50,112 nucleotides of DNA. Source: a virus. The translations under genes and the position numbers were made by a program. Of the stretch, positions 1-50,112 are shown piece by piece. The notes beneath the pieces were generated by a model. It saw only the letters and a program-made list of their open reading frames with translations, did no database searches and was not told where the DNA came from. How positions within the stretch are numbered: the stretch's first letter is position 1; each line of letters begins with the position of its first letter. The stretch is from IMG/VR virus record IMGVR_UViG_3300009597_000019, positions 1 to 50,112 of that record; one strand, 5' to 3'.

Positions 1-1
1 C

Positions 2-1450
2 CATAAGGGCGCGGGCAGCGACTCCGACACCGGCGTCGACGACGCGCACGCCTACTCGAGCTGGGAGCGCAGCGGCTACCGCTGGTTCGAGGGCGACATC
101 ACCCATTCCAGGTACACGCCTGGCCGCGTCCGCACGAAGGCGGGCGACGGGGTCAACTGGACCAGCAACAACGACGACGTCACGTCGCCGCGGCACTACG
201 ACGACTTCGACTTCGGTCCATTGCTCTTCGACGCCTACGGCAGCGGCTCGCGCCCGAGCATCCACTTCGGAACGGGCAAGAGGATCGCGTTCCTCGCCAA
301 CCATCACGTCCCCGACGAGTGGGGCTGGTCGGTCTACTTCAAGGGGCTGCGCTGCTTCAAGGATGCGCAGGAGGACGATGGAGTCGGGTCGAACATCCCC
401 GGCTCGCAGTACGACGACTGCGTCTTCGAGAACTTCGGCGTCGTGCTGCAGGGAAACTTCAAGCGCGCCTTCGTCGGCGGCCGCGTCACGGGGAGCGCGA
501 CGACCGGGCTCCACGTCGCATGCACCTGGGCCGCGCTCGATGGCGTCACGATCGACGGCAACGGCCTCGGCGGCGTGAACGCCGAGCACCAGGTCTACGG
601 CACGGACATCAACCACGGGTGCTTCCGGCGGCTCATCGTCATCGGATCGATCGAGGCGAACGACTGCCTGCGCTCGGTCTCCTCGCGCTACGTCTACGTC
701 GCGGACTGCGACGTCTCGAACACGAGGAACGCTGGCGCTGCTTATTATCCTGGTAGTAACGGAACTACCTTCGCAGCTTCAACGAATTGGCTCGGCGAAC
801 GTCTAATTGCGCGCGCAGGTCTCGATACCGCCGTCGCGATCGACTTCAACCATAATGACAACTCACTCCTCCGGAACTTCAAGTTCTTTGGAGCCCACAC
901 CGGAATCGTAATTCGTGGTTATGACTCAACGCATAAGGCGAACGATACACGAATCTACCACGGCGTTTCTTACGATCCTGGAGCGGGGATTCGCAATTTC
1001 ACGATCGACTCTAACGCCACGGCCACGAAGATCCGTAACATAGTCTTCTACCGTAACGATAATGAGCCGTTCTTCGCTGTTGAAACAGCGTCAACGATCG
1101 ACATGGATTATTGCTGCTTCTTCCGCTCTGGGGGAACGAATGATGCTGATGATGCGAACTTCTGCGCCGTTGCTGGTGTGACTAAGAGCTTTTCCCAGTG
1201 GAAAGCTCTGCTCTCGAACAAAAATGATCAGCATTCATTCTTCCGAGACCCTAAATTCATCAACGGAGGAACTGGTGACTTCAGGTTCCAGGCTGATAGT
1301 CCTTGCCTTAACGCTGGCCAGAAGCTCGGTGAGGTTCCAAGGGACTATGCTGATCTTATTCGTGGAAGTTCTGTAGCAATTGGAACATACGAACTTACTT
1401 ACCAGACGATTCTTCCAGCTGGGATCAATAGAACTGTAAGGACGGTGTGA
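2..1450 (+). CDS. Right-handed beta-helix virion protein, N-terminus off the window
   Basis: The frame is open from base 2 and no convincing start lies inside, so this is the C-terminal part of a longer gene; the first in-window TTG (221) has no reason to be the start. The sequence alternates short beta-strands with Asn/Asp-Gly turns, as in pectin-lyase-fold phage proteins that bind or cut surface polysaccharide. No catalytic motif is visible. Up to about base 730 nearly every codon ends in G or C; after that A/T-ending codons are common, as in the downstream genes, so the gene looks like a recombinant of two sources. Its place directly before the neck genes is unusual for a spike. A structural or adhesin role is an inference. 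Confidence 0.6.
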   Translation, partial: HKGAGSDSDTGVDDAHAYSSWERSGYRWFEGDITHSRYTPGRVRTKAGDGVNWTSNNDDVTSPRHYDDFDFGPLLFDAYGSGSRPSIHFGTGKRIAFLANHHVPDEWGWSVYFKGLRCFKDAQEDDGVGSNIPGSQYDDCVFENFGVVLQGNFKRAFVGGRVTGSATTGLHVACTWAALDGVTIDGNGLGGVNAEHQVYGTDINHGCFRRLIVIGSIEANDCLRSVSSRYVYVADCDVSNTRNAGAAYYPGSNGTTFAASTNWLGERLIARAGLDTAVAIDFNHNDNSLLRNFKFFGAHTGIVIRGYDSTHKANDTRIYHGVSYDPGAGIRNFTIDSNATATKIRNIVFYRNDNEPFFAVETASTIDMDYCCFFRSGGTNDADDANFCAVAGVTKSFSQWKALLSNKNDQHSFFRDPKFINGGTGDFRFQADSPCLNAGQKLGEVPRDYADLIRGSSVAIGTYELTYQTILPAGINRTVRTV

Positions 1451-1451
1451 T

Positions 1452-2252
1452 ATGCCCAGCATTATTGTTGGACAGAACTCCTACGTGACCGTCGCACAAG
1501 CTGACGACTATCTCGCCGCGCGAATTGATGCGGCTGAGAAGTGGAGCAACTTGGACGACGACACGAAGATTAACGCTCTGATCTCTTTCTTCAGATTGCT
1601 CGAGAGGCAGAACTATATTGGAACGAAGACGGGGCTGAATATTCTGTCTTCGTTCGTGATTGCGACGGTAGGAACGGGATACGTCGTTGGCGATGTTCTC
1701 ACGCTGGTCGGCGGAGCGGGAACCGCAGCCACATTCCTCGTCTCTAGCATCGACGGCTCGGGCGGGATCACAGGGCTCTTGACGACGGATGTCGGAGGCT
1801 ATACGACCGCTCCAACTGCCCCGGCAGATTTGTCTGGCGGAACTGGAACGGGAGCGCAGTTGACGCCAACGTTCAAGACGCAGACCGCGCTCTGGCCTAG
1901 AACGGGTGTGGCCGACAAGGAAGGTATTGCTCTCGACCCCAACGCCTACCCGCTCAATCTGATGTACGCTCAAATTGAGGGGGCGTATGAGCTAAGTCAG
2001 AATCCTGAGCTCTTCACGAAGGCTAACCAGGACTCCAACATCAGTTCTGTTAGCGCTGGGCCGGTCAGCGTTTCGTTTTTCAACCCCCTCCGGGACACTG
2101 GGCGATTCCCGAGTTCTGTCCAAGAACTACTTCTTCCGCTTATGGGTGGGGGGAGTAGCTCTGGGATCGGAGGCCCAGAAACCACTGGGGCCTCTGAGCC
2201 CAGTAGCTTTAGGAACTGCAACCAGTTCGATCGCAGTAGAGGCTATCCGTGA
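1452..2252 (+). CDS. DnaT-like / gp6-type head-tail connector with an inserted glycine-rich module
   Basis: The start (IIVGQNSYVTVAQADDYLAAR) and the segment near residues 147-180 (ALWPRTGV followed by the P-LNLMYAQIEGAYEL helix) match the putative DnaT-like family of phage head-tail connectors that dock under the portal. Between them, about residues 60-143, sits a module with GTGYVVGDVLTLVGG and GG-YTTAPTA motifs that the family normally lacks. The same kind of module recurs in the tail gene at 13300. The C-terminal 40 residues are low-complexity Gly/Ser/Glu. The GTG of the next gene overlaps the TGA stop. Family call fairly firm; the effect of the insertion is unknown. Confidence 0.65.
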   Translation: MPSIIVGQNSYVTVAQADDYLAARIDAAEKWSNLDDDTKINALISFFRLLERQNYIGTKTGLNILSSFVIATVGTGYVVGDVLTLVGGAGTAATFLVSSIDGSGGITGLLTTDVGGYTTAPTAPADLSGGTGTGAQLTPTFKTQTALWPRTGVADKEGIALDPNAYPLNLMYAQIEGAYELSQNPELFTKANQDSNISSVSAGPVSVSFFNPLRDTGRFPSSVQELLLPLMGGGSSSGIGGPETTGASEPSSFRNCNQFDRSRGYP

Positions 2253-2623
2253 AACTCTTTGGCCTAGATATTGCGAAGATCGCGGCAGACTCTATCAAGA
2301 GTGCGGGTGGTATTCTCGATTGCACCCTAATAAAAGAACTTGCCGGAAATATTGACACGACCGATATTTCCGGCAAAGACCCCAAATCCAAAAAGAAGTT
2401 CAAAGCGAAGGGCGTTATCTCGGAGTATTCGAGATATGATCTTGCGAATTCGCTCGTTAAGGCGGGGGATCGCAAGATTACTCTGCTGGCTGCTACTATT
2501 GATGGCGGTCGGGTTCCTGAAGCTCAGGATAAAATTCAAATCCTCGAGAAGGAATATCGGATCGTAGGACCAGTGACCTCCGACCCAGCGAACGCAACGT
2601 ACACCTGCCAGTGTAGGGAATAA
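2249..2623 (+). CDS. Phage neck protein, probable head-tail adaptor
   Basis: A 124-aa protein starting at GTG (2249), which overlaps the previous stop as GTGA. It lies between the connector and the Mu F-like head protein, where tailed phages keep small adaptor or stopper proteins. The sequence has a KKKFKAKGVISEY segment and a KIQILEKEYRIVGP segment, typical of small beta-barrel head-tail adaptors (the second resembles the conserved IxxxxxxYxIxxv end of such proteins). It ends with TYTCQCRE. The stop TAA overlaps the next ATG. Function is assigned mainly from position and general sequence type; no exact family is recognised. Confidence 0.5.
   Translation: MKLFGLDIAKIAADSIKSAGGILDCTLIKELAGNIDTTDISGKDPKSKKKFKAKGVISEYSRYDLANSLVKAGDRKITLLAATIDGGRVPEAQDKIQILEKEYRIVGPVTSDPANATYTCQCRE
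2340..2376. repeat. Perfect 13-bp inverted repeat inside the neck gene
   Basis: Arms 2340-2352 (ttgccggaaatat) and 2364-2376 are exact reverse complements with an 11-nt loop. The site is wholly coding and has no T-tract, so it is not a standard terminator. Confidence 0.8.
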
Positions 2624-3690
2624 TGCCGTACGATCCGAAGACGAAGAAGTGGGTCTACAAGGATATTCCAGATAGAATCTGGAATCTCATTGACGAACTT
2701 GAGCCGGAATTGCAGGGGGCCTTTCTTGATACTGTTTCTGCAATCCAAAATGAGATCGACGCAGGTAAAGGTCCCTTCGGTGTGAATCTCATGGCTCTCC
2801 TTGCAGAAGGACGGTTTGATGAGGTCACAGAGATCATCGAGCGCGCGGGAGAATCTCTCGCGGCTCAGATGACGACCGCTTATATTGAATCTGCCCAGTC
2901 GGCAGCGAAGGCTCTTTCGGAAGCGACACGGTTGGATGTGTCGTTTGATCAGGTCAATGAGGGAGCGCTTAATGCGATCCGTCAGAATTCACTTGATAAG
3001 GTCAAGGGTTTCACAGAAGAGCAGACGAAAGTCGTTAAATCGATCCTTGAGAACGGTGTTGAGAATGGAACGAATCCGCGAGAGGTTGCTCGAGACCTCC
3101 GTCAATCCATAGGACTGACGGAGAATCAATGGAACGCCGTAAGTAACTATAGGAACTCTCTTGAGGCGGGAACAAGCGACGCTCTTGACCGTGCTCTACG
3201 GGATAAGCGGTTTGATTCGACGGTACAGCGCGCGATCGACACAGAAACTCCGCTGACTACTGAGCAGATCGACCAAATGGTCGAACGATATGCTAATAGG
3301 ATGTTAGCATATCGTGCCGAAGTTATCGCACGGACTGAGAGCCTTCGCGCTGCGCATGAAGGCTCTGAAGCAATCTATCAGCAGGCGATTGATAAGGGTG
3401 ATCTTGATCCGAAGCAGATCGTAAGGGAGTGGAATACGGCGGGGGACACTAGGGTTCGCGATTCGCACGAAGCGATGCAGGGACAGGAACGTCCCTTTGG
3501 AGAGCCCTTCGAATCGGGGGAGGGTAATCTTATTAGATACCCCTGCGATCCAGACGCTCCTGCTTCGGATTCTATTCAATGCAGGTGTGCGGTTGGAACA
3601 AGGATATACTTTGATCTGCCACAGTTTGAGACTGCGGCAGCCCAGACTACTGGTGTTATTTCTGAAGCTTCGGACGAAGAGCAGGAATAA
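2623..3690 (+). CDS. Minor head protein, Mu gpF / SPP1 gp7 family
   Basis: A 355-aa protein. The C-terminal half carries the family signature: an arginine-rich helix with AEVIARTESLRAAHEG (about 226-242), then REWNTAGDTRVRDSHEAMQGQ (about 267-287) and a final ECR-like SIQCRCAVGTRIYF. Such proteins are injected with or bound inside the head at the portal vertex and are needed for productive DNA delivery. The N-terminal half is helical. The ATG overlaps the preceding TAA, and no promoter is visible, so it is co-transcribed with the neck genes. The Cys residues in QCRC are conserved in the family. High confidence in the family, less in the exact role. Confidence 0.85.
   Translation: MPYDPKTKKWVYKDIPDRIWNLIDELEPELQGAFLDTVSAIQNEIDAGKGPFGVNLMALLAEGRFDEVTEIIERAGESLAAQMTTAYIESAQSAAKALSEATRLDVSFDQVNEGALNAIRQNSLDKVKGFTEEQTKVVKSILENGVENGTNPREVARDLRQSIGLTENQWNAVSNYRNSLEAGTSDALDRALRDKRFDSTVQRAIDTETPLTTEQIDQMVERYANRMLAYRAEVIARTESLRAAHEGSEAIYQQAIDKGDLDPKQIVREWNTAGDTRVRDSHEAMQGQERPFGEPFESGEGNLIRYPCDPDAPASDSIQCRCAVGTRIYFDLPQFETAAAQTTGVISEASDEEQE
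3285..3315. repeat. Perfect 12-bp inverted repeat inside the minor head gene
   Basis: Arms 3285-3296 (acgatatgctaa) and 3304-3315, loop of 7 nt. It encodes residues about 222-232, next to the ATG-rich turn before the conserved Arg-Thr-Glu helix. Confidence 0.8.
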
Positions 3691-3730
3691 TTCGTTCTTT
3701 CGCCAGCTCAGATAGTAAGAAATTGGTGAT

Positions 3731-4132
3731 ATGGAATTCTTTACTAAAGCTATCCCCGTTGAACGTGTTGACTCTGACCTTGGCCTTGTCCTGGGCTGGG
3801 GCATTATCTGCACGGAGAACGGTGAGCCATATTACGATAGCCAAGGCCACCACATCCCTGAGAATGAGATGCTGGCGGCGGTAACGGACTTCATGAAGCA
3901 CCGTCGCTATGCGAAGGACATGCATACGGGCGAGGTGGTCGGCTCGATCGTGCATTCCTATCCTCTTACGGGGGAGATCGCGAAGTCGCTGGGCATTGCT
4001 ACGACCAAGACCGGCTGGCTGCTGGCGATGAGCCCATCTCCTGGGCTTCTCGCAAAGTTCAAGGATAAGACCTACACCGGCTTCTCCATTGGCGGAGAGC
4101 ATGGAACTCTGGAGCCTGTGATCGATGAGTAA
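3731..4132 (+). CDS. XkdF-like prohead protease domain (N-terminal half of a split gene)
   Basis: 133 residues resembling the phage XkdF putative serine protease: DLGLVLGWGIICTENGEPYYDSQGHHIPENEM, then a central MHTGEVVGSIVHSYPLT with a candidate catalytic His, then TGWLLAMSPSPGLLAKFKDKTYTGFSIGGEHG, which holds a candidate catalytic Ser (S in FSIGG). XkdF proteins process scaffold during head maturation. In most phages the chain continues into a segment with ...DFPAQ-ARAVIMKR; here that segment starts the next ORF, which overlaps by 8 nt in another frame. No strong ribosome binding site is visible before 3731. Function by family; catalytic residues inferred by eye. Confidence 0.65.
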   Translation: MEFFTKAIPVERVDSDLGLVLGWGIICTENGEPYYDSQGHHIPENEMLAAVTDFMKHRRYAKDMHTGEVVGSIVHSYPLTGEIAKSLGIATTKTGWLLAMSPSPGLLAKFKDKTYTGFSIGGEHGTLEPVIDE

Positions 4133-5642
4133 GTTCATCATGCGCGGGTTCCGGATCGACGAAACTTCTGGCGTTGACTTCCCCGCCCAGAAGGACGCTC
4201 GTGCGGTTATTATGAAGCGAGCTTCTCCTATGGATGATTCTCAGACATGTGAGACCTGCGGGGAAAAGCACCCAGGTCTAGAGTGCCCTAAGAGCGTGAA
4301 GAAGTACGAGGTCATCGAGAAGCATGTAGTCAAGCTCGATAACGGTAAGTATCAGCTTAGGTCGAAGGATAATACCAAGAATCTTGGCACGTTTAATACT
4401 AAGGAAGAGGCCGAGACGCATGAGCGGGAGGTTGAGTACTTCCGTTCGGTAAAGAAGGCTGGTCGCCCTGTTCCTCAGGAGAATGAGACCAAGGAGCAGT
4501 TCATCGCCCGCTACATGGCCGATAAGGACATCATCGCGCACTGCCCAGATGAAGGGATGCGGATGGAGTCGGCACGGAAGGCCTGGGGGTCTGGATTCGA
4601 TAAGTATGATCCGGATCAGGATCGTGGCGAGGACGGACAGTGGACTTCGAGCGGGGCTGAAGACGCTAAGTCTAAAGCTGAGAAGATGGCGTCGCGGCAC
4701 GAAAAGAAGGCGGAAGTCGCTCAAAAGAAAGGTGAAGAGTACAATTCTCGGAAGCAATCTGAGATTGCTTCCCACTATCGGAGAGTAGCTGGAGCCGCCA
4801 GCGATATTGTTAGACATAACGCGAATATGAATGTCTATGGCGCAGCAGATGCTCAGAAAAAGGCTGGGCCATTGTTCGGTGTTAGAAAGTCCGACGACAA
4901 CGATTACACTGAGTTGTCATTCAACGACTCTGAAACTAATGGAGGCGATTCAATGCCTGATTCCGAAATCGAAAAGCTCAGCAAGGCACTGGATCGTGCC
5001 AATCGGATCGCTGAGCTGAACGATGCTGAGAAGTCCTACTTCAAGACGCTTAGCGGCGAGGCCGCGGAGTCGTTCCTGAAGATGGCTTCTGTGGATCGTT
5101 CGGGAGAGATCAAGAAGTGCGCTGACCTCAATCCGGAGGTCTACAAGTCGGTCAGTGGTGAGGTCTTCCGCAAGAACGACGATCCGCGCCTCGCCGCGAT
5201 GGCGAAGCGGGCCGATGAGCAGGCGGTGGAGCTGGCTAAGGCTAAGAGCGAGACCGAGACGGCCACCTACGCGAAGCGCGCGAAGGAGGAGCTCTCGCAT
5301 TCGCCTGGCGATGAGGCGACGAAGGTCGCGCTTCTCAAGTCGGTGGACGGGATCAAGGACGAGAAGCTGCGCAAGAGCGCGCTCGATTCTCTCCATGCGA
5401 CCGATGCCGGCTTCAAGAAGAACATGGAGACGATCGGCGTGATGGGAGGGGGTAACTCCAACCCTGGTGCTGCCGGCGCTGAGGAAAAGCTCAACATTCT
5501 TGCGAAGGCCCACCTCGAGAAGAGTGCTGACCCGAAGAAGACCTTCGCGAAGTCGTACAACGCGGTTCTCTCGACGGAGGAGGGCAGGGCTCTCTATCGC
5601 GAGGTCAGCGCCGCGATCCCGAACGCCACTCCTGGCGTCTAA
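4125..5642 (+). CDS. Scaffold-like protein with the C-terminal part of XkdF and a zinc-knuckle segment
   Basis: The 505-aa product begins with GVDFPAQKDARAVIMKRA, the usual C-terminal end of the XkdF protease domain. It then has CETCGEKHPGLECP (residues 45-58), a possible metal site, a YQLRSKDNTKNLGTF-KEEAETHEREV segment common in phage structural genes, and YDPDQDRGEDGQWTSSG, a linker common at phage head genes. From about 165 it is highly charged and helical, as in scaffolds, ending with a Gly-rich tail. It lies directly upstream of the decoration and capsid genes, as a scaffold should. A scaffold cleaved by the preceding protease is an inference. Confidence 0.6.
   Translation: MSKFIMRGFRIDETSGVDFPAQKDARAVIMKRASPMDDSQTCETCGEKHPGLECPKSVKKYEVIEKHVVKLDNGKYQLRSKDNTKNLGTFNTKEEAETHEREVEYFRSVKKAGRPVPQENETKEQFIARYMADKDIIAHCPDEGMRMESARKAWGSGFDKYDPDQDRGEDGQWTSSGAEDAKSKAEKMASRHEKKAEVAQKKGEEYNSRKQSEIASHYRRVAGAASDIVRHNANMNVYGAADAQKKAGPLFGVRKSDDNDYTELSFNDSETNGGDSMPDSEIEKLSKALDRANRIAELNDAEKSYFKTLSGEAAESFLKMASVDRSGEIKKCADLNPEVYKSVSGEVFRKNDDPRLAAMAKRADEQAVELAKAKSETETATYAKRAKEELSHSPGDEATKVALLKSVDGIKDEKLRKSALDSLHATDAGFKKNMETIGVMGGGNSNPGAAGAEEKLNILAKAHLEKSADPKKTFAKSYNAVLSTEEGRALYREVSAAIPNATPGV
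4750..4772. repeat. Perfect 10-bp inverted repeat with 3-nt loop inside the scaffold gene
   Basis: Arms 4750-4759 (ggaagcaatc) and 4763-4772 around the loop tga. Fully coding, no T-tract. Confidence 0.8.
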
Positions 5643-5683
5643 CCCTTCTTCCCCACATACAATAAATACTGGAGTCTTGAGAC

Positions 5684-6070
5684 ATGTCTTACGTTGAACG
5701 TGCTTATCCTGAGTCGGGGAAGTCGGCGGCGGCGATTGATCCATACCTCTTCCTTGTCTACGACTCGAGCGGTAATCTGGCCGTCAATACGACTGCGCAG
5801 GGCTCGATCGTAGGTGTTTCGGCAGAAGGTGTTGATGCGGCGAACCGCGCTATCCCCTTCTGGCCTTTGGGCGGTGGCGGCAAGGTCAAGGTCAAGTGCG
5901 CTGCGAGCGTTACGGCTGGAGGCAAGGTTGCCTCTGACGCGAACGGCAAGGCGATTGCCTGGGTCGATGCCGTTGGAAACAACGCTGTTGGTATTTTCGT
6001 GACGGATGGCGCGAATAACGACATCGTGACGATTGAACTCTTCGCCGCTGACGTTGGCGGTGGCTCGTAA
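5684..6070 (+). CDS. Capsid decoration protein, DUF2190-like
   Basis: A 128-aa Gly/Ala/Val-rich beta protein directly before the major capsid gene. Features fit small head decoration proteins of the DUF2190 type: a SIVGVSAEG segment, GGGGKVKVKCAASVTAGGKVASDANGKAI in the middle and VGIFVTDGANNDIVTIELF near the end. Such trimers sit on the capsid surface and stabilise the expanded head. The ATG at 5684 is preceded by ctggagtcttgagac, a usable ribosome binding site. The 41-nt gap upstream is AT-rich (acatacaataaatact) and could hold a -10 element, but no matching -35 is seen. High expression is expected from its place. Confidence 0.7.
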   Translation: MSYVERAYPESGKSAAAIDPYLFLVYDSSGNLAVNTTAQGSIVGVSAEGVDAANRAIPFWPLGGGGKVKVKCAASVTAGGKVASDANGKAIAWVDAVGNNAVGIFVTDGANNDIVTIELFAADVGGGS

Positions 6071-6112
6071 CTGGACCACGGGTCCATAACTAGAATACAT
6101 AGGAGATAAAGA

Positions 6113-7108
6113 ATGCCCGGTCCAGTTCAGCCCTCACGCGCTGACGTCCATGTGAATCGGCCGCTCAATAATATGAGTTTGGCCATGATTCAGGATGCTG
6201 GCGCCTTCATTGCGGATGGTATGTTCCCTACGATCCCTGTAACCAAGCAGAGTGATCGCTACTTCACTTATGAGCGCGGCGAGTTCAATCGCGACGAGAT
6301 GCGTCTGCGTGCTCCTTCGACGGAGTCCGCGGGTGGCAGCTACACGATCGATTCCACGCCGAACTACTTCTGTGACACGTATGCGTTTCACCGCGACATC
6401 GACGAGCAGATCCGCGCGAACGCGGACGATCCGCTCGATCCTGACCGTGAAGCGACCCTCTACATTACGATGAAGGGTCTTTTGAAGCGAGAGGTCCTCT
6501 TCGCCTCGAAGTACTTCACGACCGGCAAGTGGACGACCGACATTACTGGCGTTGACTCGGCCCCTGGGTCGAACCAGGTCCTCCGCTGGAATGTCGCGAA
6601 CTCCAACCCGATCCAGGATATTCGCACGGGCAAGCGCGTGGTCCTAGAGAGCACGGGCAAGCTCCCAAATAAGCTTGCTCTGCAGCGTTACGTGTTCGAT
6701 GCCCTCATGGACCATCCTGACATCATTGGCCGAATTGACCATGGCCAGACGGGTGGCCCAGCGATTGCGAACCGCCGCATTCTGGCAGACCTCTTCGAGC
6801 TTGAAGAGGTCCTCGTTATGGATGCGATTCAGAACACGGCGAAGGAAGGGCAGACTGCAGCACATTCCTTCATCGGCGGTAAGGGTGCCCTTCTTGCCTA
6901 CGTCGCGCCTGCGCCGGGCATCATGACGGCGTCGGCTGGCTACACCTTCGCGTGGACGGGCCTGATGGGCTCGAACGCGTTTGGTGGTCGTATCCTGAAG
7001 TTCCCGATGGTCCATCTGCGGTCTGACCGCGTTGAGATGGACATGAGCTTCGACCAGAAGCTCGTGGCTGCTGACCTCGGTTACTTCTTCTCCTCGATTG
7101 TGGCGTAA
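6113..7108 (+). CDS. Major capsid protein
   Basis: 331 residues in the expected place, after the decoration gene and followed by a strong hairpin. The N-terminus (RADVHVNRPLNNMSLAMIQD-AFIADGMFPTIPVTKQSDRYFTYERGEF) is typical of HK97-fold capsid proteins of environmental siphophages, with ...MRAPSTESAGGSYTID... following. A long alpha-helical middle and a C-terminal beta domain (LKFPMVHLRSDRVEMDMSFDQKLVAADLGYFFSSIV) complete the fold. A good ribosome site (aggagataaagaatg) precedes the ATG. There is no visible N-terminal delta domain, in agreement with a separate scaffold gene. The codons are more C-ending than in neighbours, as expected for the most expressed gene. Confidence 0.88.
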   Translation: MPGPVQPSRADVHVNRPLNNMSLAMIQDAGAFIADGMFPTIPVTKQSDRYFTYERGEFNRDEMRLRAPSTESAGGSYTIDSTPNYFCDTYAFHRDIDEQIRANADDPLDPDREATLYITMKGLLKREVLFASKYFTTGKWTTDITGVDSAPGSNQVLRWNVANSNPIQDIRTGKRVVLESTGKLPNKLALQRYVFDALMDHPDIIGRIDHGQTGGPAIANRRILADLFELEEVLVMDAIQNTAKEGQTAAHSFIGGKGALLAYVAPAPGIMTASAGYTFAWTGLMGSNAFGGRILKFPMVHLRSDRVEMDMSFDQKLVAADLGYFFSSIVA

Positions 7109-7122
7109 TCCTCATACTGGGG

Positions 7123-7167
7123 CCATGGAGAGCGGGGCATAGAATATCAGCGCCCCGCTCTCCATGG
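7123..7167 (+). terminator. Strong intergenic hairpin after the major capsid gene
   Basis: A perfect 16-bp stem, 7123-7138 (ccatggagagcggggc) with 7152-7167, and a 13-nt loop, 14 nt after the capsid stop. It is followed by gtcttag and lacks a run of T, so it may attenuate or protect the capsid mRNA 3' end rather than fully terminate. Confidence 0.65.
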
Positions 7168-7189
7168 GTCTTAGTAGAGAGAAGGACTC

Positions 7190-7435
7190 ATGGCTCGCCG
7201 ACAGAATCAGAATGACTCGGCAGTGTTGCTTGACCCGCAGCCTTTCGTCCGCCGTCGGCGACACTGGAAGGAGAAGTGGGACGCAACTGTGGACTTCGTC
7301 TACAGCCGCGACACTAATGTTGACGGTGAGACCGTCCAAGCTGGGACGGTCGTTGATAAGACCAAGTTCCGCGAGCCGACTCTTCGGCGAATGTGGTTCA
7401 ATTCGCTGATTCAGAGGCAGGATCCAGTTGGCTAG
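7190..7435 (+). CDS. Small head-region protein of unknown function
   Basis: 81 residues, very basic near the middle (VRRRRHWKEKW) and ending REPTLRRMWFNSLIQRQDPVG. It starts at ATG 7190 after gagagaaggactc, a good ribosome site, and lies just behind the capsid hairpin. The next gene starts at TTG inside its last codons (8-nt overlap), so both are probably translated together. Phages often encode a small head completion or adaptor protein at this spot. I do not recognise the family. Confidence 0.6.
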   Translation: MARRQNQNDSAVLLDPQPFVRRRRHWKEKWDATVDFVYSRDTNVDGETVQAGTVVDKTKFREPTLRRMWFNSLIQRQDPVG

Positions 7436-7919
7436 TGTCGAAAGACCGCCGATCAGCGTGCTGATCAACACGGTCACCGATCTAGCAGAACAGATCATTA
7501 AGAAGATTACCCTTGACACGAGAGCGAACCTCGTCGCCCAGCCGCAGGAAGGTGGCACCCCGGTTGACACTGGGCACGCTCGGGCGAACTGGGTTGCGTC
7601 TATTGGAGCTCCAGTAGAGGAAGAGCAGGGAACAAGGCCTGAGAGGCTCTTAGGGAAATTAAGCCATCCAGTTTCAACGGAAGCTGCAGAACGTGGAATC
7701 GCCGAGGTAGCAACTCAATACAAGCTAGAGAAGGGTAGGGTCTTCATCTCGAATAACGTGCCTTACATCCTAGCTCTTAACGAAGGACATTCGCAGCAAG
7801 CTCCTGCTGGATTCGTACAGCTAGCAATCGCTAAGGCAATCGAAAAGGATCTAGCGAAGGAATACGAATTAACGCAGGAGCTTCTGAAGGGTGGCAATGG
7901 TTCTCGAGGAGGCGGTTGA
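7428..7919 (+). CDS. Head-completion / neck protein, HK97 gp10-like
   Basis: 163 residues with the gp10-like pattern: long amphipathic start helix, TPVDTGHARANWVASIG (about 43-59), and KGRVFISNNVPYILALNEGHSQQAPAGFVQLAIAKAI (about 102-138). This family closes the neck between head and tail. The start is TTG at 7428, because it overlaps the preceding gene by 8 nt; no better in-frame start precedes the conserved region. The C-terminal part LLKGGNGSRGGG overlaps the start of the next gene by 29 nt. Confidence 0.7.
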   Translation: MASVERPPISVLINTVTDLAEQIIKKITLDTRANLVAQPQEGGTPVDTGHARANWVASIGAPVEEEQGTRPERLLGKLSHPVSTEAAERGIAEVATQYKLEKGRVFISNNVPYILALNEGHSQQAPAGFVQLAIAKAIEKDLAKEYELTQELLKGGNGSRGGG

Positions 7920-8304
7920 AAGGATCTATCAGAAGTTCGCTTCTGAATGGGGCAAGACCTGCCCAGTCGCCTATGAGAACAAAGCTTTTACGGTGCCTAA
8001 GGAAGATAAACCCTGGTGCCGTATTACTGTAAGGGTCTTCACTTCAGAGCAACATAACCTAGGAGGCGAGGGAAACACAGATTACCGTAGAGTTGGAAGC
8101 ATCTTCGTCCAAATCTATACGGCAATGAATGAAGGAACTCGACTGAGCTCTCAGCTGGCTAAGAAGGTCCAAGACATCTTCGAAGGAAAGGCGATCGCGA
8201 CCGGACTTCAGTGCTGGAATTCGACGCCCCGATCGACTGGGCCAACTGAGAAATGGGTGCAGACGAGCGTAGAGACTGAGTTCGAATACCTGGAGACTAA
8301 GTAA
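7891..8304 (+). CDS. Tail terminator protein, DUF4128-like
   Basis: 137 residues matching the small alpha/beta tail terminator type (lambda gpU-like): an N-terminal helix with ERIYQKFASEWG, then PWCRITVRVFTSEQHNLGG, a YRRVGSIFVQIYTAMNEG strand-turn and a C-terminal WVQTSVETEFEYLET strand. This ring caps the tail tube and joins it to the head. Two starts are possible: GTG 7891 or ATG 7897; aggagcttctgaaggg lies upstream of both. The stop TAA overlaps the next ATG. Family call from pattern and position. Confidence 0.65.
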   Translation: MAMVLEEAVERIYQKFASEWGKTCPVAYENKAFTVPKEDKPWCRITVRVFTSEQHNLGGEGNTDYRRVGSIFVQIYTAMNEGTRLSSQLAKKVQDIFEGKAIATGLQCWNSTPRSTGPTEKWVQTSVETEFEYLETK

Positions 8305-9812
8305 TGGCCCGTGTTCTTACTAACAAGAGTGCGCTCGCCTTCTCGCCTGAGTCTTCCCCTGGCGTTCTTCCTGGGTCGCCTCAATGGTTCCGGCTTCAGC
8401 CGAATACCATTAAGACCTTCGGCGCGGTAATTAAGAGCGTTACGCGCGAACCGATCGACATTACTCGGCAGAGCCAGCCAGGAACGATCGTTGATCTTGA
8501 TAGCTCGGTCGAGTTCGAGCACGATCTTACGACTGATTCGATTACGAAGCTGATGGAAGGCTTCGTTGGCGCTGAAGCTGTAAACCTCAATCTCTACTTC
8601 CTGGCTCGTCCTGCTGTTGCCTCTGGCGCGACTTACACGATTCCAGGCGCGACCACGAGCCAGGCCGGCAAGCTCCAGTACGGGGCCACTGGGCCGAAGA
8701 CATTGCTCTTCGCAGCTGGCTATGCGAACGCAACGAATAATGGCTTGAAGGTCCTCGCTGCGGACACGGGAACTTCGGGAACGGCTCTTGCGGTCTCAGG
8801 AACTCTCGTTGACGAGACTCCTCCCACCAACGCATACATCGCTCTCGCGGGCATCCGCGCGAACACAGCCGACCTTCAGATTGTCGTCTCCGCTGGGGTC
8901 GCAACGATCACGTCTGGCCATGGTGGTGGAACGGCGATTGACTTCACGACTATCGGCATTACTGCTGGGCAATTCATCTATGCCAAGTTCCCGCTGGGCG
9001 AAGGCTATTTGCGCGTTACCTCAATCGTGGCAGGAACGATCACCGGCGATAAGCTGTCTGCGGCTCTTATTACTGATACCGCAGCTGGTGTGACAGTTGA
9101 TCTGTATTATGGTCGTTTTATCCGTAATGTGGATGTTGATCAGAATGCGGATGATAAGCGGTATGTTGAGAGGACTTACACATTTGAGCTCTTCCTGCCT
9201 GATGCTTATGGCGTTGGAACTCATGGATATCAGTATTCTCCTGGTAATTATTTCAACAGTCTGTCGTTCAACGTTCCGCTGACGTCTAAGGCGGTTCTTG
9301 ACTGTAGCTTCATCGGAATTGACACGGAGAACCCGACTTCGACTAGGAAGACGAACGCTGCAACACCAACGATGCCAATTGGTAGGACGGCGTTCAATAC
9401 CTCCACGAACATCGTGAATCTTCGTACGACTGGCCTTGCAGCCTCGGACACCTACTTCAAGTCGCTATCCCTTAAGATTAACAATAATGCTTCACCCGAG
9501 AAGGTCCTTGGTCGACTCGGTGCTGCTGTCATCGACATGGGACGGTTCAAGGTAGAGATTCAGTCGAATGTAATCTTCGCTGGACCTGACATTATTACGA
9601 ACATCCGCAATAACGTCACCTGCACCATGGACTTCCTCCTCAGGAATGAGAACGGTGCAATCGCAGTTGATATTCCTTCTCTTAAGTTCTCTGGTGGCGG
9701 CAGGACGTATCCCCAGGACAAGTCTGTTCTGATGGACATCACTGCTAATGCGCATCAGGACGATAGTCTTGGGACGTCTATCGGCATCAGCCTATTCCAG
9801 TATCTGCCGTAA
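8304..9812 (+). CDS. Major tail tube protein
   Basis: 502 residues, of the large Phage_tube_2 kind. The N-terminus (LTNKSALAFSPESSPGVLPGSPQWFRLQPN-IKTFGAVIKSVTREPID) and the segment SSVEFEHDLTTDSITKLMEGFVGAEA are typical of tail tube proteins. Residues about 110-270 form an added Gly/Thr-rich beta region, and the end (LRNENGAIAVDIPSLKFSGGG, DDSLGTSIGISLFQYLP) closes the tube fold. It follows the terminator gene and precedes the chaperones, the normal order. Longer than lambda gpV, so some surface domain is likely. No start ambiguity: ATG overlaps the previous stop. Confidence 0.8.
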   Translation: MARVLTNKSALAFSPESSPGVLPGSPQWFRLQPNTIKTFGAVIKSVTREPIDITRQSQPGTIVDLDSSVEFEHDLTTDSITKLMEGFVGAEAVNLNLYFLARPAVASGATYTIPGATTSQAGKLQYGATGPKTLLFAAGYANATNNGLKVLAADTGTSGTALAVSGTLVDETPPTNAYIALAGIRANTADLQIVVSAGVATITSGHGGGTAIDFTTIGITAGQFIYAKFPLGEGYLRVTSIVAGTITGDKLSAALITDTAAGVTVDLYYGRFIRNVDVDQNADDKRYVERTYTFELFLPDAYGVGTHGYQYSPGNYFNSLSFNVPLTSKAVLDCSFIGIDTENPTSTRKTNAATPTMPIGRTAFNTSTNIVNLRTTGLAASDTYFKSLSLKINNNASPEKVLGRLGAAVIDMGRFKVEIQSNVIFAGPDIITNIRNNVTCTMDFLLRNENGAIAVDIPSLKFSGGGRTYPQDKSVLMDITANAHQDDSLGTSIGISLFQYLP

Positions 9813-9829
9813 TCCGGAGAAACTAAGCC

Positions 9830-10390
9830 ATGGTCGAGAAGATTCGCACTTCTATTATGATCCCAAACTACATTGAGGGCGATGCCGCTGCTCTCAAGGG
9901 TGACCTGCTAACGCCAGGCACTGGTGTTGCGATCGGTGAACGCTTCGGCGCGGTTATTCGGCGAACGCGTCTCGTTCTAACGAGCTTCCTCGTCAACGAC
10001 GTGTCAACGAGCGACTTCGGCGGCACCTCGCTGCTCACTTTCGCTAACACGAACCTTTTGATCCTCGGTGCTTACCTGTCGTGTGCCGTTACGATCGCGG
10101 GCATGACGACTCAGGCCTGTACCTCGTTGATCGCTGCGATCGGTACGGTGACGACTGCCTCGACGACCTTCGCGAACGCTGGTGAGAAGAACATCATCGC
10201 TTCGATGACTGGCGTCGGTGCTGGCGCGACCGGCACTATTGGCGGCGCTCTTGGCTCGAACGTCACGATTGCGGCTGGTGCGTCAAACCAACTGTTCCTG
10301 AACATCGCCCAACCTGTGACGTCCGGTACTGGTACTGCAACGTTCACGGGTCGCCTCGACCTCGTGTATGTTGATCTGGGTGTGGGCTAA
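9830..10390 (+). CDS. Unrecognised structural protein between tube and chaperone genes
   Basis: 186 residues, Ala/Thr/Gly-rich, few charged residues after residue 50, strongly beta-like (VTIAGMTTQACTSLIAAIGTV, TGTATFTGRLDLVYVDLGVG). It starts at ATG 9830 after ggagaaactaagcc. The location between the tail tube and the tail assembly chaperones, with a strong hairpin behind it, suggests a virion component such as a second tail or decoration protein. I do not recognise the family. The codon use is C-rich like the capsid gene, which fits high expression. Confidence 0.6.
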   Translation: MVEKIRTSIMIPNYIEGDAAALKGDLLTPGTGVAIGERFGAVIRRTRLVLTSFLVNDVSTSDFGGTSLLTFANTNLLILGAYLSCAVTIAGMTTQACTSLIAAIGTVTTASTTFANAGEKNIIASMTGVGAGATGTIGGALGSNVTIAAGASNQLFLNIAQPVTSGTGTATFTGRLDLVYVDLGVG

Positions 10391-10410
10391 TAGTTCCAAG
10401 ATCATTTAAC

Positions 10411-10442
10411 GTAGCCCAGGAGGGCATACCCTCCTGGGCTAC
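10411..10442 (+). terminator. Intergenic hairpin before the tail chaperone genes
   Basis: Perfect 14-bp stem, 10411-10424 (gtagcccaggaggg) with 10429-10442, closed by the tetraloop cata. No T-tract follows (gagaaccccc). It is likely to set down expression of the tail chaperones relative to the tube. Confidence 0.65.
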
Positions 10443-10471
10443 GAGAACCCCCAATAACCAAGGAAAAACAA

Positions 10472-10897
10472 ATGTCTGCTGATTTTTCGAAGCTGTCGAA
10501 TCTTGAACTGAAGGGGAAGACGGCTAAGTTTCATCTCCCGCAGATCGCTACGAAGGCCTTCCTCGAAGTTAAACCCACGAATCAGTCGAATCGCGGATAC
10601 TTGAACGCAAGACTGAAGTTGTCCTCGCGACGGTCCGAATCGACCTCGGCGAAGTCGATTGACCTCCTCCGTGAAGATGAGAAATCTCTCTATGCCGAAC
10701 ATGCAATTATTGGGTGGGAAGGCATTGTGGACTCCACTAACAAGCCAGTGGAGTACACGAAGGACGAAGCGATCAATCTTCTGAATGCTCTTCCTGACTG
10801 GCTGTTCGACCGTCTTCGTGCTTTCTGTAGAACTGAGGAGAACTTCCTTAATGCTGACGAAGATGTTCTCGATGCGGAGTCCGCCTCAAAAAACTGA
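10472..10897 (+). CDS. Tail assembly chaperone, zero-frame product (G-like)
   Basis: 141 residues, located between tube and tape measure, the invariant place of the lambda G/GT type chaperones. The protein is charged and helical, with no membrane segment, and ends LDAESASKN. Its last codons form the slippery heptamer A AAA AAC directly before the TGA stop, so a fraction of ribosomes should slip back one base and make the longer form. The zero-frame form is expected in excess. The gene starts at ATG 10472 with aaccaaggaaaaaca before it. Family inferred from position, size and the frameshift design. Confidence 0.75.
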   Translation: MSADFSKLSNLELKGKTAKFHLPQIATKAFLEVKPTNQSNRGYLNARLKLSSRRSESTSAKSIDLLREDEKSLYAEHAIIGWEGIVDSTNKPVEYTKDEAINLLNALPDWLFDRLRAFCRTEENFLNADEDVLDAESASKN

Positions 10898-11265
10898 TCA
10901 GTCGGTTACTCTGGGAGATTGAGTACAAGGAAACAGGCGAAGTCATAAAGCTTGTCAAAGAAGCTAAGGGCGAGTCTGTTCCAGCCTGGATAACCGATGC
11001 CCCTGTGGTTCACGAGGAAGAGATCATCTTCCTCAAAGCTTTTGAGGAGCTCGCAAGCTGTAGGCAGATTGGATTCTCTCTCGGTCCTATTCCGTGGCGA
11101 GACGCTCTTCGATACGGTGAAATCCTTGGCCTAGATGATGACGTTCTAAGCTATTTCATAGAAATCATTAGGCGGATGGATAATGCGTATCTAGCCAAGA
11201 AGAACGAAGAAGATAATGGCGGAATACGTAATCAGAATAGTGATCGACCCGTCAGGAGCGACTGA
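10472..11265 (+). CDS. Tail assembly chaperone, -1 frameshift fusion product (GT-like)
   Basis: After the slip at 10888-10894 the -1 frame reads on without a stop from CTG 10894 to TGA 11265, adding 123 residues (LISRLLWEIEYKETGEVIKL onward) for a total near 264 aa. The T-like part is acidic and helical, with FLKAFEELASCRQIGFSLGP and IPWRDALRYGEILGLDDD. A plain ATG/GTG-started ORF covers only the end of it (from 11005), without a good ribosome site, which supports expression through the frameshift. The fusion recruits tape measure and tube protein in known systems. The end overlaps the tape measure start by 50 nt. Confidence 0.75.
10888..10894 (+). promoter_or_regulatory. Programmed -1 ribosomal frameshift site
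   Basis: The heptamer A AAA AAC is in the correct phase for X XXY YYZ slippage (zero-frame codons TCA AAA AAC TGA). The stop codon follows at once, which favours pausing. I did not find a clear pseudoknot downstream by eye. Confidence 0.8.
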
Positions 11266-13300
11266 CGGTGGCGGGAAAGTCGTCAACACTCTTAATGAAA
11301 TTGACAATTCTGCGACCGAAGCGAACCAAAGTCTTGAACTACTCAAGAAGGGTTTTAGCGCGCTAAGAACTGTCCTTGAAGCGCCGATTGATCAGTTTCT
11401 GGAGATTAAGAGTCTAGTCGAGGACCTCTCTTCCGAATATGATGACGCGTTCCTCGCAGAAGAACGATTGAACTCCGCTCTGCTACTCTCTGGGCAATAT
11501 AGTAAGGAACTTAGTGATCACCTGATCGACCTCGCCAGTAATCTTGCCTCTACGTCCCGCTTCGCGGACGATGCAATTATTGAAGGCGAGAAACTTGCCG
11601 TTCTCTACGGCAAGCAGGGTGACGCGCTCGATCGCTTGATCGCTGTCTCCGTGAAGTATGCGCAATTCATGGGGGTATCGTTCGATAGCGCTGTTGTCAA
11701 GGTCGCACGGTCTCTAGAGACCGGCTCCATTATCCTGGGCAGATACCCAGTCATTCTCTCCGCTGCCGGAGACGCAGCGACCAAGACCGAGGAAGTTCTT
11801 TCTAAACTTGAGAAGATCAAGATCGGAAAGGATCTCCAGGATGATATTCTTGCCTCACAGAAAGCCTTCTCCGAACTTAGGGAAGAGCTAGGTCGTGTCC
11901 TTAACGAGTCTTCCTTCATCAAGGCTTTCTTCATAGTTGTTGGCGACTCCATCAATAAGCTGACGGTCTTCGTATCAGAGAATAAGAGAGAGTTTCAGGA
12001 TCTATTTGGCAGAGTCTTCAAGGCGAGCTTGGACGTTGCAGCGTCGTCCTTCAAGATCTTCTTCGATATCGCCCAAAAAGGTTTCGAAATCCTTCTCAAC
12101 TTGATTGCGAAGCTTTCAACGTCCTATATTGGTAGTAAGCTAGGGTTTGAGCAGATCACTGGCCCAGAGGTTGAAGCATTTAGCAAAGCCACAGAAGCAG
12201 TTAGGCAGAGCCAGGAAGATCTTAGAGTTTGGAAGAATATTCGACTGGATGAGTCTGGCGCTGTTAAGGCTACAATCGATAAGATCACGGAAGAACTTGA
12301 AGCGAATAAGATTAAAGCGAACGAAGCTCGCGATGCGATGCTCGGCCTCGGTGGGACTAGAACCTCAATTCTTGGTCTAGTTACCGAGGTTAAGGATCTA
12401 GCCAACCGTCTTTCTGAAGTTCCAGAAATTCCTAAGAGCGTTGACGACCTTCTTGAGAGAATTACTAAGAAGACGGCAGAACTTGAGGCTCTGAATAAGA
12501 ATACTAGGACTGAAGGGACGCCGTTCGACCCGCGTTCTCTTGCAGCTAAGAATGAAACGGTCGGAATTGGCGGGCCTACCGACATCACCGACCAGAATGC
12601 GCTCAAGGTCTATAAGCAGATCTTTGAGGCCCAGGATAAGTTCAAGACTGAGCAGCAAGCGATTAATGTTTTGCTTGGTTCAATGACTATTACTGACGAG
12701 CAAAAGGACACGATCAAGCGTGCTTATCTTGAGATGGAGATTGCTGGTCTTCAGTCCTCGACTAAGGCCGCCGATGGCTTCACGATCGCGTTTGACAAGA
12801 TCGCTCTTGAGGCAGAGAACTCGTCTAAGGTCGTTCAAGACGTTATGGGTGTTGCTGTTGGTGGCTTCACGAATCTTCTAACCAACCTTATCTCGGCTAA
12901 CCGTCAGAGCTGGAAGACGATCGCTAATGACGCGATTCAAGAGATAGAGCGTATCATCCTTAGTCAGCTTGTTCTTAAAGCAATTAGCGGCGCAGGCGCT
13001 GCTTTTTCTGCTGGCTCATATGCAGGCGGTAGCCCTGCTCCTGAATTCGCTGAAGGTGGCCCAGCCCAAGCCATGCGGCCGATCAAGGTTGGTGAGAGGG
13101 GGACCGAGCTCTTCGTTCCGCAGACCAATGGTAAGATCGTTCCGAATGAAGCTCTTGGTGGAAGCGAGGTTCACATTACGATTGTGAACGTTGATGACGA
13201 AAGAAAGATCGGCGACTTCCTACAGAGTGGCCAGGCGGATAAGGTTATTCTGAACCGTCTCTATGAGAACCGTACTTCGCTCTCAAGGATCCAAGGCTAA
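11216..13300 (+). CDS. Tail tape measure protein
   Basis: 694 residues. It starts MAEYVIRIVIDPSGATDGGGKVVNTLNEID, a common tape measure opening, continues in long charged helices and coiled coils, has a hydrophobic stretch around 240-300 (SFIKAFFIVVGDSINKLTVF; SFKIFFDIAQKGFEILLNLIAKL), and ends with the family signature EGGPAQAMRPIKVGERGTELFVP. At about 0.15 nm per residue the tail would be near 100 nm. The ATG (11216) overlaps the chaperone fusion, and the stop TAA overlaps the next gene. No lytic-transglycosylase or peptidase domain is visible. Length is modest for a siphovirus. Confidence 0.85.
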   Translation: MAEYVIRIVIDPSGATDGGGKVVNTLNEIDNSATEANQSLELLKKGFSALRTVLEAPIDQFLEIKSLVEDLSSEYDDAFLAEERLNSALLLSGQYSKELSDHLIDLASNLASTSRFADDAIIEGEKLAVLYGKQGDALDRLIAVSVKYAQFMGVSFDSAVVKVARSLETGSIILGRYPVILSAAGDAATKTEEVLSKLEKIKIGKDLQDDILASQKAFSELREELGRVLNESSFIKAFFIVVGDSINKLTVFVSENKREFQDLFGRVFKASLDVAASSFKIFFDIAQKGFEILLNLIAKLSTSYIGSKLGFEQITGPEVEAFSKATEAVRQSQEDLRVWKNIRLDESGAVKATIDKITEELEANKIKANEARDAMLGLGGTRTSILGLVTEVKDLANRLSEVPEIPKSVDDLLERITKKTAELEALNKNTRTEGTPFDPRSLAAKNETVGIGGPTDITDQNALKVYKQIFEAQDKFKTEQQAINVLLGSMTITDEQKDTIKRAYLEMEIAGLQSSTKAADGFTIAFDKIALEAENSSKVVQDVMGVAVGGFTNLLTNLISANRQSWKTIANDAIQEIERIILSQLVLKAISGAGAAFSAGSYAGGSPAPEFAEGGPAQAMRPIKVGERGTELFVPQTNGKIVPNEALGGSEVHITIVNVDDERKIGDFLQSGQADKVILNRLYENRTSLSRIQG

Positions 13301-14916
13301 TGTGGCAACCCTTTGTAGCCTCTGGGTATCGAGACGTCTCCCAGAAGATGGTGCAGCTGGCGACTTCGGGGTCCTTCGCGACTGGCGGTCTTGGTGTTAC
13401 CAATGGTGGTTCTGGATATACCGACGGCGATATTCTCACGATCAGCCACGCGTCTGGGGTCTTCCCCTGCACCTTCGCGGTTAACGTCTCCGGTGGCGTA
13501 ATTGTAGGCATCAAGCGGATTATCACCGGAGGATGCTTCGCAAATAGAGTCGCCTCTGCTGCAGTTAATGCTGGCGGTACAGGCTATGCCGTTAACGACG
13601 TCGTAGGAATTCTCACTGGGCTTGCGAGCGAGCCAGCGAAACTTATTGTAACGTCTGTTTCAAGTGGGGTCGTTACGGGGGTCAGTATCTTTGAAGGAGG
13701 CGGATCCTACGCTGCTTCGACTGGCTCGGGCGCTCCTAACCTAACAGCGTGCCCAACAACGCGCTTCATTGGAACTGGTTCTGGTACTGGCCTTACAGTC
13801 AATATCACGATGCAGGCGATCTTGATCCCGATCGGGATAGTGCCTACTGGCGGAACTGGATCTGGTGGGACCTTCGGCGGAACAATTACTTCTTCTGGCT
13901 GGACTGTGCTCCGTTCAGTCAACAACTATTCGCTGAATACCGTTAACGACGAGAAGGAGATCGTTCTTTTCGGAACGGCCCAGACGGGGCAGGAAGCCCC
14001 GATCCTTGGTATTAGAACAGGAACTAACGGGTCTGGCGGAAGTCTCCGCCATTTCCTTGCATTTAGCCCAATGACGGACTTTAACGGTCTATCCTCTTAC
14101 GACACACAGCTAAACATCCTAAATCCGGTTCCTTCGACAAGCGCCGGAACCTATCTTCCAATTCTTCCTGCTAGTTCCTCGATTCAGTGCTATTTCTCCT
14201 GCTCTGGCCGTGCGATTCGAATTGTCTCACGCGCGGATGGCGGGACTACGACGGTCTACCATGCGGCAGGCTATGGAGCCCAGCAGCCGTTCGGTACGGC
14301 CACTGAGAATCCTGCGCCGTTCGTCCTCTTCGGCTCTGCTAGTAGCGTCGCGATCGCTGCAGACTCCAACTCCCAGCTTGACATCTCTGGGCCGACGGAG
14401 TGCTTCAAGAACAGCGGTCGGGCTGGTCCCTTCTACTTCTGGAGCCAGGCGACAACGTCGTGGGTTGAGTTCTTCAATTCAAGTGCCGCGAGCGGCTCGC
14501 CTCCGTTTACGATCAGCCAGTCTAATGTGATGTGGCCGGTCGGGAAGCCATTGAATCAGACGGATGACACGAAGGCTGACTATATTGTTGAAAATGGTGG
14601 ATGGGCTTCGTATGGGTCGTTTTGTAGGGCTGACGGTGGAAGTCCAGCAACACTTAGTCTGAAGCCAACTCCCTACTCTGGCGGCAATGCCCAGACAGTC
14701 CATCCGGCCTGTCTGATTCTTGCTGCCAGTGGCGCCTTCCTCTGCGCTCTCGAGAACATCTACTGGGTCAGCGGAATTAAGGAAGACGGCTCCTCGATCG
14801 CTCCTGAAGATACCTTTACCTTCACTGTCGGTCCAACTCAGTCCGTCTTTAGAGTTTTCCCTAACGGTTCTAGAACCCTGGGCTACTCCTGGTTCTGTAT
14901 GCAAGAGGGATTCTAA
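13300..14916 (+). CDS. Tail protein with duplicated glycine-turn modules
   Basis: 538 residues. After a short start comes a region (about 25-180) with two or three modules of the form GGSGYTDGDILTI and GGTGYAVNDVVGILTG, the same kind seen inside the connector at 1452. The rest (about 200-538) resembles phage virion proteins with a long beta-rich body: SGWTVLRSVNNYSLNTVNDEKEIVLFG, then ... and the closing GYSWFCMQEGF. The following gene shares the overall plan (opening GW segment, body, GY/GIAYR end), so they may be paralogues. Probably a distal tail component or fibre; the exact role is unknown. Confidence 0.55.
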   Translation: MWQPFVASGYRDVSQKMVQLATSGSFATGGLGVTNGGSGYTDGDILTISHASGVFPCTFAVNVSGGVIVGIKRIITGGCFANRVASAAVNAGGTGYAVNDVVGILTGLASEPAKLIVTSVSSGVVTGVSIFEGGGSYAASTGSGAPNLTACPTTRFIGTGSGTGLTVNITMQAILIPIGIVPTGGTGSGGTFGGTITSSGWTVLRSVNNYSLNTVNDEKEIVLFGTAQTGQEAPILGIRTGTNGSGGSLRHFLAFSPMTDFNGLSSYDTQLNILNPVPSTSAGTYLPILPASSSIQCYFSCSGRAIRIVSRADGGTTTVYHAAGYGAQQPFGTATENPAPFVLFGSASSVAIAADSNSQLDISGPTECFKNSGRAGPFYFWSQATTSWVEFFNSSAASGSPPFTISQSNVMWPVGKPLNQTDDTKADYIVENGGWASYGSFCRADGGSPATLSLKPTPYSGGNAQTVHPACLILAASGAFLCALENIYWVSGIKEDGSSIAPEDTFTFTVGPTQSVFRVFPNGSRTLGYSWFCMQEGF

Positions 14917-15920
14917 TGCCACTTGGCACGGGAACGGCTAACGATATCCCAGACCTGTTCACACAGCTGGCGACCTTCGCCCAGGCACACGGTTGGACGA
15001 AGGACTCGTCGGGAGTCAACACCGAGAGGCTCTTCCTTCACCACACGGCGAGCGCGACCTGCTATACTTCATTCAGGTGGGATTCTGGTGCACCGCAGTA
15101 TGTTGGAATCTATCACGCGCTGGGGTACATCAATTCTTCCACGGCTCCAGGTAGCCATACTAACGACTCCGGTCAGGGAGTAATTAGCGGGACCAATGCA
15201 ACGATTGGGACGGGACGCCATGCAAAACTTACTAATGCTCCTATGCCTTATTGGTTCTTTCAGTCTGATGCCAACGCGGCCACGCATTACATACATTGTG
15301 TCGCTCAGGTAGCAGACGGAGAGTGCGTCCATTTCGGATTCGGCGCCATCTCTAAGGTCGGAGACCTTTGGACTGGAGGCGAGTACGCATACGGGAGTGC
15401 ATACAAAGCCACGGACACCCACGGCTCTGCCGTCAATTCTGACTCCTCCTACCTCCTCGACGGTCTCTGTGACTCGTCCAGCGGCGCTCCGTTCCGCGCG
15501 TCCCTCCATATTGAGGGGATTCCTGGGCAGGCGGTAGGGAAGTGGGGTGTTGTCGGTAATTTCGCCAGCGCTAACGCGGGGACTGATCGTGGGGCGACGG
15601 CTAGAACTAAGACTCTCGGCGGATTCCGTGGGGGAGCGATTGCTCGAGCCTTTGGACGAATCGGCTCGAATAACCAACTCGGCCTTGTTCCAATCTATCC
15701 GATCGCAGCGGCAACTTTAACAGAGGCTGACGCTGTGATTCGAATTCTTGGTGAGATAAACGATGTTGGTGGCATGAACATCCAAGCTTATGAACTTGGC
15801 GACACAATGCTCATAGGTGCGGATACCTGGTATGTTTTCCCAACTAAGAAAAAGAGTGGGGATAACGTTACGGGAAGCACTTACTACTCAGGGATTGCTT
15901 ACCGGGTCGCACTGACCTGA
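14916..15920 (+). CDS. Tail protein, related in layout to the preceding one
   Basis: 334 residues beginning MPLGTGTANDIPDLFTQLATFAQAHGWT and ending YYSGIAYRVALT. The start pattern (L...ATFAQAHGWT...) and the end are typical of a phage virion family found next to tail tip genes. The middle is rich in aromatic and Gly residues (YWFFQSDANAATHYIHCVAQV; CVHFGFGAISKVGDLWTGGEY). No enzyme motif is evident. The ATG overlaps the previous stop TAA. Probably a distal tail or host-recognition protein. Confidence 0.55.
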   Translation: MPLGTGTANDIPDLFTQLATFAQAHGWTKDSSGVNTERLFLHHTASATCYTSFRWDSGAPQYVGIYHALGYINSSTAPGSHTNDSGQGVISGTNATIGTGRHAKLTNAPMPYWFFQSDANAATHYIHCVAQVADGECVHFGFGAISKVGDLWTGGEYAYGSAYKATDTHGSAVNSDSSYLLDGLCDSSSGAPFRASLHIEGIPGQAVGKWGVVGNFASANAGTDRGATARTKTLGGFRGGAIARAFGRIGSNNQLGLVPIYPIAAATLTEADAVIRILGEINDVGGMNIQAYELGDTMLIGADTWYVFPTKKKSGDNVTGSTYYSGIAYRVALT

Positions 15921-15932
15921 TCAGGAGATACT

Positions 15933-16355
15933 GTGGCTACGTTCAATAAATTCAATCAGTATTCAGAAGATCTCGCCAAGAAAGTTCATAATCTTGGCTC
16001 AGATGCTCTTACTGTTGCCCTGTGCGCTGCGGCTAATGCGCCTGTCGCAACAAATTCGATTCTCACCAATCTAACTCAGATTTCGTATACAAATCTCTCG
16101 ACAAGAGTCTTTTCGATTACGTCGTGTGCCCAGGCATCTGGGGTATTGAAGCTAGTCCTGGCAGACCTTGTTCTGACGGCGTCTGGCGGTTCGGTTGCGA
16201 CCTTCCGTTATGCTGTCCTGTACAATGACACGCCAACTTCGCCTGCGGATCCTCTGATCGGCTGGTGGGACTACGGTGCCGACATCACCCTTCTCAACGA
16301 TGAGAACTTCACTGTCGATTCCGATCAGACCGGCGGGATTATTACGATCACGTAA
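15933..16355 (+). CDS. Small tail protein
   Basis: 140 residues starting at GTG 15933 with tcaggagatact before it. The start (ATFNKFNQYSEDLAKKVHNLGSDALTVALCAAANAPV) is common in a family of phage proteins located just upstream of distal tail genes. Beta-rich middle (LTASGGSVATFRYAVLYND) and WWDYG near residue 113. It ends with a stop that directly precedes the next ATG. Function unknown; a tail tube or fibre attachment role is an inference from place. Confidence 0.6.
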   Translation: MATFNKFNQYSEDLAKKVHNLGSDALTVALCAAANAPVATNSILTNLTQISYTNLSTRVFSITSCAQASGVLKLVLADLVLTASGGSVATFRYAVLYNDTPTSPADPLIGWWDYGADITLLNDENFTVDSDQTGGIITIT

Positions 16356-19211
16356 ATGTCTACGTCGATCGCGTTTGTTAACAAAGGTACAGGATCCGGC
16401 GGGACCACCACGATCACGCCGTCGTTTCCTGCAGTCACTTCAGGGAATATACTTCTCCTCGTAGTGACGAATAAGTACCCAACAAACGCACCGACAACCC
16501 CCTCTGGCTGGACTTTGATCACGAACGCCCAAAAATCGGGCGGGTCAGGGTCCAGCGGCGCTGACACTGGGCAGGTCTATTGCTCGGTATACTATAAGAT
16601 CTCGGACGGAACCGAGACAGGGACACAGTCTGTCTCTATCCCGATCGGCAACTCGGCGATGGGGATTATTCTTCAATACTCGATTGATGCAACGAGTACG
16701 TGGGATACTCCTCACTGTAGAAGCGCGTCTCAGAATACTGGCGGCACAGCCTCCTGGTCTGCAACGTCAGCCACGGATCCGAATATCCTGGTTGATGACC
16801 TTATCGTTTGCTGCTCAGGAATTAATACTGACCTTTATACATATAGCGCGGAGGCGATGTCATGCTCAGGCTGTACGTTTGGAACAGTTAATGAGCGCGT
16901 TGATAACGTTGTTACAAACGGTGACGACGTTGGGACCGTGGTCGCTGATGCCTTTGTAACAGCTGGAGCTTCTACCGGAACGATTACGTTTACGATGACC
17001 GCAAGCGGTAGCGCAACGAATAATCCAGCTGGCGCGACCGTTTTCTACGTTCTTCGTGAAATTCGGCATTACACTCTTGTTGCCGGCACCGGGGCCTTCT
17101 CCATCGCTTCCACGGGAACGAACCTCCTGTGGAAGCGAGTCCTGTCTGCCGGAAGTGGAGCCTATTCCATAGCAGGGGCGGGAACGTCCCTGCTATGGAA
17201 TAGAGTTCTCTCTGCTGCAGCCGGAGCCTTTGCCATAGCAGGAGCAGGCACGTCCCTGCTATGGAACCGTCTACTCAGCGCAGCAACGGGTGCCTTCACG
17301 CTCGCGGGGGCGGGAACGTCCCTGCTATGGAATAGAGTTCTCAACGCTGAGACAGGTGCCTATACAATCGTCGGCGGTGACCTTACGACGGCAGGCTTCA
17401 TCCAACCAACTGGGATTGCTTCTTCTGAGCGCGTTGAAGAGCCAGAAGTCACTCGCGACGGCTTTGGAATTGCACTCGTAACCGACCGTAAAGCCTTTTT
17501 CATGCCGAAGAAGCTCATTCCTGGCCCGCTGCCCAGAGGAAGGAAGGGGCGAATCGGCCTTCCGATGCCTAAGAGGAAATCGCGACCGATCCTCTTTCCA
17601 ATTGGCTTTGGTGGTGCCTGGGCACCCGGTCTTGTCTCGCCGCCTGGTGGCTCTGGGCCGATCGACCGTCCTTGTGTCCTTGTTGACTTTACGATTGGTG
17701 CTAACTGGTTCAATCGAATCCACATCCTGCCTAGGACGCCGATTAACTTCGAACGATTTATTACTCCACAGCAACAGACGATCGAGATTTTCAATGCATT
17801 CAATCAGTCTACGGAATTGACGGAGGTTAATAATCCTCTTGATCCGGGAGTGACTGTCGAGGATCTTCCGACACTCCCGTATAAACTTCTTCCATATTCG
17901 TCGCTCCTTGGAGTTTCTATTAGAACCTCCGAGGACGGGCCTCTTAAGTTTGACGACCAGATCGGGTTCGTCTTCTCTGTCGGTAATCAGGTATTTGCCG
18001 AGATTCTTGGGCTTAGAGTCCCGATTATTCCGTGGAAGCCAAGCGGTAATATTACTGAGAATCTTCAGTTTGGAACAAGCGTTCTGAGGATTCTCCGTGG
18101 GAAGGAACAGAGGATCTCGTATCGGGTTAACCCTCGTCAGTACTTTGAAGTTCCTTATCTCTTCGATATCGACGGGGATCCTCGACGAGAGATCAATAAC
18201 CTCCTGTTTGGTAGACAGTCAGAGGTTATCGCCCTCCCACTTTGGCATGAGTCAGTCTCCATTAACGGGGCTCTTGTAACGGTTGGAGACTCTGTTACGA
18301 TTCCTGTGAGCACGACGGTTGGAGTTGATCTTCGTGTGGGTGGGTATTTGATGATCCGTAAGTCAGATTCCTACTACGACGTCGCTAAGATTGAGTCTGT
18401 TTCGAGCAATTCCATCGTCGTGACGTCGGTAACCCTTAATTCCTATGCGATTGGCGACATAGTTATGCCAATCAGGTTTGTTAATATTACGTCGGCTCCA
18501 AGGAACGGTAGGAACCCTGTCGGTGTTGCTTCGTATGTCATCCAATGTCTATCTGTCGATAACGATACTGGAGCTTCAGATGGTTCTCTGATTGGTTTCA
18601 GTACCTATAACGGTAGGCTGATACTCGATCAGAATAACTTCATGAATGGATCAACGAAGGCGGAGGCTTTCATTCAAGAAGTCGAAGGCTATGACAGCCT
18701 CTCAGGAGTCCGTCAGCAGTTCGCTTCCTGGGATCGAAATAAGGACCTGCGCGATTTTGGGTTCTTAACCCGGAATCGCGCAGAGCTCCGAGATTTCCGA
18801 AATCTCATCCTAGCTCTGAAGGGGAAACTGATCTCCTTCTATTGCCCTCAGATTGCTGTTGACTTGAAGGCTACTCAGGATTTGACGAACGGCGACGATA
18901 CAATTACCGTTAGGAATAATAACTATACGCAGTATGCAAATGGCAAGGAAGGTCGAAATATCTTCAAGATCACTTTCTCAGATGAGACTAGCCTTATTCG
19001 TAAGATCACGGCGTCTGAGGTTTTGAGCGAGACTGAAGAACTTCTAACTCTCGATGCTACGTGGCCTTCCACTAAGACAATCAGTCAGATCGTCTTAGTG
19101 GAATGGATCAATCTCGTACGTTTTGACTCTGACGAGGTCAAAATCCAGCATCGTGGAATTGGTAGAGCTCGGGCTACGGTCCCGATCCTCGCAGTTGAGG
19201 ATGACGGATGA
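16356..19211 (+). CDS. Large distal tail protein with 22-residue tandem repeats
   Basis: 951 residues. Residues 1-240 form a Gly/Thr/Ser-rich beta domain (TPSGWTLITNAQKSGGS; GNSAMGIILQYSIDA) of the kind found on phage adhesins. Residues 243-330 are a four-and-a-half-fold tandem repeat around GAGTSLLWNRVLSA. A basic linker (KGRIGLPMPKRKSRP) follows. The C-terminal 530 residues are a conserved tail domain that precedes hub genes, with DFTIGANWFNRIHILPRTP and YFEVPYLFDIDGDPRREI and a closing HRGIGRARATVPIL. So it looks like a distal tail protein fused to an N-terminal exposed, variable part. Assignment of the baseplate half rests on order and pattern. Confidence 0.6.
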   Translation: MSTSIAFVNKGTGSGGTTTITPSFPAVTSGNILLLVVTNKYPTNAPTTPSGWTLITNAQKSGGSGSSGADTGQVYCSVYYKISDGTETGTQSVSIPIGNSAMGIILQYSIDATSTWDTPHCRSASQNTGGTASWSATSATDPNILVDDLIVCCSGINTDLYTYSAEAMSCSGCTFGTVNERVDNVVTNGDDVGTVVADAFVTAGASTGTITFTMTASGSATNNPAGATVFYVLREIRHYTLVAGTGAFSIASTGTNLLWKRVLSAGSGAYSIAGAGTSLLWNRVLSAAAGAFAIAGAGTSLLWNRLLSAATGAFTLAGAGTSLLWNRVLNAETGAYTIVGGDLTTAGFIQPTGIASSERVEEPEVTRDGFGIALVTDRKAFFMPKKLIPGPLPRGRKGRIGLPMPKRKSRPILFPIGFGGAWAPGLVSPPGGSGPIDRPCVLVDFTIGANWFNRIHILPRTPINFERFITPQQQTIEIFNAFNQSTELTEVNNPLDPGVTVEDLPTLPYKLLPYSSLLGVSIRTSEDGPLKFDDQIGFVFSVGNQVFAEILGLRVPIIPWKPSGNITENLQFGTSVLRILRGKEQRISYRVNPRQYFEVPYLFDIDGDPRREINNLLFGRQSEVIALPLWHESVSINGALVTVGDSVTIPVSTTVGVDLRVGGYLMIRKSDSYYDVAKIESVSSNSIVVTSVTLNSYAIGDIVMPIRFVNITSAPRNGRNPVGVASYVIQCLSVDNDTGASDGSLIGFSTYNGRLILDQNNFMNGSTKAEAFIQEVEGYDSLSGVRQQFASWDRNKDLRDFGFLTRNRAELRDFRNLILALKGKLISFYCPQIAVDLKATQDLTNGDDTITVRNNNYTQYANGKEGRNIFKITFSDETSLIRKITASEVLSETEELLTLDATWPSTKTISQIVLVEWINLVRFDSDEVKIQHRGIGRARATVPILAVEDDG
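17082..17390 (+). repeat. Tandem 66-bp (22-aa) repeats within the distal tail gene
   Basis: Units 17082-17147, 17148-17213, 17214-17279, 17280-17345 and a partial fifth to about 17390. Units 2-4 share long identical stretches (for example ggaacgtccctgctatgg), so they spread recently by duplication or recombination. Confidence 0.85.
17162..17203. repeat. Perfect 16-bp inverted repeat inside the tandem repeat array
   Basis: Arms 17162-17177 (ctattccatagcaggg) and 17188-17203, loop 10 nt. The next unit holds a shorter 10-bp version (17233-17242 with 17255-17264). Confidence 0.8.
18747..18783. repeat. Nearly perfect 17-bp hairpin with triloop inside the distal tail gene
   Basis: Outer arms 18747-18756 and 18774-18783 (ctgcgcgatt / aatcgcgcag) continue through two T-G wobbles into gggtt / aaccc around the loop ctt. 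Confidence 0.75.
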
Positions 19212-20047
19212 GCGACTTCGATACCCTTGAACGTAGCACGCAAGGCTCACGGCCGATTGAACTCTATGAGTTCGTGACACCGACTATCACCTATCGCTAT
19301 GCTTCGACTGAAAGTGAGTTCGTCAATCTTGGACAAACTTACGAACCGATCGCCATCTCACACGATCCAATTTCATACAGTCTTGACGAACGGACTAAAA
19401 TCGTCAAGGTAACGATGCCAGCCGAGACGGAATTTGCGAAGCGGTACATCAGCGTTAATCAATCTGGGCAGGTGATGGGTAAGATCATCCGTCTTCAGCT
19501 TGATGAGACTCCAACGCCAATCCGACAGGTCATGTTCATTGGATTCGTGAGAGGAGTTCAGTTCGACACGGACTTTAATCTTGCGAAGATCGGACTTCTC
19601 TCAGCAGACGGAGCGAAATCTGAGTCTCTTCCCAGAAGGACGTACTCGAGCCTCTGCAGCAACCAGATTTACGATAAGTTCTGCGGGGCTAATCCTGCCG
19701 CGCATACGTTTATTGGTCCTTGCACGGCAATGGAGAATGCCCCGTCAGGGAATAAGATAACGATTACCGGGAGCGAAGCCTCCGGCCACAAATTTGCCGG
19801 AGGCTTCGCGGCCATAGTCGGCGAGGACTCCGAACTCCGGATGGTGATCTCACAGATCGCAACAACGGATGACGTCCTTCTTCTCCAGCCCTTTCCAGTT
19901 AGCCCAGTGGGGCGGCAGATAAAGCTTGTTGCCGGGTGCGATAAGAAGCTAACCGGAGACTGTTCTAACGTTTTCGATCGTGTTAAGTCTTTCAATGGCG
20001 CTCAGTACGTGCCTGGGCGACCGCTGTTCGAGCTCGGACTAGAGTAA
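19208..20047 (+). CDS. Tail hub protein, DUF2163 / BR0599 family
   Basis: 279 residues. The C-terminal part carries the family cysteines: YSSLCSNQIYDKFCGANP (about 145-162), IGPCTAME, and VAGCDKKLTGDCSNVFDRVKSFNGAQYVPGRP (about 240-271), probably binding a metal ion. The N-terminal half is a beta domain with ELYEFVTPTITYRYAS. In gene transfer agents and related siphophages this protein forms the hub just above the tip protein. It overlaps the preceding and following genes by 4 and 1 nt. No separate NlpC/P60 peptidase gene, usual next in that module, is present. Confidence 0.78.
   Translation: MSDFDTLERSTQGSRPIELYEFVTPTITYRYASTESEFVNLGQTYEPIAISHDPISYSLDERTKIVKVTMPAETEFAKRYISVNQSGQVMGKIIRLQLDETPTPIRQVMFIGFVRGVQFDTDFNLAKIGLLSADGAKSESLPRRTYSSLCSNQIYDKFCGANPAAHTFIGPCTAMENAPSGNKITITGSEASGHKFAGGFAAIVGEDSELRMVISQIATTDDVLLLQPFPVSPVGRQIKLVAGCDKKLTGDCSNVFDRVKSFNGAQYVPGRPLFELGLE
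19773..19809. repeat. Perfect 14-bp inverted repeat inside the tail hub gene
   Basis: Arms 19773-19786 (gcgaagcctccggc) and 19796-19809, loop of 9 nt. It encodes SEASGHKFAGGFA, so the palindrome is reflected in a symmetric peptide. Confidence 0.85.
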
Positions 20048-22977
20048 TGCTTACCCAAGTCCTGATAATTGTTGTCCTGTTCCTTCTGTCTCAGCTTTTT
20101 GCTCCAAAGCCGAAGACTGAGAATGCTCGTCCAGCAGGAATGGGCGACTTCTCTTTCCCAACGACTTCATCCTCCCGGGCAGTCCCGATTGCTTGGGGGA
20201 CTGTGAAGATTAACGGTGGGAACGTCATGTGGTACGGGAACCTAATTCAGTTTCCGATCGAAAAGAAGATCAAGTACAGTCTCTTTGATACTGAGTATGT
20301 GACCATTGGATTCCAGTACTTCCTTGGAATTCACCTTGGACTCTGCCATAAATTCGATGAACTCGTTGGGATATCGTGGGGTGAGGTTGAGGTCTGGGAT
20401 AAGGACATCGACGACCCCCCCTCTGGGCCAACAAGTACGATCACGGTCTCGCGATTCTTGAACTTGTTCGGCGGTAACAATATCGGCTCTGGCGGAATCA
20501 ACGGCGAGATCGATATCCTCTACGGTGGCCAGGACCAGGAGATCAATCCCTATCTTGCCCAGTATCAGCAGACACTCGTTGGGACGGACAAGACCTCCGC
20601 CTATAAGGGTTATGCTGGGATCGTATTGAAAGACTTTTATCTTGGTAACAGTACGTTTCTTAAATTCCCGTCGGTCGTAGTTCGGAGAATTCCTAACGGT
20701 CTTGGCCTGCCGGATGATGTCGCTAAGTTGAATGACGGTAATGATTGCAACCCGATGAACGTTGCTCACGAGATCATTACCGACGATGACTGGGGGATGA
20801 AGTGGCCTTCGTCGATGATCGACGTCTCGAGTTTTACAGCTGCTGCCGAAACACTTGCGACGGAAGGCAACGGTTTCTCCTTCCTGCTCGATACGATCAC
20901 ATCGCACGACGACATTCTTAAGGAGATCGAGCGCCAGATCGGTGGCGTTATCTTCATCGACCATACCTCGGGGCTCTGGGTTTGTAAGCTTCTTCGGGCG
21001 GACTACGACGTCGATGACATTATGGAGCTTTCGGCCAGCAAGAACATCACGAAGGTCGATCGCTTCTTCCGTCAGACCTGGGCGGACACGAAGAATCTCG
21101 TTACGCTCTCCTTCAATGACCGCGAGCAAAGCTATAAGGAGGTCGTCGCCTGGGCTCAGGATATGGCCAACGCCCAGATGCAGGGGAATCTGACGGTCAC
21201 TAGCGGGAAGAATTCTCGTGCGAGCGTCAAATATCCTGGCGTGAAGAATGCTGATCTTGCGAATTCTTTAGTGTGGAGGGATCTCAGAAATCTCTCTGTA
21301 CCGAGAACTTCCACGACGCTCGTGTGCACGCGCGACGTATACTCGCTCAAGCTTGGTGATGCATTTGTCTACACGAACACTGAGCACGGCATCAATAAGT
21401 TTGCGATGCGCGTTTCTCGAATTGACTATTCTCGTATTGACAAGGGAGAGATCCTGATCGAAGCGATCGACGACCTTACCGCGACTTACCCTTCCTCCGG
21501 CGCAGCCCCGCCCCCCACTCTTTGGGTCTCCCCGACCTCTGGGCTACAGGAATTTGCCTTCTCCTTTGCGATAGAGGCACCATACGCTCTTGATATCCGG
21601 GATACAAACTGGAATCCGATCTATGGCCCAGTAGACCATGTGTGGTTTGGAACGGTTCGAATTGCGTCCGCTATCGGATATCTTGAAACAATCGATGACA
21701 TCGCAGATGTTGGATTTACTGACTTATACGATGATGGTAATATCGGGATTTTCGCTCTCAATGCACCGTTGAAGGACAATCTTGTTCAAGGCCCCGCGAT
21801 TGGGGGCACGATCACAGTCACAACTGTTTCAGCTTTCGCCAAACAGACGATCATTGATTCTAATGCTGGGCAGCCAACGGATCCAAGAGACATTGGCAAT
21901 AAGCTGTATCATATGCTTATGATCGAGGATGAATTCCTCCTATTTGACACTATTGAAGCAGGCTCTGGTAATGACGTCATCATAAAAGGACTGTATCGTG
22001 GGATCATGGACACGGCTCAGCCGCGTGTTCATCCGGCTGGAACGCAGGTCTTCTTCGTTAATGGAATCGGCGGGGGTGAAGTCACGCTCTGTGGCGGACG
22101 TCTTAACGGTATCAACCTGAAGGCGGGAGCTGATTATGACTTCTATCTCCGGCCCTACAACAAGACAGAAACTGCCGATCCTGGCGATGTGACACCGATT
22201 AGGGTTTCGATGAATGATCGGTCGAGGAGGCCACTTTCTCCCGGCGCCATTTCAATAAACGGCGTCGAGGGAAGTGTGGTCTCCTCACTTGAAGGAACCG
22301 GGGCAGGCGATGGACTTGGCGTCGCACTCTTGTTCATTCGTCGTGACTTCCGAGGCGGTAACGAAGTTGACGTACTGACGATCGACGCTGCCTTCACCTA
22401 TCCTGACTTCCCGTCTGTTAATAGCACGAAGTACATCGTGAGCGTGTACGCTGATCCGCTTGGTGTTGACACGCTACTCTTTACGCTCGCAGAATCTTCA
22501 TCGGCTACGACGACGCTCCTGCGAGACCATGTTCTTAGGTTTACTAACGGAGTGATCCCGGCCCAGATCGGAATAAAGATCGAGGCGAAGCATACGTTCA
22601 AGAGCGTAACCTATTTCCAGTTTAATCAGACGAAGTGGATCTGTGACGTCACTACTGCTTTGACTGGCCAGTTCGTATTCGGTGCACTTGATGACGGGGT
22701 TTCCTCGAATATTTATACGGCAACGATCGCTGGAACGTATTCTTTCACTTTGTTCAGCGCCCTTTCCGGCGGCGCGATTGTCCAGGTCTCGAAGAACGGT
22801 GGCTCCTTCACGACGCTAGTCGGTGCTGGGCAGACGACAGGAAATCTCGCAGGAGTTGTAATCGGAGACACGGTCGTCATTAAGCATAATGACGCTACTG
22901 TCGGGGAAGAGCGGTTCATTTCGATGGACGCTCCTAGTACGGGGCAGGATGGTTTTGCGTTACTCTATAAGTCATAA
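20047..22977 (+). CDS. Tail tip / central fibre protein, J-like
   Basis: 976 residues. It begins with a hydrophobic segment (LTQVLIIVVLFLLSQLFAP) followed by a conserved RAVPIAWGTVKINGGNVMWYGNL stretch that marks tip proteins of this class. Residues about 240-480 match the gp27-like or GTA megatron-type core (GNGFSFLLDTITSHDDILKEIERQIGGVIFIDHTSGLWV, DDIMELSASKNITKVDRFFRQ, GDAFVYTNTEHGINKFAMRV). The last 250 residues are beta-rich fibre-like sequence that would contact the host. This is the likely main host-range determinant. The short membrane protein follows with a 1-nt overlap. Confidence 0.8.
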   Translation: MLTQVLIIVVLFLLSQLFAPKPKTENARPAGMGDFSFPTTSSSRAVPIAWGTVKINGGNVMWYGNLIQFPIEKKIKYSLFDTEYVTIGFQYFLGIHLGLCHKFDELVGISWGEVEVWDKDIDDPPSGPTSTITVSRFLNLFGGNNIGSGGINGEIDILYGGQDQEINPYLAQYQQTLVGTDKTSAYKGYAGIVLKDFYLGNSTFLKFPSVVVRRIPNGLGLPDDVAKLNDGNDCNPMNVAHEIITDDDWGMKWPSSMIDVSSFTAAAETLATEGNGFSFLLDTITSHDDILKEIERQIGGVIFIDHTSGLWVCKLLRADYDVDDIMELSASKNITKVDRFFRQTWADTKNLVTLSFNDREQSYKEVVAWAQDMANAQMQGNLTVTSGKNSRASVKYPGVKNADLANSLVWRDLRNLSVPRTSTTLVCTRDVYSLKLGDAFVYTNTEHGINKFAMRVSRIDYSRIDKGEILIEAIDDLTATYPSSGAAPPPTLWVSPTSGLQEFAFSFAIEAPYALDIRDTNWNPIYGPVDHVWFGTVRIASAIGYLETIDDIADVGFTDLYDDGNIGIFALNAPLKDNLVQGPAIGGTITVTTVSAFAKQTIIDSNAGQPTDPRDIGNKLYHMLMIEDEFLLFDTIEAGSGNDVIIKGLYRGIMDTAQPRVHPAGTQVFFVNGIGGGEVTLCGGRLNGINLKAGADYDFYLRPYNKTETADPGDVTPIRVSMNDRSRRPLSPGAISINGVEGSVVSSLEGTGAGDGLGVALLFIRRDFRGGNEVDVLTIDAAFTYPDFPSVNSTKYIVSVYADPLGVDTLLFTLAESSSATTTLLRDHVLRFTNGVIPAQIGIKIEAKHTFKSVTYFQFNQTKWICDVTTALTGQFVFGALDDGVSSNIYTATIAGTYSFTLFSALSGGAIVQVSKNGGSFTTLVGAGQTTGNLAGVVIGDTVVIKHNDATVGEERFISMDAPSTGQDGFALLYKS

Positions 22978-23252
22978 TGCTAAGCGAAGAAATACCTATC
23001 CCTCCTGCCGGTGTAATCGGTCTTGCAACGGCAGTTGTCATCCTGATGATAAGACTCGTTCCAGCGATAATGCGAAGGATGGAAGAGTCCACACGTAAGG
23101 ATAGGGCTCTTATTCGGATGCTCAAAAAGATCTACGACATTCAGAGGCAGATCGAGCTCAACACCCGTAAGGTAAGTAGACTTCAAGAGCTCGAAAACGC
23201 GGTTAGCCGGATGAATGAAAAGCTTGAGGGGGAAGTGAAAGTGAAGCTGTAA
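22977..23252 (+). CDS. Small membrane protein with coiled coil, possible holin
   Basis: 91 residues: a short start (MLSEEIPIPPAG), one hydrophobic helix VIGLATAVVILMIRLVPAIM (about 13-32), then a charged coiled coil (IRMLKKIYDIQRQIELNTRKVSRLQELENAVSRMNEKL). The topology (one helix, long cytoplasmic coil) is seen in some phage holins and in tail-associated membrane proteins. It is the last gene of the tail operon, where lysis genes may start, but no endolysin follows. The holin call is tentative. Confidence 0.5.
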   Translation: MLSEEIPIPPAGVIGLATAVVILMIRLVPAIMRRMEESTRKDRALIRMLKKIYDIQRQIELNTRKVSRLQELENAVSRMNEKLEGEVKVKL

Positions 23253-23354
23253 TTTTGATAGTGGCTGGTTTTGCCGGGGAAGGTTGTCCTCGTTGAACCA
23301 CGCATAAGTAGGCTGTCGCGGTGCGCCACCTTGGCGCGACGAAGGGAACAGATC

Positions 23355-23692
23355 GTGAACGTTCTGAAGCAGGAAAAGCAGGCGTTGATCCTCTCCGCCT
23401 TGGTCGAGGGCAACAGCATGCGCTCGACGGCGCGCCTGTGCGACGTGGACCGCGAGTCGGTGACGAAGTTGCTGCTTCGCGCTGGAATCTGTCCCTGCGC
23501 ATGGGATCGTCCCGGTTCGCCAGACTCACGCTCAACTTCTCCAAGAGCGCGGACGCCCTACGAGCGGCGGTGGCGCTGCATTGCGCCCACCACAATTACT
23601 GCCGCCCGCACATCACGTTGAAGGGGGAGACACCAGCTCAACGTGCTGGTATCGAGCACCGGAGATGGGAGATCCTGGAGCTTCTCTCCTAA
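23355..23692 (+). pseudogene. Internally deleted and frameshifted IS1-like DDE transposase
   Basis: From GTG 23355 the frame encodes a typical N-terminal helix-turn-helix (LSALVEGNSMRSTARLCDVD, ESVTKLLLRAG). At about 23485 it joins, in a different frame, the C-terminal end of the same kind of transposase: NLSLRMGSSRFARLTLNFSK, then HCAHHNYCRPHITLKG and a final WEILELLS, stop at 23692. The catalytic core, probably about 170-200 residues, is missing. So this is an inactive remnant. The base composition is much more GC-rich than the tail genes. I could not identify terminal inverted repeats; the exact IS family is uncertain. Confidence 0.75.
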
Positions 23693-23745
23693 GAGGGGGC
23701 TTCTCCAGTGTGTACCCACTACGTCAAAATAGACGACGCTTTAGG

Positions 23746-23818
23746 CGCCCCCGGCGGGGTTCGAACCCGCGACAGGCGGATTAACAATCCGCTGTTCATG
23801 CCACTGAACTACGGGGGC
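23746..23818 (-). tRNA. tRNA-Asn (anticodon GTT)
   Basis: A full 73-nt cloverleaf on the minus strand: acceptor GCCCCCG / CGGGGGC, D arm GTTC / GAAC, anticodon stem GCGGA / TCCGC around TTGTTAA (anticodon GTT), T arm GCGGG-TTCGAAC-CCCGC, discriminator G as in bacterial tRNA-Asn. CCA is not encoded (CCT follows). It points opposite to the phage genes and sits in the GC-rich segment, so it may have come from a host chromosome. No intron is seen. Confidence 0.93.
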
Positions 23819-23832
23819 GTTGAAAGCTCGGA

Positions 23833-23877
23833 GGGGAGCGGCGGAAACGTCCCGCGAAGATGCTACCGCCGCTCCCC
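23833..23877 (-). terminator. 12-bp GC-rich hairpin downstream of the minus-strand ORF
   Basis: Stem 23833-23844 (ggggagcggcgg) with 23866-23877, loop 21 nt. It lies between the stop of the minus-strand ORF (23963) and the tRNA, so it may end transcription of that ORF, or separate it from the tRNA. No T-tract. Confidence 0.45.
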
Positions 23878-23962
23878 GGCTTCTGACTTACTAGTCACGG
23901 CGCCGCCGAGTCATCGGCGCCTCAACTTTCCTGAGCATCGCGCTCTCCCTTCTCGGCGTCGA

Positions 23963-24316
23963 TCAGGTCACCGCGAACGGCTTCCAGTCGCCGATGATGG
24001 CGGTCAACTTCCACGTCCCATCGCCGACCTGCTCGGCGATCTTGTCGGTGCGGAGGATGTCGTTCACGTTCGCCACGTTGGCGGCGTCCTCGCCCCACCG
24101 CTTCTGAATCGCCTTGGTGATCTGCGTGGGGCCGGCGGCCTTCAGCGCATGCAGCACCTCGACCACGCGATCGCGCCGCGTAGCGCGGTCCTTGGCGTGC
24201 GGGTGGGCAGGTGCAGGGGAGAGGGACGGGCGGCCGACCGCGCCCCGGGAAAGACCAAAACCATCCAGTGCCGTAATTTTTATGTAGCGCGAAGGGCGAT
24301 GAGACGGTAAACTCAT
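23963..24316 (-). CDS. Putative helix-turn-helix protein, possibly truncated
   Basis: The last 70 residues (RRDRVVEVLHALKAAGPTQITKAIQKRW, NVANVNDILRTDKIAEQVGDGTWKL) look like a winged-helix or HTH domain of about 70 aa. The first 40 residues (from ATG 24316) have low likeness to a real protein and cover the promoter at 24285-24313, so the true start may be inside the frame or lost at a junction near 24270, where the composition changes. There is no good ribosome site. It lies in the GC-rich segment with the tRNA and transposase remnant. A foreign fragment is the likely origin. Confidence 0.45.
   Translation of the reverse strand: MSLPSHRPSRYIKITALDGFGLSRGAVGRPSLSPAPAHPHAKDRATRRDRVVEVLHALKAAGPTQITKAIQKRWGEDAANVANVNDILRTDKIAEQVGDGTWKLTAIIGDWKPFAVT
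24285..24313 (+). promoter_or_regulatory. Promoter-like element before the 24356 gene
   Basis: -35-like TAGCGC (24285-24290), 17-nt spacer, -10-like TAAACT (24308-24313). Two other promoter candidates match it in both hexamers and spacer. A dyad cgatgag/ctcatcg (24297-24303, 24312-24318) spans the -10 and could be an operator. The leader contains agaacccaaggag. Confidence 0.55.
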
Positions 24317-24355
24317 CGTTTGCGCTAGAACCTACAGAACCCAAGGAGAGCGAAG

Positions 24356-25123
24356 ATGGCTGTAGCTGTGAGAAGGACAGTCAAGAACGTCACCACGGTC
24401 TACCGACTGCCCAGAAGGGATAGTCAAAGGAAGAGGCTGTACCGAGCCGAGCGTAACGCGTTCGATTCGGCCTTCGACGTTCTTCTTGATCGCCCAGATG
24501 AACGCGGAATCCAAAAGGTCATTCGGCGCGTTCGTAGGTCGAAGACCTGGAAATCGATCCTTCGTGAGTTCAACGTCACCCCTTACGAAGGACAGTTCCG
24601 CGTGACGCTCATCAAGTCACAGAAGAAAGGCGCGAGCGCGGATTCTCGTGACGGTCTTAAGTTCGGGACGTTGATGATCACGCTGCCTGTCATCCTTCAT
24701 GAGCTCGCACACGTAGCCACAGGCTACGTGTGCGGTCACTCCTGGCCGTTCGCAAACGTGTACGTCAGGTTGGTAAGCCGGTTCATCGGACGGAGCGCGC
24801 GAAACGACCTCCGAAGGGCGTTTCGCGCGCTTAAGGTGCGGTACACGCCCCCTCGGAGCCTGTCGCCGGAGCGGATTTTAGCCCTCCAGGACCAAGGGCG
24901 AAGACTCTCGGCCCAAGCCGCGTTGGGGAGGCTCGATGGTGTAAAGGCCTTACCGACCTCACCCGAGGCTCGCCTCGCCGAGCCCCCGGAGACCATCGTC
25001 ATTCCTCCTCAACGAGACATAGGTTCTCGAGCGGAACGTCGATCCTTCGCGAGCCAAGGGCTACGTGGATCATCTCGGCCATCGGTTTCTCGTCCTCGTC
25101 CACTGTCGCACGGAGTTCGATAA
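24356..25123 (+). CDS. Putative zinc metallohydrolase, TIGR04338-like
   Basis: 255 residues. The opening RRDSQRKRLYRAERNAFDSAF matches the start of the TIGR04338 putative metallohydrolases. The zinc motif HELAH is at 115-119, followed by GHSWPFANVYVRLV (127 onward), where the third ligand would be His128. That family is common in actinobacteria and their phages; substrate unknown. The last 42 residues overlap a minus-strand gene (24999-25205) and look less protein-like, so the useful part may end near 213. Good ribosome site (aaggagagcgaag). The gene stands first behind a promoter. Coding sequence has two strong perfect hairpins. Confidence 0.6.
   Translation: MAVAVRRTVKNVTTVYRLPRRDSQRKRLYRAERNAFDSAFDVLLDRPDERGIQKVIRRVRRSKTWKSILREFNVTPYEGQFRVTLIKSQKKGASADSRDGLKFGTLMITLPVILHELAHVATGYVCGHSWPFANVYVRLVSRFIGRSARNDLRRAFRALKVRYTPPRSLSPERILALQDQGRRLSAQAALGRLDGVKALPTSPEARLAEPPETIVIPPQRDIGSRAERRSFASQGLRGSSRPSVSRPRPLSHGVR
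24706..24734. repeat. Perfect 13-bp inverted repeat with triloop
   Basis: Arms 24706-24718 (cgcacacgtagcc) and 24722-24734 around aca. It covers the codons of the zinc motif HELAHVATGYVCG in the metallohydrolase gene. Confidence 0.85.
24794..24831. repeat. Perfect 13-bp inverted repeat
   Basis: Arms 24794-24806 (agcgcgcgaaacg) and 24819-24831, loop 12 nt, in the metallohydrolase gene 60 nt after the previous hairpin. Confidence 0.85.
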
Positions 25124-25205
25124 CTTCTCCGTTGACCTCCGCCTCCAGGAAGACTACGTCGCCCTTCCTGAAGGGACGGTTCTCAGGATCAGTCTCTTGG
25201 AGCAT
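24999..25205 (-). CDS. Small acidic protein of unknown function, minus strand
   Basis: 68 residues from ATG 25205: MLQETDPENRPFRKGDVVFL, then EAEVNGEVIELRATVDEDEKP and IDVPLENLCLVEEE. The balanced charge and KGDVVFLEAEV strand pattern look like a real small beta protein. It overlaps the end of the upstream minus-strand gene by 17 nt, so both form one operon, and overlaps the convergent + strand gene by 125 nt. Function not recognised. Longer reading back to 25379 gives no sensible extension. Confidence 0.6.
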   Translation of the reverse strand: MLQETDPENRPFRKGDVVFLEAEVNGEVIELRATVDEDEKPMAEMIHVALGSRRIDVPLENLCLVEEE

Positions 25206-25464
25206 GGCGGAGCACCTTATGAACGTACATGTGGACGAGGTCAAAGAACTTGTACGTCCTTGCGGCTGGGTACCTACGATCCTCGCAGAAGGCCCCAGCT
25301 GCCATGTAGATACTTGGTATGGCCGACGTCTGCCAGTAGTCCAGGAACTCGACGAATTCGATAGCCGTCTCGCCATCACGGCGTGTGATCCCGGAGATCT
25401 GGATCTTGTCCTTCCCCTTCATGACGCCATCTCGCGGTAGGATTTGGCGAGCTTTCGTAGTCAT
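25189..25464 (-). CDS. Small protein of unknown function, minus strand
   Basis: 91 residues from ATG 25464 (MTTKARQILPRDGVMKGKDK...), chosen because tgtggagctagcc gives a ribosome site 8 nt before it. Body: KIQISGITRRDGETAIEFVEFLDYW, then YMAAGAFCEDRRYPAARTYKF and FDLVHMYVHKVLRHAPRD. No known family. A promoter-like element with AGAACCC leader lies just upstream on the same strand. With the following gene it is one of the few minus-strand operons of the window, so it may be an early or lysogeny-type accessory. Confidence 0.6.
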   Translation of the reverse strand: MTTKARQILPRDGVMKGKDKIQISGITRRDGETAIEFVEFLDYWQTSAIPSIYMAAGAFCEDRRYPAARTYKFFDLVHMYVHKVLRHAPRD

Positions 25465-25502
25465 GGCTAGCTCCACAGTTGGGTTCTCTCGTAACACCAA
25501 CA

Positions 25503-25531
25503 ACCTTACGGCTTTCTAACCCCCGCTACTA
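25503..25531 (-). promoter_or_regulatory. Promoter-like element on the minus strand
   Basis: On the minus strand: TAGTAG (25526-25531), 17-nt spacer, TAAGGT (25503-25508), then T, 14 nt and AGAACCC, the same downstream spacing as two + strand elements. It faces the minus-strand pair at 25464. Confidence 0.5.
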
Positions 25532-25606
25532 GTGGAAAATTCAGAAGAATCTTTCCCAGGGGCGTCATTTTCTCGATAACCCCCGGAAATCTCATTCCGA
25601 CTGAGC

Positions 25607-26149
25607 ATGATCATGGCCAAGCTCGCCTCCGCTTTCCGGGCTGCTCCAAAGAAAGAGCTCGTCGAAACCCTCTCTATGGTCGCCGATCAATACCGCGATC
25701 GGCGAGGGATGAAGCCAAGGTGGGCTTCATGTACTCGATGCAAAGGAACCGGGATCATCAGCTGGTCCTCGCTCATCCCCGACACCAAGCTCCCTGACCT
25801 TCCATGTCATTCTTGCCGCACAACAGGCAAGTTCTTCCCACCGGACTCGCTCATGATCGAGGATGCTGTCACGTTCAAGGGACATCTTCGCTCGAGCTAC
25901 AGATCGAACAAGGATGCGCGCTGCTACTATGTGTGGCGCATGGCCAGATTCCACGGTGGGAAGGATGTCACGATGCCAGTCACAGCATCGTGCGTTGTCA
26001 GTGGGGATCCGTTCATCCGGACCCTTGACCTCATCGCCGACGCCATCGCGAGGCGATACCTCGGCACCGACGTCGCCGCAGCCTACCGCTGGGGTAACGC
26101 GCTTGGCTACCTCCCCGACATTCCTTCTGGGCGATCTGCGACTGCCTAG
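25607..26149 (+). CDS. Protein with DnaJ-like zinc-finger repeats, unknown function
   Basis: 180 residues. CTRCKGTGIISW (about 42-53) and LPCHSCRTTGKFFPP (about 66-80) are a pair of CxxCxGTG-like motifs as in DnaJ or TRASH-type zinc ribbons. The rest (DSLMIEDAVTFKGHLRSSYRS, FHGGKDVTMPVTASCVVSGDP, DLIADAIARRYLGTDVAAAYRWG) is unfamiliar. Two starts, ATG 25607 and ATG 25613, are equally possible. It lies divergent from the minus-strand pair. Coding sequence contains two short perfect hairpins (25680-25705, 25709-25730). Stops just before a possible promoter (tcctagcgt, 26174-26181). Confidence 0.6.
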   Translation: MIMAKLASAFRAAPKKELVETLSMVADQYRDRRGMKPRWASCTRCKGTGIISWSSLIPDTKLPDLPCHSCRTTGKFFPPDSLMIEDAVTFKGHLRSSYRSNKDARCYYVWRMARFHGGKDVTMPVTASCVVSGDPFIRTLDLIADAIARRYLGTDVAAAYRWGNALGYLPDIPSGRSATA

Positions 26150-26225
26150 GGGGTCAAAATTCACGATTTTTGTCCTAGCGTTAGAAGTCGCTGAGGGTGG
26201 CGAAGTTGAACGCGGAGCCAAGGAA

Positions 26226-26312
26226 ATGAAGCGCCTTGCCAGTATGGTCTGGGTCATTTGCGTCGCAGCGATGCTCGTCCTCGCTGCATGGACTTATCTG
26301 ATGTCGCCATGA
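26226..26312 (+). CDS. 28-residue membrane peptide
   Basis: MKRLASMVWVICVAAMLVLA then AWTYLMSP: a single hydrophobic helix with a basic start. The ATG follows gccaaggaa, a fair ribosome site, and the stop overlaps the next start as ATGA. Similar tiny membrane peptides occur in phage accessory regions. Translation is likely but unproven. Confidence 0.45.
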   Translation: MKRLASMVWVICVAAMLVLAAWTYLMSP

Positions 26313-26539
26313 GGACCAAAGACATCGAAGGATTTTGTTCAGTCTGTTCATTCAAGATCGAACGAACAGACGACGGTGCTGGGTTGGCTCATAAATTCCT
26401 TAACTCAAAGGAGTGGGAGGAACAGAATCCTCAAGTATGTGAGGATTGCGTGAAGGATCTCGCCGCAATTCTTGGACTCAGCGAAGAAGTTACGAGTCAG
26501 GTCCTCAAACAAGGATCACAACCACAACCAGGAGTCTAG
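26309..26539 (+). CDS. Small zinc-ribbon-like protein
   Basis: 76 residues from ATG 26309, which overlaps the preceding stop. FCSVCSFKIERTDD (about 8-21) and PQVCEDCVKDL (about 38-48) supply four Cys for a zinc site. A C-terminal helix (LAAILGLSEEVTSQVLKQ) follows. No family recognised. The upstream extension to 26258 has no ribosome site. Confidence 0.55.
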   Translation: MRTKDIEGFCSVCSFKIERTDDGAGLAHKFLNSKEWEEQNPQVCEDCVKDLAAILGLSEEVTSQVLKQGSQPQPGV

Positions 26540-26543
26540 AAGC

Positions 26544-26687
26544 ATGAAAATCTATCTTATCCTCTGCGTTGTAACTCCTGTCCTATTTGCCTGCGCCTGT
26601 GCACTCGGTCGGTACAATCGCGACCGTAGGTATAGGAGCATGACTAATGGCAATCGCGTTCCCCAGCGCCCAGGGTTACGGAACTGA
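26544..26687 (+). CDS. 47-residue membrane or lipoprotein-like peptide
   Basis: MKIYLILCVVTPVLFACACA, then LGRYNRDRRYRSMTN and a short tail. The start looks like a signal or anchor helix with cysteines at its end, so a lipoprotein is possible. It overlaps the start of the pectate-lyase-like gene by 41 nt. A dyad (cggtcg/cgaccg, 26606-26626) falls in its codons. Confidence 0.4.
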   Translation: MKIYLILCVVTPVLFACACALGRYNRDRRYRSMTNGNRVPQRPGLRN

Positions 26688-27819
26688 TACTCCTGGTGGC
26701 CTTGGAGGGAAAATCCTCCGCGTTACGAACGGGAACGACGACGGCAGCCCAGGCAGCTTCCGCTGGGCAGTAAAGGAACCTTACCCCCGCATCGTCGTGT
26801 TCGAGTATGCCGGGGTGATCACACTCAACACTCCATTGTCGATTAACCAGCCCTATTGCACAATTGCTGGCTATCTTGCTCCGCCCGGTGGCGTAACTCT
26901 TCGCGGAGAAGAACTACGTTTCCGCTCTCACGACATCGTCATTCGCCACATGCGTCATCACGCGGGGCATATTGTCCCAGCACGGGACACATTTGACGAC
27001 CGCGATTGCATGAACACGGATGGTGGCTCTGGCATCCACCACATCGTCGTTGATCACTGTGACCTTCTCTGGTCTGTGGATGAGTGCTTTGCAGCTTGGG
27101 GTGGTGCCCAGTATATGACGATCAGCGATACGCTGATTGGCGAGCCGCTCTGGCACTCGGTTCATCCTAAGACTGTCGGCCCACCGTTCAAGGGCCACTC
27201 GATGGGCTTGGTAATCAGTAGCGCCGACCCATTGAATCCAACGAAGTACGTCTCAGTCATTCGTACCGCGGTTGCTAATTCTAATCAGCGTAATATTCAG
27301 ATCGACAACGCTGACTTCGTCGATGTTCGTAACCTTTACGTCTATAATTATGGTAATTTCGGTACAGCAGAACCTGGCGCTCCATTCGAATTTGAAGGCA
27401 TTGCGGATAAGCAGATTAACCTTGTCGGTGCTGTCTATGATCCTGGTCCAAATTCCTATCCCCTTCACCCTGGCATTGTTATTCTCGCCAATAACGCCAA
27501 CGGTAAACTCTTCATCGATCAGTGCCGTGGCCCTTGCGACGGAGTCCTGAATAGTGGTGGCGCGCCTGGCTTCAATCAGTGGAACTTCGTGAGACTTGGA
27601 AACGGTACTGTGCCGCCCGAAACGGGGCATCGACTCGACGCCCCGTTCGCTGCGCCAGAGGTCCGAATGACTGATCCTGACAAGCTTAAGGACTGCATAC
27701 TCGCTAACTGCGGCGCGACGAAGCCAGGTCGAGATTCTCACAATCAGAGAATCATGGATCAGATTCGCAACAACACTGGAGCGATCATCGACGACGAGAC
27801 GACGGTGGGAGGCTTCTAG
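26647..27819 (+). CDS. Pectate-lyase-like polysaccharide lyase (PL1-type beta-helix)
   Basis: 390 residues matching the PL1/pectate lyase opening: FPSAQGYGTDTPGG, GGKILRVTNGNDDGSPGSFR (about 21-40), PRIVVFEYAGVITLNTPLSI, then PYCTIAGYLAPPGGVTLRG (about 73-91), the IRHMRHHAG region, HIVVDHCDLLWSVDECF (about 134-150), and a parallel beta-helix. This fold cleaves pectin or related uronic acid polymers with Ca2+. No signal peptide. In a phage it may act as a depolymerase or may be a virion part, but it stands away from the tail genes. The ribosome site is tataggagcatgacta. Function by family; whether the catalytic Arg is retained needs alignment. Confidence 0.75.
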   Translation: MAIAFPSAQGYGTDTPGGLGGKILRVTNGNDDGSPGSFRWAVKEPYPRIVVFEYAGVITLNTPLSINQPYCTIAGYLAPPGGVTLRGEELRFRSHDIVIRHMRHHAGHIVPARDTFDDRDCMNTDGGSGIHHIVVDHCDLLWSVDECFAAWGGAQYMTISDTLIGEPLWHSVHPKTVGPPFKGHSMGLVISSADPLNPTKYVSVIRTAVANSNQRNIQIDNADFVDVRNLYVYNYGNFGTAEPGAPFEFEGIADKQINLVGAVYDPGPNSYPLHPGIVILANNANGKLFIDQCRGPCDGVLNSGGAPGFNQWNFVRLGNGTVPPETGHRLDAPFAAPEVRMTDPDKLKDCILANCGATKPGRDSHNQRIMDQIRNNTGAIIDDETTVGGF

Positions 27820-27852
27820 AACTCCAGTAAAAGTGCTCTTTCCAGCACGTCC

Positions 27853-27881
27853 TAGCGTAGGCCACCCCGGAAGGGTAAAGT
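27853..27881 (+). promoter_or_regulatory. Promoter-like element before the helicase operon
   Basis: TAGCGT (27853-27858), 17-nt spacer, TAAAGT (27876-27881), then T, 14 nt and AGAACCCC, and a second gagaaccca just before ATG 27915. Matches the elements at 24285 and 48212. Confidence 0.6.
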
Positions 27882-27914
27882 TGCCGCCCGAGCGAAAGAA
27901 CCCCGGAGAACCCA

Positions 27915-29471
27915 ATGTTCGTCATGAAGACGGAGCCGTTCCCGCATCAGGCGGAGTGGTTTGATCGTACGAAAGACCTCACAGCGTGGGGTCTTTTGTG
28001 GGAGCAGGGAACCGGGAAGACCAAGCCCACTCTTGATACCGCAGCGTATCTCTACCACAAGAGCGTAATCGACACTCTTCTTATCGTCGCGCCATCTGGC
28101 GTTCACAGACGGTGGATTAGCGACCAAATTCCCGCACATCTCCCTGAATGTGGAGACGTGTGGACCTTCTCCTGGTCTGGGCAGAAGTCGTCCACGCAGA
28201 AGCATGCTCTCGCCGCAGCAATCGCCCAGCGACACAAAGGAGGTCTCCTTTGTGTCGCAATATCATACGATTCTCTGATGACAGACCGTGGCGGGGACTT
28301 CGTGAAGGGCCTTCTTACGAAGAGGAAGTGTCTCTACGTCCTTGACGAATCGGATAACGTCAAGTCGCCGAAGGCGAAGAGAACGATTCGTGTTTTAGCC
28401 TCCAGCAAGTATGCAGTCTACCGACGGATCCTTACAGGGACTCTCGTAGACGAGAGTCCCTTTGATGTTTACTCCCAGCTCAAATTCCTCGACTCCGGAA
28501 TCTGGGAGAAGATTGGCTGTAAGGGATTCGCGGCCTTCAAATCGTTCTTCGGCATCTTTGAGGAGCGAAGAATTGGTGGCCAAGACGGTAGGGCCTATCC
28601 ACAGCTCATTAGTTATCGGAATCTTGAGCTTCTTAAAGGAGTGATTAGCTCTACCTCGAACCGGGTCACGAAGAATGGCACACTTAAGCTCCCACCGAAG
28701 CTCTACCAGAAGCGATACTTTTCGATGACCGCTGAGCAGTGCAGGGTCTACGAGAACCTTAAGAACGAATACGAGTCCACGATTCATAGCGGCGAGACGA
28801 TTACTGCGGTTCTCGCCATGGTCCGTCTCACGCGGTTCCAGCAGATTACTTCTGGATTCGTGCCCACGACTGCAACCGTCGACTGGGGAGACAAGATTAC
28901 TGCAAACTATGATCCAGAGGATCTAGAGGAATTCTATACCGACATACTTGAGACAAAATCGAATCTTGTTAAGAACGAGTTCCTTAATCTTCACCCAGAC
29001 GCAAGTAACCCCCGTCTTGAATGCCTCCGAGAAATTCTTGAGCAGACGAACGGCCAGCTCATTATCTGGGCCAAATTCACGCGGGACATAGATTTGATCT
29101 GTGACCTTCTTGGTCAGATGAAAATCACCTTCGCTCGTTATGACGGCAAAGTTGCCCCAGACGATCGCCATCGGGAAGAGGACCGTTTCCACTCTGGAGA
29201 GGCCAGGGCCTTCGTATCGAAGGCATCGGTTGGTGGTGCTGGGCTTACGCTGATTGAGGCGAGAACTGTTATTTATTACAATAACACTTTTCGTCTCAAG
29301 CATAGGCTTCAGTCTGAAGATAGAGCCCATCGTCTTGGGCAGGACAACCAAGTTCTCTACATCGACATCGTTGCCGAGGACACTGTAGACGAAAAAATTC
29401 TCAACGCGCTCAGAACAAAGCGGCGAATCGCCAGTGAAGTCAACGGCGATAACCTCGCAGAATGGGTCTAA
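27915..29471 (+). CDS. SNF2-like DEAD-type helicase
   Basis: 518 residues with helicase motifs in order: motif Q/I region PFPHQAEWFDRTK and EQGTGKTK (30-37, Walker A), Ia LLIVAPSGVHRRW, motif II DESD (144-147), motif III LTGT, and in the second RecA domain QLIIWAKFTRDIDLI, FVSKASVGGAGLTLIEA (V) and EDRAHRLGQ (VI). This is the SNF2/RapA-like class; in phages such proteins are often part of the replication or recombination set. It opens the replication operon. Starts at ATG 27915 after ggagaaccca. The gene carries two perfect hairpins. Confidence 0.88.
   Translation: MFVMKTEPFPHQAEWFDRTKDLTAWGLLWEQGTGKTKPTLDTAAYLYHKSVIDTLLIVAPSGVHRRWISDQIPAHLPECGDVWTFSWSGQKSSTQKHALAAAIAQRHKGGLLCVAISYDSLMTDRGGDFVKGLLTKRKCLYVLDESDNVKSPKAKRTIRVLASSKYAVYRRILTGTLVDESPFDVYSQLKFLDSGIWEKIGCKGFAAFKSFFGIFEERRIGGQDGRAYPQLISYRNLELLKGVISSTSNRVTKNGTLKLPPKLYQKRYFSMTAEQCRVYENLKNEYESTIHSGETITAVLAMVRLTRFQQITSGFVPTTATVDWGDKITANYDPEDLEEFYTDILETKSNLVKNEFLNLHPDASNPRLECLREILEQTNGQLIIWAKFTRDIDLICDLLGQMKITFARYDGKVAPDDRHREEDRFHSGEARAFVSKASVGGAGLTLIEARTVIYYNNTFRLKHRLQSEDRAHRLGQDNQVLYIDIVAEDTVDEKILNALRTKRRIASEVNGDNLAEWV
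28229..28258. repeat. Perfect 14-bp inverted repeat with 2-nt centre
   Basis: Arms 28229-28242 (gcgacacaaaggag) and 28245-28258, centre gt. In the helicase gene just before motif II. Confidence 0.85.
28436..28461. repeat. Perfect 12-bp inverted repeat with 2-nt centre
   Basis: Arms 28436-28447 (agggactctcgt) and 28450-28461. It codes for the helicase motif III region (TGTLVDESP). Confidence 0.85.
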
Positions 29472-29472
29472 C

Positions 29473-29835
29473 ATGCTACCACGAGTATTCGTAGTCCAGA
29501 ATCATCTTCGTTATGACCGGAACAGAGGCGACCTGGTCCCGAAGTATGACATTAGCCCAGCAGAAAAATTTGGAGAGTTTAAGTTCGTTCTGCCGCCCCG
29601 AGCGACTCTAGAAAACATTCCAGAGGTTCTCGGTCTAATGGAACGTTCTCTGTCTGATTACAGCGACAAAGACTCGCTACTCCTAATTGGCAATCCAGTA
29701 TTCATCGGCTGGGCCGTTGCGATTGCAGCAAAGCATAATGGTGGCCGAGTTCGCTGCCTGTACTGGTCAGGCGGGACCCAGAGCTACGAAGTTGCCGCCG
29801 CAACAATTCCAGGGGTGGGAGTGATTCATGCCTGA
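29473..29835 (+). CDS. Conserved phage protein of unknown function
   Basis: 120 residues from ATG 29473, 1 nt after the helicase stop. RVFVVQNHLRYDRNRGDLVPKYDISPAEKFGEFKFVLPP is a pattern I associate with a small protein often found next to phage helicase and single-strand binding genes. SLLLIGNPVFIGWAVAIAAKHNGGRVRCLYWSG follows. No catalytic motif. Overlaps the next gene by 8 nt, so it belongs to the replication operon. Confidence 0.65.
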   Translation: MLPRVFVVQNHLRYDRNRGDLVPKYDISPAEKFGEFKFVLPPRATLENIPEVLGLMERSLSDYSDKDSLLLIGNPVFIGWAVAIAAKHNGGRVRCLYWSGGTQSYEVAAATIPGVGVIHA

Positions 29836-30376
29836 GGACGTTTACGCACGGTACAGAAAGGATCCACCGGCAACGGATATGCAACAGCTTCGATCGCTCG
29901 CGCAGAGACAGGTCGAAGCTGAGGTAGAGGTCGAAAAGGCAGAGATCGCTCTGAAGAAAGCGAAGGAAGCCCTAGAGACCGTCTCAGAAGAGCTCCTTCC
30001 GAATGAGATGGAACGAATTGGGCTCGAGACATTTAAGACCAAGGAAGGTCTAAAGATCCAAGTCAGATCCACCATCTACTGCTCGATTCCGAAGGAAAAG
30101 AAGGAAGAAGCGATGCAGTGGCTGATTGACAACCAGCAGGGCGGGATGATCAAGAGAGAAGTTCTTGTCTCCCTCACCCAGCAGGAGGAAGTTGAGGCGA
30201 TGGCTCTCTTTCTGATCCTGAAGAAGGCGTTCCCGAATGTGAAGATTGACCGCTACGTTGAATCTTCAACAATGCGCGCCCACATCGCGGAGGAGCTTGA
30301 AGAGGGGCGACCCTTCCCTATGCAACTCTTTGGTGCCGGCGCCGTCAAGAAGGCCAAGGTAGAAGTTCCCGCCTGA
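29828..30376 (+). CDS. Coiled-coil phage protein of unknown function
   Basis: 182 residues. The first 60 form a charged coiled coil (QRQVEAEVEVEKAEIALKKA and on), followed by a compact domain with KEGLKIQVRSTIYCSIPKEKKEEAMQWLIDNQQGGMIKRE. That C-terminal part resembles a small phage domain with YCxIPKxxKxxAxxWL seen near recombination or single-strand binding genes; I do not know its function. It ends just before the intergenic element upstream of the next gene. Confidence 0.6.
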   Translation: MPEDVYARYRKDPPATDMQQLRSLAQRQVEAEVEVEKAEIALKKAKEALETVSEELLPNEMERIGLETFKTKEGLKIQVRSTIYCSIPKEKKEEAMQWLIDNQQGGMIKREVLVSLTQQEEVEAMALFLILKKAFPNVKIDRYVESSTMRAHIAEELEEGRPFPMQLFGAGAVKKAKVEVPA

Positions 30377-30405
30377 TTGTCCCTGAGGCGGTAAAGTTAC
30401 AGGGA
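30369..30405 (+). promoter_or_regulatory. Possible promoter or operator before the ssDNA-binding-like gene
   Basis: TAAAGT (30392-30397) followed by T, 14 nt and AGAAC, as in the 27853 element. The -35 region (ccgcct) is a poor match. A dyad tccctg/caggga (30380-30385, 30400-30405) flanks the -10. Confidence 0.4.
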
Positions 30406-30430
30406 TGAACTAAGAACAAGGAACCTAAGA

Positions 30431-31285
30431 ATGGTACGCAAGCGCAACGCATCACCCCCGCCCTCGTCAGAGCCAGCTGCCCAGGAGTCCCAGCTGCCGG
30501 TGAAGTATGACTACGGCCAGCACCAGGGCAAGGGCTTTGAGGGCACGAGTCAGGCAGACTTTGCTCTCCCGTTTCTCGGCGTGATTCAGTCGAACAGTCC
30601 GGAAGTGATCCAGGGTAAGCCGAAGTACGACGACAAGGCAAAGCCTGGAATGCTCATCAATTCGGTGACTCGCGAGATCATCGACGGTGTCAAGGGCGTC
30701 TACTTCATCCCCTGCGCTACCCAGCACGTTTTCGTCGAGTTCCGGCCGCGTGCCCAGGGCGGAGGGTTCCAGGGCGTGCACCCCGTTGATTCTGATATCG
30801 TCACGACTGCGAAGAATGCTTCGAAGGAGTTCGGGGACTATAAGACGGATGAAGGCAATGAACTGACTGAGACCTTCTACGTCTTCGGTATCCGGCTCGC
30901 AGCCCCCGATTCTACGGAAGGAGTGGAGGCCGTCTGCGTCGCTTTCACCAGCACGAAGATCAAAGTCTACAAGCGGTTCATGCAGGTTCTTCGTTCGTAC
31001 AAGGGGAAGCCCCCGCTCTTTGCGCATCGACTGCTACTTCGTTCGGTGCCTGATAAGAACGCCCAGGGCGACTTTTTCAACTTCGCGGTTGGTCCCGCCA
31101 TCGACGACAGTACGGCGAAGTCCCTACTGCCGCCGGTTCTTGAGGACGGGAAGACCCCGAATCCATTGCTCGAAGAGTGCGCTGCACTGAGCGAGCAAAT
31201 TGCTCAGGGTGCGCGTGGCGCTGATCACGCTGCTGGTGCTGTCAGTGGTGAGTCGAGCGGCGCGAACGCCGACAAGCTCTTCTAA
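30431..31285 (+). CDS. Putative single-stranded DNA-binding or recombination protein
   Basis: 284 residues: disordered, Pro/Ser-rich start, then ADFALPFLGVIQSNSPEV and GMLINSVTREIIDGVKGVYFIPCATQHVFVEF, an OB-like beta region, ending with an acidic, Gly/Ala-rich tail and ADKLF. Acidic tails are typical of phage ssDNA-binding proteins (T7 gp2.5, T4 gp32 types). Position between helicases agrees. No exact family recognised. Strong start (aaggaacctaagaatg). Confidence 0.5.
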   Translation: MVRKRNASPPPSSEPAAQESQLPVKYDYGQHQGKGFEGTSQADFALPFLGVIQSNSPEVIQGKPKYDDKAKPGMLINSVTREIIDGVKGVYFIPCATQHVFVEFRPRAQGGGFQGVHPVDSDIVTTAKNASKEFGDYKTDEGNELTETFYVFGIRLAAPDSTEGVEAVCVAFTSTKIKVYKRFMQVLRSYKGKPPLFAHRLLLRSVPDKNAQGDFFNFAVGPAIDDSTAKSLLPPVLEDGKTPNPLLEECAALSEQIAQGARGADHAAGAVSGESSGANADKLF

Positions 31286-31370
31286 GAAAGAGCTCCCTGC
31301 GGTGGCTGGCGGAGTCTTTCCCCTCCCCAAACCGCCGTCTCCGTTAGCCATCGCAGGGGGTTTTATCGCT

Positions 31371-32585
31371 ATGCAACTCGCGCCTCAGCAAAAAGAAGCT
31401 CTCCTCGCCGTTCGAGCGTGGCTCGAAGCTGGAATAGAGCCTCTCTTCAGGCTCTTCGGCTATGCCGGAACAGGAAAGACAACGCTGGCGAAGGGATTCT
31501 CTGCGGACATTGAAGGTCTTGCGCTATTCGCAGCCTTCACAGGCAAAGCTGCCTCGGTGCTTCGAAGCAAAGGATGCCTTAACGCCACAACTATCCATAA
31601 GCTGATCTACAACCCAGCTGAGAAGTCGAAGCTTCGGCTTATGGACCTGAAGCACATGCTGGTGAAGGAGAATGAGAAGAAAGACGAAAAATCTCTCACG
31701 GAAGTTTCTCGCCTCACCAAAGAGATCCTAGACGAGGAGAAGAGGCTGAAACAGCCGTCCTTCTCCTTGAAGTGCAAAGAAGCCAGCGATCTCTCAAGGG
31801 CAAAGCTGGTAATCATTGACGAATGCTCGATGGTCGACCGCAAGATGGGGGAGGACCTCTTGTCCTTTGAATGCCCAATCCTCGTCTTGGGTGACCCTGC
31901 CCAGCTGCCGCCGGTAAGAGGCTGCGGATATTTCACCGAGGGGACCCCCGATATCATGCTGACGGAGATTCACCGTCAGGCCGAGGGTTCGCCGATCATC
32001 GACCTGGCGACTAAAGTCAGACTTGGGGAGTACCTCAGTAACGGAACCTACGGAACATCCTTAGTCATTCCTCGGCGTGAGCTGACGCCAGAGAAGGTGA
32101 TGGAGTATGATCAGATTCTCGTCGGTCGTAATTCGACGCGGCAGAGCGTTAACCGTCGATGCCGCGAGATCCTGGGCAGGAAGGACCTTCTTCCGGTTGC
32201 GGGGGACAAGATAGTTTGTCTCAAGAACAACCATGAACTTGGACTCTTAAACGGCGAACTCTGGGTTGTCGTTAGCAGTAACGTGATCGACGATGAAATG
32301 CTTGCGATGTCCATTCTTCGCCCAGAGCAGTCTAAGGAGGATCCCCCGCTCGAAATCCCAGTCTATCGGCATGCATTCGAAGGACGTGAGCTAGGACATT
32401 GGGAGCATGGCCAAGCGGAAGAGTTCGACTACGGTTATGCGTTGACGGTTCACAAGTCGCAAGGATCACAATGGGGATCGGTCCTTGTGTTTGATGAATC
32501 CTATTGTTTCCGTGACACAGCACAACGCTGGTTGTATACGGCAATTACTAGAGCGTCTAATAGGGTTACGCTGGCAAGATCTTAG
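31371..32585 (+). CDS. RecD/Dda-like 5'-3' DNA helicase
   Basis: 404 residues from ATG 31371, with gcaggggg upstream; a longer frame from 31200 overlaps the previous gene and lacks any likeness. GYAGTGKTT (30-38) is Walker A, followed by FTGKAASVLRSKG (Ia), LVIIDECSMVD (II), LGDPAQLPPV (III) and, in the C-terminal UvrD_C_2 domain, DYGYALTVHKSQGSQW and WLYTAITRA. These are hallmark motifs of Dda/RecD helicases, which help start replication forks and remodel protein-DNA complexes. Confidence 0.9.
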   Translation: MQLAPQQKEALLAVRAWLEAGIEPLFRLFGYAGTGKTTLAKGFSADIEGLALFAAFTGKAASVLRSKGCLNATTIHKLIYNPAEKSKLRLMDLKHMLVKENEKKDEKSLTEVSRLTKEILDEEKRLKQPSFSLKCKEASDLSRAKLVIIDECSMVDRKMGEDLLSFECPILVLGDPAQLPPVRGCGYFTEGTPDIMLTEIHRQAEGSPIIDLATKVRLGEYLSNGTYGTSLVIPRRELTPEKVMEYDQILVGRNSTRQSVNRRCREILGRKDLLPVAGDKIVCLKNNHELGLLNGELWVVVSSNVIDDEMLAMSILRPEQSKEDPPLEIPVYRHAFEGRELGHWEHGQAEEFDYGYALTVHKSQGSQWGSVLVFDESYCFRDTAQRWLYTAITRASNRVTLARS

Positions 32586-32594
32586 GAGATCTAG

Positions 32595-35111
32595 GTGGAA
32601 GGGCCGCAACTAGAGTTTTCGGACACGCTGCACGCTGAGAAGTACCGACACGGTGGGGAGACATTCAAGGAGGCAATGAACCGGGTCGCTTCGGCGCTCA
32701 AAGACAACGACGAGCATTACTTCAAGACACGCGACATCCTTCTCGGGATGCGCTTCTTGCCAGGTGGTAGGATCCAGTCAGCGATTGGGTCCTCCAAGCG
32801 AACGACGCCGTACAACTGCTTCGTCAGTGGAACCATCGAGGACTCCTTCGTCGATGGCCACGGCTCTATCATGGAGCGTGCGAAGGAAGCGGCGATTACG
32901 ATGAGGATGGGAGGTGGAATCGGTTACGACTTCAGCACGCTCCGCCCACGCGGCGCTCTGATCCGCAAGCTGAGTTCCAAGTCCTCTGGTCCGATATCCT
33001 TCATGGATATTTTCGACGCTATCTGCCGTTGCGTCGCCTCCTCTGGGCACCGGCGCGGAGCCCAGATGGGTGTTCTCCGCGTTGATCACCCAGATATCGA
33101 GGAATTCGTCCACGCGAAGCAAAATGGGACGCGCCTTACGGGATTCAATATCTCGATCGCCGTGACTGACGGCTTCATGCAGTGCGTCGAGAGTGGCACC
33201 CCGTTCATGCTGAAGTTTGCTGGAGAGAACTACCGCGAGATTGATGCTCGCGCTCTCTGGGAACAAATCATGCGCTCGACTTGGGACTGGGCGGAACCTG
33301 GCGTCCTATTCATCGACGCGATCAACCGCATGAATAACCTGTACTATTGCGAACAGATCGCTGCGACGAATCCCTGTTTCACTGGTGATACTCATGTATG
33401 GACAGCAGAGTATGGACCTGTCCAGTTCTCGACTCTCGCTGAGGCTAACCCGGAAAGTGTCCTCGTCCTAACACAGCTTCCTGATGGTAAACTTGTCTAT
33501 CGAAAAATGGCTAACATTCGTCGGACTGCGACCAAAGCAAAGTTAGTTAGGATTAAGCTTGATAATGGTGGCGAGATTCGTTGTACTCCTAATCACGTTT
33601 TCTATATGCGTGATGGTAGTGAGTGCAAAGCAAAGGATCTACAGCCTAAGGATTCTTTGGCATCCGTCTATAGGCATAAGGCCAATTCGAAAGGGTACTT
33701 AAACCTTTTGAACGGAATTGTTCACCCACTTGAACATCATGTCCCGTTTGAAGGAATTAAGGGTCTTGGATCTAAAGTCCATACCCATCATATCAACGGC
33801 AAGAAAGGCGATAACAGGCCTTCGAATCTAGAGGTCATCGACTCTACTGAGCACCAGCGTCTTCATATGTCTGGTGACTCTAATCCTTTAAGAAGGATGC
33901 CGGGCAGAAACCCAATGAAGCTTTTCCCAGATTGCACACGAGGGCCAAAGAATGGCCGTTGGAGAGATGAAGTCTCCACGGAAAAAATTCTTGAGCTTCG
34001 TGGGTCTGGTCTTAGCTTCAACAAAATTGCGAAGCAAGTTGGTTGCTCGAAGTACACGGTTCAGCATCGGATCAAGACGGCTAACCATAAGGTCATCTCT
34101 GTCGAATTCCTCGAAGAAGTAGAAGATGTCTTTTGTGGAACTGTCGAAGAAACTAATCGTTTCTTCATCCAAACCGGCAAGAACGACGGCGTCCTCGTAC
34201 ATAACTGCGGGGAGCAACCTTTACCTCCTTATGGTGCTTGTCTACTTGGCTCCTTTAACCTCGCCAAATACGTTGATAAGAATGATAATAACGCGTTCCG
34301 CCTCGGCATGCTTGAGGAGGACATCCCGCATGTTGTTCGCGCGATGGATAATGTCGTAGACCGCGCTGTCTATCCGCTCTATGAGCAGGAGAAAGAAGCG
34401 CGGAGTAAGCGACGGATGGGTCTGGGCGTAACGGGTCTCGCGAATGCGTGTGAAGCACAGGGCCTTAAATATGGAACTCCTGAATTCATTAGCCTGACTG
34501 AAACCATCCTAAGAATAATCAAGGAAGGATGTTACCGAGCTTCCATCGACTTAGCAAAGGAGAAAGGTTCCTTCCCTAAGTATGAGGATGAGTATCTCGA
34601 TGGGCAGTTCATTCGAAGTCTCAGCGAAGAAACTCGTGCTGGAATTAAACGACACGGTATTCGCAACTCGCACTTGACGTCTATCGCCCCGACTGGCACG
34701 ATTAGCCTGTGCGCTGATAACGTCTCTAGCGGAATCGAACCTGTCTTTTCTCACAAGACAGAACGGACCGTCATCGAGTTCGAAGGACCTCGTAAAATCA
34801 CGGTCGAGGATTATGGCGTTAAGAACTTTGGCGTGTTCGGTAAGAAGGCGGCGGATGTAAGTATAGACGAGCATCTTGCCGTGCTCGTCGCTGCCTCTGA
34901 ACACGTAGACTCCTCCGTGTCGAAGACTTGCAACGTCCCAGCTTCCACAAAATGGGAAGATTTCAAGAATCTTTATTTCCAGGCTTGGAAGAATGGCTGT
35001 AAAGGTTGTACGACGTTTCAGATGGAAGGGAAACGCGCACCGATTTTGAAGGACGTTGAGCCTTCATCCTGCGCGTTCGATCCGGCTACTGGCCGTCGAG
35101 ACTGCAACTAA
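32595..35111 (+). CDS. nrdJ: Adenosylcobalamin-dependent (class II) ribonucleotide reductase with intein
   Basis: 838 residues encoded; about 561 after removal of the intein. Reductase features: PYNCFVSGT (Cys 75), MRMGGGIGYDFSTLRPRG, GHRRGAQMGVLRVDHPDIEEF, the active-site motif NPC-GE (split by the intein), KRRMGLGVTGLANA, SIAPTGTIS and a CKGCTTFQ end with a final Cys pair region. These fit the B12-dependent NrdJ type, which needs no oxygen and no second subunit. It supplies dNTP precursors; cobalamin must come from the host. Starts at GTG 32595 (taggagatctag before it). Class II rather than class I from the sequence pattern. Confidence 0.85.
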   Translation: MEGPQLEFSDTLHAEKYRHGGETFKEAMNRVASALKDNDEHYFKTRDILLGMRFLPGGRIQSAIGSSKRTTPYNCFVSGTIEDSFVDGHGSIMERAKEAAITMRMGGGIGYDFSTLRPRGALIRKLSSKSSGPISFMDIFDAICRCVASSGHRRGAQMGVLRVDHPDIEEFVHAKQNGTRLTGFNISIAVTDGFMQCVESGTPFMLKFAGENYREIDARALWEQIMRSTWDWAEPGVLFIDAINRMNNLYYCEQIAATNPCFTGDTHVWTAEYGPVQFSTLAEANPESVLVLTQLPDGKLVYRKMANIRRTATKAKLVRIKLDNGGEIRCTPNHVFYMRDGSECKAKDLQPKDSLASVYRHKANSKGYLNLLNGIVHPLEHHVPFEGIKGLGSKVHTHHINGKKGDNRPSNLEVIDSTEHQRLHMSGDSNPLRRMPGRNPMKLFPDCTRGPKNGRWRDEVSTEKILELRGSGLSFNKIAKQVGCSKYTVQHRIKTANHKVISVEFLEEVEDVFCGTVEETNRFFIQTGKNDGVLVHNCGEQPLPPYGACLLGSFNLAKYVDKNDNNAFRLGMLEEDIPHVVRAMDNVVDRAVYPLYEQEKEARSKRRMGLGVTGLANACEAQGLKYGTPEFISLTETILRIIKEGCYRASIDLAKEKGSFPKYEDEYLDGQFIRSLSEETRAGIKRHGIRNSHLTSIAPTGTISLCADNVSSGIEPVFSHKTERTVIEFEGPRKITVEDYGVKNFGVFGKKAADVSIDEHLAVLVAASEHVDSSVSKTCNVPASTKWEDFKNLYFQAWKNGCKGCTTFQMEGKRAPILKDVEPSSCAFDPATGRRDCN
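33375..34205 (+). mobile_element. Intein with HNH homing endonuclease in the reductase gene
   Basis: Residues 261-537 (277 aa). It starts CFTGDTHVWT (Cys1, block A), has IRCTPNHVFYMRDG (block B with TxxH), and ends GTVEETNRFFIQTG and VLVHN (blocks F, G) directly before Cys of the extein CGEQPL. So all splicing residues are present. Inside lie HTHHINGKKGDNRPSNLEVI (HNH) and a helix-turn-helix (LSFNKIAKQVGCSKYTVQHR) for DNA recognition. It splits the catalytic NPC|GE site, a known intein target. The sequence is more A/T-rich than the host gene. Confidence 0.92.
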
Positions 35112-35123
35112 GGGGGATTGGCG

Positions 35124-35891
35124 ATGGCGGGCAAGATCGACATTTCGGTTATAACCCTAGGCACAGAACCCGAGGAGGCTGGCCTATTCGAGATGTTGAA
35201 TCGGATTCCTAAATCTATTACGATCTCGACGATCGAAAGATCTTACACGACCTTCTCTCTTTCTCTTGCTAAAGCGTGCCAAGCTAGGGAAAGGCAGTGC
35301 CTCTTCTTTACTTCTGGCGGCCCAGAGTCACGGCACGCCGAAGCCGCGGCACACGGCGCGATCCCGATGTTGATTGAGCGCGCTAAGCTCAGTGAACAAG
35401 AAGCAATCGTCCGGTTCTTCATTAAGAAGAACGGCATCGGCGAGAGCCTGATTCTCTGGGACTGGAGCGACTGCCTAGAGATAACGAAGACGATCCGGGA
35501 GCGGCTTCTTACCCATCCTGACATGTTTGGGACATATGGTCATGTCCTGGTTCAAGACGACTCAGGGAGGGCGGTCTCTGCCCTTCTTTCGCTTATATTC
35601 AGGAATATGCCCTTTGCTTTCACTGTTTGTGCGTATCTAAGCCATAAGCCAACTTCCGGCTTCCTAGACCACTACCGCAAGAAGATCATAAAGGAAGCTG
35701 TAGATCTTGGCGTTCAGATCAGCGGCTCTAACTTGCATATTATTCATGATGACTATGTTCTGAACGAGATGTCAGAGCCAGGAGATGATCCACCTCATGG
35801 CTTGGATCTTGATCGCCGATACGGACTCAAAGCATATCGCTGGGCCGGTCGGAAGTTAACCGGCAAAGTTCTTCTGGTGGCCCAGAGATGA
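35124..35891 (+). CDS. Unassigned protein at the start of the DNA-modification cluster, faintly DUF218/YdcF-like
   Basis: 255 residues from ATG 35124 (agggggattggcg ahead). ISVITLGTEPEEAG, CLFFTSGGPESRHAEAAAHG (about 60-79), SLILWDWSDCLEITKTIRERLL and HVLVQDDSGRAVSALLSLIF (about 138-157) resemble the order GG-sEA, nT-N, HxxRA of Rossmann-like DUF218 proteins, but several residues differ. It overlaps the transferase gene by 4 nt. By location it may act in base modification, but this is an inference; the domain call is weak. Confidence 0.4.
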   Translation: MAGKIDISVITLGTEPEEAGLFEMLNRIPKSITISTIERSYTTFSLSLAKACQARERQCLFFTSGGPESRHAEAAAHGAIPMLIERAKLSEQEAIVRFFIKKNGIGESLILWDWSDCLEITKTIRERLLTHPDMFGTYGHVLVQDDSGRAVSALLSLIFRNMPFAFTVCAYLSHKPTSGFLDHYRKKIIKEAVDLGVQISGSNLHIIHDDYVLNEMSEPGDDPPHGLDLDRRYGLKAYRWAGRKLTGKVLLVAQR

Positions 35892-36973
35892 CCCTATCAC
35901 CTGGGCTCGACTTCCGGAAGAAGGAATACCGAAGAGAAACATTCCTTCGGTTCTATGAATTTCATCTTCGGTACAAGTCCCATCCCGGTGGTGTGTACTA
36001 TCTAATACCATTCCTTCGAGAGCGGTATAAGTGGGATGATGAGCAGACGCTCTTCTTCTGTTTCCTCAACGGTAACACGCAGAACCCAGTTACAAGTTGG
36101 CTCCTCTTCAATGCAGGCAAGGATGATCTTGGATCGTTGAAGAAGTTCTACGAGGAGAACTATGGCCGTCTTCAGTACGACACCGATCGACGGCACCATA
36201 AACCTTTCCTTATGGAGTCTTTGGCGTCGTATTATAATCTCCTTGGAGATTATAGTCAGAAGAAGTTCTTGGACCAAATTGCAGATGGTGGTTTCTCCGC
36301 CATCTGGGACGCGGCGACTTCTGTCTACACCTTTGGCCGACTCTCAGCCTTCTCATACAGCGAATACCTTAAAATCGCTGGTGTCAAATTCGACTGCGAC
36401 ACACTCTTCCTTCACGATATGAGCGGTAGTAAGTCGCACAGGAACGGTCTCTGCATCGTTACTGGGAGAGATGAGTATGACTGGCACCATTCAAATCCAA
36501 TGTTCGGAGGCGATTATCCGCCGGGTCTGGTGGAGACACTTATCCAAGAGGCAGATGAAATACTGGCTGAGGTACATGAGCGAGGTGCTATGGGTAGTAA
36601 GGATGCGAACCTCTTCACCCTTGAGAGCGCTCTATGCACGTACAAAAGCTGGCATCGGCCGAATCGTAGGTATCCAAACGTCTACAACGACCTCATGCAC
36701 GATCGTATTTGTGCTGCCGAGTATTCATGGCCCGAGATAGACTTCTCGGTGTTCTGGGAGGCTCGGACAAAGTATCTTCCCTCTTATCTAAGGTTGGAAG
36801 ATACTCTGTCCGATCCTGGCTGTGTCCCCGTCAAGCAGAACCACTACCTACGCACGGGTCAGCCGATTATGATGGATATAGAGCACGAGTGCTTCAAGAA
36901 TAGCTTTAACGATGGCGTTAGGAACGCGGATGGGGAGCCTTCTCGCCTCCGCAAATTCTGGAGAAGGAAATGA
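35888..36973 (+). CDS. Putative amino acid:DNA transferase (thymine hypermodification)
   Basis: 361 residues. The start YEFHLRYKSHPGGVYYLIPF, followed by WDDEQTLFFCFLNGNTQNPVTSWLLF, matches the helical amino acid:DNA transferase (ADDT) group of thymine-hypermodifying phages, predicted to attach an amino acid to the activated base in DNA. SYSEYLKIAGV, FLHDMSGSKSHRNGLCIVTGRD and LFTLESALCTYKSWHRPNRRYPNVYNDL are further conserved-looking blocks. Neighbours include the DNA kinase and hydroxymethylase-like genes, which strongly supports the call. Overlaps both neighbours by 4 nt. Acceptor amino acid unknown. Confidence moderate for the family. Confidence 0.65.
   Translation: MTLSPGLDFRKKEYRRETFLRFYEFHLRYKSHPGGVYYLIPFLRERYKWDDEQTLFFCFLNGNTQNPVTSWLLFNAGKDDLGSLKKFYEENYGRLQYDTDRRHHKPFLMESLASYYNLLGDYSQKKFLDQIADGGFSAIWDAATSVYTFGRLSAFSYSEYLKIAGVKFDCDTLFLHDMSGSKSHRNGLCIVTGRDEYDWHHSNPMFGGDYPPGLVETLIQEADEILAEVHERGAMGSKDANLFTLESALCTYKSWHRPNRRYPNVYNDLMHDRICAAEYSWPEIDFSVFWEARTKYLPSYLRLEDTLSDPGCVPVKQNHYLRTGQPIMMDIEHECFKNSFNDGVRNADGEPSRLRKFWRRK
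36233..36254. repeat. Perfect 10-bp inverted repeat with 2-nt centre
   Basis: Arms 36233-36242 (tataatctcc) and 36245-36254 in the transferase gene. Confidence 0.75.
36764..36812. repeat. 17-bp inverted repeat with one mismatch
   Basis: Inner arms 36771-36780 (agtatcttcc) and 36796-36805 are exact; after one A-C mismatch the outer cggaca / tgtccg pair. Loop 15 nt. In the transferase gene. Confidence 0.75.
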
Positions 36974-37260
36974 CGGATCAGCAGGAGCAGCAGCCGGACA
37001 AGATTGAAGAACTTGATTGTGGCTGTAAGAACCACTACTACGGCGAAAAGAAGGCTACTGCCCCATGTAAGGGCTGCGCCACTCTCACAATTGGTAATCA
37101 TCTCATGACGATTGCTAATTCTCTTGCTGGCATTGCTTCTGTCCTGATCGCTGCTGGGACGAAGGACTCTGTTGATCGAGCGAATTCTAAGAAAGCGTCT
37201 GAGCAGAGAGAATTCGAAGCGATCAGGAATAAGATCGCTCCGACTCTGAGGAAAGTGTGA
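36970..37260 (+). CDS. Small zinc-binding-like protein in the modification cluster
   Basis: 96 residues. LDCGCKNHYYG and TAPCKGCATLTIGNHL give four Cys near 15-37, a probable zinc site; then a mildly hydrophobic helix (ANSLAGIASVLIAAGTKD) and a charged tail. It overlaps the transferase by 4 nt and the kinase start by 1 nt, so it is translated with them. No family recognised. Confidence 0.55.
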   Translation: MTDQQEQQPDKIEELDCGCKNHYYGEKKATAPCKGCATLTIGNHLMTIANSLAGIASVLIAAGTKDSVDRANSKKASEQREFEAIRNKIAPTLRKV

Positions 37261-37841
37261 TGTTCGTTAATATTCGCGGCACCAACGGCTCAGGAAAGAC
37301 GACTCTTGCTCGAAAGTTTCTCGAGCAAGCGGTTAGGGTGCTGGACCTAGGACCGCTTATCTGCCCTTTAAGTGGGAAGTCGGTTATCATCCCAGGGCAC
37401 GTGACTGGGGATGGGATCTGTGTGATTGGCAGCTATAAGATGATGTCCGGTGGTCTTGATTCAATCAAGAGCACCGACACCCAAAGGGACGCCATCCGTC
37501 TTGCAGTCAAAACAGATGGCGTTAAGCACGTCCTCGCGGAAGGAGCTCTTGCCTCCGGTCTTTTCTCCTCGTGGTACGAATTCGCTGCTGAATTCCCAAC
37601 CACCTGGGCTTACCTCGAAATTTCTCCCGAAGAGTGTGTCAAAAGGATCTACGCCAGGAACGGTGGCAAGGCCTTCCAAGAGAAGAATGTTCGTCACAAG
37701 CATGACGCCGTTCGCTCAACGAGGCGGAAGGCGATGCAGAGCCAACGAGTCAAGGTTCTAGATCTTCCAGCAGGTCAAGAGTATCAGACGCTCGTGAAGT
37801 ATCTCTGGGACTGTGAGATGGCGGTCAATGCTCTACCCTGA
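37260..37841 (+). CDS. P-loop kinase, probable 5-hydroxymethyl-dU DNA kinase
   Basis: 193 residues from ATG 37260 (overlaps the previous stop; a GTG at 37257 is also possible). FVNIRGTNGSGKTTLARKFL holds the Walker A loop (GTNGSGKT). Other blocks: VLAEGALASGLFSSWYEFA and TWAYLEISPEECVKRIYARNGG. This matches P-loop kinases that phosphorylate 5-hydroxymethyluracil in phage DNA, the activation step before replacement by an amine. Together with the following helical-domain gene it forms what is usually one protein. Specificity inferred from context. Confidence 0.68.
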   Translation: MFVNIRGTNGSGKTTLARKFLEQAVRVLDLGPLICPLSGKSVIIPGHVTGDGICVIGSYKMMSGGLDSIKSTDTQRDAIRLAVKTDGVKHVLAEGALASGLFSSWYEFAAEFPTTWAYLEISPEECVKRIYARNGGKAFQEKNVRHKHDAVRSTRRKAMQSQRVKVLDLPAGQEYQTLVKYLWDCEMAVNALP

Positions 37842-38772
37842 ACCGCTCTGGTACTGGATGACGGAGCGTGAGAAAATCCGTCAAAACCGAATGGCAGGAA
37901 TACGCCCTCCGTTTACGCAGGACGTTATCTTGCAGACCTTTAAGTTCTGCAATGTGTTCCGGGAGCATGATCGCGTTACGACTTGGATCCGTGAAAACAT
38001 TCGAGAGCCCTATGACAAGCATCCAAATTTGTTTGTGATGCTCGGCATGGCTAGAATCTACAACCTCCCAGAGACACTTCAAGCTCTCATTGACGGTGGA
38101 CCTGAGACGTGGCCGGTTATCTCGCGCGCTTTTGATTCTCGCGCCGTTACGAAACTGACGCAGGAGCGTAAGGATCAAGGTCGTAAGATCTATACGGGTG
38201 CCTACATGATTAGCGCACCGAGCAGCCCAAGTAACCTGTGGTTCGGCCAGTCGAAGCAGGCCTACATCGCAGAAGGAGTGGTTGGTGGCCTCTTCGCAAG
38301 GCGACGCGACTGCCCATTCCGTCATTCTAGCGACTCTCCGCTTCCACTTGAAGGTGCTTGGTCCTGGATGCGTACGAATAAGCTTCTTGGGTGGGGACCG
38401 TTCATGTCCTATGAGCTTGTTACGGACGCTCGATGGACCTCTCTCCTCCGTTGTTCGCCCGACATTGACTCCTGGGCTAATGCAGGTCCTGGAGCCATCA
38501 GAGGGCTCCGTCGGCTCCTACGAGAGGACGGCCGTCTACGGGGAGTACCCTCGCCCACGGTCTCTAGAGCCGAGGCTCTACCGCTTATGCAGAGGCTCCT
38601 AGAGGAGGCCCCCCGGAACCTTCCTAGGTGGTTCCCGCGCCTGGAAATGCGGGATATCCAGCATAGCCTCTGCGAAGTCGATAAGTACCTCAGAGTGAAG
38701 CATGGGGAGGGAAGACCGCGTTCTATGTTTCACGGAGCAGCGTGGTATGGAAAAGAATGGAGTAAGGCTTAG
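37828..38772 (+). CDS. 5-hmdU DNA kinase helical domain / thymine pyrophosphorylase-like protein
   Basis: 314 residues from ATG 37828 (GTG 37813 also in frame). YWMTEREKIRQNRMAGIRPP then FTQDVILQTFKFCNVFREHD and VTTWIRENIREPYD are the hallmark of the helical domain shared by 5-hmdU DNA kinases and alpha-glutamyl/putrescinyl-thymine pyrophosphorylases; WANAGPGAIRGLRRLL is the second conserved block. It overlaps the kinase by 14 nt in another frame, so kinase and helical domain are encoded separately. It may hold the kinase on DNA, or catalyse the displacement step. Good family confidence; exact reaction open. Confidence 0.72.
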   Translation: MLYPEPLWYWMTEREKIRQNRMAGIRPPFTQDVILQTFKFCNVFREHDRVTTWIRENIREPYDKHPNLFVMLGMARIYNLPETLQALIDGGPETWPVISRAFDSRAVTKLTQERKDQGRKIYTGAYMISAPSSPSNLWFGQSKQAYIAEGVVGGLFARRRDCPFRHSSDSPLPLEGAWSWMRTNKLLGWGPFMSYELVTDARWTSLLRCSPDIDSWANAGPGAIRGLRRLLREDGRLRGVPSPTVSRAEALPLMQRLLEEAPRNLPRWFPRLEMRDIQHSLCEVDKYLRVKHGEGRPRSMFHGAAWYGKEWSKA

Positions 38773-39010
38773 CGATTACGTTAAGCAGCAGTACCTTAAA
38801 GGCAAATTCCCGGCAGAAGGGGAATTTGTCGGAAATGTCAGAATTACGGCTCAAGATACTTACAAAAGAAAGTGTCTTCTAGTCGAAGTTGTTGACGAGA
38901 AAGGTAACCCCCTTTTGTCATTCGTTTCGAGATTACTAATGAACGGGGAGTACCTCCTGTTCCCTTCAGACTGGAAGTTCAGAATTCCGTTTAAACTCAC
39001 TACCACTTAG
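38747..39010 (+). CDS. Small protein of unknown function in the modification cluster
   Basis: 87 residues from ATG 38747, with ggagcagcgtgg before it (38702 is a worse start). YVKQQYLKGKFPAEGEFVGNVRITAQD, KRKCLLVEVVDEKGNPLLSF and YLLFPSDWKFRIPFKL suggest a small beta barrel. No family. Its last codons hold TTAAACTC, 13 nt before AGAACCC, resembling the -10 region of other elements. Confidence 0.5.
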   Translation: MEKNGVRLSDYVKQQYLKGKFPAEGEFVGNVRITAQDTYKRKCLLVEVVDEKGNPLLSFVSRLLMNGEYLLFPSDWKFRIPFKLTTT

Positions 39011-39019
39011 GAGAACCCA

Positions 39020-40069
39020 ATGTACGTCTTCCAAGGAAGGAATGCACAACAGATCCTTCCGCGTGTTGCCCAGCACATGAAGCTGTACGGCGTGGAACGC
39101 GAAAGCCGGAACGGGAAGGTGAAGGTCTTCCCGTATCCAGTCACAACGGTATACGAGCGGCCGCAAGAACGTGTTATCTTTTCGAAAAGCAGAAAAGCTA
39201 ACCCGTTCTTTCACTTCTTCGAAGCTCTCTGGATGCTGGATGGGCGTAAGGACGTATCCTGGATCGAGTTCTACAACTCGACCTTCGGCCAGTTCAGCGA
39301 CGATGGACTGACGTTCAACGGCGCTTATGGTGCTCGTTGGCGCAGCCATTTTGGTTATGACCAACTAGAACGTATCGCCAGCGCCCTAGCTGAGCATAAG
39401 GACGACCGTCGTCAAGTTCTCACAATGTGGGACGCTCGATTGGACCTGGGCCTTGCCAGCAAGGATGTGCCGTGCAATACGCACTGTTACTTCCAGGTTG
39501 GGACGTCTGGATCGTTGGACCTGTTCGTTTCAAATAGGTCCAATGACATGATCTGGGGAACCTATGGCTCAAACGTAGTTCACTTTTCAATGCTGCTGGA
39601 ATTCATGGCTGCGCGCATCGGCGTGCCGGTTGGAAAGTATTACCAGGTCTCGATGAACACGCACATCTACGAGCGGCACTTTTCGTTGCTGAATGACTTA
39701 CCTTCAGAGGTAGGTCTATTCGGCGATGAGAAAACCTGGAAGACTAGCAAGATTAAGGAGACGGATCCATACGTTGTGCGTCCTGGCGAAATCATTTCCA
39801 TGGTGAAGAATGGGGAGTCAGCTTCTGACTGGCGCAACGACCTCAGCCAGTTCATGAAGAACGAGCCTTCAATCTACGTGACTCGATTCTTTAATGAAGT
39901 TGCATCTCCTCTCAGAGCAGCCTGGGCTCTATTTAAGAAAAAGAGCGAGGACCGCTTCGATAGCGCTCTTGAAGCGCTAGGACGGTGCGCAGCGTCTGAT
40001 TGGGCTCTTGCGTGCAGGGACTTCATTCACGAAAGGAGAGCCAATGCTGTCACCAGAAAAGAAGGCTGA
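39020..40069 (+). CDS. Thymidylate synthase homologue, probable dUMP (or dCMP) hydroxymethylase
   Basis: 349 residues. The fold is that of thymidylate synthases: FNGAYGARWRSHFG, DDRRQVLTMWDARLDL, the catalytic Cys in DVPCNTHCYFQV (Cys 152), and FVSNRSNDMIWGTYGSNVVH then VGKYYQVSMNTHIYERH. The residue after the Cys is Asn, not the usual His, and the WG-YG-N version of the nucleotide loop is the one found in phage hydroxymethylases rather than cellular ThyA. With the kinase and transferase next to it, making 5-hydroxymethyl-dUMP is the best reading. A true ThyA cannot be excluded. Good start: taggagaacccaatg. Confidence 0.7.
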   Translation: MYVFQGRNAQQILPRVAQHMKLYGVERESRNGKVKVFPYPVTTVYERPQERVIFSKSRKANPFFHFFEALWMLDGRKDVSWIEFYNSTFGQFSDDGLTFNGAYGARWRSHFGYDQLERIASALAEHKDDRRQVLTMWDARLDLGLASKDVPCNTHCYFQVGTSGSLDLFVSNRSNDMIWGTYGSNVVHFSMLLEFMAARIGVPVGKYYQVSMNTHIYERHFSLLNDLPSEVGLFGDEKTWKTSKIKETDPYVVRPGEIISMVKNGESASDWRNDLSQFMKNEPSIYVTRFFNEVASPLRAAWALFKKKSEDRFDSALEALGRCAASDWALACRDFIHERRANAVTRKEG

Positions 40070-40580
40070 GAAGCTCCTCTTTCTAAGAGAAGCGGGTGCT
40101 GTGGAACGGTCACATGCGTGTCCGCATCACGGATCGTATAGCATCGCCCAGCACTCGTTCCAAATGGCAATGATCGTTCTAACGTATCACCCGTCACCTT
40201 CCTTAGCGGTGCTTGAAGCTGTGCTTCTTCACGATGTCCACGAGAGGGTGACGGGTGATATTCCGGCTCCAGCACGGTGGTCCTCTCCTGAGCTAAAGGA
40301 AGCAGAGCATGGTCTACGGGATCTCCTTCGGAAGAAGCACGAGATCATGCTTGAACTTCCTGCAGACGAGAAGGCTTGGCTTAACTCAGCCGACCGCCTC
40401 GAGCTATTCCTCTGGGCAAGGGACCAGCTAGCCTTTGGTAATCGCCATATTGAAGGAATCATCGAAGAGCTCAAAAGCTGGTTTCGTGAGAGCTGGTCTC
40501 GCGTCCCAGACGAATTGAAGCCAGTCGTAAAGTCCTTGACGGACATGACGACATGGAAGAGGGGGAGCGATCGACCGTGA
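40044..40580 (+). CDS. HD-domain 5'-deoxynucleotidase, YfbR-like
   Basis: 178 residues from ATG 40044 (ggagagcca upstream; overlaps the previous gene). HGSYSIAQHSFQMAMIVLTY supplies the first His, LEAVLLHDVHERVTGDIPAPAR is the HD motif with the family-specific E-TGDIP, and LNSADRLELFLWARD holds the last Asp. YfbR enzymes remove phosphate from dNMPs. In hypermodified phages such enzymes can destroy the normal dTMP or dCMP pool so that modified nucleotides prevail. Role here inferred. Confidence 0.85.
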   Translation: MLSPEKKAEKLLFLREAGAVERSHACPHHGSYSIAQHSFQMAMIVLTYHPSPSLAVLEAVLLHDVHERVTGDIPAPARWSSPELKEAEHGLRDLLRKKHEIMLELPADEKAWLNSADRLELFLWARDQLAFGNRHIEGIIEELKSWFRESWSRVPDELKPVVKSLTDMTTWKRGSDRP

Positions 40581-40906
40581 GCGACTACATCGACCATCTT
40601 TCTGAGATCGGCGCGGAAGATGCCGCTGGATTGAAAAAGGCCCAAGAGTCGTATGGGGACTCCTGGAAGAAGCGTGGCGGTACTGGTGCCTTCATGATGC
40701 TGGCCAGAAAGATGGACAGATTGGAACTTCAAGCAAAGAATTTCAATTATGACATCTTTGTTGCGATTGAAGAAGATACCCGTGCCGAAGGGATCATCGA
40801 CGACATCCGCGACCTTCGTCGCTACCTGATGCTCGTCGAGGCAGAGATGCGCGCCCAGGGAGCGATGTCGGCCAAGTCAACGCATCGGGATAACTCTAAT
40901 GCCTGA
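40577..40906 (+). CDS. Conserved small phage protein
   Basis: 109 residues from GTG 40577, overlapping the previous TGA and preceded by gggggagcg; the frame can open at ATG 40553. KAQESYGDSWKKRGGTGAFM and MLARKMDRLE form a pattern frequent in a small phage protein near nucleotide metabolism genes. DDIRDLRRYLMLVEAEM follows. Function unknown. Confidence 0.65.
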   Translation: MSDYIDHLSEIGAEDAAGLKKAQESYGDSWKKRGGTGAFMMLARKMDRLELQAKNFNYDIFVAIEEDTRAEGIIDDIRDLRRYLMLVEAEMRAQGAMSAKSTHRDNSNA

Positions 40907-41446
40907 ATTCAGCCACGTGATGATCGACCTGGAAACTCTAGGCCGCGCGCCCACCTCCGTCTTTCCGTCCCTGGGCTGGTGTGTCTTTGACCCGTTCTCG
41001 GATAGGATGGGAGACCAGGGTCAGGTTAACATTAAAATTGACTCGGCTATCGGCTCTGGTCTAACAATGGACGGTGACACGATCGAATGGTGGATGGGGC
41101 AGACTGGCCAAGCCAGAGTAAACCTGTTCAAGTCACCACAGGCCATTGAAGAGGCGCTCTCCATCTTCTCTGAGATGTTTCGAACGCAAGTCGGCCCAGA
41201 GGCCCTCCTCTGGGCCAGCGCTCCTAGCTTTGACATCGCGATACTTGAGAACGCTTACTTTAAGCTTGGGTATGAACGACCCTGGAAGTACAACCATACT
41301 CGCTGCCTCCGAACGCTACGGGACATGGCAAGGATGAGAGCAATCGAAGTCCTAAGATGGAAAACCCGCATGTTGCGCTCCTAGACGCAATCAATCAGGC
41401 GAAGGAAGTTCAGTTCATTTACAGCGCGCTAGGCGTGAAGCCGTGA
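40899..41446 (+). CDS. DEDDh 3'-5' exonuclease, reading frame broken near the end
   Basis: The zero frame gives 161 residues (stop at 41384): VMIDLETLGRAPTSVFPSLG (Exo I, D-E), TIEWWMGQTGQARVNLF, ALLWASAPSFDIAILENAY (Exo II) and CLRTLRDMARM, as in Rv2179c-like exoribonucleases. The last motif, HVALLDAINQAKEVQ (HxxxxD, Exo III), is found in the -1 frame at about 41366-41411 and ends at TGA 41446, which overlaps the next GTG. So the complete enzyme needs a shift near 41320-41350; no classical slippery site is visible. Mutation, base-calling error or unusual recoding are all possible. Confidence 0.7.
41193..41216. repeat. Perfect 10-bp inverted repeat with tetraloop
   Basis: Arms 41193-41202 (ggcccagagg) and 41207-41216 around ccct in the exonuclease gene. 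Confidence 0.8.
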
Positions 41447-41637
41447 AGAAGCTAGGCGACAAGGATCGGATGCCGTTTGGAAAGTATAACGGAAAGACCA
41501 TGGAAGAGGTCCCAGCGGGATATCTTCTTTGGCTAGATACTGAGTTGGAGGAGCAAACTCTTCTTAACGAGGCGCAGCAAGCTGTTAGGGAGTACATTGA
41601 CGACAACCGTTCGGTGCTCGAGAGCGAATCGAAATGA
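41443..41637 (+). CDS. Small DUF3820-like protein
   Basis: 64 residues from GTG 41443 (overlaps the exonuclease end as GTGA). DRMPFGKYNGKTMEEVPAGYLLWL is the conserved core of the short DUF3820 / QSregVF_b family, often found next to exonuclease or polymerase genes in phages and fused to exonuclease domains. It overlaps the polymerase start by 4 nt. Role unknown. Confidence 0.75.
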   Translation: MKKLGDKDRMPFGKYNGKTMEEVPAGYLLWLDTELEEQTLLNEAQQAVREYIDDNRSVLESESK

Positions 41638-43553
41638 CGCTCCAGCATCCAATGTTTAAGCCTAAGATAGAATGGGCGCCACCCACGATGGCAAGTATGC
41701 CCTCGTGGGCGGGCGCAGGGAGGGTCTCAATTGACCTCGAAACGCGCGACGAAAAGCTCTCGAGTCTGGGCCCAGGGGTTAGGCGAGGTGCGTATATCGT
41801 TGGCATTGGATTTGCCATCGAAGACGGTCCTGCGCACTATCTACCGATCCGACATCTCGAAGGTGATAACCTCCCTGATGGGCAGGTTATTTCGTACTTC
41901 AAAAATCAAGCTAAAGTCTTTACAGGTGACTTGGCCGGCACTAATCTCCAATATGACCTTGACTACCTCCTCCAAGAGGGAATCGAGTTCAAACCGCGTT
42001 TCTTCCGCGACGTCCAAATCGCGGAGCCGATCCTCGACGAGCTCCAAGACTCTTACTCGCTGGATAGCATCGCCGGACGCTACGACCTCCCTGGTAAGGA
42101 AATGCGGACGATCTCAGACGCTGCATCGGCATACGGATTTGTTGGGTCCGAGTTCTGGCGTAACCTCTGGAAGCTCCCAGCACGATACGTCGCGGACTAT
42201 TGCGTACAGGACGCACGCCTCCCCCTTACTATTCTCAGGAAGCAAGAGTCTAAGATCGACGAAGAAGAGCTCTGGGAGATCTACAACCTCGAATCGAAGC
42301 TGATGCCCGTCCTCCTTCGCATGAAGAGGAGGGGGATCAGATTTAGTCCGGATCGTCTAGAGAGGGTGGAGAAATGGTCTCTAGAAGAAGAGACTAAAGC
42401 ACTCGAGACGGTCCGGGCTGAAACCGGAGTCCGAATTCAACCCGGCGAATGCATGAAAGCTGAGTTGCTGGCGAGGGCGCTGAAAACGATTGGGGTTGAA
42501 GCACCTCTAACCGAAAAGACTCGTAAGCCTAGCATCGATAAAGAGTTCCTGGCTTCGGTGGATCACCCCGTCGCGCGCGCGTTGGAGCGCGCACGAAGAG
42601 TGAACAAAGTTCGTTCGACCTTTGTTGAGTCGATTCGTACGCACGCGATCGGGGATCGAGTGCATTGCGGCTTCAATCAGCTTAGGAGGGAGAAGGATGA
42701 AAAAGAAAGCTACGGGGAAGGTGCTCTTGCTGGGGCCGCTTACGGCAGAATATCTTCTGAACACCCGAACATGCAGCAACAACCTGCCAGGGATCCGGAG
42801 ATCGGTCCACTCTGGCGCTCGATCTATGTTCCGGAAGACGGTGAAAGTTGGGCAGTCCTTGATTTCTCTCAGCAGGAACCCCGAATTCTTACGCACGGTG
42901 CGGAGCTTGCTGGGTGCGTTGGAGCTTACGAAGCCGCCGAGCGATACCGTAAAGATCCTTCAACAGACAATCACGCTATGCTTCGAGACATGCTTCGGTG
43001 GGAAGGTAAGACAGGACGAGATCGAGCTAAGAATATCTTCCTTGGGCTCTGTTACGGTATGGGGGAAGCAAAACTTTGTCGCCAGGTGGATCTCCCTACC
43101 AAGTGGGAGTATTCATCGAAGTACAAGAGAACGATCGAGGTTGCTGGGCCAGAAGGCAAAGCACTCCTCGATGAATTCAATCGTCTTGTGCCGTACCCCA
43201 GACAGCTCGCTCGCATCATTCAGCGCCTCGCAGACCAACGTGGATTCATTCGAACACTTGGCGGGAGACGGTGCCGGTTCCCACGCAAACAGGACGGCAC
43301 CTTCGACTGGACGCACAAAGCGCTCAATCGCTGGGTCCAAGGCTCGTCTGCGGATCAGGTAAAGATCAGTATGGTCCGTGCAGACGAAGCGGGCTATCAG
43401 CTTCGCCTGCAGGTTCACGATGAACTTGATCTCTCAGCACCTTGTAGGGAAAGTGTCGAGGGTCTAGCCGAAATCATGCGGAGCAGCCTCGACCTCAATG
43501 TCCCCTCGAAGGTGGACATTGAGGTCGGACCAAGTTGGGGGGAATGCAAGTGA
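41634..43553 (+). CDS. polA: Family A DNA polymerase with 3'-5' exonuclease
   Basis: 639 residues. Exonuclease: SIDLETRD (D34, E36), GTNLQYDLDYL, YCVQDARL. Polymerase: YGRISSEHPNMQQQPARDPE, motif A LDFSQQEPRILTH (D410), motif B RDRAKNIFLGLCYGMG (K466, Y474) and motif C VHDE (H595-E597). The residue at the position of E. coli Phe762 (K466+4) is Leu470. No 5'-3' exonuclease domain. It should be the replicative enzyme, working with the primase-helicase. If the phage DNA holds modified thymine, this enzyme must accept 5-hmdUTP. Overlaps both neighbours. Confidence 0.93.
   Translation: MTLQHPMFKPKIEWAPPTMASMPSWAGAGRVSIDLETRDEKLSSLGPGVRRGAYIVGIGFAIEDGPAHYLPIRHLEGDNLPDGQVISYFKNQAKVFTGDLAGTNLQYDLDYLLQEGIEFKPRFFRDVQIAEPILDELQDSYSLDSIAGRYDLPGKEMRTISDAASAYGFVGSEFWRNLWKLPARYVADYCVQDARLPLTILRKQESKIDEEELWEIYNLESKLMPVLLRMKRRGIRFSPDRLERVEKWSLEEETKALETVRAETGVRIQPGECMKAELLARALKTIGVEAPLTEKTRKPSIDKEFLASVDHPVARALERARRVNKVRSTFVESIRTHAIGDRVHCGFNQLRREKDEKESYGEGALAGAAYGRISSEHPNMQQQPARDPEIGPLWRSIYVPEDGESWAVLDFSQQEPRILTHGAELAGCVGAYEAAERYRKDPSTDNHAMLRDMLRWEGKTGRDRAKNIFLGLCYGMGEAKLCRQVDLPTKWEYSSKYKRTIEVAGPEGKALLDEFNRLVPYPRQLARIIQRLADQRGFIRTLGGRRCRFPRKQDGTFDWTHKALNRWVQGSSADQVKISMVRADEAGYQLRLQVHDELDLSAPCRESVEGLAEIMRSSLDLNVPSKVDIEVGPSWGECK
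43490..43527. repeat. Perfect 14-bp inverted repeat near the end of the polymerase gene
   Basis: Arms 43490-43503 (cgacctcaatgtcc) and 43514-43527, loop 10 nt, ending 26 nt before the stop. Confidence 0.85.
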
Positions 43554-44002
43554 CAGATGGAACGTTCTACAAGTGGGACGAACGGTTTCTTAAGCTCGCG
43601 AAGGAGATCTCGAAATGGTCTAAGGACCCCAGCACAAAAGTTGGCTGTGTGCTAACAGATCACAATAGGCACGTTATCTCAACAGGCTACAACGGATTCC
43701 CACCAGGGGTGGTCGATCGCCCAGAGTGGCTTGCAGACCGCGACACGAAGCTCCTGTTCACGATTCACGCGGAGATGAACGCGGTACTGCAAGCACGGAG
43801 AGACCTCCGTGGCTGTAACGTGTACGTCTCGGTCCCTTTCATCTGTAAGGAGTGCGCACGTAACTTGATCGGTGCTGGAGTTGGTCGAATCTGCGTTGCT
43901 GGCGGAGAAACCCCGACACGGTGGAAGGACGAATGGGAGAAGTCCCTAGAGATCTTCGGGGCCTCGACCGTTGAACTGATCGAAGAGTCCATCGATGTCT
44001 GA
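43550..44002 (+). CDS. dCMP deaminase
   Basis: 150 residues from GTG 43550, with ggggggaatgcaa as ribosome site (ATG 43544 also possible). KWSKDPSTKVGCVLTDHNRH, STGYNGFPPGV, the zinc motif HAEMNAVLQA and PFICKECARNLIGAGVGRI are classic for deoxycytidylate deaminase. It makes dUMP, the substrate for the thymidylate synthase or hydroxymethylase homologue at 39020. It lacks a visible dCTP-allosteric insert. Overlaps the polymerase by 4 nt. Confidence 0.93.
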   Translation: MTDGTFYKWDERFLKLAKEISKWSKDPSTKVGCVLTDHNRHVISTGYNGFPPGVVDRPEWLADRDTKLLFTIHAEMNAVLQARRDLRGCNVYVSVPFICKECARNLIGAGVGRICVAGGETPTRWKDEWEKSLEIFGASTVELIEESIDV

Positions 44003-44399
44003 ATCCCATATGCGCGGGATGGTTGTGAAGGCTCTCCATAACTTTCATGCCGTCGCGGTTGAGAATCCGATCTGGCCTGGGACACCAGATGTGAATTACT
44101 CGCTGGGGTGGATTGAGCTTAAAGAACTTAAGGGTTGGCCAGAACAGGAGGACACTCCTGTTCTGATCGATCACTTCACCCAGGAGCAACGACTCTTCAG
44201 CAAGATGCGTGGGCGTGCTGGTGGGTCGTCCATCCTTATTCTTAAGGTCGGAAACGAATGGCTCTTCTTCAATGGTGAGCCGGTCTGGGAATCGGTGGGG
44301 AAGGTTTGTAAAGCAGATCTATTTTTGTACGCGCAAAAGTATTTTGCAAAGAACCCGAGCCTTGACGAACTCCGGGACGCTGTTCTGACCGTGTCGTAA
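43995..44399 (+). CDS. VRR-NUC-like nuclease
   Basis: 134 residues. ENPIWPGTPDVNYSLGWIELKELKGWPE (about 18-45) carries the PD-(D/E)xK pattern (PGTPDV ... ELK), as in VRR-NUC or Holliday-junction-type nucleases of phages. QRLFSKMRGRAGGSSILILKVGNEWLFF forms the next strands. Likely to resolve recombination or replication intermediates, or to trim ends. Overlaps the deaminase by 8 nt. Confidence 0.75.
   Translation: MSESHMRGMVVKALHNFHAVAVENPIWPGTPDVNYSLGWIELKELKGWPEQEDTPVLIDHFTQEQRLFSKMRGRAGGSSILILKVGNEWLFFNGEPVWESVGKVCKADLFLYAQKYFAKNPSLDELRDAVLTVS
44140..44165. repeat. Perfect 11-bp inverted repeat with tetraloop
   Basis: Arms 44140-44150 (cagaacaggag) and 44155-44165 around gaca in the nuclease gene. 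Confidence 0.8.
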
Positions 44400-44402
44400 C
44401 CG

Positions 44403-46778
44403 ATGAATACCGACACCTTAGAGGTCAGGAAGTTCCTATCGATTTGGGAACCCCTGGGCGAATTCTGGGGCATGACGGCTATCCGCATTGACCAGAAGGG
44501 AACCGTCACACGAACATTTTCGCCAGGCGAAATTGAAGAGGCTCTTCAATGGATCATCCTTCAGAATGAAGTCGAGAGGCGGAATCTCTACTTCACGGTC
44601 AATTCCGTCAAAGAGAAGACTGGGATTAAGCCATCCCGTGACGATATTAAAGAGCTCCGCTGGCTTCACGTAGACATCGACCCCCGTAAGGGTGAGGATC
44701 TTGCCCAGGAGCAGAAGAGGATCGAGGCGCTTATTTCGTCCGACAACCCCGCTGGGCTACCGTCACCCTCTCTGGTGACTTTCTCAGGCGGTGGTTACCA
44801 AGCGTTCTGGAGACTGAAGTCGCCGGCGGTTGTGATCGACATCAATCATGCTGAGGAGTTGAAGCTCTATAACCTCCAGATCGAGAACCAACTTGGTGGC
44901 GATAAGTGCCACAATATCGACCGCCTCATGCGGATTCCTGGGACGATCAACTGGCCCAGCGAAAAGAAAATTAAGTCTGGTCGTGTTCCAAGTATGGCCA
45001 GGCTTGTCCTCGCCCGAAATGTTGCCTATGACCTAACCGCCTTCAAGAAAGCCAAGGTAGAGAGGCTCAAACCGACCCACCAGAATGGCGTTGCGATTGG
45101 GCATACGCTCAACATCCCAGACCTGAAGTCAATTCCTCGTCTCAAATCGATCGAAGAACTGCCTTCAGAGGTCAAAGACTACACTAAAGTCGTCATAGTT
45201 CAGGGTGGCGACCCAGAGGATCCGCAGAAGTGGGGCGGAGACCGTAGCGACGTCGTCTGGTATGTAGCCTGTGAACTTGTCCGTGCTGGCGCCACGGATC
45301 TAATGATCTACAGCATCCTCACAGACCCCGCATTCGGAATCAGCTCTCACATACTAGAGCAGAAAAACCCCGAAAAAGTCGCTCTCAGAACCATCGAACG
45401 CGCTCGTGAGATGGCGATTGACCCAAAGCTGCTCGAGCTCAACGAGCGCCATGCGGTGATCGCCGACATCAGCGGTCGCTGCATGGTAGTCTCCGAGATC
45501 TTCGATCACAACATGGGCCGAGTCCGTATCAGCCGTCAGACCTTCGAGCACTTCTCTAACCGCTATCTCAATGAGAAAATTGAGTCTGAAGACGGCAAGT
45601 TCAGCGCGCCCATTGGAAGGTGGTGGCTTCACCATCCCCGTCGGCGACAGTATGAATCCCTCGTATTTGCTCCGGGGCAGGACATCCCAGGCGCTTACAA
45701 CATGTGGAGGGGCTTCGCCGTAGAATCGAAGGCGGGGGATTGTTCAGTCTTCCTTGACCACATGAAGAATGTACTGTGTAAGGGTGATGAAGAAGCCTAT
45801 CAGTATCTTCTCTTTTGGATGGCTAATGCGGTTCAGCACCCCGCTGAACCGGGGCAGGTGGCTGTCGTCCTTAAGGGACGGATGGGAACAGGAAAGTCCT
45901 TCTTTTCCAGCACATTCGGGTCCATCTTCGGGCGCCACTACATCGCCGTCTCAGACTCGAAGCACCTCGTCGGCAGCTTCAACGCTCACCTGCGTGACTG
46001 TGTCATTCTATTCGCAGACGAGGCGTTTTATGCTGGGGACAAGAAGCATGAAGCCATATTGAAGACTCTAATTACAGAGTCCTCGTTGGCCATCGAATCT
46101 AAAGGGTATGACATTGAGATTCAAAAGAACTGCACACATCTGATCATGGCCTCCAACGAGTCCTGGGCTGTCCCTGTGGATATGGATGACCGTCGGTTCT
46201 TTGTCCTTGACGTCTCTGATGAAAGGATGCAGGACCGAAGTTACTTCCGTGAAATGGCCCAGAGTATGAGGGCTGGAGGAAGTTCGGCCCTGCTGAACTT
46301 TCTCCAGTCTCTGCCTCTCGACGACTTTGATGTTCGAAATCGTCCGAAGACCGCGGCTCTTCGGAAGGAGAAGCTGCTGTCTATGTCGATGGAAATGGAC
46401 TGGTGGTACGGCTGCCTCAGAGAAGGAAGAGTCCTTCTCGGTGACGGTGAGTGGCCCCCATATGTCCTCACGGATGCTCTTCAAGCATCCATGATGCGAC
46501 ACTGCAAGATCTGGAAGACCTACTCTGCTCGCTCCAGCCAAACGAGGCTGGGCCAATTCCTTCGTAAAGTTTTACCACAACCTCTGAAAAAGCGAAGATT
46601 AATGGGAATTTCAGGGTATAAGGATGCAGATGGGCGCGATGTAACGGTCGAAAATGGGGTGGCGCTTTTGCTGCCACCCCTTGAAGCTTGTAGGAAACGT
46701 TGGGAATCAGAGTTCGAGTTGTTAGAACCCTGGCCGGAGGATTACGAGAATGTTAGTCTCAAAACTCTCAAGCCTTGA
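44403..46778 (+). CDS. Primase-helicase (AEP-type primase fused to SF3/D5-like helicase)
   Basis: 791 residues. The N-terminal part has LRWLHVDIDPRKGED (D91, D93), SLVTFSGGGYQAFWRL and NIDRLMRIPGTINWP, the pattern of archaeo-eukaryotic-type primases of the RepB/DUF3854-like kind. The C-terminal half (about 460-700) is a DUF5906/D5-like SF3 helicase: LKGRMGTGKSFFSSTFG (Walker A, K498), DCVILFADEAFYAG (B) and THLIMASNESWAVPVDMDDRRFFVL (C and arginine region). It would prime and unwind for the family A polymerase. Overlaps the next gene by 29 nt. Confidence 0.85.
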   Translation: MNTDTLEVRKFLSIWEPLGEFWGMTAIRIDQKGTVTRTFSPGEIEEALQWIILQNEVERRNLYFTVNSVKEKTGIKPSRDDIKELRWLHVDIDPRKGEDLAQEQKRIEALISSDNPAGLPSPSLVTFSGGGYQAFWRLKSPAVVIDINHAEELKLYNLQIENQLGGDKCHNIDRLMRIPGTINWPSEKKIKSGRVPSMARLVLARNVAYDLTAFKKAKVERLKPTHQNGVAIGHTLNIPDLKSIPRLKSIEELPSEVKDYTKVVIVQGGDPEDPQKWGGDRSDVVWYVACELVRAGATDLMIYSILTDPAFGISSHILEQKNPEKVALRTIERAREMAIDPKLLELNERHAVIADISGRCMVVSEIFDHNMGRVRISRQTFEHFSNRYLNEKIESEDGKFSAPIGRWWLHHPRRRQYESLVFAPGQDIPGAYNMWRGFAVESKAGDCSVFLDHMKNVLCKGDEEAYQYLLFWMANAVQHPAEPGQVAVVLKGRMGTGKSFFSSTFGSIFGRHYIAVSDSKHLVGSFNAHLRDCVILFADEAFYAGDKKHEAILKTLITESSLAIESKGYDIEIQKNCTHLIMASNESWAVPVDMDDRRFFVLDVSDERMQDRSYFREMAQSMRAGGSSALLNFLQSLPLDDFDVRNRPKTAALRKEKLLSMSMEMDWWYGCLREGRVLLGDGEWPPYVLTDALQASMMRHCKIWKTYSARSSQTRLGQFLRKVLPQPLKKRRLMGISGYKDADGRDVTVENGVALLLPPLEACRKRWESEFELLEPWPEDYENVSLKTLKP

Positions 46779-48174
46779 ATACGACTATGTGGTCGAGGAT
46801 GGGCATGCGTACGAGAAATTCACGAACAAGGTGACAGGATACTCCTCGGTGTGGAACGCTGAGACTGGGTATTCGGCGAAGTATCTTCTAGAAGGGCATA
46901 CGGGAAAGGTCCTGGTGGCGGGTGACCCATCGAAAGAGAAACCGAACCTCTTCGCACTACATATGATGGCTAGGCTGATACCTCCAGCTTCAGTAGCCTG
47001 GACGCCTTTGGATAAGAACGAGAAGAACGACCTTGTTCCGTGGACGCACACGACTGGACCTTCTGCCCGGCGGTATACGTCGCCTGCGCTGAGATATGCG
47101 GTGGACTTGGATGCGGCGAGAAGGACCGAAGGCCTGGCGGCGCTTCGGTCCTTCTCGAACGACGAGCATCAACGACCCCTCTCCCACGTCCAGCCGTTCG
47201 ATGTTCGCGAGGATCTGTCGATCAATAAGGATACCGCGAATAGCTGGACAACCGATCAGAAGACGACCGCTGGATTCAATGCCTGGGATCCTGCCCACTG
47301 CTGCCTAGCCAACGAGTTCGCTTCGGCGATCGTCGGCCAGGATGAAGGTCTCGAGGCCTTTATCATGCAGTGGCGAATTCTTGCTAAAGGTTTCCCCTCG
47401 AAGACCTCATTCTGGTACAACCAACAGCGAGCAACAGCGTGGTCACTGATCTGTGACTGGGAGGCATCGTGGCTAGGCTTGTCGGACGACTTCTGTCGTG
47501 CAACGGGCCTGATGGTTGGTCCTAAGGAGTCGTTGAAGGCACGTCTTCGAAAAATCTGCTCCGAGCTCCCTTACGATCCTCTCGTCAGTGGCCCAGCAGA
47601 CGATCGTGTAATGGAGGTCATCGGTCAGTTCTCGTGTGATGGCGTGGACTATGGAGTTCAGTGCCACGGCGAGTACATGTGGCAGAAAGCGATGCGAACA
47701 ACGAGTCTGGCGCTTATCGCGTCAGACTCGTTGTTGAGCGACGACGGTTTGGTGAAGAAACTTGCTCGTGACTATGCCCTGAAGAGCGTGAAGGACATGT
47801 ACGCGATGTACGTTCATGGGACCGGGATCGCCTGGTGCGCAAATTACACGTTGATGCCGTATGAAGTCGCAGCGAAGTTGATCGCTATGTGTACTGCCCA
47901 GGGGATTAATAGTGGCCGGAAATACATCGCCTACCCTGTAAGTGGCTTGTATAAGGTAGGGGAGGTTCCTATCGCCCAGGACTGCGCGCTTCACCTTCTG
48001 GGCTGGCTCCTCCTTTACAAGGAGCGCAACGCTGTGCTCGACGACCTGTACCGTATCTGCCCTTCCCCTGGCGCGACGCGCTACGAGCCGCAGGTACAGG
48101 ATGCCTCGGTGGCGCTCTACCTTGCTATGGGGTCGAGCGGGGGCGACGCTATGGGGATCCCTGGGGTTACATGA
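46750..48174 (+). CDS. Large protein of unknown function after the primase-helicase
   Basis: 474 residues from ATG 46750. The N-terminal 100 residues (YDYVVEDGHAYEKFTNKVTGY, LARLIPPASVAWTPLDKNEKND) and a helical C-terminal part (YAMYVHGTGIAWCANYTLMPYE, VPIAQDCALHLLGWLLLY) give no known motif. Weak ribosome site (ggaggattacgagaatg) inside the upstream gene. It could be a replication accessory or a nuclease-like protein, but I cannot assign it. It carries two long perfect hairpins. No membrane segment. Confidence 0.7.
   Translation: MLVSKLSSLEYDYVVEDGHAYEKFTNKVTGYSSVWNAETGYSAKYLLEGHTGKVLVAGDPSKEKPNLFALHMMARLIPPASVAWTPLDKNEKNDLVPWTHTTGPSARRYTSPALRYAVDLDAARRTEGLAALRSFSNDEHQRPLSHVQPFDVREDLSINKDTANSWTTDQKTTAGFNAWDPAHCCLANEFASAIVGQDEGLEAFIMQWRILAKGFPSKTSFWYNQQRATAWSLICDWEASWLGLSDDFCRATGLMVGPKESLKARLRKICSELPYDPLVSGPADDRVMEVIGQFSCDGVDYGVQCHGEYMWQKAMRTTSLALIASDSLLSDDGLVKKLARDYALKSVKDMYAMYVHGTGIAWCANYTLMPYEVAAKLIAMCTAQGINSGRKYIAYPVSGLYKVGEVPIAQDCALHLLGWLLLYKERNAVLDDLYRICPSPGATRYEPQVQDASVALYLAMGSSGGDAMGIPGVT
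47117..47157. repeat. Perfect 15-bp inverted repeat
   Basis: Arms 47117-47131 (cgagaaggaccgaag) and 47143-47157, loop 11 nt, in the 46750 gene. Confidence 0.88.
47697..47735. repeat. 17-bp stem with 5-nt loop
   Basis: Arms 47697-47709 (aacaacgagtctg) and 47723-47735 are exact; one G-T wobble and three more pairs extend the stem inward to the loop ttatc. Confidence 0.88.
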
Positions 48175-48211
48175 GATCTTTAAGAATTTTGGAGTTTTGA
48201 CGATTTTCCTG

Positions 48212-48240
48212 TAGCGCCAGGGGTGGATAGGTGGTACAGT
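48212..48240 (+). promoter_or_regulatory. Promoter-like element before the small regulator
   Basis: TAGCGC (48212-48217), 17-nt spacer, TACAGT (48235-48240). A dyad gcgcca/tggcgc (48214-48219, 48242-48247) spans the element and could be an operator, perhaps for the HTH protein that follows. Confidence 0.6.
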
Positions 48241-48277
48241 TTGGCGCGTTGTGAGTGAAACTGGTAGGAGTAAGACC

Positions 48278-48571
48278 GTGGCCCGACCGAAACCTCCAAA
48301 GCGTCCCCGACCCTTCACAAAGCTAAAGGATCGCGGGCATGGGATGCCCGCCCTGCGAATCAAGCGCGATGAAGCCATCCTTCACTCGAAGGCCCTTCGA
48401 GTGATCGCGGACGGTGCGTCCTCGAAGGCTGACGTAGCGCGAGCGCTTCGGTGGTCCCCTTCGAAGGTGTCGCGTGTGGTCGCGCAGCTGGTGAAGGGGG
48501 GTTCGATCCAGTCGGATTTCACTCTCACCCGGCGCGGCGCTGGTAGGCTGCGATTCCCGATCCTGATCTGA
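48278..48571 (+). CDS. Small helix-turn-helix regulator
   Basis: 97 residues from GTG 48278, chosen because ggtaggagtaagacc gives a ribosome site; an earlier GTG (48251) has none. Basic start (ARPKPPKRPRPFTKLKDRGHG), then a winged-helix: HSKALRVIADGASSKADVAR, ALRWSPSKVSRVVAQLVKGG, SIQSDFTLTRRGAGRLRF. MarR/IclR-like small HTH. It follows its own promoter with a dyad, so autoregulation is plausible. Confidence 0.7.
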   Translation: MARPKPPKRPRPFTKLKDRGHGMPALRIKRDEAILHSKALRVIADGASSKADVARALRWSPSKVSRVVAQLVKGGSIQSDFTLTRRGAGRLRFPILI

Positions 48572-48616
48572 CGCATCCGACGTGTGAACCCAAAGAACCC
48601 AATTAACAAAAGGAGC

Positions 48617-48631
48617 ATGAGGATGGCCTGA
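48617..48631 (+). other. Four-codon leader ORF (MRMA)
   Basis: The strong ribosome site aaaaggagc leads into ATG AGG ATG GCC TGA, which ends 1 nt before GTG 48633 of the next gene. It probably couples translation, or it is a decayed start region. Confidence 0.35.
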
Positions 48632-48632
48632 C

Positions 48633-48905
48633 GTGATCCTGATCTGCGGTGATTGCAAGTCCCAGTTCATACTGGAGGCAGCTGCAGCAGGGCAGTTCGA
48701 GCTAAGAACGTGCTGTTTAACTAACGTTCTCAAGTTTGAAGAGCTCTGTAAGGTTACCGTGATGAATCAGATCATCAAGAAAAACACGCAAGCTCTGGGC
48801 GACGATCTGAAGAAGCTGGTCGATGCCGCTGTGGTGTCAAATGACCAGGATCTACGCAAGTTAGCGATGCAATTTCGACCAACCTTTACCATTCAAGGAG
48901 AATGA
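48633..48905 (+). CDS. Small protein of unknown function
   Basis: 90 residues from GTG 48633. ILICGDCKSQFILEAA and FELRTCCLTNVLKFEEL contain a CxxC and a CC pair, a possible zinc site; the second half (IKKNTQALGDDLKKLVDAAVV) is helical. The start depends on the tiny leader ORF just before it. No family recognised. Confidence 0.5.
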   Translation: MILICGDCKSQFILEAAAAGQFELRTCCLTNVLKFEELCKVTVMNQIIKKNTQALGDDLKKLVDAAVVSNDQDLRKLAMQFRPTFTIQGE

Positions 48906-48907
48906 AG

Positions 48908-49273
48908 ATGGCTACGAGCAAGAACGCGACTCCCGCTGCTGCTGCGACTCCGAAGGCGCCGAAGGTCAAGCGCGACCCGACGCTTCCGAAGGTCTCCGGT
49001 CTGTACATGGACCTCTCTGCGGCCGAGTCGGCGCTGAAGTCGGACAAGAACTTCGTCGGGATGCGGGCCTTCTCGATCCGCACCGGGCGGAACCCTCCGT
49101 CGTTCATCCTGTCCGTGTCCCGTTCGCAGGCGCTGCGCGCTGCCGTCGCTGCGGCCAACATCACGGTCGATGGCGCGGGGGTCAAGCGGAAGAGTCTGCT
49201 CGACAGGCTGGACAGCCTGACCCCTGCGCAGCTGCAGGAGCTCAAGGCCCGTCTGCAGCAGAAGGGCGTCTGA
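48908..49273 (+). CDS. Basic Ala/Lys-rich small protein
   Basis: 121 residues from ATG 48908 (caaggagaatgaag, spacing 8; ATG 48902 would be too close). Low-complexity start (SKNATPAAAATPKAPKVKRDPT), then KVSGLYMDLSAAESALKSDKNF, GMRAFSIRTGRNPPSFILSVSRSQ and a C-terminal helix ending in ELKARLQQKGV. Nearly all codons end in G or C, unlike the replication genes. Possibly a DNA-binding or highly expressed protein. Followed by a strong terminator. Confidence 0.65.
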   Translation: MATSKNATPAAAATPKAPKVKRDPTLPKVSGLYMDLSAAESALKSDKNFVGMRAFSIRTGRNPPSFILSVSRSQALRAAVAAANITVDGAGVKRKSLLDRLDSLTPAQLQELKARLQQKGV

Positions 49274-49279
49274 CGTGTA

Positions 49280-49313
49280 GCACCGGCCCAGGGCACCCCC
49301 CCTGGGCCGGTGC
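49280..49313 (+). terminator. Rho-independent-like terminator
   Basis: Perfect 14-bp stem 49280-49293 (gcaccggcccaggg) with 49300-49313, loop cacccc, followed by the pyrimidine-rich ttctcttct. It starts 6 nt after the preceding stop. Confidence 0.8.
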
Positions 49314-49326
49314 TTCTCTTCTAAGA

Positions 49327-49419
49327 AGGACAACCAGCCCGGTTGGTAATAGCCAATCGATCAACGCGTAGGGCTTGGCTTAGTTGCGTTGAGACTAGGC
49401 TGAGTTAGCTGGTTGTCCT
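49327..49419 (+). ncRNA. Candidate structured RNA with multi-helix junction
   Basis: Between a terminator and the next gene. P1: 49327-49338 (aggacaaccagc) with 49408-49419, 12 exact pairs. P2: 49340-49347 with 49352-49359, 8 pairs (two G-T), tetraloop aata. P3: 49361-49367 (tcaacgc) with 49386-49392, 7 exact pairs. P4 (weak): gact/agtt at 49393-49406. Strand is a guess because helices are symmetric. No ORF. Not a canonical tRNA. Confidence 0.5.
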
Positions 49420-49458
49420 CCTCGCTTTACGACGTGCGTAACGCCGTAGGAGAACCCA

Positions 49459-49569
49459 ATGAAGACGACTCCCCCGCTCGTGTCGACCCGCCGCGCCTAC
49501 GAAAGCGGGATGGCGTGCGTCGTGGTGCTCGTGGTCGTGGTCGCGTCGCTGATCGGAGGTGCGCGATGA
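49459..49569 (+). CDS. 36-residue membrane peptide
   Basis: MKTTPPLVSTRRAYESGMAC followed by a VVVLVVVVASLIGGAR helix: short basic part and one membrane helix. It starts at ATG 49459 with ggagaaccca, the same leader sequence as at 27915 and 39020. The stop overlaps the next ATG as ATGA. Confidence 0.5.
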   Translation: MKTTPPLVSTRRAYESGMACVVVLVVVVASLIGGAR

Positions 49570-49835
49570 ACGCCATGGATCTGATCGACCGGCTCAAGCG
49601 CTTCTTGAACTCTCCCGACCCGATACGCGCGACGCTCCGCTTGGACGACAGCAACCGCGATGCCGTCGAGGAGTTGGTGGCCTTGCTCGATGGACACTCC
49701 AAGTCCCTCGCCGCCGCCAGCGACGAGGCGTACGACCGAGCCGCCTTCGTCGCACGACACGCCAAGAATCCGCACAACGCGATGCATGCCGAGGCGCTGG
49801 AAGCGGCACAGAAGAAGAAGAAGAAGCATGAGTGA
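49566..49835 (+). CDS. Small helical protein of unknown function
   Basis: 89 residues from ATG 49566: MDLIDRLKRFLNSPDPIRATL, VEELVALLDGHSKSLAAASD and a Lys-rich end. Mostly amphipathic helices; GC-rich codons. Translationally coupled to the preceding membrane peptide. No family recognised. Confidence 0.55.
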   Translation: MNAMDLIDRLKRFLNSPDPIRATLRLDDSNRDAVEELVALLDGHSKSLAAASDEAYDRAAFVARHAKNPHNAMHAEALEAAQKKKKKHE

Positions 49836-49844
49836 CAACAGCCG

Positions 49845-49886
49845 ATGAACAACGTCCTGGATCGTGTCGTGGAGGAGCTCCAGTGA
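49845..49886 (+). other. 13-codon ORF leading into the repeat gene
   Basis: MNNVLDRVVEELQ, stop overlapping GTG 49883. It already contains one gatcgtgtc unit and the ggaggag ribosome site of the next ORF, so it may be a coupling leader. Confidence 0.3.
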
Positions 49887-50112
49887 ATCGTGTCGGGGAT
49901 CGTGTCCGGGATCGTGTCTGGGATCGTGTCCGGGCTCGTGTCCGGGCTCGTGTCGAGGATCACGTCGGGGATCGTGTCCGGGATCGTGTCCGGGCTCGTG
50001 TCCGGGCTCGTGTCGGGGATCGCGTCCGGAATCGTGTCTGGGATCGTGTCGGGGATCGCGTCCGGGATCGTGTCCGGAATCGTGTCCTGAATCGTGTCAC
50101 GGATCGCGTCGG
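49883..50112 (+). CDS. Start of a repeat protein of DRVR-type tetrapeptides, cut by the window edge
   Basis: From GTG 49883 (ggaggagctcca before it, GTGA overlap with the previous stop) the frame stays open to the edge: NRVGDRVRDRVWDRVRARVR and so on. Arg-Val is fixed, the other two positions vary among D/A/N and R/G/W/E. Other frames of the array are also open for long, so coding is likely but not certain. Confidence 0.45.
   Translation, partial: MNRVGDRVRDRVWDRVRARVRARVEDHVGDRVRDRVRARVRARVGDRVRNRVWDRVGDRVRDRVRNRVLNRVTDRV
49886..50112. repeat. 12-bp tandem repeat array, at least 19 units
   Basis: Consensus gatcgtgtccgg with changes mostly at positions 1-2, 6 and 10-12. 18 full units plus 11 nt reach the window edge, so the array goes on. 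Units are multiples of 3, as for a repeat protein, but an iteron or recombination site is possible. Confidence 0.9.

Follow-up and report, generated by a model that had tools for sequence, protein, structure and literature searches.

The genes at positions 35124–40580 of the IMG/VR virus record IMGVR_UViG_3300009597_000019 raise the question of which modified base they would make. The stretch of DNA analyzed here ("the window") covers positions 1 to 50,112 of that record. A preliminary description had placed adjacent, overlapping genes for thymine hypermodification in this region and had suggested that three unassigned genes among them, at 35124, 36970 and 38747, form or tailor a new base. The frame coordinates bear out the layout: the reading frames lie on one strand, and each overlaps or abuts the next, with ATGA overlaps at the 35124/35888 and 35888/36970 junctions. 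The features are as follows:

35124–35891, + strand: candidate lysine-less, diverged homologue of a fold-type-II PLP enzyme (M6 gp52/Pam3_43 family), 255 aa, with Glu17 at the expected Lys
35888–36973, + strand: amino acid:DNA transferase (ADDT/aGPT-PPlase2) of the ViI/actinophage type, from Pfam PF18724, relatives, phmmer and tree
36970–37260, + strand: orphan 96-aa protein with four Cys near its N-terminus, between ADDT and kinase
37260–37841, + strand: P-loop 5-hmdU DNA kinase of the M6 type, Pfam PF18748, nearest to M6-type kinases
37828–38772, + strand: HMUDK_hel/aGPT-PPlase1 helical protein of the M6 type, Pfam PF18723, ~45% identical to Sonora/YuA proteins
38747–39010, + strand: orphan 87-aa protein, in the position of Nmad5 in M6 and Pam3
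39020–40069, + strand: putative ThyA-family dUMP hydroxymethylase with a PCN motif, Pfam PF00303, PHROG 5131 (7e-114)
40044–40580, + strand: YfbR-like HD 5'-nucleotidase, Pfam PF13023/PF12917, homologue of M6 gp59
43550–44002, + strand: dCMP deaminase (dUMP supply), Pfam PF00383, PHROG 174 (2e-39)

Pfam agrees with the families proposed earlier for the transferase, kinase, helical protein, ThyA-family enzyme, HD protein and deaminase, and the PHROGs annotation of the cassette genes is consistent with it. The protein at 35888 matches ADDT (53.7 bits, 3e-14; cut-off 26.2), that at 37260 matches HMUDK_HMUD1 (49.6 bits, 4e-13; cut-off 27) and that at 37828 matches HMUDK_hel (167.7 bits, 4.5e-49; cut-off 25). 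The first and last of these are the matches on which the preliminary description had staked its reading beforehand, and both lie above the Pfam cut-offs. The core enzymes retain 96–100% of their near-invariant columns: 60 of 61 in ADDT, 49 of 51 in the ThyA-family enzyme, and all 8, 19 and 12 in the kinase, the helical protein and the HD protein, respectively. The Asn described after the catalytic Cys of the ThyA-family enzyme is real: none of the 29 related phage proteins departs from P-C-N, and M6 shares the motif. A second Asn, at the position by which thymidylate synthases select dUMP over dCMP, is conserved in all 29 as well; its presence favors a route through thymine over one through cytosine.

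The locus thus contains an enzyme for making 5-hmdU, a kinase with its HMUDK_hel partner, and an ADDT transferase. As judged from these families, it is a thymidine-hypermodification cassette of the phage M6 type, in an uncultured phage whose early genes are ordered much as in M6, and the encoded enzymes support the proposed pathway from 5-hmdU through phospho-5-hmdU to an amino-acid adduct, of the M6/ViI kind. The general mechanism is already known from other phages. The cassette of the M6-like phage SN1 consists of a pyrimidine hydroxymethylase, Nmad5, aGPT-PPlase1, a kinase, rSAM, a PLP enzyme and aGPT-PPlase2 (PMC9476957), and in M6, ViI and phiW-14, 5-hmdU enters the DNA, receives a phosphate from a 5-hmdU DNA kinase and is modified further, the M6 base being 5-(2-aminoethyl)dU (PMC6449724).

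The likeness to Pseudomonas phages M6, YuA and SN1 extends to the early-gene order (helicase, Dda-like helicase, ribonucleotide reductase, modification cassette, DNA polymerase, dCMP deaminase, primase) and to the kinase, helical protein, ThyA-family enzyme, HD protein and dCMP deaminase. However, M6 has its own type of ADDT (gp51), an intact PLP enzyme (gp52), a radical-SAM enzyme (gp53) and Nmad5 (gp56), whereas the window combines a foreign ADDT with a PLP homologue whose change from Lys to Glu17 predicts that it is not a functional decarboxylase, and has neither a radical-SAM isomerase nor Nmad5. Pseudanabaena phage Pam3 also has the M6-type layout, but its PLP enzyme, radical SAM and Nmad5 are all intact and its ADDT is of the M6 type. 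The M6 transferase is reported to use glycine, and the radical-SAM and PLP enzymes are said to act afterwards, by isomerization and decarboxylation; the PLP enzyme of these cassettes, such as M6 gp52, is reportedly the decarboxylase. In ViI, the donor is reportedly serine, from which a PLP enzyme then removes CO2.

The transferase at 35888 is of the ViI/actinophage type. In tblastn comparisons, it shares 44% identity with mycobacteriophages, 41% with Glutamicibacter phage Montesquieu and 25–29% with Ackermannviridae, and identity to metagenomic viral relatives reaches 58%. A phmmer search matches it to the ViI ADDT (1e-20) and gives no match to that of M6. No gp51-type ADDT was found in the window, and its ADDT falls in the other clade of a tree in which M6/Pam3 separate from all others at 100/100, with both ViI and M6/Pam3 on long branches. 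The nearest relatives of the kinase, helical protein, ThyA-family enzyme and HD protein belong to M6-type loci in every case. By these comparisons, the cassette is a chimera in which a single enzyme has been exchanged, a ViI/actinophage-type transferase standing among M6-type core enzymes.

The closest ADDTs, at 40–58% identity, come from cassettes of the actinophage type (Montesquieu, mycobacteriophage Prince, Rhodococcus phage Tonitrus) and metagenomic relatives. These usually have the order ADDT-PLP-kinase with an intact PLP enzyme, and in many of them 5-hmdU is the product of a TET/JBP-like oxygenase rather than of a ThyA-family enzyme (PMC11955845). Salmonella phage ViI and other Ackermannviridae, with 5-(2-aminoethoxy)methyl-dU, have an ADDT of the same broad clade, but the ViI genome is different, its intact PLP gene (L010) lies far from its own ADDT, and the other enzymes of the window are not ViI-like. 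The ViI transferase is itself so distant, at the identity given above and on a very long branch, that its specificity for serine may not carry over.

The first of the unassigned genes is that at 35124. It has no Pfam or PHROG match, and the annotated protein that it first matched was a PALP-family PLP enzyme of phage Pam3 (2e-5 in a single BLASTP comparison). With a profile built from 60 PLP enzymes of the M6 clade, it ranks top among all window ORFs (E = 2.5e-4), and the match is collinear over profile positions 39 to 257 of 272. Among 4237 ORFs not already recognized as PLP enzymes, it also comes first (E = 2.3e-3), the next unrelated one being at 0.12. A combined profile that includes ViI-type enzymes does not recognize it (0.2 bits); that the M6-clade profile alone recognizes it also points to the M6 clade as its branch of origin. 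An AlphaFold model made with 45 clade relatives in the alignment has a pLDDT of 83.7, and a Foldseek search with this model lists fold-type-II PLP enzymes and close relatives of them as its 50 best PDB matches. A PDB sequence search gave nothing meaningful. A match to cinA (E = 0.04) is noise, scoring 12.7 bits where the cut-off is 243. Matches to a window ORF at 36670 (down to 5e-20), given by an iterative PLP profile built on stop-to-stop frames, were out-of-frame shadows of ADDT and were discarded.

Together, sequence and model make it most likely that the protein is a strongly diverged homologue of the fold-type-II PLP enzyme that such cassettes encode (M6 gp52). The sequence homology is weak, close to the limit of detection, and the model depends on having relatives in its alignment. 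The protein might instead be an unrelated orphan in a cassette that simply lacks a PLP enzyme, like those of Prince and other cluster-B-like mycobacteriophages; such PLP-less relatives exist, the scores are low, Pfam, PHROGs and a five-sequence profile are silent, and the model from a single sequence is uninformative (pLDDT 36). That a chance orphan should be the best ORF of the window and the first new one of the 4237, match collinearly over most of its length, give a confident model of a PLP fold and adjoin ADDT, as PLP genes do elsewhere, seems quite unlikely.

The PLP-binding Lys is invariant in 60/60 M6-clade relatives, and in 59/59 of the combined set that includes ViI-type enzymes, and the residue aligned with it here is Glu17. 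The VKRED, DTxHS and SSGT motifs are all altered, and only 7 of 36 near-invariant PLP positions are retained, against at least 74% in members of the family; the C-terminal Y-x-LKA-x-RW motif is preserved. The homology and the loss of the lysine are well supported, though the sequence signal is weak, and PLP chemistry seems to have been lost. Nevertheless, all three sister contigs with the gene keep its frame of 255 codons open, and a strong ribosome-binding site (AAGGGGG) precedes it, so that the gene seems to be maintained and not in decay; the sister contigs vary too little for selection to be assessed.

Maintenance could also mean that the protein is still active, or repurposed, and uses another residue or chemistry on the DNA-bound amino acid to yield an undescribed base. 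The open frame, its translational coupling to ADDT and the preserved C-terminal motif agree with this reading, which we nonetheless consider unlikely: every PLP-binding motif is altered and no new conserved active site is visible, since intermediate relatives are absent from the collections searched. The gene can be assigned, although not as the maker of an additional modification that had been proposed: as a catalytically dead-looking relative of a PLP enzyme already typical of such cassettes, it suggests a missing step, not an extra one.

The other tailoring enzymes are missing as well. Radical SAM (PF04055) is absent from the window and from a 56-kb sister contig (G001), in searches that detected their positive controls, and a SAM profile has no match in the window. 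An intact PLP enzyme, an FAD lyase of the Sonora kind and Nmad5 were likewise not found there. G001 is identical (100%, rounded) to window positions 1 to about 41.4 kb and extends 14.6 kb beyond; the extra stretch has portal, terminase and other genes, among which no tailoring enzyme was recognized, and its far end resembles the end of the window. Together, the two probably amount to almost the whole of a genome of ~64 kb; part of the genome may be missing. A five-sequence profile gave no PLP match in G001, in a search without a positive control.

An intact PLP gene is present in 37 of the 41 loci that have a window-type ADDT with 2.5 kb of context on both sides. Among the 35 loci with an M6-type PLP gene in full context, a radical-SAM gene lies alongside in 30, of which 28 also have an M6-type ADDT, and none of the 35 has a window-type ADDT. 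PLP absence was considered as a clade trait within ADDT and rejected, as it is scattered across the tree.

The final base might still be that of ViI, 5-(2-aminoethoxy)methyl-dU, if a host enzyme or an unrecognized phage gene carried out the decarboxylation. The ViI-type transferase and the PLP enzyme that almost always accompanies its kind fit such an outcome, but the intact PLP gene that belongs to the ViI pathway is lacking in the window, searching the sister contig, albeit without a positive control, gave none, and we know of no host enzyme that acts on DNA-bound amino acids. We regard this as very unlikely.

The two remaining genes inside the operon were also candidates for forming or tailoring a base, a role that finds no footing here: nothing ties either to base chemistry. 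Neither 36970 nor 38747 has a family in Pfam or PHROGs or a relative outside the sister contigs of the same phage. The former lies where the PLP gene is found in most relatives, with ADDT on one side and the kinase on the other. Identity with the small protein beside the Pam3 ADDT was rejected, as the two do not align, and 38747 is no remnant of Nmad5, to which it is unrelated.

The proposed pathway would begin with the dCMP deaminase and the ThyA-family enzyme, which would supply 5-hmdUMP for polymerization into DNA while the HD nucleotidase probably clears competing dTMP. The kinase at 37260, with the helical protein at 37828, would then phosphorylate the hydroxymethyl group in the DNA, and the transferase at 35888 would swap the activated phosphate for an amino acid, probably serine, a first guess by analogy with ViI. 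Since the radical-SAM isomerase is missing and the PLP decarboxylase is represented only by the lysine-less protein at 35124, the whole amino acid is expected to stay on the base, carboxylate included, although host or unrecognized phage enzymes could tailor the adduct. The protein at 35124 would be kept as a structural or regulatory partner.

On balance, it appears somewhat probable that an M6-type cassette has had its transferase replaced by one of the ViI/actinophage type and has lost the later tailoring steps, leaving the amino acid undecarboxylated. The full picture, in which the final base is a thymine with an undecarboxylated amino acid (e.g., O-seryl-methyl-dU), attached by the swapped-in transferase with the former decarboxylase as a PLP-free partner, is put forward more tentatively, as a possibility at less than even chances. 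To our knowledge, O-seryl-methyl-dU is known only as a pathway intermediate. A new base may thus be possible by subtraction, through the omission of decarboxylation.

In phages, thymidine hypermodifications protect the DNA from restriction. Their diversity is thought to arise from the mixing of transferases and tailoring enzymes. What is new here is the exchanged transferase and the lysine-less PLP homologue in a cassette of known kind. The locus would represent a natural one-enzyme swap in an otherwise M6-type pathway, together with the loss of the two tailoring steps tied to the old transferase. It yields a chemical prediction, namely that the carboxylate is retained on the base, and offers a case of a PLP enzyme that apparently persists without its lysine.

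Certain proteins adjoin the window-type ADDT, an amino acid:DNA transferase of the ViI/actinophage type, in other loci:

Proteins of 185-250 aa adjoining window-type ADDT
L086:5978-6718
L091:1577-2371
L110:203-997
L117:1921-2715
L120:9053-9814
L106:7156-7956

These loci mostly lack the PLP gene, which encodes the fold-type-II PLP enzyme of thymidine-hypermodification cassettes. Some of the proteins carry a Rossmann-methyltransferase-like glycine motif (F/E-GG-x-G), and that of L106 alone has a Pfam methyltransferase match, which is weak. They are candidates for alternative tailoring enzymes. Elsewhere, M6-type PLP genes are doubled and adjoin a radical-SAM gene:

Tandem pairs of M6-type PLP genes
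L022:2562-4395
L024:7143-8976

The PLP-binding lysine is present in both copies, of which copy 1 is diverged, and the pair possibly provides a second tailoring step.

Among bacterial genomes, the window-type transferase found a single match (57%), on the Actinomycetota MAG contig RGDC01000007.1 (L129), where PLP and kinase genes adjoin it. This is probably phage sequence within the MAG bin.

One sister contig, 3300012039_000025 (L005), carries a more diverged allele running from the end of the helical-protein gene 37828 through the orphan gene 38747 and into the ThyA gene. Within this stretch, which looks like a recombination block, the 37828 equivalent stops early, 9 residues short.

The ribonucleotide reductase large subunit of the window hosts an intein with HNH endonuclease (PHROG 7545) and HTH matches:

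33375-34205, + strand, intein of 277 aa

It is inserted exactly at NP|CGEQ, whereas NPCGEQ is unbroken in the reductase of Pseudomonas phage M6.

The 5-hmdU DNA kinase (37260-37841) matches PHROG 800, which is labeled “terminase small subunit”, and the M6 5-hmdU DNA kinase gp54 (L009:16686-17249) is likewise so named. The label is an annotation error, and it likely conceals thymidine-hypermodification cassettes.
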